Positions 1 to 40,907 of a DNA stretch of 40,907 nucleotides are shown here, one piece after another. Source of the stretch: a virus; IMG/VR virus record IMGVR_UViG_3300020152_000041, positions 1-40,907 of that record. The stretch is one strand, 5' to 3'. Below the pieces are notes generated by a model, which was not told the DNA's origin, did no database searches, and worked only from the letters and a program-made list of their open reading frames with translations. Position 1 is the first letter of the stretch. Each line of letters begins with the position of its first letter. The position numbers and the translations under genes were made by a program.

Positions 1-1
1 C

Positions 2-184
2 GCCGATGCCGCCGCTGCCGCCGCCGATGCCGCCGCTGCCGCCGCCGATGCCGCCGCCCGTGCCGCCGCCGATGCCGTCGCCTATGCCGCCGCCTATGCC
101 GCCGCCTGGCGCGAGCTCAATCCCAAGCTGGTGGCGCTGGTGGAGCGTGTGCTGGCCATCGTCGACGTGCCCCTGGCCGCCTGA
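2..184 (+). CDS. C-terminal part of Ala-rich protein (gene split by the contig ends)
   Basis: This is the 3' end of the gene that begins at 40401. From base 2 the frame reads Ala-rich tetrads and pentads broken by Asp, Arg and Tyr, then a non-repetitive tail (WRELNPKLVALVERVLAIVD) and a TGA at 182-184. The other end of the contig ends in the same kind of repeat, so the two pieces almost certainly belong together. Simple end-to-end joining would be one base out of frame, which suggests that the assembler lost or collapsed repeat units. The function is unknown. The next gene starts 2 bp downstream, so this gene sits in the rightward early operon. Confidence 0.75.
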   Translation, partial: ADAAAAAADAAAAAADAAARAAADAVAYAAAYAAAWRELNPKLVALVERVLAIVDVPLAA

Positions 185-186
185 CC

Positions 187-543
187 ATGACCGACCTCGC
201 CCAGGACGCCTATGAAACCGCCTATCCCGTCGCCAACATGATCCGCGCAGCCGGGTCGAACCAGGAGCGTGCGCAGCAGCTGCTCAAGCTCAGCGACGCG
301 GCGCTTCTCGGGCATCATGTCGAGATCGAGCTGGCCTGCATCCAGAGTGGTTTCGCGGCCGGGCAGACCTTCCTGGTCTATCGCGTCGCCGCCATGTGCC
401 GCACGCGGGACGCGCATGGCATCCTGCCCGATCCTATTGCCCGCGAGCTCGAGGCCTGGCGCCTGACCATGAGCCGGGTCGCTGCCGGCGTGGCGGGGTT
501 GGCGATCACGCCGCCGGACACGGATGTGCCCTATGGCAATTAA
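187..543 (+). CDS. hypothetical early protein, 118 aa
   Basis: The frame opens with ATG two bases after the TGA of the Ala-rich gene, with no convincing ribosome site of its own, so translation is probably coupled. The product looks helical and soluble and has no membrane segment. Its middle (SDAALLGHHVEIELACIQSG, then a conserved-looking VYRVAAMCR) suggests a compact helical domain, and it ends in a Pro/Asp-rich tail. I recognise no family. The position among small HTH proteins upstream of the primase suggests an early accessory role, but nothing in the sequence proves a function. Confidence 0.65.
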   Translation: MTDLAQDAYETAYPVANMIRAAGSNQERAQQLLKLSDAALLGHHVEIELACIQSGFAAGQTFLVYRVAAMCRTRDAHGILPDPIARELEAWRLTMSRVAAGVAGLAITPPDTDVPYGN

Positions 544-790
544 GGGCAAGCCGTATCGGTCGATACACCAGCGGGAGCTCGAGCGGATCGAGGCGCGTCG
601 CGTGGCCGCCGGCGTGACCCTGGCCGAGCTCTGCGACAAGTCGCAGGTGTCGCAGGCGACCTATCGGCGGATGCGCGGATCCGGCCGGGCCTTCAAGCGC
701 CATGTCAATGCCCTCTCCATGGCGATGCGGACGCTCGAGGGCGAGCGCCGGCGCGACGATGAGCTGTTTCCCTTCGGGGCAGGCCGATGA
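533..790 (+). CDS. small HTH DNA-binding protein, 85 aa
   Basis: I chose the ATG at 533, which overlaps the end of the previous gene by 11 bp; a GTG at 524 is possible but has no better ribosome site. The protein is basic at its N-terminus and carries an XRE-like helix-turn-helix at about residues 27-50 (VTLAELCDKSQVSQATYRRM). The second helix, SQATYRRMR, is the likely recognition helix. It is probably a DNA-binding regulator or replication accessory. Its last codon overlaps the start of the next gene (ATGA), so it is part of the tightly packed early operon. Confidence 0.75.
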   Translation: MAIKGKPYRSIHQRELERIEARRVAAGVTLAELCDKSQVSQATYRRMRGSGRAFKRHVNALSMAMRTLEGERRRDDELFPFGAGR

Positions 791-1059
791 GCCTGGTGCG
801 GGAGCGGGCGACGATCGGGATGCTGCAGGTGGTGCGGGCGATCGTCGCCACCTCGACCATTCCCGAGGACCGCCAGGTCACCGCCGGGCTCTACCTGCTG
901 GTGACCTGCTGCAACGTGCCGGGCGCCCTGGCGGCCCGCGCCTATGGCTGCAGCAAGCAGAACATTTCCAAAGCCATGCGGGCCGTCGAGTGGCGCCGCG
1001 AGGACCCCCAGTTTGATGCCGAACTCGCCCGGCTCGAGGCGATCTTCTCACAAGGATAG
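787..1059 (+). CDS. DnaA domain IV-like helix-turn-helix protein, 90 aa
   Basis: It starts in an ATGA overlap with the previous gene. The middle and C-terminus (RQVTAGLYLLVTCCNVP, then ARAYGCSKQNISKAMRAVE) have the order of helices seen in the DNA-binding domain of DnaA: a long 'R-x-x-Ala-x-Tyr-Leu' helix, a turn, and a recognition helix followed by an acidic pair. The assignment rests on pattern, not on a search. If right, it may help choose or open the phage origin. The AAA+ part of DnaA is absent, so it cannot act as an initiator ATPase alone. Confidence 0.65.
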   Translation: MSLVRERATIGMLQVVRAIVATSTIPEDRQVTAGLYLLVTCCNVPGALAARAYGCSKQNISKAMRAVEWRREDPQFDAELARLEAIFSQG

Positions 1060-1065
1060 TCCCCC

Positions 1066-1383
1066 ATGTCCAAGCCCAAGACCAACCTGGCCGTCGTCGA
1101 TCCCGACCTCGATGCCGCCGCAGCGGCGGTGGCCGAATCCGCAAGACAGTCCGCGCCGCTGGTGCAGCGCCTGGCGACACATCGCGACCGCGTCGACCTG
1201 GCGCTCAAAGAGCTCGAGAGCGAACGGTTCGAGCTGATTTCCCGCCGCGACCTGCTGCGCCGCCAGGTGGAAGCCGTCGAGCAGGGGCTGGCCATGCATA
1301 TCGAAGACATCGAGGCCACGATGCGGCTCTATGAGAGCGGCCTCAACGCGCAGCCTGCGTCCGGACAGGACCAGCAGCCATGA
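1066..1383 (+). CDS. coiled-coil early protein, 105 aa
   Basis: An AAGGA ribosome site lies about 9 bp before the ATG. Residues of about 20-95 form a continuous amphipathic helix rich in Leu, Glu and Arg (RVDLALKELESERFELISRR and onward), a clear coiled-coil prediction. The N-terminus is Ala-rich and the last ten residues are Gln/Pro-rich and probably disordered. No catalytic motif or membrane segment is visible. The gene ends in an ATGA overlap with the next. The function is unknown; a scaffold or single-strand-DNA-related accessory role would fit, but that is a guess. Confidence 0.7.
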   Translation: MSKPKTNLAVVDPDLDAAAAAVAESARQSAPLVQRLATHRDRVDLALKELESERFELISRRDLLRRQVEAVEQGLAMHIEDIEATMRLYESGLNAQPASGQDQQP

Positions 1384-1688
1384 ACCTGATCCTCACCCCC
1401 GAGCAGAAGGCGCTGCGCCTGGTGCAGCGGCGCCATAGCGAGGAGGGCCAGATGGCCCTCACCAGCCGGGCGATCGGCCGCGCCGTCGGCGCGATCAACC
1501 AGGACCTGGTGGAGGAGGGCTGCCAGCCCTCGTTCACGGCGGTGCTGGGCGCCCTGGGCAATGCCCTGGCCGAGCACCTGGCCAAGCTCGACGATCCGCG
1601 CATGCGCGCCCGGCTGGTCAATTCCATGGCGACCGAACTGCCGCTGCAGGTGGAAACCCGCGTGCAGGCTAACGAGGGGAGGGGCTGA
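1380..1688 (+). CDS. hypothetical early protein, 102 aa
   Basis: The ATG overlaps the preceding stop (ATGA) and the TGA overlaps the next start (TGATG), so it is translated as part of a chain. The product is small, soluble and predicted to be mostly helical, with an N-terminal stretch EQKALRLVQRRHSEEGQ and a hydrophobic helix around LGALGNALAEHLAKL. I recognise no domain. Codon use matches its GC-rich neighbours. Confidence 0.65.
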   Translation: MNLILTPEQKALRLVQRRHSEEGQMALTSRAIGRAVGAINQDLVEEGCQPSFTAVLGALGNALAEHLAKLDDPRMRARLVNSMATELPLQVETRVQANEGRG

Positions 1689-2488
1689 TGCGCGGTTCTC
1701 CCAAGCCCCTGACGATCGACGGCGTCGACTATGTGAGCAAGACCGCCGCCATCATGACCTTCTCGGCATTGGGCATGCCGCAGCGCGAGATTGCCATAAA
1801 GGTCGGATGCACCATCAACTCGGTGGGCTCGGTCGTTTCGGCAAAGAAGAAGGCCGCGGCAAAGGCCAGCGGTGCGCCGGAGACGATGCCAGGGCTCTGG
1901 ACCCCCGAGAAGCGCGACAAGGTGCGGCGGCTGTTCGGCCAGACCATGATCCTGATCGCCGACGCGGTGCAGGTGCCGCCGGCCGAGCTGCTGACCTATG
2001 TGCTGCATGGGGCGATCCCGCCCAGCCAGGCGATCAAGGATCCCGGCGATATCCGCTGGACTGGTGAGCAGCAGCAGCTGCCGGCGCCGCCAGCCGATGA
2101 TGAGCCGGATGCGCAGATCCTGCCGCGCGAGGCCTTCGAGGCGTCGGACACCGATCCGGACATCGTCGAGGCCGATGACCTGGTGGTGGAACCCGATCGC
2201 GATGAGGACGAGGCGGAGCTGGCACGGCTGGCCGCGCTCGAGGAGCCGGAGGTGGCGCCGCCGGCGCCGGCGCGATTTCCGGCGGCCGATCCGGGGCCGG
2301 TGGCGGAGCCGCCTGTAGGGGCCTGGCTCTACCGGCTCAAGAACGAAATGGGCGAATACCTGCACAAGTCCGGCAAGGGCATGACGCGGGCACTGCCCAG
2401 TGCGTGGACTGGTACCAGCCAGCAGCTCGAGGAAATCCTCAAGCGGCACCCGCACCTCAAAGAACTCGATGAGCAGCGCTGCAAGTAA
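1688..2488 (+). CDS. HTH protein with long acidic linker, 266 aa
   Basis: The first 65 residues carry a likely helix-turn-helix (LGMPQREIAIKVGCTINSVG), resembling sigma-4/GcrA-type DNA-binding helices. A second folded part follows to about residue 125. Residues of about 130-220 are an acidic, Pro/Ala/Glu-rich linker with no expected fold. The last 45 residues, from WLYRLKNEMGEY, form another small helical domain. This arrangement suits a DNA-binding protein that bridges partners. The next gene starts directly after its TAA with no gap. I know no named family; a replication or regulatory role is inferred from position upstream of the primase. Confidence 0.7.
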   Translation: MRGSPKPLTIDGVDYVSKTAAIMTFSALGMPQREIAIKVGCTINSVGSVVSAKKKAAAKASGAPETMPGLWTPEKRDKVRRLFGQTMILIADAVQVPPAELLTYVLHGAIPPSQAIKDPGDIRWTGEQQQLPAPPADDEPDAQILPREAFEASDTDPDIVEADDLVVEPDRDEDEAELARLAALEEPEVAPPAPARFPAADPGPVAEPPVGAWLYRLKNEMGEYLHKSGKGMTRALPSAWTGTSQQLEEILKRHPHLKELDEQRCK

Positions 2489-2929
2489 ATGCCGATCAGC
2501 CCCGCCAACATGCTGCTCTATCCTGGTGGATCGATCCGCTCGCCTGAATGGCTGGCGATCCGCGAGCGCATCCGGCTGCGCGCAGCAAACCGTTGTGAGG
2601 AATGCGGCGTGCCGAACTGGGCAATCGGAGGGCGCGCTCCCGATGGCCGCTTCCTGCCAAATGAACCCAAGGGAACCAAGGGCCTGGGGCTGGACTGGCC
2701 GAGCCCGGGGCAGGACGCCTGGCTGCAGGGCCACCTGGTCAAGATCATCCGCATCGTGTGCACCGTGGCACATGTCGATGGGGCCCTCACTGATCACAGT
2801 GATGCCAACCTGCGCTTCTGGTGCCAGCGTTGCCACAACCGCCATGACGCGCAGCGACGGGCGGCCAACGCTGCCGAGACCCGCCGGCAGCTGCAGGCGA
2901 TCGGCGACCTGCTGGCTGGTGCACCATGA
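2489..2929 (+). CDS. HNH-type zinc-binding nuclease-like protein, 146 aa
   Basis: Two zinc knuckles flank a His-rich core: CEEC at about residues 37-40 and CQRCHNRHD at about 112-120, with AHVDG near residue 95 and an Asn-Leu pair (ANLRFWC) before the second knuckle. This order (CxxC, AHxD, NL, CxxCHxxxD) is that of HNH endonucleases. It is short and has no recognisable DNA-recognition domain, so it may nick DNA in replication or recombination rather than act as a homing enzyme. It lies between the HTH protein and the primase, overlapping the latter by four bases (ATGA). Confidence 0.75.
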   Translation: MPISPANMLLYPGGSIRSPEWLAIRERIRLRAANRCEECGVPNWAIGGRAPDGRFLPNEPKGTKGLGLDWPSPGQDAWLQGHLVKIIRIVCTVAHVDGALTDHSDANLRFWCQRCHNRHDAQRRAANAAETRRQLQAIGDLLAGAP

Positions 2930-4080
2930 CCCGCTTCTCCGTCGCCAAAGACCTGGTGGTGATGAACCTCGGCTCGATCGTGCCGGAGCTGTTCGGCGGC
3001 GGGCCCAAGCAGAGCAAGGAGCTGGCTGGCCGGCGCGGCTGGCAGGTGACCAACAAGTGGCGCCCGGGGGCCGACCTCAGCGAAATGAAGGTGTGGCCCG
3101 GGGGCGCGTTCAAGGACTTCAACAGCGGCGAGAAGGGCGACGCCATGGACCTGGTCGCCTTCGGGCTATCGGGCTTCATCAACAAGGACAGCCGCATGCA
3201 GGCGCTGGACTGGGTGGAGAACCGCTTCGGCATCAAGACCATGCCACCGGGCAAGCTCGAGGAGATCCAGCGCCAGGGCGAGGAACGCCGGGCGCAGATG
3301 GAAGTGGCTGCAGCGGCCGACAACAAGGAAGCCCGGGAGAAGGCGCGCAAGGCCTTCTTTGGCGCGCAGCAGGAGCTCGAGGGCACGCCGGTCGACACCT
3401 ACCTGCGCGGCCGCGGCATCGACCTGCGCGCCATTCCCAACCTCGCCCGGCGATCGTTCCGCTATCGGCCGGACTGCGATTACTGGCCGGCCCGGGAATT
3501 CGGCGCCGGCATCAAGGAGAGATCGTTCCCCGGGCTGCTCAGCGCCATGGTCGACGGCCGCGGGCAGCTGGGCGCGGTGCATTACACGCTGGTGGAGCCG
3601 GACGGTTCGGGCAAGCTCGACACGCTCAGCCGCGGGTGGGTCGACGCGAAGCCGGACGGGCGGATCAAGGGCAAGTCGGCCAAGCTGATGTATCCGGACA
3701 CGCTGGGGCTGGAGATCCGCGTCAGCTTTGGCAGCAGCGGCATGGGCGCCGAAGATGCGGCGGCCAATGGCGTGGTCAGCTGGTTCGGCCATACCGAGGG
3801 CATCGAGGACGCGCTGACGATCGCGCTGGCGGATCCCGAGCTGCGCATGCATGCGGCGGGCTCGCTGAGCGGCTTCCTCTCCGTGCCCGACCATGCGGCG
3901 GCCGAGGGGCACCTGCTGTTCCGCGACAATGACTGGGACAAGCCCCAGGCGGTGGAGCTGTTCGAGCGCGGGCACAGCCATTTCAAGAGTTTCGGCAAGC
4001 CCGTGGAGGTGGTGGCCATGCCCGCCGCCTGGGGCAAGGACGCCAACGATGTTCTCAACTGGAAAGGACCAGGGACATGA
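2926..4080 (+). CDS. Toprim-domain DNA primase, 384 aa
   Basis: The C-terminal part is a Toprim domain: the catalytic Glu lies in TEGIEDA (E291) and the metal-binding Asp pair in FRDNDWD (D334, D336), followed by a typical AWGKDANDVL tail. Residues 57-78 (VWPGGAFKDFNSGEKGDAMD) look like the CHC2 zinc region of bacterial primases but lack the cysteines, as in several phage primases. Between them lies a Glu/Arg-rich helical linker. The protein should make RNA primers and probably works with the P-loop helicase encoded at 5271, in place of a fused primase-helicase. It overlaps both neighbours by four bases. Confidence 0.85.
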   Translation: MTRFSVAKDLVVMNLGSIVPELFGGGPKQSKELAGRRGWQVTNKWRPGADLSEMKVWPGGAFKDFNSGEKGDAMDLVAFGLSGFINKDSRMQALDWVENRFGIKTMPPGKLEEIQRQGEERRAQMEVAAAADNKEAREKARKAFFGAQQELEGTPVDTYLRGRGIDLRAIPNLARRSFRYRPDCDYWPAREFGAGIKERSFPGLLSAMVDGRGQLGAVHYTLVEPDGSGKLDTLSRGWVDAKPDGRIKGKSAKLMYPDTLGLEIRVSFGSSGMGAEDAAANGVVSWFGHTEGIEDALTIALADPELRMHAAGSLSGFLSVPDHAAAEGHLLFRDNDWDKPQAVELFERGHSHFKSFGKPVEVVAMPAAWGKDANDVLNWKGPGT

Positions 4081-4361
4081 CGATGAATTTTGGTGAAGCG
4101 ATCGAGGCGTTGAAAGCAGGCAAGCGTGTCGCGCGGACGGGGTGGAACGGTAAGGGAATGTTTCTGGTGTTCGTACCCGGAACTCCTGATGCACAGTTGC
4201 GCGAAGGCACGCCGTATTCAAACGCGCTGCCTCTCGACAAGGCTGTGTCGATCAATCCGCACGTCGACATGTTCACTGCGGATGGGAAGATGCAGCCTGG
4301 CTGGCTGGCATCACAGACCGACATGCTGGCCGACGATTGGCACGTGCTGGAGGCGGCATAG
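4077..4361 (+). CDS. tad2: DUF2829/Tad2-family protein, candidate anti-Thoeris factor
   Basis: The 94-residue protein has the signature of this family: an N-terminal FGEAIEALKAGKRVARTGWNG, then a long loop, then PGWLASQTDMLADDWHVLE at the C-terminus. Phage Tad2 proteins of this family bind and hold the cyclic-ADP-ribose-type signal made by the Thoeris defence system, so the effector is not switched on; that is known for characterised members, and inferred here. The gene overlaps the primase stop (ATGA) and has a GGA ribosome site. Its third codon positions are visibly less GC-rich than those of its neighbours, as expected for a recently acquired cassette. An alternative start at 4083 would remove two residues. 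Confidence 0.85.
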   Translation: MTMNFGEAIEALKAGKRVARTGWNGKGMFLVFVPGTPDAQLREGTPYSNALPLDKAVSINPHVDMFTADGKMQPGWLASQTDMLADDWHVLEAA

Positions 4362-4363
4362 CC

Positions 4364-5167
4364 ATGAACCTGCTCGAGATCCATGCCGTCAGCTTCGCCA
4401 CCCGCATCGGCCAGGTGGCAGCCGCCGAGATATCGGGATGCCTGGCGCCGGACTATGCCGACTTCCCGACCCCAAACGAGACCTGGTTCGATCCGACCAG
4501 GGGCATGCCGGACGATGAAGGCGCCGCCGTTGATGAAGTCGCGGGCCGCCTCGAGGTGCTCGACAAGTTGGGCGAGTATGTCTGCAAGAACCAGGTGGAG
4601 GCCGGCGAACGCCTCTATCGGTATGCGACCGGGCAGCACGTCGTCATGCCGATCGGCGACTGGGCCGCGCTCAGCTTCGAGCAGCGCCAGCCCTGGGAGA
4701 CGTTCACCAGCTGCTGCCGGCAGGCCTTCAATGACCTCAAGGCAGCGCAGCTGGCCATACTCGATGTGCGCCGCGCCGCGGCGGCCCAGGCGCCGGCGGG
4801 GCTCAAGCGCGAAGACAGCATCTTCGAGGAGGTGGAGGACACGTTCACCTTGCGCCCCGAGGCGGTGGAATTCCTCAAGCTCAGCCCGATCTATGAGCGC
4901 GGGCAGGACGCGGAGCGGCAGCGCCTGGCGCAGGTGGCACAAGACCAGATGCGCGCCGACGCCGAGGCCGAGAACGCGCAGTGGGATCTCGACAAGGCAG
5001 CGTTCAACGGCGCCAACCCGGCCAAGTTCGACCATGACGGGGATGGCAAGGCCGGTGGGTCGCGCCGGCGCCGGACGAAGCCCGCACCCCTGTCGGTGGG
5101 TGAACAGCCGGTGCGGCCGCCGCGCAATCGGGGCGGCCGGGGCAACAAAAAGACGCCGGCGAGCTGA
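4364..5167 (+). CDS. hypothetical protein with Asp-rich metal-binding-like loop, 267 aa
   Basis: The ATG at 4364 has a GGAGG site 13 bp upstream, just inside the end of the Tad2 gene. The N-terminal 180 residues are helical with an Asp/Glu-rich surface. Near residue 218 there is FDHDGDGKAGGS, which resembles an EF-hand calcium loop (DxDGDG). The last 35 residues are very basic (GGSRRRRTKPAP, then RNRGGRGNKK) and probably bind nucleic acid. I do not recognise the family. It is placed between primase and helicase, so a replication accessory role is plausible. Confidence 0.7.
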   Translation: MNLLEIHAVSFATRIGQVAAAEISGCLAPDYADFPTPNETWFDPTRGMPDDEGAAVDEVAGRLEVLDKLGEYVCKNQVEAGERLYRYATGQHVVMPIGDWAALSFEQRQPWETFTSCCRQAFNDLKAAQLAILDVRRAAAAQAPAGLKREDSIFEEVEDTFTLRPEAVEFLKLSPIYERGQDAERQRLAQVAQDQMRADAEAENAQWDLDKAAFNGANPAKFDHDGDGKAGGSRRRRTKPAPLSVGEQPVRPPRNRGGRGNKKTPAS

Positions 5168-5270
5168 TCCACCCAAATCAGTGCGCACAATTGAGCGCTC
5201 AAATGTCAACCGGCGACCCCCCGAAACGGCCGCCGGCACACCCTGACCAACCCCTGTCGAGATTTTTTTT
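5168..5270. promoter_or_regulatory. intergenic gap with 12-bp palindrome and leftward promoter-like box
   Basis: This is the only real gap within the replication operon. It holds the perfect palindrome TTGAGCGCTCAA (5191-5202). On the minus strand a perfect TTGACA box (5204-5209 read backwards) sits immediately beside it. The gap ends in a run of eight T (5263-5270) directly before the GTG start of the helicase. The palindrome may be an operator. No gene is present. Confidence 0.4.
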
Positions 5271-7157
5271 GTGACCACGACAACTCCCGATATCGAGACA
5301 GGCCAGAAGCGGATCCGCGCCATCACCACGGCGGCGCGGCAGAAGGCGACCATCAAGGCGAAGTCGTCGCCCAAGAAATGGCCGCCCAAGGGCGAGGCCT
5401 ATGAGGGCGTGCTGCCCGGGCAGTGGAAGTTCAAGGGGCCATGGGACGATACCGGGCATCTGCCCGAGGACTGCCCGGTGCGGCCGCTGGGCTATGAGGG
5501 CGAGAATTACTTCGTCGTCGACACGCTGGGCCAGGTGTTCAACACCGGCGACAAGGCCATGGGCGTGGAGCGGCTGCAGAAGCTGTTCGCCGGCCATGAG
5601 GGCTTCCTGACCTGGGCGTGGCCAAGCTTCGCCAAGGAAGGCGTGGTCACCAACTTCAAGGCGGAGGAGGCCCGGCGCGACCTGTTCGCCGCCTGCGCCG
5701 AGCGCGGCCCATGGAACATGACCGACCAGGTGCGCGGCCGCGGCGCCTGGCTCGACGATCGGGGCCGGCTGATCCTGCATTGCGGGGATGTTCTCTACTT
5801 CGACGGCCAGGAGGAGGGGACCGGCGAGCTGGGCGACCACTTCTATGTGCGCCGGCCGAGCGCGATCCGCCCCTGGGAGCACGCGATCGACGACGTCGCC
5901 GACAACCCGGCCGTCGAGATCGTCAATGCGCTGCGCACCTGGAACTTCGTGCGCGGCGACGTCGACGTGATGCTGGCCATGGGCTGGATCGGCGTGGCGC
6001 TGATGGGCGCGGCGCTGGACTGGCGGCCATCGGTGTTCGTGGTGGGTGATGCCGGCAGCGGCAAGTCCGAGCTCAACAAGCTGCTCAAGACCATCATGGG
6101 CCGCTTCATGATCGCCACTACCAATGCGACCTCTGCCGGGCTCTACCAGATCGTTGGGCATGACGCGCTGCCGATCGCGATCGACGAGCTCGAGGGCGAG
6201 GACGGCCAGGACCAGGCGGCGCAGATCATCAAGATGGCGCGCGACGCGGCCTCGGGCTCGATCCGCATCCGCGGCGGCGCCAACCACCAGGGCGTGGAAT
6301 TCCAGGCGCGATCGGCATTCTGGTTTTCGGCGATCAATCCGCCGCCGATCAACCCGGCCTCGATGTCGCGCCTGGCGCTGCTGCAGCTGCGCCCGCTCAG
6401 CGACGCGGCCGCCAAGGTGCCGGCGCTGAAGAACCCGGAGACGATCGGCCCGAAGCTGCTGCGCCTGGTCGCCGACCGCTGGCTGGGCTTTCCCGACCTC
6501 TATGAGGAATATCGGGACGTACTGCGCGCCAATGGCCATGACAGCCGCGGGCAGAACACGTTCGGCACGTTCCTGGCCGCGGCGCATCTGCTGCTGGGCG
6601 ACGAGGGCATGGACGAGGCCAAGCTGCCCTGGGAGAACCTCGAGCACTGGGGCCGCATGCTGGCGGCCGACAGCGCGCCGGAAGTATCGGGCAAGACGGC
6701 GAACTGGGCGCGCTGCATATCCGAGATCCTCACCAGCCAGGTCGACGCGTGGAACAAGGGCGAGCGCCGCACCATCGGCCAGATCCTCGAGGACGTGCTC
6801 GAGGAGAAGGACCTGATGAACCTGGGGAAGGCCAACCAGCTGCTGGCGATCGCCGGGCTCAAGATCATGGAAAAGGGCGTGGTGGGCGAGGGCCTGGGGC
6901 TGTGCGTTCCCAAGGACGGCAAGGATGTCGGCAAGATATTCATGGACAGCAGCTGGGGCGGCAAGGGCGGCACCGGCAGCTGGGGCTGGGCGCTGGCGCA
7001 GGCGCCCGAGCATATCGTGCACAAGAAGGTGCTGATGAAGTCCGGCAAGGGCGACGCGGGCAAGGTGGACAACCGGACGCGCATCGCCGGCGTGCAAAGG
7101 CGGTGCGTGTTTATCAGCCTGGCGGATCTGCGCGCCTGGCAGGATGAGGAGAAGTAG
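5271..7157 (+). CDS. P-loop replicative helicase / VirE-like NTPase, 628 aa
   Basis: A Walker A motif (VVGDAGSGKSEL, residues 257-268) and a Walker B motif (LPIAIDELEGE, about 300-310) are clear, with a sensor-like stretch WFSAINPPPIN about 45 residues further on. The N-terminal 220 residues contain no primase motifs, in line with the separate Toprim primase upstream. The arrangement matches phage helicases of the D5/VirE type that unwind the origin. The start is a GTG after a run of eight T; no strong ribosome site is seen, so the exact start is uncertain. The gene ends 2 bp before a well-formed ribosome site and the next gene. Confidence 0.8.
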   Translation: MTTTTPDIETGQKRIRAITTAARQKATIKAKSSPKKWPPKGEAYEGVLPGQWKFKGPWDDTGHLPEDCPVRPLGYEGENYFVVDTLGQVFNTGDKAMGVERLQKLFAGHEGFLTWAWPSFAKEGVVTNFKAEEARRDLFAACAERGPWNMTDQVRGRGAWLDDRGRLILHCGDVLYFDGQEEGTGELGDHFYVRRPSAIRPWEHAIDDVADNPAVEIVNALRTWNFVRGDVDVMLAMGWIGVALMGAALDWRPSVFVVGDAGSGKSELNKLLKTIMGRFMIATTNATSAGLYQIVGHDALPIAIDELEGEDGQDQAAQIIKMARDAASGSIRIRGGANHQGVEFQARSAFWFSAINPPPINPASMSRLALLQLRPLSDAAAKVPALKNPETIGPKLLRLVADRWLGFPDLYEEYRDVLRANGHDSRGQNTFGTFLAAAHLLLGDEGMDEAKLPWENLEHWGRMLAADSAPEVSGKTANWARCISEILTSQVDAWNKGERRTIGQILEDVLEEKDLMNLGKANQLLAIAGLKIMEKGVVGEGLGLCVPKDGKDVGKIFMDSSWGGKGGTGSWGWALAQAPEHIVHKKVLMKSGKGDAGKVDNRTRIAGVQRRCVFISLADLRAWQDEEK

Positions 7158-7159
7158 GG

Positions 7160-7366
7160 ATGACTAAGTCAGTGCGTGAGCTCGTCATCGAACTGGGCAA
7201 GACACAAGCACAGCTCGCAAAGGTATTGGGTTCACGAAGTCGTGCCTCTGAACTGTTGGCCGGCCAGAGGGTGCTGTCAAAGTCGATGATGGCGAAGATC
7301 AACAAAGCCTGGGGTGTGCCGTTGGATGATCTCATGCCACTCGCGCTCAAGGCGCGGGGTTCGTGA
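7160..7366 (+). CDS. orphan HigA-type antitoxin-like HTH protein, 68 aa
   Basis: The protein is almost only an HTH domain of the HigA/XRE type: TQAQLAKVLGSRSRASELLA, then GQRVLSKSMMAKINKAWGVP. The GSRSRxSELLxGxRxLS pattern is characteristic of HigA antitoxins. No RelE/HigB-like toxin gene lies next to it: upstream is the helicase, downstream a small unknown. It has its own strong ribosome site (GAGGAGAAG). Its codons are less GC-rich than those of the helicase, suggesting recent arrival. It could neutralise or repress a host HigBA module, or simply regulate the phage; both are inference. Confidence 0.75.
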   Translation: MTKSVRELVIELGKTQAQLAKVLGSRSRASELLAGQRVLSKSMMAKINKAWGVPLDDLMPLALKARGS

Positions 7367-7605
7367 TGGACGAGGACGTGCTGCGCGCGGCTTTTCAGGC
7401 CCATACCGAGGGCCAGCCGATGTTCACCAGGCGCATGGCCATCACGATCGGCCTGCAATTCGACGAGCGGCCGAAGATCGTGGTGCTCAACCTCGAGGCG
7501 ATGGGGCTGCTGCGCCGCGGATCGTGGAAGTGGTTTTCCGAAAATGGCGGCATCACGGCCGACCAGGTCGATGAGGTGAAGCGAGATTTGGAAGGAGTGC
7601 ATTGA
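7366..7605 (+). CDS. hypothetical early protein, 79 aa
   Basis: Translation probably starts at the ATG in the TGATG overlap with the HigA-like gene. The product has a possible winged-helix look: FTRRMAITIGLQFDERPKIV, followed by LEAMGLLRRGSWKWF. This may be a small DNA-binding protein that decides how fast a helix is read, but no family is recognised. Its stop overlaps the next start (TGATG), so the three small genes after the helicase form one translational unit. Confidence 0.65.
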   Translation: MDEDVLRAAFQAHTEGQPMFTRRMAITIGLQFDERPKIVVLNLEAMGLLRRGSWKWFSENGGITADQVDEVKRDLEGVH

Positions 7606-7880
7606 TGGCTGACGCCCTCGATGACATCGCGGCCGCGATTGCACAGCTGCAGCGGGCCTTCATGCGCCATGGCCTCGAGCCGCCGAAGTCCATCCGCCTG
7701 CCGACGTTCGAAGCCGGCATGAAGGCGCGCCAGGTGCTGCTCTCCTCGCCGAGTGTTTGGCAGAGCGGCAGGGACCTCACGACAGCAACGCGCAGCCTCA
7801 GGATCAACGGCTGCGTGGTCTATTGGCCGACGCAACCGGATGGGTGCAGTTTCCGGGATGAACCACATGGCGCGGGCTAG
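7605..7880 (+). CDS. hypothetical early protein, 91 aa (last gene of early operon)
   Basis: An excellent GGAAGGAG site lies about 8 bp before the ATG at 7605. The first 45 residues form a helix pair; the second half is short strands (SLRINGCVVYWPTQPDGCSF). No motif is recognised. It is the last rightward gene before a 650-bp noncoding region and is followed within 25 bp by three GC-rich inverted repeats, which may end early transcription. Confidence 0.6.
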   Translation: MADALDDIAAAIAQLQRAFMRHGLEPPKSIRLPTFEAGMKARQVLLSSPSVWQSGRDLTTATRSLRINGCVVYWPTQPDGCSFRDEPHGAG

Positions 7881-8191
7881 CCCGGAGGCCGGCTTGGCCG
7901 GCCGACCAGTCCCGATCGGGCGCGCCCAGGCACCGCCTGGGCGAGGTGACGCCTGCCACGATGCGCGAGCTGGGCCGCGATGTCGCGCGTCGCCGGCGCC
8001 GTCGATCGGCTTCCCCATTCCCTCGCCCGCCAGGGCGATGACAAACCTATGCCGGCTGGGCGCAGCCCGGCCGCTTCCGCCTGCCTACCCACACCCCACA
8101 ACAGCATAGAAATCGGCAGTGCCCATGGCCCGCACCCCATCGCAACACTGCCTTCGTCCGCACCCCGGCCCCTTGGGATGCGAATATGGAT

Positions 8192-8200
8192 CGGTTGACG
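8192..8200 (+). promoter_or_regulatory. CGGTTGACG motif, copy 1 (before terminase)
   Basis: TTGACG at 8195-8200 matches a sigma70-type -35 box, but no good -10 box is found at the usual distance. It is the first of five copies of CGGTTGAC, each lying in a gap where a new late transcription unit starts. Here it precedes the terminase gene by about 330 bp. Confidence 0.45.
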
Positions 8201-8238
8201 GCCAGCCGACCCATGCCAGCCTAGTCCATGGCCGATTG

Positions 8239-8490
8239 CTGAGACAGCCACCCGGGTTCGGGGTGTCACACTGTCTCAGCGCTGTCTCAGGCTAACCGGC
8301 TGAACCATAGGGCATAATCGTGATTTGTGACGCAGTGACAGGCGAGACAGCCGATACCCTCACACATACGCGCGCGCGCGCATATGTGACCCTATCCCTT
8401 TGTCTCACTGTCACATGTGTCTTTTTCTCTAAATCGGCCAGCACAATCAAAGGCTTGGCGCTGAGACAGCGCCGAGACAGCCTGAGACAA
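8239..8490. repeat. cluster of eight CTGAGACAG-like sites in both orientations
   Basis: Copies read forward at 8239-8247, 8342-8350 (GCGAGACAG), 8461-8469, 8472-8480 (CCGAGACAG) and 8482-8490 (CTGAGACAA). They read backward (CTGTCTCAG) at 8271-8279 and 8282-8290, and as a partial TGTCTCA at 8401-8407. Several pairs are 10-11 bp apart, one helical turn, so a protein would bind on the same face. This is the arrangement of initiator iterons or of a multi-site operator. The binding protein could be one of the early HTH or DnaA-like products. Confidence 0.7.
8361..8388. other. 28-bp strictly alternating pyrimidine-purine tract (Z-DNA type)
   Basis: Every base from 8361 to 8388 alternates pyrimidine and purine: CA repeats, then (CG)6, then CATATGTG. 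The outer CACATA and TATGTG arms are complementary, so the tract can also form an imperfect cruciform. It lies in the middle of the CTGAGACAG cluster. Such tracts take up negative supercoiling and are found at origins and regulatory regions. Confidence 0.7.
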
Positions 8491-8534
8491 AACCGGGCCG
8501 GCGCAAACCCATTAAATATTCGGAACGGGCTGTG

Positions 8535-9122
8535 ATGGCCGGAAATCCTGACCTTTTCGGCCCGGCTGAGCCCTCCGAAGGGGATGAGGTTGGCACGCCG
8601 TCGGGGTTTTTCGACGCGGTCGCGGCGGCCGGGGAGAAGCGCGGCGCCGGCCGGCCACCTGGTGCGCGCAACCGGAAGACCGAGGCCTTCGAGAAGTGGT
8701 TCTATGCCAGGGGCTATCGCGATCCTGCCCAGGTGCTGGCCGAGATCATCACGATGGACCCGAGGGCGCTGCAGCAGATCGCCCTCGAGGACCGCGTCGC
8801 CAGGGGCGAGCTGCAGCAGCTGGGCACCAAGGACGATCCGATCCAGTCGGTGAGCGTGCCCGGCCTGGTCGAGATCATCGACCTGCAGCGCAAGGCGGCG
8901 ATCGACCTGATGCCCTACCTGCATGGCAAGAAGCCGACCGAGGTGGTGATCACCGATGAGCGCCTGCCCATCCTGGTGGTGGCCAGCGGGACCAACCAGA
9001 TGGCCGAGGCCATGAAGCTGATCGAGGGCCGGGCAGTGCTGTCGATCGGGCAACCGCTCCAGGGCGACCAGGTCGGGGCCGAAGCCAGCGAAATCAACGA
9101 CTTAGCGGAGGGCGAGAGGTGA
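8535..9122 (+). CDS. terS: terminase small subunit, 195 aa
   Basis: It lies first in the late block, 391 bp before the large subunit. The N-terminal part is basic and Gly/Pro-rich (GEKRGAGRPPGARNRKTEAF), a common start of podoviral small terminases, and the middle is helical (DLQRKAAIDLMPYLHGKKP, as in related proteins). It should bind the packaging site and bring in the large subunit. I chose the ATG at 8535; a GTG directly before it is also possible. The ribosome site is weak. The assignment rests mainly on position and this N-terminal pattern. Confidence 0.75.
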   Translation: MAGNPDLFGPAEPSEGDEVGTPSGFFDAVAAAGEKRGAGRPPGARNRKTEAFEKWFYARGYRDPAQVLAEIITMDPRALQQIALEDRVARGELQQLGTKDDPIQSVSVPGLVEIIDLQRKAAIDLMPYLHGKKPTEVVITDERLPILVVASGTNQMAEAMKLIEGRAVLSIGQPLQGDQVGAEASEINDLAEGER

Positions 9123-9513
9123 TGTCGCACAGACTGCCGTCGCACGGGTGCGGAAAGCGCAGCAGGATCAATGCACTAGGCATAGCTGGCCTCGTCATTG
9201 CAAATCACGCGCTCTTGCAGGGGGTCCTGCCTGTTTCGGACATTGCACCTGGTGGAGCTCGACCAGGTCGCATCAGCGATTTCCCCGGGGAATTTTTTGC
9301 TCCCCCCGCCCCCCTCGAGGCCTCCCCCGAAAGGGGGGTTCCCCCTCCCCCCTGGGGGGTGCCCCGTGCGCACCGTTCTGACTTTTCGCCTGGGGGCGAT
9401 CGGCCGAAAACCGGGCCACATGAGGGCCGGGCCGGGGCAGGGGTGGGAAACACTATGCGAGGGCTGGGGAAGTCCGTGCACCGGGTCGGGGACCGGACCA
9501 GCGGAGGTCGGGA
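9123..9513. other. noncoding gap between small and large terminase with C-tracts and hairpins
   Basis: Long open frames cross this gap, but they have unnatural Pro/Arg/Gly composition and no ribosome site. Notable structures are ACCTGGT-8-ACCAGGT (9247-9268), the palindrome TTCCCCGGGGAA (9281-9292) followed by T6, and five C-tracts of 5-6 bases between 9302 and 9352 interleaved with two G6 runs. CCCCC-GAAA-GGGGG (9324-9337) and CCCCCC-T-GGGGGG (9347-9359) can form competing hairpins. The gap may hold the packaging site or an attenuator. GGAGG just before 9514 is the ribosome site of terL. Confidence 0.5.
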
Positions 9514-11202
9514 ATGAGCCAGCACATTTCCGACCTGATCAGCCGCGTCGACCTGCGGGAGGCTGCCGAGGAGCGCGTCAAGCTGCTGGCGCTCGAGCTC
9601 GACTATATCGGCGATTTCAACCCTTACATGTATGTGCCGCCCGGTCCAGTCGCCCAGGCGTTCCTCAACGACGCGACTATGACGGCCGTGATCATGGGGC
9701 CGCTGGGTGGCGGCAAGACCACCACCTGCGTCTTCAAGCGTATCCTGGCAGCGACCAGGGCGCCGATCGCCTGGCACCCCGAGGACAAGATCCCGACGCG
9801 CATGTGCCGCTGGATCGTGCTGCGCGATACCTTCCGGTCGGCCGAGAAGACCGTGCTCGAGAGCTGGAAGCAGTGGTTTCCCAAGACCTATCCGGGATCC
9901 AAGGCCGAGGGCGGCAACGACCGGCCGTTCCACCATCGGCTGCGCTTCCGCGGCGAGGACGGCATCCGGGTGGAGGCCATCACGGAATTCGCCGGCCTGG
10001 GCGAGGACAATATCGAAACCCTGATGAAGGGCCGCGAGTATTCAGGCGCCTGGCTCAACGAGCTCGACACCCACGCCGAGGGCGCGCTCGACGACATGGA
10101 GCAGCGCGTGGGCCGGTACCCAATGCCGGACAGCCTGCTGTCGCCGCGCGAGCTCGCTGTGCTCGAGCAGCAGCTGGGCCGCCGCCTGGTCAACGGCTCC
10201 CGCCAGCGCGTGGTGATCGGCGACATGAACGCGCCGACGGTCGACAACTGGACGTTCGAGACGCTGGTCACCAGCCGCGGACCCGGGCGTGCCTTCCACC
10301 AGCAGCCCAGCGGGCGATCGCCGGAGGCCGAGAACCGCTTCAACCTCGAGCCGGGCTATTACGATCGCATCGTCGAGAACCAGGCCGAGCACTTCGTGCA
10401 CCGCATGGTCGACAACAAGTTCGGCTATAGCCGCGCCGGCAAGCAGGTGCATCCGAGCTTCGACCATCCCCGCCACGTCGCCCAGGTCGGGCTGGTGATC
10501 CGCGACGTCGACCTGCATATCGGCGCCGACATATCCAAGGGCGGGTTGTCGCCGGCGGCGATGCTGGCGCAGCAGTGGCAGCCCGGGCGCATCGCCTTCC
10601 TCGACGAACTCTACCTGGGCCATGGCGTCGGTACGGCGCGGTTTTCGGAAGGGCTCAAGACCCTGCTCAGCGAGCGATATGCCAATGTCGCGCGCAACCG
10701 GGTCAAGCTCTGGGTCGATCCCGCGGCCGAGCATGGCGCCGACAAGGAGGCGGGCGAGCTCAACGCCATGGAGATCATGGCCCAGGCGCTGGGCATCGTG
10801 GCGCGGATCCCGGGCAACGGCTCGAACGAACTGGCTTTGCGCCTGGGCGCGGTCGACGCCGAGCTGCGGGGCTACCTGCAGCCCAACACTGCGCTCTGGA
10901 TATCGCCGCGCTGCCGGCAGTACATCGAGGGCATTGCCGGCCGGTACCGCTTCAAGAAACGGCCGCAATCGGGCGGCAACGAATACGAGGACCTGCCGGA
11001 GAAGCTCCACCCCTGGAGTGACCTGCAGGATGCCGGGCAATATGTGATCATCGGTATTCGCGGGCATCGAGGGGTGATGGCGGCCGTCAATGGCGGCACC
11101 CGGCCCGGACCCGGGCAGCAGCAGGGCTGGGCGAGCCAGAACAGCGGGCAGAGAGGCTGGAAATCGCAAGGGGGGTTCGACCCCCACAAGGCTGGCCTGT
11201 GA
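9514..11202 (+). CDS. terL: terminase large subunit (packaging ATPase/nuclease), 562 aa
   Basis: The ATPase half has a Walker A motif (MGPLGGGKTTT, residues 61-71) and a Walker B-type NELDT at 182-186. The nuclease half begins around HIGADISKGGLSPAAMLAQQ, with the first RNase H-fold Asp at residue 339. This protein pumps DNA into the prohead and cuts it at the end of packaging. Length and motif spacing fit the podoviral family. A GGAGG site lies 8 bp before the ATG. Its TGA overlaps the next ATG (TGATG). Confidence 0.9.
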   Translation: MSQHISDLISRVDLREAAEERVKLLALELDYIGDFNPYMYVPPGPVAQAFLNDATMTAVIMGPLGGGKTTTCVFKRILAATRAPIAWHPEDKIPTRMCRWIVLRDTFRSAEKTVLESWKQWFPKTYPGSKAEGGNDRPFHHRLRFRGEDGIRVEAITEFAGLGEDNIETLMKGREYSGAWLNELDTHAEGALDDMEQRVGRYPMPDSLLSPRELAVLEQQLGRRLVNGSRQRVVIGDMNAPTVDNWTFETLVTSRGPGRAFHQQPSGRSPEAENRFNLEPGYYDRIVENQAEHFVHRMVDNKFGYSRAGKQVHPSFDHPRHVAQVGLVIRDVDLHIGADISKGGLSPAAMLAQQWQPGRIAFLDELYLGHGVGTARFSEGLKTLLSERYANVARNRVKLWVDPAAEHGADKEAGELNAMEIMAQALGIVARIPGNGSNELALRLGAVDAELRGYLQPNTALWISPRCRQYIEGIAGRYRFKKRPQSGGNEYEDLPEKLHPWSDLQDAGQYVIIGIRGHRGVMAAVNGGTRPGPGQQQGWASQNSGQRGWKSQGGFDPHKAGL

Positions 11203-11705
11203 TGACGGAAAACCACGCGAAAAAACCTGTTTTAAAAATTGCGCCGGCCACGATCGTCGACCTGGCGGACATGGCCGAGCATGTTCGCGCCAGCCGCGCG
11301 CAGTGGGGCATCATCCGCGAGGCGACCAGGACCGGGTCGGCCTGGTCCCTGCGGCAGGGCGATGAGCTGCTGGGGGTGGCGGGTCTCGTCCCGATCGGGC
11401 CGGGGCAGGCGGAGGCCTGGTTTCATTTCCGCCCAGCCGCGGCCGGCAGCATGCGGGCGATCGTCCGCGCCATCCGGTTGACCATGGACGCCTCGCCATA
11501 CCGTGCCATCGTGACGCTCTGCACGTCGAAAGCCGGAAGCCGCATCGCGCGGGCCGCCGGCTTCGCCTTCGCGGAGCCCAGCGATTTCGGCGAGGTATGG
11601 GCCTATGGGCGAGCTTCTGGACGGGTTTTTCGGTGGCAATCAGCGGCGGGCGCAGAAGGCCCAGATGGAGAGCCAGCAGCGGACGTCGCTGGCGGCGCTG
11701 GCTAA
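11202..11705 (+). CDS. GNAT-fold protein, T7 gp13-like internal virion protein A, 167 aa
   Basis: The body has the order of a GNAT fold: an N-terminal strand-helix (ATIVDLADMAEHVRASRAQW), a strand pair (LGVAGLVPIGPGQAEAWFHF), and a C-terminal TSKAGSRIARAAGFAFAEPS that matches the acetyl-CoA-binding end of acetyltransferases. T7-like phages carry a GNAT-like internal virion protein (gp13) near the connector gene, so it may be structural rather than enzymatic. The last 101 bp overlap the next gene in another frame. The first 12 codons are unusually A-rich. Confidence 0.75.
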   Translation: MTENHAKKPVLKIAPATIVDLADMAEHVRASRAQWGIIREATRTGSAWSLRQGDELLGVAGLVPIGPGQAEAWFHFRPAAAGSMRAIVRAIRLTMDASPYRAIVTLCTSKAGSRIARAAGFAFAEPSDFGEVWAYGRASGRVFRWQSAAGAEGPDGEPAADVAGGAG

Positions 11706-11820
11706 CCAGCAGGCGGAAGTCGACCAGGCGAGCTCCAGCCCGACCGGGCGCCGCCGCGGCAGGGGCCTGCTGACTTTCGTTCCCTCGCTGGGCGGCGCCG
11801 GCCAAGCGACGCTCGGCTGA
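11605..11820 (+). CDS. small conserved podoviral protein, 71 aa
   Basis: It starts inside the GNAT gene and shares about 100 bp with it in a different frame. The sequence has a Gln-rich helix (GNQRRAQKAQMESQQRTSLA) and ends with GRRRGRGLLTFVPSLGGAGQ-ATLG. A 'RGRGLLTF...GGA...LG' ending is common in small proteins encoded next to the connector in short-tailed phages, which is why I accept both overlapping frames. Its role is unknown; perhaps it attaches to the connector or virion. It ends 5 bp before the connector gene. Confidence 0.7.
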   Translation: MGELLDGFFGGNQRRAQKAQMESQQRTSLAALANQQAEVDQASSSPTGRRRGRGLLTFVPSLGGAGQATLG

Positions 11821-11825
11821 CGCGG

Positions 11826-13379
11826 ATGGTCTCGGTCACCACTGCCAGCCTCAAGCGCCGGCGCGCCTCGGCAAAGAAGGAATTCGACAGCTTCAAGCCG
11901 ATGCTGGACGAGGCCTTCCAGTACGCCATCCCGATGCGCAAGACGACGCGCGACAGCGGGACCGGCGAGAAGCGCTTCGACCAGGTCTTCGACAGCACCG
12001 CCATCAACGCGGCGATCCGCTTCGCCGACAAGTACCAGCAGGACATCTGGCCACCGGAGCAGCGCAATTTCGCGCTCGAGCCGGGGCCACTGGTGAAACC
12101 GGGCAAGGAGCGGGAGCGGCTGGCCAAGGGCCTCGACACCCTGTCCGAGGTGCTGCAGGCGTTCTTTTCGGGCGACTGGGACATGGCGTTCCACGAAATG
12201 GCACTCGACCTCAATGCCGGCACCGGCGCCATGCTGATGAATTCCACCAGCATGCCGGGCGAGCTGTGGGAGCCGATATCGGTGCCGATCGACGAGTTGC
12301 TGCTCGAGGCGGGACCGAACAACAGGATCCACGGCATCTTCTGGGAACGGAAGATGACCAAGCAGGTGCTGATGGATACCTGGCCGGAGGGCAAGTTCGA
12401 CAAGACCATCACGGACCTCAAGCCCGATAACGAGCTGACCATCTGCATCGACACCGTCTGGGTGGTGAAGAAGGCGCGCTGGCAGATGATCGTCTGGTGC
12501 GACAAGCAGGAAGCGCGGATCTACAAGAGCGAAAGCCGGGCCTGCCCCTGGCTCACGCCGCGCTATGTCCGCGTGCCGGGCGAGACCTGGGGGCGTGGCA
12601 TCGCCATGTTCGCCATGCCCGAGATCAAGACGCTCAATACCGCCAAGCGGCTGCAGCTGCAGGCGGCGGCGATCGCCATGCTGGGCATCTATACCGCCGT
12701 GGACGACGGCGTGTTCAACCCCGACCTTTCGCCGCTGGTCCCGGGCGGCTTCATCAAGGTGGCCAGCAATGGCGGCACCCGCGGCCCATCGGTTTCGCGC
12801 TTCCCCGATCCACGCCTCGATCTCTCCGGGCTGGTGATCGAGAACATGCAGATGTCGGTCAAGGAAACCATGATGGATGGCGCCCTGCCGGTGGAGGGTT
12901 CTGCCGTCAAATCCCCGACCGAGATCCTCGAGCGGGTGAAGCGCCTGGCCGGCGACCACATGGGCGCCTTCGGCCGCCAGATCCAGGAAGTGATCGTCCC
13001 GGCCGTGCGGCGGGCCATGGAGATCGCCTATGCCAAGGGCCTGATCACCAACATGCCGACGATCGACCAGCTGCTGGTGATGGTGAAGGTCAAGTCGCCG
13101 ATCGCCCTGGCGCAGGAAGCCTCACGCGTGCAGCGCATCGTGCAGTGGCTCGAGATGGTGATCGCGGTCACCACCTCGCTGGGCCAGCCGGGCGGCGCGG
13201 CGCGTATCGCCCATATCGAGAAGCTGCTGCTCGAGGCCGGCCGCGCCCTGGGCGTGCCGCAGCAGTTCATGCTGGACGATGACGAACGCAAGGCGTTCGA
13301 CAAGGCCGAAATGGAAAAGGCGCTGGCCCTGGCTGCCGCCAGCGCCGCCGGCGCCGTAGTGCCCGGAGCTGCAGCATGA
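11826..13379 (+). CDS. head-to-tail connector (portal) protein, 517 aa
   Basis: Length, position after the terminase, and motifs all match the podoviral head-to-tail connecting family. The N-terminus has LKRRRASAKKEFDSFKPMLD and DSTAINAAIRFADKYQQDIW; the middle has NAGTGAMLMNS; and PEIKTLNTAKRLQLQAAAIA is the conserved stem region. The protein forms the dodecameric ring through which DNA enters and leaves. The C-terminus is Ala-rich. It overlaps the following gene by four bases (ATGA). Confidence 0.88.
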   Translation: MVSVTTASLKRRRASAKKEFDSFKPMLDEAFQYAIPMRKTTRDSGTGEKRFDQVFDSTAINAAIRFADKYQQDIWPPEQRNFALEPGPLVKPGKERERLAKGLDTLSEVLQAFFSGDWDMAFHEMALDLNAGTGAMLMNSTSMPGELWEPISVPIDELLLEAGPNNRIHGIFWERKMTKQVLMDTWPEGKFDKTITDLKPDNELTICIDTVWVVKKARWQMIVWCDKQEARIYKSESRACPWLTPRYVRVPGETWGRGIAMFAMPEIKTLNTAKRLQLQAAAIAMLGIYTAVDDGVFNPDLSPLVPGGFIKVASNGGTRGPSVSRFPDPRLDLSGLVIENMQMSVKETMMDGALPVEGSAVKSPTEILERVKRLAGDHMGAFGRQIQEVIVPAVRRAMEIAYAKGLITNMPTIDQLLVMVKVKSPIALAQEASRVQRIVQWLEMVIAVTTSLGQPGGAARIAHIEKLLLEAGRALGVPQQFMLDDDERKAFDKAEMEKALALAAASAAGAVVPGAAA

Positions 13380-13745
13380 ACCGCCCGGGCGCCCTCGAGG
13401 ACATCCTCGCGCGGACCAACGAAGGCTGGGGCTTCTTCGAGGGCCTGCCTGAACATGTCCGCAAGCTGCTGGAGCCGGCACAGGCCAAGAACGAGGAAGA
13501 CCGCAAGCTGGTCGCCGCGGCCTGGGCCCAGTTCGCCGAGAGCGAGGGCGGGCGCCTGGCCCTGCAGGCGCTGTTCGACAGCACGCTCAACCGCACCGTG
13601 TTTTTCGTGAACCTTGGGCAGGACGCCCAGGCCATGGCGATGTGGGGCTGCTTCCGCGAGGGGCAGAACGCACTGGCTCACGAGATCGCCCGGCAAGTTG
13701 CCGTCGGGCGCAACCCCGACAACGCACCCAAACCGAGAGAGACCA

Positions 13746-14726
<981 letters not shown>

Positions 14727-14764
14727 TACCCTTTCCCTGGCCGCCCTCCTCCTCGGCCCTACTG

Positions 14765-14787
14765 GCCCCGCTCCGGCGGGGCTTTTT
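14765..14787 (+). terminator. Rho-independent terminator after the scaffold gene
   Basis: GCCCCGC (14765-14771) and GCGGGGC (14776-14782) form a perfect 7-bp stem with a TCCG loop, directly followed by five T and then CTT. This is the most canonical intrinsic terminator in the window. It separates the packaging/scaffold unit from the capsid gene, which then needs its own promoter. Confidence 0.85.
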
Positions 14788-14829
14788 CTTGTGCAAGGTG
14801 AGAGCGCGACAGGGCTGCGCCCTGCGCGG

Positions 14830-14845
14830 CGGTTGACGGCACGCG
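14830..14845 (+). promoter_or_regulatory. CGGTTGACGGCACGCG motif, copy 2 (before capsid)
   Basis: TTGACG (14833-14838) is a -35-like box 45 bp after the terminator and 145 bp before the capsid ATG. GGTTGACGGCACGCG (14831-14845) is identical over 15 bases to the copy at 30028. No clear -10 box is seen. It is a likely promoter or RNA signal for the capsid unit. Confidence 0.5.
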
Positions 14846-14878
14846 CCCGCGCCTAGCGTGAGGTCAGCACTCAGGGAA

Positions 14879-14949
14879 TGCGGACCTGCAGTGCCGGTGG
14901 CCTCTCCGACTTCGTGCGGACCTGCCGGCGCGCTCGCGGCCTCTCCGAC
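14879..14949 (+). repeat. imperfect tandem duplication in the capsid leader
   Basis: TGCGGACCTGC occurs at 14879-14889 and 14915-14925, and GGCCTCTCCGAC at 14899-14910 and 14938-14949. The unit of about 36-39 bp is therefore repeated twice between the promoter-like box and the capsid ribosome site. It may be an operator pair, a leader RNA element, or a remnant duplication. Confidence 0.65.
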
Positions 14950-14981
14950 ACCCGGTGTTTCAGCAAAACATCGGAGCACAC

Positions 14982-15872
14982 ATGTCCACCAATGCACCTG
15001 ACTGGTTCCGCCCTCAGTACGAGAGCCGCGTCCAGCATATCTACCAGACCGAAGGCTGGCGGATGCAGAAGGCCGTCACCCCGGCCACCTCGTTCAACGA
15101 CAGCAACGAGGCCGTATTCTACATCGCCGGCAAGACCGTCGCCCGCAAGATCGACCGCAACACCTCGCCCACCCCGGGCGGCGGCGACCGCAAGAAGTTC
15201 ACCGTGCCGCTGGTGACCTGGCAGGCGTTCGACGAGCTGCGCCAGTACGACCTCGATCGCCTGGCGATCAATGAGCGCGAGATCATCTATCATTCCGGCG
15301 CCCTGGCACTGGGCCGCGCCACCGACGTCGAGATCTATGACGTGCTCAAGGCGGCCGCGCCGACCGTTGACACCGGGCTCGACTTCTCCGCCGGCGCCTT
15401 CACGGCCGGCCAGGCCATGATGCTGACAGAAGCCATCGTCGACACGAAGGCGCCCTTCGACGGCGAGATCTATTGCGGCCTGCCGTCCAAGGCCTGGTTC
15501 CAGCTGCTGGCCAACAAGGTGGTCAACTCGGCCGACCATGTCGGGCCCGGCGGCCTGCCCTTCACCCAGGCGACCGACAGCCGCTTCTGGAACGGGGTCA
15601 ACTGGTTCCTCCTGGTCGAGGAGAACGCCGACGACTTCTACCTCACCCACGATACGACCAAGCTCGACGCCTTCATCTGGCACAAGTCCGCCATCGGCTG
15701 GGGCGCCAAGGACGGCACGCTGACCATGATCCCGCAGTGGAACAACTATGGCGAAGGCGGCGGCTGCTGGAGCTTCAACATGCAGGCCAAGGGCGCCGCC
15801 ACGACGCTGCAGGAAGGGCGCGGCATCAAGCGCTTCACCCTCTCCAAGACGGCTGCGACCGCCATCATCTAG
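14982..15872 (+). CDS. major capsid protein, 296 aa
   Basis: It follows the scaffold and has its own leader, as expected for the most abundant protein. The N-terminus (STNAPDWFRPQYESRVQHIY) and the central GLPSKAWFQLLANKVVNSAD, with a late FIWHKSAIGWGAKDG, match capsid proteins of alphaproteobacterial temperate podoviruses (HK97-fold type). A CGGAG ribosome site lies 8 bp before the ATG at 14982; an earlier in-frame ATG at 14955 lacks one. Assignment to capsid is by position, size and these patterns. Confidence 0.82.
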   Translation: MSTNAPDWFRPQYESRVQHIYQTEGWRMQKAVTPATSFNDSNEAVFYIAGKTVARKIDRNTSPTPGGGDRKKFTVPLVTWQAFDELRQYDLDRLAINEREIIYHSGALALGRATDVEIYDVLKAAAPTVDTGLDFSAGAFTAGQAMMLTEAIVDTKAPFDGEIYCGLPSKAWFQLLANKVVNSADHVGPGGLPFTQATDSRFWNGVNWFLLVEENADDFYLTHDTTKLDAFIWHKSAIGWGAKDGTLTMIPQWNNYGEGGGCWSFNMQAKGAATTLQEGRGIKRFTLSKTAATAII

Positions 15873-15878
15873 CCCGGC

Positions 15879-15896
15879 CGGCCGGTTCGCCGGCCG
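15879..15896 (+). terminator. UUCG-capped intercistronic hairpin after capsid
   Basis: CGGCCGG-TTCG-CCGGCCG is a perfect 7-bp stem closed by a UUCG tetraloop, the most stable loop known, starting 7 bp after the capsid stop. There is no T-run, so it is more likely a transcript stabiliser or partial terminator than a full stop. It would lower expression of the next gene relative to capsid. Confidence 0.5.
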
Positions 15897-15948
15897 CGCC
15901 TCCCCTGCCATCTGACCGCTTCGGCGGCATTCAAGAGGACTAACCAGC

Positions 15949-16605
15949 ATGACTTACCATGCAAGCGGCTTCCGCAGCCTGGGCATCATGGGCCTGCCGT
16001 CCGCGACGGCGGAGCCCGGCAATGTGCGCCAGCTCCACTCCTACATCACCAACGACGATCGCGCCGCGATCGAGACCACCGGCTACTTCAACGCCCTGGC
16101 AACGCCGAAGGGCAAGGTGCGCACCGGCGACCAGTTCCTGGTGACCTTCGACGTCGATGGCACTCCCGACTGCCGGCATTACGTGCTGACCGTCGTGCCG
16201 GGCACCTCGGTGGCGCTCAAGCCGATGGGCGACGACAAGGGCGCCGCGCCCCGCGCCGTGGTGCCAACCTCCGACGGCCTCACCACCGGCCTCATCCTCG
16301 ACACCGACGAATTCGTCGAGGCGACCAGTGCCGGCGCCAACAACATCCTGAAGTTGCCGGCCTGCTCTGCCGCCACGCGGGGCCGCGAAATCCTGATCTG
16401 GGTGGTGCCTTCGACCAACTGCGAGCTGCAGACGGCCGCCGGCAGCGGCGACACGATCAACAACGTCAACTGCTCGGGCGGCGCCGTGGAAGCGCTGCTC
16501 ACTCACACCCAGTTTTATCGCTGCACCCAGCACCTGGCCACCGGCTGGCTGCTGCAGGGCTTCACGGCCCTGGGCGCCGTCGCTACGCCGATCGTGCCGG
16601 ACTGA
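15949..16605 (+). CDS. putative capsid decoration or accessory head protein, 218 aa
   Basis: An AGAGGA site precedes the ATG. The sequence is strand-rich and low in charged residues (RTGDQFLVTFDVDGTPDCRH; GREILIWVVPSTNCELQTAA), as expected for a beta-sandwich surface protein. Directly after the capsid and before the tail tube genes, such proteins are commonly head decoration or head fibre proteins. It has four cysteines, which is unusual for this phage. I know no named family. Confidence 0.6.
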   Translation: MTYHASGFRSLGIMGLPSATAEPGNVRQLHSYITNDDRAAIETTGYFNALATPKGKVRTGDQFLVTFDVDGTPDCRHYVLTVVPGTSVALKPMGDDKGAAPRAVVPTSDGLTTGLILDTDEFVEATSAGANNILKLPACSAATRGREILIWVVPSTNCELQTAAGSGDTINNVNCSGGAVEALLTHTQFYRCTQHLATGWLLQGFTALGAVATPIVPD

Positions 16606-16644
16606 GTTTCGCCGCCGGCCGGGGGACGTCCGGCGGATGAAAGC

Positions 16645-16672
16645 GTGGCGCGGGGCTCTCGGCCCGCGCCAC
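16645..16672 (+). terminator. 10-bp stem hairpin before tail tubular A
   Basis: GTGGCGCGGG (16645-16654) pairs perfectly with CCCGCGCCAC (16663-16672) around an 8-base loop. There is no U-tract. Like the hairpin after capsid, it probably sets mRNA levels between head and tail genes. Confidence 0.45.
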
Positions 16673-16697
16673 CAGCGTTTCTGACCAGGAGAGTGCC

Positions 16698-17330
16698 GTG
16701 GGCCTGCTGCTCGACCAGGATATCGTCAATGCCGCCTGCGCCCGTATCGGCGAAGACCCGCCGGACATGAATGACGATGTCGACGGCGCCGGGCCGGTCG
16801 CTCTGCTCTACCAGGAAGTGATCGACTTCAACCTGGGCCTTTACCCCGCGGGTTTCTCCTTTTCCAAGCAGCTGTTCCAGCTTTCCATCGACGACGCGAT
16901 CGTCGATCACGCCAGCGGCTATGCCTATGGTTTCGACCTGCCGGCCGAGGCGCTCGAGCTGCCGATGTATGTGACCGATAACCCGAAGGACCGGGAGCGG
17001 CGCTTCAACGACTATGCCCTGCTCGACGGCAAGCTGCATGCCGACAAGAACCCGCTCTGGGCCATGTGCCGGTACCGGCCGGCGCCGGCCAGGTGGTCGG
17101 CAACATTCCGCACCTGCACCATCACCAGCCTGGCCAGCCGCCTTGCCCTGGCGCTGACTTCGGACCGCAACAACAGCGAGGCGCTGCGCATCGAGGCCTA
17201 TGGCAGCCCCGGCGACGAATTCCTGGGCGGACAGATGCGCGCTGCCATCCGCGCCGACAGCTTCGCCACGCCGCCGCGACAGCCCAACTGGGACAATAAC
17301 CCGCTGACCAACTCGCGCTGGGGCGGCTGA
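16698..17330 (+). CDS. tail tubular protein A (gp11-like), 210 aa
   Basis: It begins with GTG after a CAGGAGAG site. The N-terminus, DQDIVNAACARIGEDPP, is the usual start of the tail tubular A/gatekeeper family, which forms the ring between connector and nozzle. A conserved FSFSKQLFQLS and the C-terminal RADSFATPPRQPNWDNNPL agree. The length (about 200 residues) is typical. It is followed without a gap by tail tubular B (TGATG overlap), as in T7-like phages. Confidence 0.85.
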   Translation: MGLLLDQDIVNAACARIGEDPPDMNDDVDGAGPVALLYQEVIDFNLGLYPAGFSFSKQLFQLSIDDAIVDHASGYAYGFDLPAEALELPMYVTDNPKDRERRFNDYALLDGKLHADKNPLWAMCRYRPAPARWSATFRTCTITSLASRLALALTSDRNNSEALRIEAYGSPGDEFLGGQMRAAIRADSFATPPRQPNWDNNPLTNSRWGG

Positions 17331-19372
17331 TGGAACAGCCTGGCCGCCTGCAGTCGGTTTTTCACTCGCTCGAGATCGATCCGCTGCTGCATGAGCGCAG
17401 CGAGCTCAAGGCCTATAATTCGGGGCTGGCCTGGGCAGAGAATGTCCAGGCCTTTCCCCAGGGCGGTTTCCGGCACCGCAACGGTCTGCGCGATGTCGGC
17501 GGCCTGCCTGCCGACGCGACGCGCCTGTTCGGCTTCGATGCGAGCACGGGCGCCTTCTACGACGTGGTGCTGCGCGAGGGCGCTGCCGACGTCTGGGGCA
17601 CATCGTCGCTGCTGCAGAGCGTGAGTATCACCGGGCTCACGGGCGCGATGCTGCCCGAGCTGACCGTGGCGCAGGACCTGGACACGATGCTGGTCTTCCA
17701 CGAGGACCTCCAGACCAAGCGGATGAAGCATGCCGGCCCCACCAGCTGGTCGGTCGACAATGCACCCTTCGATGACGTGCCCAACTACGACTATGGCGGA
17801 ACCTACAGCAATGGCGTGCCAGCCGTGTGGACGCTCGAATTCGTCGGCCTGACGGATGGCACCAGCATCGTGGTCGTCACCGTCTCCCAGCAGGACACGG
17901 CCGCCATCACCTATGACAGCGACATGGCCGGGCTTGCCGCGCTCATCCAGGCGGCAATCCTCGACCTGCCCAACATTTCCCCGGGTCTGACCGTCACCGC
18001 CGGTTCGGGTGGCAAGGTAGTGGTGACCTTTGCCGGAGCGGGAAATGAGGGCGACGGCTGGGCTGTTTCCGGCCGTGTCGTGAACGTCGCCGATGCGGCG
18101 ATCCTTTCCGCCAAGACAACTTCCGGCGTCGCCCCGGGTGAGCCGTTGATTTCGGCTGAGCGCGGCTGGCCGCAATGCGGCTGTTTCAGCGGCGGGCAGA
18201 GGCTGCTCCTCGGCGGGTTCAAGAGCCTGCCCACCGCGTGGATGTTCTCGAGGCTGGCCGACTACTACAATTTCGACCAGCGGTTCGCCGGCGCCGATGG
18301 CCCGCGCCTGGTGCCGATGGCGGGCGCCGGCGGCGAAAAGATCGAGCATATCGTCGACAGCCTCAACATCCTGATCATGACCAACAAGGCCGAGTATTGG
18401 CTGGAGAACCGGACGCTCAGCGCCAGCGAGACACCCAACCATGTCACCGCCTCGACCAACGGAACCAAGCGCGGCGTGCCGATCGTCGAGAGCGAAGGCG
18501 CCGCGATCTTCTCGCACCTCGAGGGCGGCGTGCTGTCCGAAATGCGCTACACGGACGTGCAGGGCAACTTCACCACGCTGCCGATCTCGCTGTTTGGGTC
18601 GCACCTGGTGGATGAGATCAGGGACCTGGCGCTGCGCCGGCAGCGGCGCTCGACCGATGGCAACCAGCTGTTTGCGATCAATGGGGACGGCTCGGCGCGC
18701 CTGACAACCATGCTGCGCGACCAGGAGGTGATGGGCTTCGCCCGGATGACCAGCGCGGGATCGGCGTTCCACGCCGTCGCCGTGAATGGCAGGAACACCG
18801 CCAGCTGGATCGTGGAGCGGACGACGGGCAAGCGCCTCGAGCGCAGCGAAGATGGACTGCTGCTGGACGAGGCGACCAGCGGCGTCAACTCACCGGCCTC
18901 CCAGACCGTGCTGTGCGGCAGCCGTTTTTCGGGCCGCAGCGGCATCTGGTGCGTTGCCGATGGCCATGTCTTCGGCCCCTTCACCGTGGCCGGCGGCGCC
19001 ATCACGCTGCCCGTCGCCGTCAGCAACTGGACGGTGGGCAGCTGGACGGCGCCCAAGGTCCAGACCCTGCCGCTGTCGCGCACCGTAGGCCCCGGCGTGG
19101 TGCTCAAGCGCAAGGCGCGGATCCATTCGGTGACGATCTCGCTCATCGACACAACCTCGATCGCGATCTCGACCAATGGCAAGCCGCTGAAGGATGTCGA
19201 CCTGCGCCGCTGGGGCATGGCGGCGGACGTGCCCGAGCTCGACCACGGCTTTACCGGAGACATCCGCATCACCGGCCTGACCGGCTTTGCCAAGGCGCCA
19301 TATCTCACCATTTCGCAGCTTCGGCCGGGACGGCTCGAGGTGCGCTCTATTACGCCGGAGGCAAAACTCTAA
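17330..19372 (+). CDS. tail tubular protein B (nozzle, gp12-like), 680 aa
   Basis: It is translationally coupled to tail tubular A. The protein is strand-rich throughout, with typical features of nozzle proteins: an N-terminal QSVFHSLEIDPLLHERSELK, the sequence WSVDNAPFDDVPNYDYGGTY, and a long C-terminal part with NGTKRGVPIVESEGAAIFSH. It forms the tail nozzle through which DNA and internal proteins leave. The stop overlaps the next start by one base (TAATG). Confidence 0.85.
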   Translation: MEQPGRLQSVFHSLEIDPLLHERSELKAYNSGLAWAENVQAFPQGGFRHRNGLRDVGGLPADATRLFGFDASTGAFYDVVLREGAADVWGTSSLLQSVSITGLTGAMLPELTVAQDLDTMLVFHEDLQTKRMKHAGPTSWSVDNAPFDDVPNYDYGGTYSNGVPAVWTLEFVGLTDGTSIVVVTVSQQDTAAITYDSDMAGLAALIQAAILDLPNISPGLTVTAGSGGKVVVTFAGAGNEGDGWAVSGRVVNVADAAILSAKTTSGVAPGEPLISAERGWPQCGCFSGGQRLLLGGFKSLPTAWMFSRLADYYNFDQRFAGADGPRLVPMAGAGGEKIEHIVDSLNILIMTNKAEYWLENRTLSASETPNHVTASTNGTKRGVPIVESEGAAIFSHLEGGVLSEMRYTDVQGNFTTLPISLFGSHLVDEIRDLALRRQRRSTDGNQLFAINGDGSARLTTMLRDQEVMGFARMTSAGSAFHAVAVNGRNTASWIVERTTGKRLERSEDGLLLDEATSGVNSPASQTVLCGSRFSGRSGIWCVADGHVFGPFTVAGGAITLPVAVSNWTVGSWTAPKVQTLPLSRTVGPGVVLKRKARIHSVTISLIDTTSIAISTNGKPLKDVDLRRWGMAADVPELDHGFTGDIRITGLTGFAKAPYLTISQLRPGRLEVRSITPEAKL

Positions 19373-19959
19373 TGACTGATCCACTCACGGCGGGATTTTT
19401 TGCAAGCTTGTTCGGGGGAGGCGGCGCTGCTGCAGGCGCAAGCCTTGGCGGCGGACTGGCAGCGACCGCAACCGCGACGGCCGGCGGCGCTGCAGCTGCG
19501 AGCTCGTCCGCGCTGTCGATCCTGCAGGGGGTGGCATCGGCCATTGCGGCGATAGGTGCTGTCGGCACCGGCATTTCTGCCATGGCAGCCTCGGAGGAGG
19601 CCGCCGACCAGACCGAGCTGCAGGCAGGGCAAGAGAAGGTCCAGGCGACGCAGCGGCAGACCCAGATGAAGCGGGAATTGCTGCGCATCCTGGGCGAGAA
19701 TGACGTCGCCTTCGCCGCCGGCGGCGTCGACGTCGGTGCTGGTGGCGGCATTGCCGAGCAGGCCCGGGCTTCGGCCCGGAAGGAAGCGGCCACCGAAATC
19801 AACATCGACCGCGACAATGACGAGTATCGCCGCGCGCTGCTCAGGGTGCGTTCGCGCGGATTGCGCCGGCGCGGCGGCGAGCAGCTGCTGAGCGGCTTCG
19901 GGCAGGCAGCGGGCATCGGTCTCGATTACCGTATCGACCAGATCGAGCGGGGCGTCTGA
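19372..19959 (+). CDS. internal virion protein B-like (gp14-like), 195 aa
   Basis: The N-terminal 75 residues are almost only Gly, Ala, Ser and Thr, with a hydrophobic stretch (LQGVASAIAAIGAVGTGISA) that could cross a membrane. A charged coiled coil follows (EEAADQTELQAGQEKVQATQ, then RRRGGEQLL). This is how T7 gp14-type ejected proteins look: packed in the head core and inserted into the outer membrane on infection. Its place directly after tail tubular B supports this. It is coupled to the next gene by a TGATG overlap. Confidence 0.75.
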   Translation: MTDPLTAGFFASLFGGGGAAAGASLGGGLAATATATAGGAAAASSSALSILQGVASAIAAIGAVGTGISAMAASEEAADQTELQAGQEKVQATQRQTQMKRELLRILGENDVAFAAGGVDVGAGGGIAEQARASARKEAATEINIDRDNDEYRRALLRVRSRGLRRRGGEQLLSGFGQAAGIGLDYRIDQIERGV

Positions 19960-22697
19960 TGGCCCGTGGCACGATCCAGAAGTTCGACCAGCGGGCGCAG
20001 ATCGCCGGCACCCCCGATTATGTCGTGGGGGGCGGCGAGCTGGCTGCGACGCTCACGGCCCTGGGCGGCGGCGTCGCCGGCAGGCTCAAGCAGATGGCCG
20101 ACCGGGCGGCGGCCAGCGAAGGCGAGCTTGCCGGCCTCAACGCCGGCCAGGTCGCCGGCGTCGGCTATCTCGAGCGCCGGGCCAGCATTGCCGCCGCGGC
20201 GCCGGAGGGCGAGCTCGACCTGCGTCCCTTCCTCGCCAATGCCGAACGCCAGGATCACCTGGACGGAATCCAGCCGCAGTTCCGCACGGCGCTGGCGCGC
20301 CTGTTCGCCGCGGCACCGCCCGAGATCCAGGCCCAGCTCAAGCTCAATTCCGGCTATCGCTCGGAGGAGCGCCAGGCCCAGCTCTACCAGGCTGCGCTGG
20401 CCAAGTATGGCTCGGAGGAGGAGGCGCGCAAATGGGTGGCACCACCGGGCAAGTCCCGCCACCAGCATGGCGACGCCTATGACCTGCAGTTCGGCAACGA
20501 CGTAGCGCGCAGCTGGGTGCACGACAATGCGGGCAAGTTCGGCCTCGCCTTTCCGATGGCGCACGAGCCCTGGCATGTCGAGCTGGCTGGCGCCCGTGGC
20601 GGCGCACCGGAACAGCCGGCCACGGGCGGGCTCAATCCGCAGCCGCTGGCCCTGCGCCACGACAACACCATCTATGGCGATGCCTTCGATGGGGCGGCCA
20701 TCCGTTCCTATGGCTGGCGCATGCAGGAGGGGGTAAGCACCGCGATCGGCGATGCCTATGACCAGTTCAAGGACGATCCGGCCGGCTTTGCCGCGGCGCT
20801 GGGCGGCATCCGCGACCAGTTCAGCCAGGATGAGAATTTCGAGGATCCTCGCCTGCGCGACCTGTTCGACAGGTCGTTCACCGAGCGGTCCGAGACCTAT
20901 ACCCGCGCCGTAGCGCAGCGCCACGAGGCGCGCATCATGGAGGAGCAGGCGGCCTCCTATACCGCCGGCTACGATGCCATGACTGGTGACCTCGAAAAGC
21001 AGGCATTCCTGCTGGGCGCCAACCCGGAGGCCGATCGCATCCTGGCCGGGCAGGCCAACCTGGTGCTGTCCAATATCGCGGCGGCCGAGGCGGCAAATGT
21101 CATCACCCCGAGCGCCGCCGCGGCGCAGCGTGAGCAGGTCAACACGACGCTCGCCTATGCCCGCACCAATGGCGTGTTCGCCAGCCTGCCGACGCCGGCG
21201 GCCAAGCAGGCCTTTGCCAATGACCTGCTGACCAACTGGGCCAATGGGGAAGGGCCGCTGACCGAACTCGGATTCACCCAGGTCAAGGCGCTTGCCGACC
21301 AGCTTTCTGCCCAGGCGCTGCAGGCGCAGAACCAGCTGACCGCAGAGAGCAAGGCGGAGCGCGCCCGGGTGCAGGGACTGCTCGATGCCGATGTCGCCTC
21401 GATCGCCGCGACGGGCGTGGCGCTGGACACGGAAGCCAACGACCTCGACCCGGAACGGCTGGCCGTGCTGGGGATCGACACCGAGGCCTGGCAGGCGCAG
21501 CGCGATCGGGCCCGGCAGGGCTGGGAAGCGACGGCGGGCATGGAGCTCGAGACGCCGGCCGAGATCAACGACCGGCTCACGGCGCTGCAGCCGGTACCCG
21601 GCTCGCCCGACTTCGTCCGCCAGGGCGAGATCTACAACCAGGCGGTCACCCGGGCCCAGGATGTACTCAAGGCGCGAGAGACCGACCCGCTGGGGCAGGC
21701 AGCTGGCGCCGGCGCCATCGAGCTCAAGCCGATCGACCTCAGCTCGGCCGACGCGCTGACGGCCTCGCTGACCTTGCGGGCGCAGCAGGGCAACGCCGTC
21801 GCGGCGATGTATGGCACGCCCGCTTCCTATTTCCGGCCGTCCGAGCGGACCGGCATCGCCAACGGGCTGCTAGACAACCCCGAAATGCTGCCCGGCTTTG
21901 CCGTGGCGGTAAGCCAGGCCTTTGGCGATGGGGCGCCGGCCGCCCTCAGCGAGCTGAGCGACGCGGGGCCCGAACTCGCCCATGCCGCCGGCATCACCCT
22001 GGCCACCGGCGATGCCAGCGTTGCGACCGACATGGCGAGGGTACTGGCCGGCCGGCGCGACAAGACGATCAACGTCAAGCTGCCGAGCGACACGGTGATG
22101 GCGACGGCCGCGGCCTCGATCGTGGGGCCGGCGATCGGGCAGAACCCGGAAACCGGAGCGGCGGTCAAGAATGTGGCCGGCATGCTGTTCGAGGCGCAGG
22201 CCGCCGCCATGGGCTTCGACCCGGCCGACATCAAGGACGAGAACTCGGCGGCTTATGCGGCGTACCGGCATGCGATCAATCGGGCCCTGGGCGCCAGCCA
22301 GGTCAACGGGGAGCAATATGGCGGGCTTGCGCTGGTCAATGGCCGGCAGATCGTCGCGCCGACCGGCATGGCCGCCGACAGCGTCGAGCAGCTGCTCCAC
22401 TCCATGCGGCCGGCCGACCTGATGCAGCTGCCGCCGATCGGCTCGGCGAATGGTGTACCGATCGGCGCGGGCGAGCTGGCGGGCGGCACGCTGATGACGA
22501 TCGGCGATGGGCAATATGCCGTCGCCCTGGGCGACCCCAGCAGCCTCACGCCCAACCTGGTGCTGGGCGCCGATGGCCAGCCCTGGACGCTCGACATGTA
22601 CGAGCTCGAGCGGATCCAGCGGACGCGCCAGGCGCCAACCACTTATCCCAGCCAGGCATTGAGTTTCCCGGCGCCGATCAAGCCGGGGGACAATTGA
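19959..22697 (+). CDS. internal virion protein with M15 peptidase domain, 912 aa
   Basis: Residues of about 105-212 form a D-Ala-D-Ala carboxypeptidase-type M15 domain: SGYRS at 131-135, the zinc motif SRHQHGDAYD (H168, D175), and EPWHVEL with H206. It should open peptidoglycan during DNA ejection, the task done by the lysozyme-like domain of T7 gp16. The remaining 700 residues are long helical, Ala/Gln-rich stretches with LTERS-like repeats and no other catalytic motif. It sits second in the row of large virion proteins, coupled on both sides by TGATG overlaps. Confidence 0.8.
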   Translation: MARGTIQKFDQRAQIAGTPDYVVGGGELAATLTALGGGVAGRLKQMADRAAASEGELAGLNAGQVAGVGYLERRASIAAAAPEGELDLRPFLANAERQDHLDGIQPQFRTALARLFAAAPPEIQAQLKLNSGYRSEERQAQLYQAALAKYGSEEEARKWVAPPGKSRHQHGDAYDLQFGNDVARSWVHDNAGKFGLAFPMAHEPWHVELAGARGGAPEQPATGGLNPQPLALRHDNTIYGDAFDGAAIRSYGWRMQEGVSTAIGDAYDQFKDDPAGFAAALGGIRDQFSQDENFEDPRLRDLFDRSFTERSETYTRAVAQRHEARIMEEQAASYTAGYDAMTGDLEKQAFLLGANPEADRILAGQANLVLSNIAAAEAANVITPSAAAAQREQVNTTLAYARTNGVFASLPTPAAKQAFANDLLTNWANGEGPLTELGFTQVKALADQLSAQALQAQNQLTAESKAERARVQGLLDADVASIAATGVALDTEANDLDPERLAVLGIDTEAWQAQRDRARQGWEATAGMELETPAEINDRLTALQPVPGSPDFVRQGEIYNQAVTRAQDVLKARETDPLGQAAGAGAIELKPIDLSSADALTASLTLRAQQGNAVAAMYGTPASYFRPSERTGIANGLLDNPEMLPGFAVAVSQAFGDGAPAALSELSDAGPELAHAAGITLATGDASVATDMARVLAGRRDKTINVKLPSDTVMATAAASIVGPAIGQNPETGAAVKNVAGMLFEAQAAAMGFDPADIKDENSAAYAAYRHAINRALGASQVNGEQYGGLALVNGRQIVAPTGMAADSVEQLLHSMRPADLMQLPPIGSANGVPIGAGELAGGTLMTIGDGQYAVALGDPSSLTPNLVLGADGQPWTLDMYELERIQRTRQAPTTYPSQALSFPAPIKPGDN

Positions 22698-25066
22698 TGG
22701 CCCAGCGTCTCCCCTGGTCCAGGCCGCAGCTGCCCAGCAGCTTCACCGGCGCCGGCGGCACGGCGGGCCCGGGCGACATCATGGCCGCCTCGTTCGACCA
22801 GATGCTGCATGTCGACAACACCACGGCAGCCAATGACAGCTTGGTCGACGCCTATGAAGCGCTGCGACGCGACGTGAAGGCCGCCACCGGGACAGACCTG
22901 GGCAATCCGATGATCGATCCGACGGCGACCAGCTCGCCGCTGCCCAATCCGCTGGGACCGCTGGGCCGCATCTACGGCACCAATGACGTTATCGCCGAGC
23001 AGCGCCTCCTCTTCCAGCAGCAGGTCAACGACCTGGCCGCGCGCTACCCGGCCGAGGCCGTCAGGGACTGGGCGCAGCGCGACCCGGTGCGGGATGCCGA
23101 GGCCATTGCAAGGGCGGCCGATGGCAAGCTGGCCGACGTGATGGCCAGCCGGCCCGGCTGGGACAGCTACGTCTATGCCTTTGCGGGCGCCGCTGGGGCC
23201 GCGATGCGCGACCCGGTGACCATCGGCTCGCTGTTCTTGGGCGGAGGCCCTGGCGGCGCGCGCACGGCCTTGGGGAGGATATTTGCGACTGCCGGCACGG
23301 AGGCCGCAGTCAATGCCGGCGTGGAGGCGGCCATGCAGCCCTGGGTGCAGGGCTGGCGCGAGCAGGCCGGCCTCGACAGCGGCTTCGACCTGGCGATCGC
23401 CAATGTGGCCTTTGCCGCCGCTTTCGGTGGCGCGCTGGGCGCCGGTGGCCGCGGCGTGGTGGAGGCCGTGGACTTCGCCCGGATGACGCCCGAGCAGCGC
23501 GCCGCCGTGCCGCCGGCGGTGCGCGGCGCGATCGACGCCGGCGACACGCTGGCTGTTATCGATGCGCAGCGGCCACCCGAAATCCAGCCGCGGCGCCATG
23601 AGGACATGCTGACCCAGGCCGAGCTTGTCGCCCATCGCCAGCCGATCGGGCCCGTGCTCGAGGCGGATGGCGTGCAGATCAACCGCATCGTCGAGCAGCT
23701 GGCGCCGGCGCCCGCCAGCGTGTCGCGCACGAACTACGTTCCCCGGGTCAGCGATGACTTCGCTGCCACCCTCGACACCATTCGCACCGGCGACCCTGCC
23801 GGTGCAGCGAGCTCGGCGCGGCCGGTATTGCGCTATCTGGCCAATATCGGCGGCGTCGACCCAAATTCGCCGATCGGCGCGGAAATGCGGGCGGTCGGCA
23901 TCACCAGTCAATCCATGCCCGGAGTGTTCCGCGCCGGCGGGCGGCAGAACATCGACAATATCCCGGTGGTGGAAGCGACGGAGGCGTTTCCCGGCCGCGC
24001 CGATCTCGATGATGGCAATGGCTATGTGCGCGACCAGGCCTGGCTTGATGCCATGCAGCTCGAGGTAGAGCGCAAGGGCGCCGGTTTCGACGGGGTGCAG
24101 GACGAGCGCGGCTACTGGGAACGCAATGGCGTCGACTTCGAGCGGATGGACGATGCCGAGATCCTCGATCGCATGGCTGATATCGCCGATGCCGAGGAGC
24201 GTTACCGCATCGCAACCGATGCCGCCGGCGACGTCGACGAGGCCATCCTGCTGCCGCCCGGCCTGACGCGGCGAGCCTATACCGAGCAGGCGGTGCGCGA
24301 GGCCGTGCGCCTGGCCGGCCCGGGCGTCACCGATGACGTGATCCGCAAGGCGGTCGACCTGCACCTGGTCGAGCGGGAGACCCTGGCCGACGCCGTGGAC
24401 TGGGCGATGAGCGACAAGGCCGGCGTGTCGCGCCAGCTGCCGGAGCCGGCGCTCGAGGGGATCGGCTCAAGCCCACCGGTACCGCGCGGCGACCCGGTGG
24501 ATCCGCCCGACCTAGACGACGACTGGGGCGCCGATCTCGAGGCGTTTGTATCAGAGCAGAGCGCCGTTACCTTCACCACGGCCAAGGGCTCGACTTATGT
24601 GCTTCATGAGGATGGCACAACGACCCGCGACAAAGCTTTTAGGCCTGAACATGGCGCGGCTGAACAGGGTACAATGCCCCGCTCTCAGGCGACTTTCTTC
24701 GTCACTGCTGAGCACGCCGAAGAACTCGCGCTTTTCCAGGCGCAGGGTGGGCCGGGCAAGATGGCCGTCGTGCTAACACCAGACGGACACGCTGGTGTGA
24801 AGTACGTCAGTGGAGACGGCGCCGGTAAGTTTGAGCGGCGGACCTATGCCAAAGTACAAGCAAAGCCCGCTGTTGGATTGACCCCCGTCGAGATCTGGAA
24901 CGACGGGGCCAAAGTCCATTTCGGCAACAAGATCGTCGGGGTCGTCGAACCCGAGCCCATGCTTGTCCCCTTCGGCGACCAGCTGCTGACCCCGGCCGCG
25001 CTCAAGGCCGAGCTCGACAAGTCCGCCGCGCTCGAGCGCGTCGTCGCCGCCTGCAAGCTCTACTGA
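22697..25066 (+). CDS. large internal virion protein with a foreign-looking C-terminal domain, 789 aa
   Basis: The first 600 residues are Ala-rich and helical, similar in style to the neighbouring ejected proteins, with a hydrophobic segment around VYAFAGAAGAAMRDPVTIGS. From about residue 615 (base 24540) the sequence changes: GSTYVLHEDGTTTRDKAFRP and onward forms a strand-rich domain whose codons are clearly less GC-rich until about base 24900. The end returns to normal composition. I think a separate module has been inserted or swapped in here. The function of that module is unknown to me. The ATG at 22697 overlaps the previous stop. Confidence 0.75.
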   Translation: MAQRLPWSRPQLPSSFTGAGGTAGPGDIMAASFDQMLHVDNTTAANDSLVDAYEALRRDVKAATGTDLGNPMIDPTATSSPLPNPLGPLGRIYGTNDVIAEQRLLFQQQVNDLAARYPAEAVRDWAQRDPVRDAEAIARAADGKLADVMASRPGWDSYVYAFAGAAGAAMRDPVTIGSLFLGGGPGGARTALGRIFATAGTEAAVNAGVEAAMQPWVQGWREQAGLDSGFDLAIANVAFAAAFGGALGAGGRGVVEAVDFARMTPEQRAAVPPAVRGAIDAGDTLAVIDAQRPPEIQPRRHEDMLTQAELVAHRQPIGPVLEADGVQINRIVEQLAPAPASVSRTNYVPRVSDDFAATLDTIRTGDPAGAASSARPVLRYLANIGGVDPNSPIGAEMRAVGITSQSMPGVFRAGGRQNIDNIPVVEATEAFPGRADLDDGNGYVRDQAWLDAMQLEVERKGAGFDGVQDERGYWERNGVDFERMDDAEILDRMADIADAEERYRIATDAAGDVDEAILLPPGLTRRAYTEQAVREAVRLAGPGVTDDVIRKAVDLHLVERETLADAVDWAMSDKAGVSRQLPEPALEGIGSSPPVPRGDPVDPPDLDDDWGADLEAFVSEQSAVTFTTAKGSTYVLHEDGTTTRDKAFRPEHGAAEQGTMPRSQATFFVTAEHAEELALFQAQGGPGKMAVVLTPDGHAGVKYVSGDGAGKFERRTYAKVQAKPAVGLTPVEIWNDGAKVHFGNKIVGVVEPEPMLVPFGDQLLTPAALKAELDKSAALERVVAACKLY

Positions 25067-25094
25067 AAATACCGCTATACCGTCAGGTGGAATA

Positions 25095-27590
25095 ATGGTC
25101 GCGATCAACAACTGCATCAATGACGCGGCCAAGGCCGGCGAGATCAGCCATGAGGATGCGCAGCGCCTGATGCGGGAATATAACCGCTCCCGCGCCCGGG
25201 CCTCGCTCAGCAGCGACGCCACGGCCGATGCCGAGGCCAAGGCGCAGCTGCAGGCCCTGCTCAAGGCCGAGACCGACCACCAGCGGCGCAAGGCAAAACT
25301 GGGCATCCAGTCCATCCGTCGCATCGCCGAGGACCTGCGGACGCACAAGACCGCCACCGGCGAGCGCGACGTCGCCAGCGGGGCGCTGTTTCTCCTCGAG
25401 CACAATGGCGAGGCCGGGTTTACCAGCGTCGCCGGCAAGCAGAACGAAATCACCGGCATGGCCCATGCCATGATGGAAAACCTGATGCACAATTTCAGGC
25501 GCGGCGCCCTCGGTGGCGACAAGACGCGGCACAACCGGGCCCAGCTGCCCAACCTGGTGCGGGCGCTGTTCGGGGAGGAGACCGACGACGTCGCCGCCAA
25601 GGCCATGGCCAAAAGCTGGACGCAGACGGCCGAGTGGCTGCGCGAGCGGTTCAACGCCGCCGGCGGCGCCGTGGGCAAGCTGGAAAACTGGGGGCTGCCG
25701 CAGCGCCACGATCCGCGCGCGCTGCGTGCTGCAGGCAAGGACAGGTGGATCGCCTATATCAGTGACAAGCTCGACACCACGCGCATGCACCACCCGCTGA
25801 CCGGCGCCGAGGTGACGGCCGGCGAGCTGCCCGAAGTGCTGGGCGAGATCTGGGAGAAGATCGCCACCGAAGGCTGGGCCGAGCGCCAGCCGCTGCGCCA
25901 GCCCATGGGCAAGGGTGCGCTGGCCAACCAGCATGCCGAGCACCGCTTCCTGGTGTTCAAGAATGCCGATGCCTGGCTCGAATACCAGGCAGACTATGGC
26001 GGCGGCAGCGATCCGTTCGCGGCGATGATGGGCCATATCAACATGATGGCCAAGGATATCGCCGCCATGGAGATCCTTGGGCCCAACCCGAGCGGCACGA
26101 TCGAATGGCTCAAGCAGCTCATCACCAAGGAGGCCCAGGCCAAGGCGGCCGGCCAGCCGTCGCGCTTCGCTGGCAAGGGCGACCCGCTCGATCGGGCTGC
26201 CCGCTACCTCAACCGCATCGATGCGGTTTGGGGATCGATCCGCGGGGCGCTCAACACGCCAGTCTCGAGCTTCTGGGCCGGCGCCGCCAGCGGCGCGCGA
26301 TCGTTCATAACCTCGAGCGTGCTGGGCGGGGCGGCGCTATCCTCGATCTCCGACGTCGGTACCAGCATGATCACGCGGCGCTTCGCCGGTGTATCCGGGG
26401 GCGCCTTCGGCGATGCGGTAAAGGCGCTGACGCCGACCACCCGGCGCGAGGCGGTGGCGGCCGGCCTGATCCTCGACAATGCCATGCATGTCTTCAACAA
26501 GCAGGCGCGGTATGTCGGTACGCTGGGCGGGCCGGAATGGCTGAGTTACCTCGGCGATCGCGTGCTGACCTTTTCCGGGCTGACGCCGTGGACGCAGGCC
26601 GGCAAGCACGCCTTCGGCATGGCGTTCCTGCATGAGGCGGCCGAGCAGGCATCCAAGAGCTGGGACAGGATGCATCCCTCGTTCCGCAGCACCTTCCAGC
26701 AATATGGCTTTACCGAGCGCGACTGGGACAGCATGCGCCGGCGGCCGATCCATACCACGCCCGACGGGCTGACCCTGCTGCGCCCGACCGACCTGGCGGC
26801 GTTCAACCCCAAGCTGGCCGAAAAGTATCTGGGCATGGTTCAGACCCTGACCGAATTTGCTGTGCCATCGGGCGGACACCGATCGCGCACGCTGCTGCTC
26901 GACCAGAACCAGCCCGGCACGGTGGGTGGCGAGATCCTGCGCAGCTTCGCCCAGTTCAAGAGCTTCGGCGCGGTCTATGCCATGCTGCATGGCGGGCAGA
27001 TCCACAAGCGCCTGGTGGGCAAGGACTATGGCGGCGCAGCGGCCTATGCCGGCAGCCTGCTGCTGGCGTCGATGTTCTTTGGCGGGCTCACCATGCAGCT
27101 CAAGGCCATCGCCGCCGGCCGCGACCCGCAGCCGATGAATGATGCTCGGTTCTGGACGGCCGCGATGATGCAGGGCGGCGGCCTCGGCATCTATGGCGAC
27201 TTCCTGTTCGCCGACGTCAACCGCTTCGGCGGCGGCCTGGCCGGTACGGTGGCGGGCCCCTTGGTGGAGCGCGTCAACGATTTCCGCGAGCTCACCTTCG
27301 GCAACCTGGCGCAGCTGGCTAGCGGACAGGAAACCCATTTCGGCCGCGAGCTGGTGAAGTTCGCCCGTGGCAACATCCCGGGGGGCAATATCTGGTACCT
27401 GCGCCTCGCCTGGGAGCGCACGGTGCTCGACCAGGTGCAGTTCCTTGTCGACCCCGAGGCCAATGCCGCTTTCAAGCGCAGCCAGCAAAGCTGGCAACGC
27501 GACTTCGGCCAGGGCTTCTGGTGGGAAAAGGGCAAGGCAGCACCGAGCCGCGCACCCAACCTGGGCAATGCGATCGCCGCCGCGCCCTAG
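25095..27590 (+). CDS. large internal virion / ejection protein, 831 aa
   Basis: It has its own AGGTGG ribosome site after a 28-bp gap, which is less GC-rich than the rest. The body is helical; there are hydrophobic segments around SFITSSVLGGAALSSISDVG and AAAYAGSLLLASMFFGGLTM that could cross the inner membrane, and an N-terminal coiled coil. By size and position it corresponds to the large core protein (gp16-type) that helps pull DNA into the cell; here the peptidase function lies in the 912-residue protein instead. Related proteins are widespread in alphaproteobacterial podoviruses. Confidence 0.72.
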   Translation: MVAINNCINDAAKAGEISHEDAQRLMREYNRSRARASLSSDATADAEAKAQLQALLKAETDHQRRKAKLGIQSIRRIAEDLRTHKTATGERDVASGALFLLEHNGEAGFTSVAGKQNEITGMAHAMMENLMHNFRRGALGGDKTRHNRAQLPNLVRALFGEETDDVAAKAMAKSWTQTAEWLRERFNAAGGAVGKLENWGLPQRHDPRALRAAGKDRWIAYISDKLDTTRMHHPLTGAEVTAGELPEVLGEIWEKIATEGWAERQPLRQPMGKGALANQHAEHRFLVFKNADAWLEYQADYGGGSDPFAAMMGHINMMAKDIAAMEILGPNPSGTIEWLKQLITKEAQAKAAGQPSRFAGKGDPLDRAARYLNRIDAVWGSIRGALNTPVSSFWAGAASGARSFITSSVLGGAALSSISDVGTSMITRRFAGVSGGAFGDAVKALTPTTRREAVAAGLILDNAMHVFNKQARYVGTLGGPEWLSYLGDRVLTFSGLTPWTQAGKHAFGMAFLHEAAEQASKSWDRMHPSFRSTFQQYGFTERDWDSMRRRPIHTTPDGLTLLRPTDLAAFNPKLAEKYLGMVQTLTEFAVPSGGHRSRTLLLDQNQPGTVGGEILRSFAQFKSFGAVYAMLHGGQIHKRLVGKDYGGAAAYAGSLLLASMFFGGLTMQLKAIAAGRDPQPMNDARFWTAAMMQGGGLGIYGDFLFADVNRFGGGLAGTVAGPLVERVNDFRELTFGNLAQLASGQETHFGRELVKFARGNIPGGNIWYLRLAWERTVLDQVQFLVDPEANAAFKRSQQSWQRDFGQGFWWEKGKAAPSRAPNLGNAIAAAP

Positions 27591-27603
27591 TCTGCGACGG
27601 GGG

Positions 27604-27612
27604 CGGTTGACG
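27604..27612 (+). promoter_or_regulatory. CGGTTGACG motif, copy 3 (before tail fibre)
   Basis: TTGACG (27607-27612) lies 50 bp before the fibre adaptor gene. GCGGT-TGACGCT-ACCGC (27603-27619) is a perfect 5-bp hairpin that includes the box. It is likely to be a promoter or a processing site separating virion-core genes from the receptor-binding genes. Confidence 0.5.
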
Positions 27613-27661
27613 CTACCGCGCCGCCTCGAAACTGCAACCACTATCCAAGGGGCCGTTCGCA

Positions 27662-28378
27662 ATGTCTGCCACCCTGCCCATCACAATCGACCCCCGGTAC
27701 CGGCTGACCACGGCGACGGAAGGCCAGACGACATTTTCGGTGCCGTTCCCCTTCCTGGGGAATGACGATATCGCCGTCGTGAGGATCCGCGCCGGGGCCC
27801 GTACGCCACTCCAGCTCGACGCCGACTACACCGTCAGTGGTGCCAAGGCGCCTGGCGGGGGAAGCATCGTCCTCACCGTCGCCGCCAAGGCCGGGGACCA
27901 GATCCTGCGCTTTGGCAACGGGCTGCTCAACCGGACCGCGGGGGTGAACCGCGGCGGCCGCTATTCGTCGGCTTCGCTCGATGAGGATATCGACCGGCTG
28001 CTGATCCACGCCCAGGAAAACGCCCGGGATATCGGTCGCAGCCTCAAGGCCGCCATGGGCGCGCCCGCAATCGGTGACCTGCCCGCCCCCGACGCCGGGC
28101 GAGCCCTCATCTGGAATGCGGCCGGGGATGGCTTCAACAACGGACCTGATGCCGACGAAATCACCGCAGCCCAGGCGCACGCCCTGGCAGCGGGCGTCGC
28201 CAACGAGCAGGGCCAGGCAGCCCTCGCTCAGACCGAAAGCCTGCGCGATGAAGCCGCCGACCTCGTGCAGCAGGCGACCGCCGGCTTTGTCGGCTTCCTG
28301 GAAGACCAGGGTTACGACTTTGGCTCGGTAACATCGGCCATCACTTATTTCGACCACGATTGGGGAAACCTGGCATGA
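27662..28378 (+). CDS. tail fibre adaptor (T7 gp17 N-terminal-like), 238 aa
   Basis: The N-terminal 150 residues have the pattern of the T7 fibre attachment domain: FSVPFPFLGNDDIAVVRI, LDADYTVSG and GRYSSASLDEDIDRLLIHAQ. A helical region follows. There is no receptor-binding part, so this is an adaptor onto which the next proteins dock. The C-terminus (DQGYDFGSVTSAITYFDHDW) is a short strand motif often seen at such joints. Its stop overlaps the next start (ATGA). Confidence 0.82.
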   Translation: MSATLPITIDPRYRLTTATEGQTTFSVPFPFLGNDDIAVVRIRAGARTPLQLDADYTVSGAKAPGGGSIVLTVAAKAGDQILRFGNGLLNRTAGVNRGGRYSSASLDEDIDRLLIHAQENARDIGRSLKAAMGAPAIGDLPAPDAGRALIWNAAGDGFNNGPDADEITAAQAHALAAGVANEQGQAALAQTESLRDEAADLVQQATAGFVGFLEDQGYDFGSVTSAITYFDHDWGNLA

Positions 28379-29064
28379 GTACAGAAGTCCGTTGGCGCGG
28401 CGGCACCGCCGATGAGCACAGCACATTCACCGGCGCTCCGAGGGAGATCACGGTCGTTACCGATGATTACTCGCTGCGCGTGCATGACGGGGCAACGCCG
28501 GGCGGGCATCCGATCGTCGGCAGCGATGCCGCAGATATGGCCGCGGGCACCATTCGCGGGCGTGCTGCCGGCGGTGGCGATGGCCCCCCACAGGACCTGA
28601 CCCCGTCGCAGGTCCGCGCCATCGCCGGGCCCCGGCGCGTATCGGCCGTCTATACCAGCAACGCCCTGCTCTCGACCGAAATTCCGCTGTCCGGCTCGCC
28701 CAACACCAGCGCGCACGGTACTCAGGTCGCCACGGTGCAGCTTGCGGCCTCGTCGGACACGGCGAAGATCTGCATCGACTTCGCGGCCCAGGGGTTGCAT
28801 GAGACCGACAATCACGGTCTTTGCGCCATCCTGCTGGTGGATGACGAGGCGATTGCCCGGCGCATGACCTTCGTCACCCCCGCCGAGGCCGAATTCAACT
28901 GCCCGTTGAAGCTGCGCTATGAATATGTGCCTGGCGATACGGCCCTGCACACCTACCGGATCCGGGTCGGCGCATCTCTGGGCGCCATGCGGCTCAACAG
29001 TGCCCTCGGGGGTGGCACGGTGGCGGCCGTGCTCACGGCCGAGGAAGCCGGAGAACCTCCCTAG
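28375..29064 (+). CDS. receptor-binding protein N-terminal part (Mtd-N-like), 229 aa
   Basis: The first 50 residues match the N-terminal tail-attachment module of the Bordetella phage Mtd type: VRWRGGTADEHSTFTGAPRE, then SLRVHDGATPGGHP. A beta-sandwich part follows. The frame ends with ...AEEAGEPP and the codons CCC TAG at 29059-29064. Immediately after, in the +1 frame, an open kelch propeller begins with no start codon. I think the two are one protein made by +1 frameshifting, or were split by an indel. If this frame is used alone, a short protein without the propeller is made. Confidence 0.78.
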   Translation: MSTEVRWRGGTADEHSTFTGAPREITVVTDDYSLRVHDGATPGGHPIVGSDAADMAAGTIRGRAAGGGDGPPQDLTPSQVRAIAGPRRVSAVYTSNALLSTEIPLSGSPNTSAHGTQVATVQLAASSDTAKICIDFAAQGLHETDNHGLCAILLVDDEAIARRMTFVTPAEAEFNCPLKLRYEYVPGDTALHTYRIRVGASLGAMRLNSALGGGTVAAVLTAEEAGEPP

Positions 29065-30004
29065 CTCGGAACTGCTGGGACAATGGCGGCAGGTTTCGAC
29101 ATCGTCGCCATGGAACGGCCGCGACGGCGCGGGCCTGTTCTCAATGGAAGACAGGCTGCACCTGGTCGGTGGCTGGAACCCCAACGAATATTCCGATCCG
29201 CCCACGGTCAGCGAGCACTGGTATTCGGACGATGACGGCCTGACCTGGGACCAGCTTCCGGACGCGCCCTGGGAGGCGCGCCATTCGGCCGGCTGGCTGA
29301 TGCATAACGGCAAGTTCTTCGTCATCGGTGGCGATGCCAGCAGCGGCCACTACCAGACCGACATCTGGTCCTATGACCCGGACAATGGGTGGGTGCTCAA
29401 GGCGGCGACCGTGCCATGGGGCAAGCGCGTACTGCACCAGGTGGCCAGCAATGCCGGCAAGATCTATGTCATTGCCGGCCAGACCATCGACGATGCGCCG
29501 GTCGACGATCCGGTGGGCATGACCCCGAAGCACTATACCGATGTGTGGAGCTCCTCCAACGAGGGCGTCACCTGGACCAGGGACAGCCTCGACATCGGGA
29601 TCGGTCCCATGGCTGCGATCATCGGCGTGCCCTATGCCAACGGCAAATTCCACCTGGTCGGTGGCGGCCGCTATGTGACGGAGGGGCAGCCCAACCTGTT
29701 CTTCAACACGGTCTGGTCCTCGACCGACCTGCTCAACTGGACGCTGTCAAGCTACCTGCCCACCGGGTCGGTCCGCTACAACGTCGTGCTCGCCTTCAAG
29801 GACCATATCGTGAGCCTGGGCGGTGTCGATGACACCGGTACCAACACCCAGACCGTGATCGCCTCGAAGAACGGTGTGGCCTGGCGCGACTGTGGCCCGG
29901 GACCCTGGGCGGCGCGGCATGCCTCCAGCGCCTGCGTGCACAAGGGGGAGATCATCCTCATGTGCGGTCCGCTCACCGACACGGCCATCTGGGCCTTCAG
30001 CTGA
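29063..30004 (+). CDS. kelch beta-propeller part of receptor-binding protein (likely +1 frameshift product)
   Basis: From 29063 this frame reads SSELLGQWRQVS, then at least six kelch-like strands ending in a hydrophobic-Gly-Gly or similar pair: RLHLVGGWN, KFFVIGGD, KIYVIAGQ, KFHLVGGG, HIVSLGGVD, EIILMCGP. The given start is where the frame would be entered by a +1 slip on CCC at 29059; the first in-frame ATG (29144) has no ribosome site and would cut off the first strand. Six-bladed propellers at phage tail tips bind sugars or proteins. The start is therefore uncertain, but the coding frame is certain. Confidence 0.72.
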   Translation, partial: SSELLGQWRQVSTSSPWNGRDGAGLFSMEDRLHLVGGWNPNEYSDPPTVSEHWYSDDDGLTWDQLPDAPWEARHSAGWLMHNGKFFVIGGDASSGHYQTDIWSYDPDNGWVLKAATVPWGKRVLHQVASNAGKIYVIAGQTIDDAPVDDPVGMTPKHYTDVWSSSNEGVTWTRDSLDIGIGPMAAIIGVPYANGKFHLVGGGRYVTEGQPNLFFNTVWSSTDLLNWTLSSYLPTGSVRYNVVLAFKDHIVSLGGVDDTGTNTQTVIASKNGVAWRDCGPGPWAARHASSACVHKGEIILMCGPLTDTAIWAFS

Positions 30005-30012
30005 CCAACGAT

Positions 30013-30046
30013 TGCCCGCGTACCGCCGGTTGACGGCACGCGGGCA
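30013..30046 (+). promoter_or_regulatory. CGGTTGACGGCACGCG motif, copy 4, inside a 9-bp hairpin
   Basis: TGCCCGCGT (30013-30021) and ACGCGGGCA (30038-30046) are perfect inverted repeats. Between them GCCG-GTTGA-CGGC forms an inner hairpin whose loop is the TTGA of the motif. The 15 bases from 30028 are identical to those at 14831. This could end the kelch transcript, start the next, or be cut by RNase III; the sequence alone does not decide. Confidence 0.5.
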
Positions 30047-30088
30047 GCGGCAATCTGGGCTCATCGCCACCCCTGGGGACTTTCCGAC

Positions 30089-30394
30089 ATGACGTTCATC
30101 GATGCCAATGCGCTCATCGTCCTGCTCGAGGAGGGCGATACCGACAGCGACCAGTTCTTCTGGGCCGGCGGCGATGGCCAGCTGATGGTGTCCGGCGACT
30201 TCGACGGCGCCACGGTGTCGCTGGAATGGGCCAACAAGGAAGGCGACACGCCGATCGCGCTCGACGACAGCGTCAGCTTCACCGCGGCAGGTACGGTCGT
30301 CTTCACGCTGGCGCCGGGCTGGATCAGTGCCCATGTCGTCAATGCCGGCGGCACGACCGCCCTCGACGTCCTCGTCAAGCGGATCCCGGCATGA
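30089..30394 (+). CDS. small beta-rich tail accessory protein, 101 aa
   Basis: The product is strand-rich with alternating Asp/Gly turns (GDFDGATVSLEWANKEGDTP; VVFTLAPGWISAHVVNAGGT), like a small beta-sandwich. Such proteins lie next to tailspikes in many podoviruses and may cap or carry the spike. The stop overlaps the next start (ATGA), so its amount is tied to the tailspike. The ribosome site is weak. No named family is recognised. Confidence 0.65.
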   Translation: MTFIDANALIVLLEEGDTDSDQFFWAGGDGQLMVSGDFDGATVSLEWANKEGDTPIALDDSVSFTAAGTVVFTLAPGWISAHVVNAGGTTALDVLVKRIPA

Positions 30395-32391
30395 GCCTGG
30401 CGCGCTCCGTCGCCCGGTCCATCGCGCGCCGCCTCGACGGGGGCAAGCTGTCCGGCCCTGCCTGGGCTCCGTCGGCGATCCGCGCGCTGGCGCCGGTCCT
30501 GGCTTCCGACTATACGACCACCGGGCTGGAATGGCCCTCTGCCGACGCCTTCGCGGCCAGCACCGCCCGGCGCATGCGCAATGACGCGGACCCGCTGATC
30601 CTTGATACCGCCGCGGCCAATGTCGCGCTGCAGGATACGAGGGGGCGATACCTCCAATATGCCGTCGACCGCCTGGTGCCCTCCGGCGACAGCCCCGCCA
30701 CGGGCCTTTCTGTCAGCGGTTCTGTGCTGATCGCTGCAATGGACGGCAATCCCCAGGGTTCGCATACGTCCGCCGTTCTCACCAGCCAGGGCAGCATCAA
30801 TGCGCTGGGGCAGACCGCGGCATTTGCGGTGACCGCCGGCGATACCATTACCGCAGTATTCCTCTTCACCTGGGGCACGTCCGATCGCCTCCGTGCACGG
30901 TTCAGCACCGGCGCCGGCAACAGTACGGTATCCTTGCAGAGGGGCAGTGCCTTCGCCTTCCCCGACCAGGTCAACGGGTTGATCTCAGCGGAACTGGTGG
31001 ACCTTGGAAACGACATCTTCGCCCTCATCTGCCGCATCGTTGCGCTCACCACCCAGGCGAGCTGCCGATGGATGTTCGGACCCAACACGACCACCAGCGG
31101 TCTCAACGTCTACCTCCATGAATACAACGTCTCACGGACCCCGCACCCCGTCGGCCTGGTCTCCAGCGTGGCAACGACTGGCGCAGACCTCCAGACGCGC
31201 GATATCACAGGCCTTGGCCTGGCCGCGCTCGCCAATCGCTTCATCCTGACCGGCTGGGCGCCGGGCGTCACCGAGGCGGTGCTGGCCCAGGTCGACGACA
31301 ATACCGACGACAATCGGGTGACGCTGTTCGTCGACACGGCGACGCTTGCCCTCAAGGCGCGCTTTGTCGTCGCTGGGGTCACCGTCGACACGCTGCCGCT
31401 CAAGACGATCGCGCTGGGGCAGCCCTTCACTGCGGCCGTCAGCTGGGGCGCGTCGGACTGGCGCGGTCAGGCACACGCTGCCGCATGGCAGCGGAGCCAG
31501 GCTGCTGGTACCATGCCCGCCCTCACCCGGCTGCGCTATGCCAGGAGCGTCGCGGGCCGCGAAGCCTCCCTGTGGCTGGCCAACGCCTACGGCTTCGCCC
31601 GGATGTTGACAGAGAACCAGGTCGGCCGGCTGCTGGTCGCTGCGGCCAGCTCGTTCGATCCGCTCCTGTCCGCCACCCAGGCGTTGCTCGACACGGCCGA
31701 GAACATCGGTGGGGTAGACTACATCAAGGACAGCTTCCCAGGCCTGTGGCCGATCCGGCGCTCCAGCTTCGACCGGCAGCTGCTGCGCTTCGAGACCCGG
31801 CTCAATTACCGGGATGAGTACGACCAGAACAATGACCGGGACTATATCCGCTCGGAACTGCACTCCACCCCGAACAGCCCGATCGGGGAGGCCTGGATGG
31901 CCTTCACCACCACCCCGATCAACATCGATGGAGCCCTGCCGGTATTCCTGGAAGACGGGGTGACGCGGCGTTCCTATACCCATGCCAATCTGTGCCAGCT
32001 CAAGGCCGCGCCGGACCCGACCGGCATTCCGATCTTTGCCATCAATCTCAATTCCGATGGCTTCCGCGCCTATGTCGGTGGCGGCGACGCCATTGCCGGC
32101 GCTGATGGCGACGATCGCAGCGACTTCTATTTCATGGACATCGTCCCCCGGGTGGGCAGGACGCACCTGTGGGTGGCGCAGCTCATCCCCGGCGTACCGG
32201 GGACAGGTCATGTGCGGGTATGGTGCGACGGGCGCATCATCGTAGATGCCGGGGGCATCCATGTCGCCTATCCCGAGACAACCCATATGTTCGCCAAGTT
32301 CGGCCTCTACTGCCACAAGAACGTCAACGGCCTTATCGTCGACATCGGCTATCCCAAGTTTGCTGCCGACCTGAGCTACCTGGTCCCCTGA
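30391..32391 (+). CDS. tailspike with LamG-like and polysaccharide-lyase domains, 666 aa
   Basis: The first 25 residues are a basic attachment helix (SLARSVARSIARRLDGGK). Residues of about 265-400 look like a concanavalin/LamG sandwich (TRDITGLGLAALANRFILTG). From about residue 480 the sequence follows the heparin-lyase-I-like polysaccharide-lyase fold: RSELHSTPNSPIGEAWMAF, LCQLKAAPDPTGIPIFAINL, GHVRVWCDGRIIVDAGG and MFAKFGLYCHK. This enzyme should bind and cut an acidic surface polysaccharide of the host, allowing the phage through a capsule. The assignment is by motif pattern; the substrate is not known. Confidence 0.75.
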   Translation: MSLARSVARSIARRLDGGKLSGPAWAPSAIRALAPVLASDYTTTGLEWPSADAFAASTARRMRNDADPLILDTAAANVALQDTRGRYLQYAVDRLVPSGDSPATGLSVSGSVLIAAMDGNPQGSHTSAVLTSQGSINALGQTAAFAVTAGDTITAVFLFTWGTSDRLRARFSTGAGNSTVSLQRGSAFAFPDQVNGLISAELVDLGNDIFALICRIVALTTQASCRWMFGPNTTTSGLNVYLHEYNVSRTPHPVGLVSSVATTGADLQTRDITGLGLAALANRFILTGWAPGVTEAVLAQVDDNTDDNRVTLFVDTATLALKARFVVAGVTVDTLPLKTIALGQPFTAAVSWGASDWRGQAHAAAWQRSQAAGTMPALTRLRYARSVAGREASLWLANAYGFARMLTENQVGRLLVAAASSFDPLLSATQALLDTAENIGGVDYIKDSFPGLWPIRRSSFDRQLLRFETRLNYRDEYDQNNDRDYIRSELHSTPNSPIGEAWMAFTTTPINIDGALPVFLEDGVTRRSYTHANLCQLKAAPDPTGIPIFAINLNSDGFRAYVGGGDAIAGADGDDRSDFYFMDIVPRVGRTHLWVAQLIPGVPGTGHVRVWCDGRIIVDAGGIHVAYPETTHMFAKFGLYCHKNVNGLIVDIGYPKFAADLSYLVP

Positions 32392-32394
32392 TCA

Positions 32395-32607
32395 TCACTC
32401 CAGCAGCTCGAGCGCGATCGCGCCGATCTCCTCGGCCTCGGCTTTGGTGTATTTGCCTTCGAGCTGGCGGCCAATGTCCAGGCGGGTGCCTCGGCCGGCA
32501 TAGGCCTGGTCGCTGTGGTCGCCCTCGTGGATCCGGCGCCAGACATTCATCGCCTCTATGATGAACCTCGCCTGGGCGTCGTCGACCAGGATCAGATGCT
32601 TGGGCAT
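32395..32607 (-). CDS. small leftward protein between tailspike and lysis genes, 70 aa
   Basis: It is read against all neighbours, with its stop 3 bp from the tailspike stop. GTGAGGTACCC before the ATG is a reasonable ribosome site. The product begins PKHLILVDDAQARFIIEAMN and ends with a Glu/Ala-rich helix (YTKAEAEEIGAIALELLE); it is probably helical and soluble. Being on the opposite strand in the late block suggests expression in the lysogen or from its own promoter. Function unknown. Confidence 0.6.
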   Translation of the reverse strand: MPKHLILVDDAQARFIIEAMNVWRRIHEGDHSDQAYAGRGTRLDIGRQLEGKYTKAEAEEIGAIALELLE

Positions 32608-32625
32608 GGGTACCTCACTCACTCA

Positions 32626-32633
32626 CGGTTGAC
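32626..32633 (+). promoter_or_regulatory. CGGTTGAC motif, copy 5 (before the lysis cassette)
   Basis: TTGACC (32629-32634) lies 46 bp before the endolysin ATG and only 18 bp from the start of the leftward small gene, so it could serve as a divergent control region. It is part of a weak hairpin CGGTTG-ACCA-CAACG. Confidence 0.45.
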
Positions 32634-32679
32634 CACAACGCTGGAGCCCCAGGATTGGCACCAATCCCCGGAGGGCGCG

Positions 32680-33324
32680 ATGAGCAAGGTTTACCGCAGC
32701 TGGCAGGACTTCCCCATGGACCAGTGGCGCTGGCCCAGTTTCAGCCCGCAGGAGCTGGCCAGCAAGGGCGAAGGCGAGCTGCTGATCGACGAAGACAGCA
32801 TGGACAAGCTGCAGGCGCTGCGCAACGTGCTCGGCAAGCCGATGCTCATCACCAGTGCCTATCGATCGGCCGCGCACAATGCCGCCGTCAAGGGCGCCAG
32901 GAACAGCCAGCACCGCAAGGGCAAGGCCTTCGACGTGATGATGACCAACCAGGACCCCGCCGCCTTCGAGCGCGCCGCGCGGGCCAACGGCTTCACCGGC
33001 ATCGGGCACTATCCCAAGTCCGGCTTCATGCATATCGACACCGGGCCGGCGCGCCACTGGAACGACGGCAGCGATTTTCCGCAGACGGCGGCCGGCACGC
33101 CCACCCCCGCCTTCCAGACCGAGCCCAAGCGGGAGACCGTGCTCGACGTCGTCAAGAGCCCGGGCGTGCTGATGGGCGGCGGCAGCATCATCACCGGCGC
33201 CGGCGCCGTTACCCAGGGCAGCGGCCCGTTCCAGTATGCCCTGGCGGCCGTGCTGGTGCTGCTGGTGCTGGCCTTCATCGGCTGGCTCGCCTTCAAGCTG
33301 CTGCGCCGCCCGGCCGATGTCTAG
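32680..33324 (+). CDS. endolysin, M15 peptidase with C-terminal membrane anchor, 214 aa
   Basis: The catalytic domain shows the M15 pattern: TSAYRS at 58-63, the zinc motif SQHRKGKAFD (H78, D85) and FMHID with H118. It should cleave the stem peptide of peptidoglycan. Residues 186-207 (FQYALAAVLVLLVLAFIGWL) are a clear transmembrane helix near the C-terminus, which is unusual for a soluble endolysin and suggests that it stays tethered to the inner membrane until the holin acts. GGAGGG is the ribosome site. The gene overlaps the spanin gene by 8 bp. Confidence 0.88.
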   Translation: MSKVYRSWQDFPMDQWRWPSFSPQELASKGEGELLIDEDSMDKLQALRNVLGKPMLITSAYRSAAHNAAVKGARNSQHRKGKAFDVMMTNQDPAAFERAARANGFTGIGHYPKSGFMHIDTGPARHWNDGSDFPQTAAGTPTPAFQTEPKRETVLDVVKSPGVLMGGGSIITGAGAVTQGSGPFQYALAAVLVLLVLAFIGWLAFKLLRRPADV

Positions 33325-33655
33325 CCGCGCCATCATCATCGCCCTGGCCATTGCGGCCGTCCTGGGCGCCGTGGGCGGCTTTGCCGCCTATGTCCGGCAC
33401 CTCGGCTACCAGGACGGCCATGACGACGCCAGCCGCGCCTGCGAGGCCGAGCAGCAGCGCATCGAGGATGCCAACAACCAGGCCATCGGCGATGCCGAGC
33501 GCGAGCTCATCCGCATGGCCGACGATCTCTCCCTCAGACATCTGGAGCTCGACAATGCACTATCCGGCATCGACCAGGCGGCGGCCGCCGATCCTGCTGG
33601 CGCTAACCTGTGCCTTGGCCCTGGCAGCGTGCAGCGGCTCAACGCCATCCGCTAG
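33317..33655 (+). CDS. Rz: inner-membrane spanin (Rz-like), 112 aa
   Basis: One N-terminal transmembrane helix (AIIIALAIAAVLGAVGGFAA) is followed by a charged coiled coil (DASRACEAEQQRIEDANNQA) and an ending CLGPGSVQRLNAIR that is typical for Rz proteins. With the lipoprotein from the overlapping frame it forms the complex that joins and fuses inner and outer membrane at the last step of lysis. Its 5' end overlaps the endolysin gene and its 3' 101 bp overlap Rz1. Confidence 0.85.
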   Translation: MSSRAIIIALAIAAVLGAVGGFAAYVRHLGYQDGHDDASRACEAEQQRIEDANNQAIGDAERELIRMADDLSLRHLELDNALSGIDQAAAADPAGANLCLGPGSVQRLNAIR

Positions 33656-33863
33656 GGGCAGGATCCTGCTGCCGGCGATGCCGGCGCCGATCGTGCGCGA
33701 GACGCCGCGGCCGGCGCTGATACCGGTGGGACCGATCAGCCAGGCGCAGACCGAGCAGCTCTGGGGTCGCGATCGCGCGGCTTTGCTGTCCTGTGCGGCC
33801 GAGAAGGGCGCAGCCCTCGATTTCTATGACCAGCTGGCCGCCGGCCTCCGGGGCAACCCGTGA
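33555..33863 (+). CDS. Rz1: outer-membrane spanin lipoprotein (Rz1-like), 102 aa
   Basis: It starts inside Rz in another frame. The N-terminus is a lipoprotein signal: RRRPPILLALTCALALAACS, with lipobox LAAC at the end and a short mature start CSGSTPS. Pro-rich segments (PAMPAPIVRETPRPALIPVG) follow, as in other Rz1 proteins. At 102 residues it is longer than the classical Rz1. The nested arrangement is the usual one for two-component spanins. The stop overlaps the next GTG start. Confidence 0.85.
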   Translation: MHYPASTRRRPPILLALTCALALAACSGSTPSARGRILLPAMPAPIVRETPRPALIPVGPISQAQTEQLWGRDRAALLSCAAEKGAALDFYDQLAAGLRGNP

Positions 33864-34240
33864 CGGCAGCACCGACCCCCAAGCCACGTCGGTCGCGATC
33901 GGCAACCGGCCTCGAGCGCCAGCTGCTCGACGAAGTGCTTGAGCTCAAGGACCAGGTGCAGCACCTGGCTGTGGCGATTGAGCATAACACCAACGCCATG
34001 GCGCAAACCCAGATGCTGTCGGCCCGTGACATCGTCGCCCTGTCCGACAAGGACAAGGAGCATGACCGGCGGCTCAACCTCATCGAGGGATGGCAGGGAC
34101 AGCTCGAGCAGGAGCGCGCCGAGCAGCGCGGCGCCGCCCGCATGCGCAAGTCGATGCTGGCTTTGGTCACCAGTCTGGCGGCCCTGGGCGGCGGCGTTGT
34201 CAGCGCCTTGGTGAACTGGGTATTGCGGGGCGGCAGCTAG
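33860..34240 (+). CDS. holin-like protein with coiled coil and C-terminal membrane helix, 126 aa
   Basis: A GTG start overlaps the Rz1 stop (GTGA). The N-terminal 95 residues are a charged coiled coil (LERQLLDEVLELKDQVQHLA; DKEHDRRLNLIEGWQGQLEQ), then one hydrophobic helix (MLALVTSLAALGGGVVSALV) and a short polar end. A single C-terminal transmembrane helix with a cytoplasmic coiled coil is seen in some phage holins and lysis regulators. As no other holin is visible in the lysis cassette, this is the best candidate, but it could also be an accessory protein. Confidence 0.65.
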   Translation: MTAAPTPKPRRSRSATGLERQLLDEVLELKDQVQHLAVAIEHNTNAMAQTQMLSARDIVALSDKDKEHDRRLNLIEGWQGQLEQERAEQRGAARMRKSMLALVTSLAALGGGVVSALVNWVLRGGS

Positions 34241-34320
34241 CCGCGCGAAAACCGCGTCATTTCACCCGCCTATCGCGCGAGGGGCAGGTACAAGCCATTG
34301 ATGTTGTTGGAGTGCCGGAT

Positions 34321-34360
34321 GATTGCGAACGACGCGCTCTCCCAACTGAGCTACAGCCCC
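34321..34360 (-). other. 5' half of a tRNA-Ala(CGC), probable attP core
   Basis: Read on the minus strand from 34360 the sequence is acceptor GGGGCTG, TA, D-stem GCTC, loop AGTTGGGA, D-stem GAGC, G, anticodon stem CGTCG and loop TTCGCAA with anticodon CGC. After two more bases the tRNA pattern stops; no T-arm or 3' acceptor follows. It is therefore a half tRNA, not a working gene. Tyrosine integrases often recombine in the anticodon loop of tRNA genes. Most phages carry the 3' half; this one carries the 5' half, with a -35/-10-like pair (TTGCAT-17-CATATG) upstream. Confidence 0.72.
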
Positions 34361-34561
34361 GTTCCGACGGGTCCATATGGACAGTATTGCGAGCAAATGC
34401 AAGGGGCTTAGGCCATGCTGCCGGCAGGGTTTCGAGCCTCTGCCGGCAGGAACGCGCGACGAACATTGCGACGGTTTGAAGCGTCGCACGTCGCATATGC
34501 GACGGCGCTGTTCTGTTTGCGTTCTGTTCAGGGTCCCGGATGGGCAGGATGGACAGGCCAG

Positions 34562-34577
34562 TTAAGGTCTGCTTAAC
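34562..34577 (+). promoter_or_regulatory. CtrA-type box TTAA-N7-TTAAC before the lipoprotein gene
   Basis: TTAA (34562-34565), seven bases, TTAAC (34573-34577) matches the full CtrA consensus exactly and is also a perfect inverted repeat GTTAAG-5-CTTAAC. A GANTC site (GATTC, 34595-34599), the target of the CcrM methylase, lies between it and the ATG at 34603. The position suits host cell-cycle control of the moron gene. Confidence 0.6.
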
Positions 34578-34602
34578 GTGCGGGCCTTGGGGGAGATTCA
34601 TC

Positions 34603-34971
34603 ATGCACAGATCTATCGCGGCCGCGACGGCCGTTGCCGTTGTCCTGGCAGGTTGCGCCTCGGCGCCGAAGGATATCGCGCCGGCCTATGTGTCGACCGG
34701 GCTCTATGAGAACCTCAGCTGCGCCCAGCTGCGTGCCGAGGCCGAGGGCGTATCGGCCCGGGCGATGGCAGCGTCGGGCCAGCAGGACAAGAACCGCAGC
34801 AGCGACGTGGCGATGACGACGGTGGCCGTGGTGCTGTTCTGGCCGGCCGCCTTCTTCATGAAGGGCGACGGCGCGGCCGCGGCGGAAGTGGCACGGCTCA
34901 AGGGAGAGATGGCCGCTATCGAGCAGGTCAACCGCATCAAGAATTGCGGGATCACCTTCGCGGCGAGCTAG
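34603..34971 (+). CDS. lipoprotein moron, 122 aa
   Basis: A strong GGGGGAGA site precedes the ATG at 34603. The N-terminus is a lipoprotein signal, AAATAVAVVLAGCASAPKDI, with lipobox LAGC. Later there is a second hydrophobic stretch (VAMTTVAVVLFWPAAFFMKG), flanked by a charged helix. Such lipoproteins occur on bacterial chromosomes and as lysogenic-conversion genes. The gene stands alone between attP and the leftward operon and has its own CtrA-box promoter, so it is probably expressed in the lysogen; surface exclusion of other phages is a plausible role. Its stop overlaps that of the converging gene. Confidence 0.75.
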   Translation: MHRSIAAATAVAVVLAGCASAPKDIAPAYVSTGLYENLSCAQLRAEAEGVSARAMAASGQQDKNRSSDVAMTTVAVVLFWPAAFFMKGDGAAAAEVARLKGEMAAIEQVNRIKNCGITFAAS

Positions 34972-35399
34972 AGCGATACGTCGACACGGGCGCCACTGGG
35001 TAGCCGCTGCCAACCTTCGGGCGTCCAGGGCCACGCATCGAGTGAAAAGCGTCCGGTGTCGTATCGGTGGCACATATCGAGAAGGTAACCCGGGTCAGCT
35101 GGGTATGGGGCGTCGTTCCACGCCGCAATCAGGCTGCGCCGGACGTTGTTACCGTAGGTGTTGAGCCTCGCTCGCGCCTGGCGCCAGCGAGCGGCGCGCT
35201 GCCGGCGATCATCGGCCTCCCATTGCAGCCACTTGGCAGCACGTTCAGCCATGACCGCATCTTCGTCGGGCTGCTGCTCGGCGACAATATCTGCCAATAG
35301 TGGCAAGGCTTCGCGTTCTAGCCGCTGCTTGCGGCGTAGTGCCGCCCGCTTCCGAGGGGTGTCCGACCACCCATATCGCGGCCAGCGCTTGAACCTCAT
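34968..35399 (-). CDS. hypothetical protein, last gene of the leftward operon, 143 aa
   Basis: I chose the ATG at 35399, in an ATGA overlap with the gene before it. The first 90 residues are very basic and Arg/Trp-rich (RFKRWPRYGWSDTPRKRAAL; EADDRRQRAARWRQARARLN), and the C-terminal part carries several Trp and Tyr (DAWPWTPEGWQRLPSGARVD). A nucleic-acid-binding protein is likely. I do not recognise the family. The TAG overlaps the TAG of the converging lipoprotein gene. Confidence 0.65.
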   Translation of the reverse strand: MRFKRWPRYGWSDTPRKRAALRRKQRLEREALPLLADIVAEQQPDEDAVMAERAAKWLQWEADDRRQRAARWRQARARLNTYGNNVRRSLIAAWNDAPYPADPGYLLDMCHRYDTGRFSLDAWPWTPEGWQRLPSGARVDVSL

Positions 35400-35698
35400 T
35401 GGTCGACCCGCGCCTGCAGCGCCTTCACGCCGGCATAGATCTGGTCGACCACTGTGCTGGTCGGCAGCTCGAGCAGCCAGGTGGTCATCTTCTGCAGCTG
35501 CAGGGCGTGGCGCAGCTCGAGCGAGACCAGGTCGGCGCCGAGCTCGCCGGCGACGGTGATGCGGCTGCCCAGCAGGGCGGCGGTCATCTGGCAATGGCTG
35601 CAGAGTTCATCGGCAACCCACCAGCAGGGACCATCGACGTGGTTGTGGCAGGCGCAGCTATCGGTGCAGCCGCAGGCGCGGCAGGTGCGGGCGGTCAT
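35396..35698 (-). CDS. Cys-rich zinc-binding-like phage protein, 100 aa
   Basis: The N-terminal 36 residues hold eight cysteines and two histidines: CRACGCTDSCACHNH, then PCWW, then LCSHC. This 'CxxCGCTDxCxC ... GPCWWV ... LCxxC' pattern is common in small proteins from tailed phages of alphaproteobacteria and probably binds zinc. The C-terminal part is helical. Its role is unknown; related genes lie in accessory clusters. ATGA overlaps join it to both neighbours. Confidence 0.72.
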   Translation of the reverse strand: MTARTCRACGCTDSCACHNHVDGPCWWVADELCSHCQMTAALLGSRITVAGELGADLVSLELRHALQLQKMTTWLLELPTSTVVDQIYAGVKALQARVDQ

Positions 35699-35994
35699 GG
35701 TGCCAGCCTCTTGCGTGCGGCCACCAGCCAGTTGCGCAGCGCGCCCTCAATGCCGGCGGTGCAGGTCGACTGGATGCCAAAAATCCTCACCCGGCTGGCT
35801 TCCCAGTTCGGGCGATCATCAATTTTGCCGCCGGTACTATCGCGGAGGCGCTGCACAGCTGCCTGAATGGCAGCGCGGCGCTCTTCCCGGGTGACCTCGA
35901 TGTCGAGCTGGGACCAAGGCGGCACAGTGGCCAGCTCCTTCTCGACCAGGGCGATGTGGCCCGTGAGGGACAGCCCGTTTACCAGGGTGCTCAT
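35695..35994 (-). CDS. hypothetical protein, 99 aa
   Basis: The start at 35994 lies in an ATGA overlap. The product is helical with a basic centre (EVTREERRAAIQAAVQRLRD) and a C-terminal GIEGALRNWLVAARKRLAP. There is no membrane segment or recognised motif. It belongs to the row of short leftward genes behind the integrase, which are likely lysogeny or anti-defence accessories. Confidence 0.65.
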   Translation of the reverse strand: MSTLVNGLSLTGHIALVEKELATVPPWSQLDIEVTREERRAAIQAAVQRLRDSTGGKIDDRPNWEASRVRIFGIQSTCTAGIEGALRNWLVAARKRLAP

Positions 35995-36200
35995 GGTGCG
36001 CTCCTGGCGATGCGGGTGGCGATGGCGCGGCGTTCGGCCGGGTCGGTTTCGTGGACGAGCAGGTCGATCAGCTCGCTGGGCGCCGGCGGCGGCGCCAGGC
36101 AGGCATAGAAGGCGCGGGCCGCCTCGAGCAGGCGCGCCTGGGGATTGACCGGCGGCTCCGGCGGCAGCGGGCGGGCGGAGAAGGCGCGGGCGACGGTCAT
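35991..36200 (-). CDS. small Pro/Ala-rich protein, 69 aa
   Basis: It starts at the ATG at 36200 in an ATGA overlap with the preceding HTH gene. The product is short, with two helices (NPQARLLEAARAFYACLA; PAERRAIATRIARSAP) around a Pro-rich loop. The second helix (LIDLLVHETDPAERRAIATR) looks conserved. The function is unknown. Confidence 0.6.
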   Translation of the reverse strand: MTVARAFSARPLPPEPPVNPQARLLEAARAFYACLAPPPAPSELIDLLVHETDPAERRAIATRIARSAP

Positions 36201-36568
36201 GCGGCTTCTTCCTGCAGCTGGCGCGCCACCAGGGCGAGCAGGCGATTGCTGATGGTGCTGCTGGGCCGGCCGAGGGCGCGGCCGATCTCGGTGCTGCCGA
36301 TATCGTCGGCATCCATGGCGAGGATGATGGCATCCTCCTCCGGGGTGAAGCGGCGGATGGTGACGCCGTTGCGCCGGTAGGTCATGGGCAGGCGTACCGC
36401 GCCCGGGCCCTTGCCGATCGGGAACACGGCGGCCAGCAGGCACTGGTGGCGCACCGCGCCGATCGAGCAGCCCATGCGCATGGCGATGAAGGCGAAGGAC
36501 TTGTTGGCGCGGCGCCAGGCGAACATGCGCGCCAGCTGCTCGTCGGTGAGATTGTGGCGGCGGCTCAT
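36197..36568 (-). CDS. two-HTH (SANT/Myb-like) DNA-binding protein, 123 aa
   Basis: Two helix-turn-helix units are visible. The first, LTDEQLARMFAWRRANKSFA then IGAVRHQC, is of the GcrA/sigma-4 style. The second, RRFTPEEDAIILAMDADDIG then RPSSTISNRL, has the 'FTPEED' opening of SANT/Myb-like domains. It should bind DNA and may regulate phage or host genes in the lysogen. It is encoded behind the integrase. Confidence 0.72.
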   Translation of the reverse strand: MSRRHNLTDEQLARMFAWRRANKSFAFIAMRMGCSIGAVRHQCLLAAVFPIGKGPGAVRLPMTYRRNGVTIRRFTPEEDAIILAMDADDIGSTEIGRALGRPSSTISNRLLALVARQLQEEAA

Positions 36569-36813
36569 GGCGCCGCCTCGATAAACTCGAACCAGCCGTC
36601 GTTGTCACCAAAGCGCACGACAGGGCTGATGCCGCAGCAAGAGCAGACGTCAAAGATGATGGTACTGGTTGCATTGGCCTTGCGTTCGACCCTGCCGAGC
36701 GCCCCAACGGGCACAACAGCCTGCGACGTCACGCATTCCCGCAGCAGGCGTACCTTCTTGCGGAGCCAATCCTTCTTTTTCTTCGGCGGTTGGACGTCAA
36801 CCCACTGGCTCAT
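36565..36813 (-). CDS. hypothetical protein with CxCC motif, 82 aa
   Basis: The gene begins in an ATGA overlap with the integrase stop. The N-terminus is highly basic (PPKKKKDWLRKKVRLLRE), and a VCSCCG motif at about residues 58-63 may bind a metal. The C-terminus is acidic and strand-like (VVRFGDNDGWFEFIEAAP). Codons are less GC-rich than those of the integrase. No family is recognised. Confidence 0.62.
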   Translation of the reverse strand: MSQWVDVQPPKKKKDWLRKKVRLLRECVTSQAVVPVGALGRVERKANATSTIIFDVCSCCGISPVVRFGDNDGWFEFIEAAP

Positions 36814-38135
36814 TTCGCTTCTCCCTGTACTTCATACCAGGCGACCAGCTTGGCGATGGCCGAGCGGGCGAGCTCGGGATGCATGCCCAGGTAGTGCTTG
36901 AGGACCGAATTGATGGTCTCGAGGCTGTGGCCGGTGATGGCGGCGATCTGCGGAATGCTGCATTCGGCCAGGGCCAGCCAGGTGATGGCGGTATCGCGCA
37001 GGTCCTGGTCGTGGAAATCGGCCAGGGACGGCATGGGGGCAATGGTGACGACGTCGCCGGTGCCGGCATGGCGCGCGGGGACCAGCGGGCCCTTGCGGCC
37101 GCCCTTGAGGCGGGAATGGACCATGCCGGTGGCGGCGAAGCTGCGCACCTGGGCGAAGACCTTGACGTACCAGTCGGTCTTGAAGGGCGCACGCGCCACT
37201 TCATCGACGATGAGCTGGGGATAGGTGACCTTCCAGTGGCGCCGGCGATGGCGCATGGCCGCGAGGCGCGCCCGCAGCTCGGGGGCAGGCGGCACCACGA
37301 TGGGCTGGCCATGCTTCTTGTGCTGGCGGAAGGTGATGCCCTGGGAGCTTTCCTCGGCCTCGGAAATGGCGAGGCGATCGTTCTGGCGCTGGGCGGTCCA
37401 GACGCCCAGGGTGATGCTGTCGCCGATTTCGGGGCGGCCCAGCAGATCGGCCGCGCGGATCAGCTGCAGGATCTCCGCCTTTTCGCCGATGCGGATCCGC
37501 GGCGCCGCCGTGGGCAGGGTGTGGCCGCTATCCTTGAAGGCGTGCTGGCCCTTGAAGTTGCGCTCGGCTATGGCCCAGGTGAACATGGCCGACGCGGCGG
37601 CGCGCGCCTTGCGGGTGGAGGCGAGGCCATGCTTGACCTCGATGCGGTCGAGCACGCCGGCCATGATCGAGGCCGTCAGGGCGGCGGCCGGCGCATTCCA
37701 GATGCGGCCATTGTCGAGCGTCTCGAAGCGGCGGGCGCCCTGGGCGTAATTCTTGACAGTATTGGTGGCCAGCGGCCGGCGTTCCTTCCTGCCCTCGACG
37801 ACGGTCTTGCCGCGCATGCGGGGCTGGGCGAGGAAGGCCTCGAACAGCTGGCCCAGGGTTTCGTGGCCGGGGACGCGGCGCAGCTGGCGAGCCTGTTTCG
37901 GGGTGGCGCCGGCGAGCTGGTCAATCAGGGCCTGGCGATCCCGGCTCCAGGCGATCGCCTCCTCGAGGGAGAACCAGCGGCCGTCGGGATGGCGCAGGTC
38001 CTCACCCTTCATCGAGAAGGGCGGCCGGCGCAGGCGCGGCCCGGGCGAAAAGCGCGGGCGCATGGTGCTGACATCATCGCGCTCGATGCGCAGGGTGATC
38101 AGCGGGATCTGGATGGTGGCTTTGCCCATGAACAT
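36810..38135 (-). CDS. int: tyrosine recombinase integrase, 441 aa
   Basis: The C-terminal catalytic domain shows Arg I (TAQRQNDRL, R250), a beta-hairpin Lys region (RQHKKHGQPIVVP), box II (HDQDLRDTA, R380), TGH (H403) and the nucleophile Tyr (LKHYLG, Y415). In box II the usual His three before Arg is Gln (Q377); the His is two residues earlier. A SAM-like core-binding domain precedes it, and the N-terminus is an arm-binding region. It inserts the phage into, and with an excisionase removes it from, the host chromosome. The start may also be the ATG at 38129. attP lies about 2.5 kb away. Confidence 0.88.
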   Translation of the reverse strand: MFMGKATIQIPLITLRIERDDVSTMRPRFSPGPRLRRPPFSMKGEDLRHPDGRWFSLEEAIAWSRDRQALIDQLAGATPKQARQLRRVPGHETLGQLFEAFLAQPRMRGKTVVEGRKERRPLATNTVKNYAQGARRFETLDNGRIWNAPAAALTASIMAGVLDRIEVKHGLASTRKARAAASAMFTWAIAERNFKGQHAFKDSGHTLPTAAPRIRIGEKAEILQLIRAADLLGRPEIGDSITLGVWTAQRQNDRLAISEAEESSQGITFRQHKKHGQPIVVPPAPELRARLAAMRHRRRHWKVTYPQLIVDEVARAPFKTDWYVKVFAQVRSFAATGMVHSRLKGGRKGPLVPARHAGTGDVVTIAPMPSLADFHDQDLRDTAITWLALAECSIPQIAAITGHSLETINSVLKHYLGMHPELARSAIAKLVAWYEVQGEAK

Positions 38136-38171
38136 TCTCGGGATGCTCCGCGCAGCTGGTGAAGGGAAAAG

Positions 38172-38214
38172 GCCCGGCGGGTACGCTGGCGGGAGGTAAG
38201 CCATCCCGCCGGGC
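38172..38214 (-). terminator. leftward hairpin after the 61-aa gene
   Basis: On the minus strand GCCCGGCGGG and CCCGCCGGGC form a perfect 10-bp stem with a 23-base loop, followed by CTTTTCCCTTCACC. It is a weak intrinsic terminator or attenuator that lowers transcription into the integrase. Confidence 0.55.
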
Positions 38215-38248
38215 TTAGACGGCTGCCGAGGGGCAGCAGCCGAATGGG

Positions 38249-38434
38249 TCAAACCAGTTCGTATTCCACCCCGTCCTCCGTGACGGCGACGGTGGGCGCG
38301 GTGGCGATGGCAGGGCCGTGGATCTCGATCACCCTGGTGACGGTTACGGCATCGCCGGAGCTGTTGGTGCCAAAGACGGTGATGGCGGCGCCGGAGCGCT
38401 TGGCATGCCAGTTGGTCAGTCGTGTACGGCCCAT
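38249..38434 (-). CDS. small beta-rich protein, 61 aa
   Basis: It has an excellent GAGAGGAGG site before the ATG. The product is short and strand-rich (AAITVFGTNSSGDAVTVTRV) with a basic first helix (GRTRLTNWHAKRSG). It may be a small regulator or an RNA-binding protein. The gene is isolated by hairpins on both sides, so its transcript may be more abundant than that of int. Function unknown. Confidence 0.62.
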   Translation of the reverse strand: MGRTRLTNWHAKRSGAAITVFGTNSSGDAVTVTRVIEIHGPAIATAPTVAVTEDGVEYELV

Positions 38435-38473
38435 GATGGCCTCCTCTCGGTTGGGTCGGCAGGTGAAGGGAAG

Positions 38474-38501
38474 GGGCGGTGCGCTTGGAGCCGCACCGCC
38501 C
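38474..38501 (-). terminator. leftward hairpin after the winged-helix gene
   Basis: GGGCGGTGCG and CGCACCGCCC form a 10-bp stem around an 8-base loop and are followed on the minus strand by CTTCCCTTCACC. The 11-mer TTCCCTTCACC also follows the hairpin at 38172, so the two units share an ending. Confidence 0.5.
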
Positions 38502-38509
38502 GGGCGCTG

Positions 38510-38776
38510 CTAGGGGTCGAGCAGCGCGACGGTGTTGCGGCCGGCATAGGTCAGCACCAGGATGTGCTTGCCGTCCTTGAAGTCCTCGCGGGCGATCCCG
38601 AGCCGGGTGAGCGGCGCGATCGTGGTGGCCTTGCGGAAGTCGCCGCCCAGCTTCCAGCCGTTGCGCACCTTGAAGGCGCGGCCGAAGCGGTCGAGCGCGC
38701 GCAGCACATCGATCTGGCTGGGCGTCAGGGCTTTACGCGGGTCGGCAACAACAGCGGATTGGGCGGGGGAGAACAT
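38510..38776 (-). CDS. winged-helix-like regulator, 88 aa
   Basis: It starts in a one-base overlap with the AlpA-like gene. From residue 17, LTPSQIDVLRALDRFGRAFK followed by GGDFRKATTIAPLTRLGIAR and a strand pair (HILVLTYAGRNTVALL) has the helix-helix-wing pattern of small winged-helix DNA-binding proteins. It may act with the AlpA-like protein in the control of integration. The assignment rests on pattern only. Confidence 0.65.
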   Translation of the reverse strand: MFSPAQSAVVADPRKALTPSQIDVLRALDRFGRAFKVRNGWKLGGDFRKATTIAPLTRLGIAREDFKDGKHILVLTYAGRNTVALLDP

Positions 38777-39105
38777 CAGGCCACCCTCGCCGCGCCGTAG
38801 TCCTGCTCGAGCTCGGTGACGAGGGCCTCGATCTCGGGATCGCCGAAGGGGATGCCGCGGGGCCGGGCGACGTTGAGCTCGCCATTGGAGCTGATCCAGG
38901 CGACGACCGCCGGCTTGCTCCACTTGCCGACACCGGGGAGCCGCCCCGGGAAGTTGGGCAATTCGCCCTTGCTCACGCGGCGCCGGAAGGTAGGCTCGCT
39001 GAGGCCGAGCAGGTGGGCCACCTGGCCGCCGCTCAGCGTCATCGAGCCGTTGAGATTGAAATCGAGGAGGTTTGTGGGGTCCGCCTTCCCCCTGGCCGCA
39101 TGCAT
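38776..39105 (-). CDS. AlpA/excisionase-like HTH protein, 109 aa
   Basis: Residues of about 21-60 form an AlpA/excisionase-type winged helix: MTLSGGQVAHLLGLSEPTFR, then SKGELPNFPG and KPAVVAWISS. Proteins of this kind bend attachment-site DNA and direct excision or activate int transcription. It is the first gene of the leftward integrase operon and has an operator-rich promoter region of 158 bp upstream. The role as the excisionase is inferred from fold and position. Confidence 0.75.
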   Translation of the reverse strand: MHAARGKADPTNLLDFNLNGSMTLSGGQVAHLLGLSEPTFRRRVSKGELPNFPGRLPGVGKWSKPAVVAWISSNGELNVARPRGIPFGDPEIEALVTELEQDYGAARVA

Positions 39106-39263
39106 GCTGACTTCCTTTCGCGTGATCTGGACACCAAATCACGGGAAAGATGTTACCAATGTAACGTCATGTCAAGTATGTCACGTGACGAATAGTTTCA
39201 CGTGCGACAAGTCACGTGACAAGTCGCATGGAAACCCTTTGGCCCCTCTCAATAATTTTTGGT
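39106..39263 (-). promoter_or_regulatory. operator/promoter region of the leftward operon
   Basis: This region holds CGTGAT-11-ATCACG (39121-39143), GTTACCAATGTAAC (39152-39165), GTCACGTGAC twice (39180-39189 and 39211-39220) and TTCACGTGC between them (39198-39206). The same half sites TCACG and GTTACC occur in the repressor/Cro gap. It is less GC-rich than the rest of the window. The phage repressor probably represses the leftward operon from here. Confidence 0.65.
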
Positions 39264-39890
39264 TTAAGACGCTAGTGGCAAACGAGGACGGATGGCGGCG
39301 ATCACCACCCCTCGAATGAGCACCCGATCATCCACCGGGATGGGGCGAAGGTATTCGCGCTGGTCCGACGCGCCCATGAGATAGGGCGGGTAATACACCC
39401 GGAACGCAGTTTCCGGATTACCCATGCGATCGAAGACCTGGGCGCAGACGACGTCGCCAGCGCCGGGCATGGCATTGAGATCGACCATCAGCACATCGCC
39501 CGGGAGATAGCCCAGGTTCTCGATGGCCCGATTGTGCAGGATCCAAGCATCCACGGCGTTCTGGCCGGCCTTGGCAGCCTGCACCATGCGCGCCACCGTC
39601 GGATCGGCGGCGTTGTCGTTCAGCGGTTCGGCTTCGCGCTCGGTGAAGCCCTGCGGGATCTGCGCGCGGCTGTTCTCGTAGTGCGGGATCGGCGAGACCG
39701 CCAGAAGCTTGGCCACCGTGTCGGTGTCGAGCTTCTTGCTGCTGGTCGTGTCATTGGTGAAGCGTGACAGGGTTGCATGGGAGACGCCGGCGCGACGCGC
39801 GAGCTCGGACTGCGACCAGCCCGTCTCTTCGTAAATCGCTTGCAGCCAGGCCTGCTGCTTTCGCCGCACGTTTTCCACGAGCCGGAGCAT
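39264..39890 (-). CDS. CI-type repressor with degenerate S24 domain, 208 aa
   Basis: The N-terminal third is an XRE helix-turn-helix (GWSQSELARRAGVSHATLSR). The C-terminal half has the LexA/S24 fold pattern (LGYLPGDVLMVDLNAMPGAG, then VVCAQVFDRMG). However, the serine-methionine normally found just before the PGD loop is absent (Asn-Leu instead), and the Lys position has Arg (ETAFRVYY). Self-cleavage is therefore not expected. It should keep the prophage silent. GTG/ATG starts at 39917 and 39914 are possible; I prefer 39890 because the operator would otherwise lie in the coding sequence. Confidence 0.8.
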   Translation of the reverse strand: MLRLVENVRRKQQAWLQAIYEETGWSQSELARRAGVSHATLSRFTNDTTSSKKLDTDTVAKLLAVSPIPHYENSRAQIPQGFTEREAEPLNDNAADPTVARMVQAAKAGQNAVDAWILHNRAIENLGYLPGDVLMVDLNAMPGAGDVVCAQVFDRMGNPETAFRVYYPPYLMGASDQREYLRPIPVDDRVLIRGVVIAAIRPRLPLAS

Positions 39891-39992
39891 AGGACGCGTC
39901 ACTCTACAAAACATCACGTGACAAAATGCTTGACGACGTTACCCAAATCACAAGATCGGTAACAACACAACCGATGCGCGTGGTGACTTTGC
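39891..39992. promoter_or_regulatory. divergent repressor/Cro control region
   Basis: The gap holds ATCACGTGAC (39913-39922), a TTGACG box (39930-39935) for rightward transcription, and the inverted repeat GTTACC-14-GGTAAC (39938-39963). The sites match those in front of the AlpA-like gene. The arrangement is that of a lambda-like switch between lysogeny and lytic growth. Confidence 0.65.
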
Positions 39993-40199
39993 ATGAAAAA
40001 ATCGTGGAAGGACCTTGAGGAGGCCCGAACCAAGCTCAGGGGCCTGAGCCGGGCGGAGCTGGCCAGGCGGGCCGGGATCAGCGAGAGCGCCTTTACCAAG
40101 GGGCTGGCCGGCGACCGATATCCACAGAAAGAAACGCGCCAGAAAGTCGAGCTGGTGCTCGAGGCGCAGCAGCGCATGCAGGAAGCGGGGCTGGTGTGA
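39993..40199 (+). CDS. Cro-like regulator, 68 aa
   Basis: It is divergent from the repressor and consists of one HTH domain: GLSRAELARRAGISESAFTK, followed by GLAGDRYPQKETRQKVE, with recognition helix SESAFTKGL. The size and position are those of a Cro or early activator. It should act on the shared operators and start the rightward early operon, which runs through the contig junction to 7880. The ribosome site is weak. Confidence 0.78.
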   Translation: MKKSWKDLEEARTKLRGLSRAELARRAGISESAFTKGLAGDRYPQKETRQKVELVLEAQQRMQEAGLV

Positions 40200-40201
40200 T
40201 G

Positions 40202-40369
40202 TCAGCTCTGCAGTCGCGCGCCCCAAAGGATCCACGTCAGGCCCAGCACGATGTCGGTGAGGCCGATCTCGCCGGGTGGCCACTGGACGCCACCCAGCAG
40301 GATCACCGCGACCCCGCCCAGCATCAGCAGCCTGCCGCGCCAGGCATGCCACCAGTCTTGCAGATCCAT
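40202..40369 (-). CDS. small two-helix membrane protein on the opposite strand, 55 aa
   Basis: GGGAGGGACGA before the ATG (read on the minus strand) is an excellent ribosome site. The product has two hydrophobic helices (LLMLGGVAVILLGGV; LTDIVLGLTWILWG) separated by a short PPGE loop. It is the only leftward gene in the early region and points towards the Cro-like gene. This could be a membrane protein made in the lysogen (superinfection exclusion) or a small holin-like toxin; neither is proven. Confidence 0.65.
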   Translation of the reverse strand: MDLQDWWHAWRGRLLMLGGVAVILLGGVQWPPGEIGLTDIVLGLTWILWGARLQS

Positions 40370-40400
40370 TCGTCCCTCCCCCAAACCCCAGGAGCCTAGC

Positions 40401-40907
40401 ATGACCACCGAAGCCCTCAATCCATCCGTCGACCCTATCCGCCTGGCCGAAATCACTGTCCTGTCCCATGGCAAGCACCGCTCGGCCGAAGAGGGCATGT
40501 GCGCCATGGAGGCCGCCAGCTTCATCGCCGGCGAGCCCTTCTCGGATCATCCGCAATGCGTCTGCCCGGTGATCGCCGCGTTTATGCGGACCTGGAATGA
40601 CCGCCTGCCGGACGAATTGCGCACCGAGGTCATTCTCCCGCTGATCCCCAAAATGATCCGCTCAACGGCCTCGCACGCGACGCAGGTGCGTCGCGCCTAT
40701 GCGCTCGCGGACGGTGCCGTGCGCGTTTTCGCGCCCGCAGCACTGCGTGCGGCCGGAGTAATTGGGTCCGCCGAGACCCTGGAGGCCCTGCCGGAAATCG
40801 TCGATGCGACGACAGCGTCTCGTGCCGCCCGTGCCGCCGCTGCCGCCGCCGCCTATGCCGCCGCCCGTGCCGCCGCCGATGCCGCCGCCGCCGATGCCGC
40901 CGCCGCC
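40401..40907 (+). CDS. Ala-rich protein, N-terminal part (continues at base 2)
   Basis: An AGGAG site lies 7 bp before the ATG. The first 130 residues look like a normal folded protein (LAEITVLSHGKHRSAEEGMC; FMRTWNDRLPDELRTEVILP), similar to proteins found in actinophages and other temperate phages. Then comes an Ala-rich repeat (RAAADAAAADAAAA) in which the contig ends. The rest lies at 2-184. In total it has at least 229 residues. The function is unknown. Confidence 0.75.
   Translation, partial: MTTEALNPSVDPIRLAEITVLSHGKHRSAEEGMCAMEAASFIAGEPFSDHPQCVCPVIAAFMRTWNDRLPDELRTEVILPLIPKMIRSTASHATQVRRAYALADGAVRVFAPAALRAAGVIGSAETLEALPEIVDATTASRAARAAAAAAAYAAARAAADAAAADAAAA

Follow-up and report, generated by a model that had tools for sequence, protein, structure and literature searches.

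At 8239–8490 of the viral record analysed here, a stretch of 40,907 nucleotides taken at its full length and called the window below, lies a patch of short repeats, which raises the question of what the patch does and which protein reads it. The record is that of a temperate phage with terminase, portal, head and tail genes, an integrase (36810–38252, minus strand) and a repressor-like gene (39264–39917, minus strand). Megablast of the first 20 kb of the window against named phages gave no match. A sequence-only reading had proposed the patch as a replication origin.

The repeat array and its surroundings

All six exact copies of TGAGACA in the 40.9-kb record (40,907 bases), and all four of CTGAGACAG, fall within the patch. 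The GAGACA core occurs there eight times, in both orientations, against four times in the rest of the 40.9 kb; the expectation for a region this long is 0.026 copies, with a Poisson probability that underflowed to 0. The region is non-coding, with replication genes on one side and the gene of the terminase small subunit (terS) on the other, so that the eight-site, bidirectional, noncoding cluster first described is borne out. It had also been noted that no other intergenic region carries a comparable cluster, and this stands: a hexamer-cluster scan of the window found nothing to match the array outside a coding repeat, the only tie being eight copies of GCGGCA at 1–260, in an alanine-codon tandem repeat.

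When up to two mismatches were allowed, ten sites were found, at 8239, 8333, 8342, 8461, 8472 and 8482 on the plus strand and at 8271, 8282, 8400 and 8408 on the minus strand. They were placed on a twelve-site grid seen in relatives, several positions of which are degenerate in the window. Site search and grid comparison identified an extra flanking site, CTGAGACAG, at 8239–8247 (plus). The outer-left cluster (8264–8290, minus) comprises 8271–8279, 8282–8290 and, by the grid in relatives, a degenerate TGTCACA at 8264–8270, and the inner-left cluster (8324–8350, plus) runs in 9-bp steps through 8324–8332 and 8333–8341 (degenerate) to 8342–8350. At the centre (8361–8388) lies a perfect alternating pyrimidine-purine tract of 28 nt, CACACATACGCGCGCGCGCGCATATGTG, which is melting- or Z-prone and is the only such tract of at least 16 nt in the window. 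The inner-right cluster (8400–8424, minus) holds 8400–8408, 8408–8416 and a degenerate 8416–8424, and the outer-right cluster (8461–8490, plus) holds CTGAGACAG at 8461, CCGAGACAG at 8472 and CTGAGACAA at 8482. The spacer at 8417–8460 is a candidate unwinding element, AT-rich in most relatives but only mildly so here. The spacing of about 10–11 bp initially given for the sites applies to the outer clusters, whereas the inner ones are spaced at 8–9 bp. Similarly, the AT-rich run at 8511–8520, which had been counted among the origin parts, is conserved among some members of the main clade, but the AT-rich stretches common to the array design sit elsewhere, between the inner and outer clusters.

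The array adjoins terS (8532–9122, plus, GTG start), which was assigned from its homologues in relatives and its position before the terminase large subunit gene. On the other side, alignment revealed a block, ACCCCGGCCCC...GGTTGAC (8162–8199, plus, with GGTTGAC at 8193–8199), which is -35-like, points towards terS and is nearly invariant across the main clade; this CCCCGACCC-GGTTGAC block is a candidate promoter or cos-like element. A GC-rich, hairpin-rich non-coding stretch at 7880–8030 is also present in the related locus L018, which lies on the same contig as L006. An RNA element at the array found no support: 7700–8700 had no Rfam match, and a tRNA search found none.

Array design and gene neighbourhood in relatives

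A search with the terminase large subunit gave six relatives, and helicase searches then covered genomes, prophages and viral contigs. TGAGACA is not conserved as a word among them, so each genome's own repeat was looked for, and each was found to have one in the same place. Roughly 140 prophages, phages and plasmids share the layout but differ in site sequence, the words changing whole from genome to genome (TAGACAG, GAGACAG, GGGACAC, GGTACAC, TAGGCAG, GTAGCAG and more, together with GGTTACA, GGTAACG, GGTTCTG and TGGAACG). The nominal design consists of four clusters and twelve sites with dyad symmetry around an alternating centre: most loci of the main family have 11–13 sites, ordered as three minus, three plus, a central gap, three minus and three plus, and in distant loci the orientation of the outer-left cluster varies. 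Where the array was called clearly, in 93 viral loci, the medians are 11 sites, a span of 236 bp and a centre gap of 61 bp, the centre lies a median of at most 5 bp from the array midpoint, and the longest central alternating purine-pyrimidine run averages 18.7 nt, against 6.1 nt in shuffled centres. Several GC-rich loci scored no clear array. In the stretches read, each locus has one array.

In L019 and L040, within the first 600 bp after the helicase, and in L020, small inserted modules resembling antitoxin or cargo genes separate the helicase from the array, which remains intact, as does terS.

In the main clade the array lies between terS, less than 60 bp away, and the gene of an initiator-type SF3/D5-like helicase, and proximity there cannot decide which of the two is its partner. 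The position next to terS would suit a packaging site, a cosB- or pac-like region bound by the small terminase subunit (TerS), with cleavage either at the centre or within the CCCCGACCC-GGTTGAC block; lambda-type phages have their cos sites at the corresponding place. Four loci point the same way and count against linkage to the helicase, since in L086, L092, L094 and L097 the array adjoins terS and is 2–6 kb from the helicase. The wider sample favours the helicase. In the window its gene (5271–7157, plus, 628 aa) ends 1.1 kb upstream of the array, and in most loci the array is downstream of it, directly or within about 1–3 kb; of 114 loci, 79 have a hexamer cluster of at least nine copies in the 4.5 kb downstream of the helicase, and on the upstream side such a cluster was seen in 6 of 103. 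The layout recurs, with many site sequences, beside homologous helicases down to roughly 20–30% identity. In L100–L102 the array starts a few bases after the helicase stop codon and the terminase pair, of an unrelated type, is at least 2 kb downstream, and in L109, where the array follows the helicase, the 12 kb read contain no recognisable terminase.

The array is likewise carried, with no homologous terS beside it, by two Arsenophonus nasoniae linear plasmids (7869 and 8190 bp). In both, twelve sites (4+2|2+4) come immediately after a helicase homologue, the only gene on these plasmids recognisable as a replication protein; the site word is GTAACA on the first plasmid and ATTACA on the second. 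From these plasmids, from L100–L102 and L109 and from the downstream hexamer clusters, the helicase is, on comparative evidence, the common partner of the array, also in loci that have an unrelated terminase or lack one. The plasmids themselves are paPv15 and paNv_CH14 (L300 and L302); a protelomerase on one of these 8-kb molecules and a terminase small subunit on the other suggest that they are reduced relatives of telomere phages.

The same loci bear on a second alternative, that the array is an operator for a repressor or activator of the late or terS promoter (GGTTGAC), with no role in replication. The array does lie between terS and a conserved promoter-like element just upstream, but L100–L102 lack that element 3′ of the helicase, and twelve symmetric sites far exceed what operators usually have. 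The repressor of the window, moreover, has homologues in only 18 of 25 relatives.

Covariation between helicase and site

The helicase of the window matched PHROG families annotated as 'DNA primase' or of unknown function, and a Pfam search found no family for it. Searching the PDB sequences with a helicase profile yielded a weak P-loop match only, so a fold search was needed. With an AF2 model (pLDDT 84.8) as the query, Foldseek retrieved the poxvirus D5/E5 proteins (E about 1e-8), the SaPI5 primase-helicase (7ola, 1.9e-7) and SCCmec Cch (5dgk, TMq 0.40), and at the fold level the protein is predicted to be an AAA+, putatively self-loading initiator helicase of the D5/DUF927 type. Its assignment draws on PHROG, AF2, Foldseek and the covariation described here. 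In the model, residues 602–605 and 608–616 form a beta-hairpin (602–616) within the C-terminal domain (about 480–628), and R604 and Q609 flank its turn.

For an initial set of 50 non-redundant helicases, similarity between site words was compared with similarity between helicase stretches, controlling for the helicase core. The partial r with site similarity was about 0.40 for the last 58 residues and at most 0.26 for all other stretches. Aligning the C-termini revealed that residue 604 is basic where the site word begins with G and Thr or Ser where it begins with T. When the columns of the helicase, TerS, the large terminase subunit, primase and portal were scanned, perfect separation was found only at 604 (22/22 versus 26/26; 48/48 in the first set for non-T versus T), the next-best column anywhere in the scan reaching 0.87.

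Because the pattern had been spotted by eye, the rule for residue 604 was written down before further loci were fetched. The later loci were restricted to those with unambiguous xxGACA words and a helicase under 80% identical to any in the first set. Residue 604 was Lys or Arg in 8 of 8 G-first loci and Thr or Ser in 4 of 4 T-first loci. Five further loci had A-first words, a class not foreseen, with Thr or Tyr at 604; 'non-basic means T' therefore failed and was widened to T or A. Lys or Arg at 604 coincides exactly with G as the first site base in 50 of 50 loci, and on a tree of the helicase core only, base and residue each switch seven times, at the same places. The sister locus L018, whose helicase is 79% identical, has Ser at 604 and the site TAGACAG. 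The Arsenophonus pair has Lys at 604 with GTAACA and Phe with ATTACA. Residue 609, noticed post hoc, is Gln in all 41 loci with A as the second base and Ser, Arg, Pro or Glu in the 8 others. Exceptions lie outside the GACA-type words (L132, L137, L285 and L289/L291), where the motif register is uncertain. Taken together, the covariation indicates that the C-terminal domain of the helicase sets site specificity.

No column of the terminase, the portal, the primase or the 787–1059 protein fits the site as well as helicase residue 604. The best TerS column reaches 0.81 against 1.0, and with the covariation in the helicase and the array standing beside unrelated or absent terminases, a TerS-bound packaging site as the sole function was rejected; we leave the packaging explanation a small chance. 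For an operator, with covariation again in the helicase, the chance appears slim indeed. Either of them as the sole function is unlikely, and a packaging or regulatory role may overlap the origin. A telomere-resolution or partition site, a palindrome like telRL or parS, is barely credible. In its favour, dyad symmetry and a CGCGCG core resemble telRL, and protelomerase-bearing linear plasmids occur among the relatives. Against it, the relatives show no conserved perfect palindrome at the centre, which does not fit telRL; members of the main family reside as prophages in large contigs; integrated prophages that have the array but neither protelomerase nor ParB genes appear to make up most of the relatives; and the covariation is with the helicase.

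Two other proteins had been suggested as binders. The product of 1688–2488 is nearly private to the window: among 25 close relatives, a single one has a homologue. The small HTH-like protein encoded at 787–1059 is conserved in all 25 close relatives examined, but its best column reaches only 0.67 against 1.0 for the helicase; it showed no covariation with the iterons and no Pfam or PHROG match, and is a possible replication accessory. The suggestion of a DnaA-like system was not supported either, as no DnaA box (TTATNCACA) was found near 8.2–8.5 kb at up to one mismatch, which sets the array apart from DnaA-dependent origins of the oriC type. The GC-skew check proposed for the origin showed no switch at 8.4 kb; it was uninformative and lends the origin no support.

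Proposed initiation at the array and its known counterparts

The original proposal of an origin is strongly supported by the comparison, through the linkage to the helicase, the array on small plasmids and the covariation of helicase and site, and the array is very probably where replication starts. The fold matches, together with the literature on SaPI Rep, Cch2 and P4 alpha, make this the best reading: we put at about 0.9 the probability that the array is the phage's replication origin, read by its own SF3/D5-like initiator helicase through the mechanism proposed here. The helicase would use the beta-hairpin wing in its C-terminal domain to bind the iterons (here GAGACAG), with G1 most likely contacted by Arg604 and A2 by Gln609. 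Its monomers would gather on the dyad grid, nominally of twelve sites (3 + 3 | centre | 3 + 3), in numbers sufficient for two hexamers, which would form across the dyad facing opposite ways. The DNA would then open at the alternating pyrimidine-purine centre or at the AT-rich spacers, and the two helicases would unwind it in both directions. Synthesis would be started, with the host polymerase, by the primase of the same operon (2926–4080, plus), which has DUF7146 and Toprim_3 domains (Pfam PF23639 and, weakly, PF13362; PHROG 510).

By analogy, the array would work like the initiator-helicase origins of SaPI and P4. SaPI origins consist of two iteron sets flanking an AT-rich region. The C-terminal domain of SaPI Rep, which apparently acts as two hexamers, reads iterons directly downstream of the rep gene, and that of SCCmec Cch2 also binds iterons (PMC7581432). 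As with SaPI Rep and Cch, the phage has an AAA+ D5/Cch-type helicase by the probable origin, iterons downstream of it and, as the covariation suggests, recognition by the C-terminal domain. The sequence similarity of these helicases to that of the phage is, however, negligible (10–12%). Unlike SaPI, the array has four clusters and nominally twelve sites around a GC-rich alternating centre, rather than the two iteron sets and one AT-rich region by which the SaPI type is defined, and it is carried mainly by temperate phages of alphaproteobacteria, which encode their Toprim primase separately. The P4 origin needs a second element, crr. In P4 alpha, the winged-helix domain of the primase-helicase binds origin repeats, after which the protein unwinds and primes (PMC4234260), primase and helicase being fused (PMC7145576). 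The phage array shares with it the repeats at the origin and the logic of an initiator that is itself a helicase, but primase and helicase are separate genes in most members, although L109 appears to carry both, and no crr-like second element was seen in the stretches read. With the two-set layout of SaPI and the fusion and crr of P4 lacking, we did not assign the array to either family.

Other origins are less close. The SF3-type helicases SV40 large T and papillomavirus E1 load on symmetric short sites as a double hexamer. Their N-terminal domain binds the origin (PMC7581432), and the number and arrangement of the sites differ from those of the array. Repeated short sites with AT-rich DNA also recall the origins of iteron plasmids and of lambda, but there the candidate binder differs from ours, which is predicted to be the helicase itself. 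Iteron plasmid Rep and lambda O are initiators that are not helicases and recruit host DnaB.

The four-cluster grid, the alternating centre and the residue-base code appear to be undescribed in the searchable, non-subscription literature. Whether they mark a widespread origin class of their own, with a fixed twelve-site dyad grid as a stoichiometric platform for two hexamers, a readable wing code (K/R604 with G1, T/S/Y604 with T/A1 and Q609 with A2, with repeated in-step switches) and predictable compatibility groups, we consider an even bet. On the main reading, a repeat patch in an anonymous phage becomes an origin family with a named initiator, fixed geometry and a testable residue-to-base code. 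Origins and compatibility groups could then be predicted in many uncultured phages and phage-plasmids, and a natural series of matched initiators and origins would be at hand to study how one helicase manages both recognition and opening of DNA, and whether twelve sites count two hexamers.

Both ends of the record (1–106 and 40812–40907 of the window) lie in the same GCC-GCC-type alanine-codon tandem repeat; the phage thus probably has a circular or permuted genome, which was opened within a repetitive gene. The same helicase is also found in two circular phage-plasmids, L298 (Leisingera, 39 kb) and L299 (Phaeobacter, 40 kb), where degenerate GTAACG/GAAACG arrays adjoin it.
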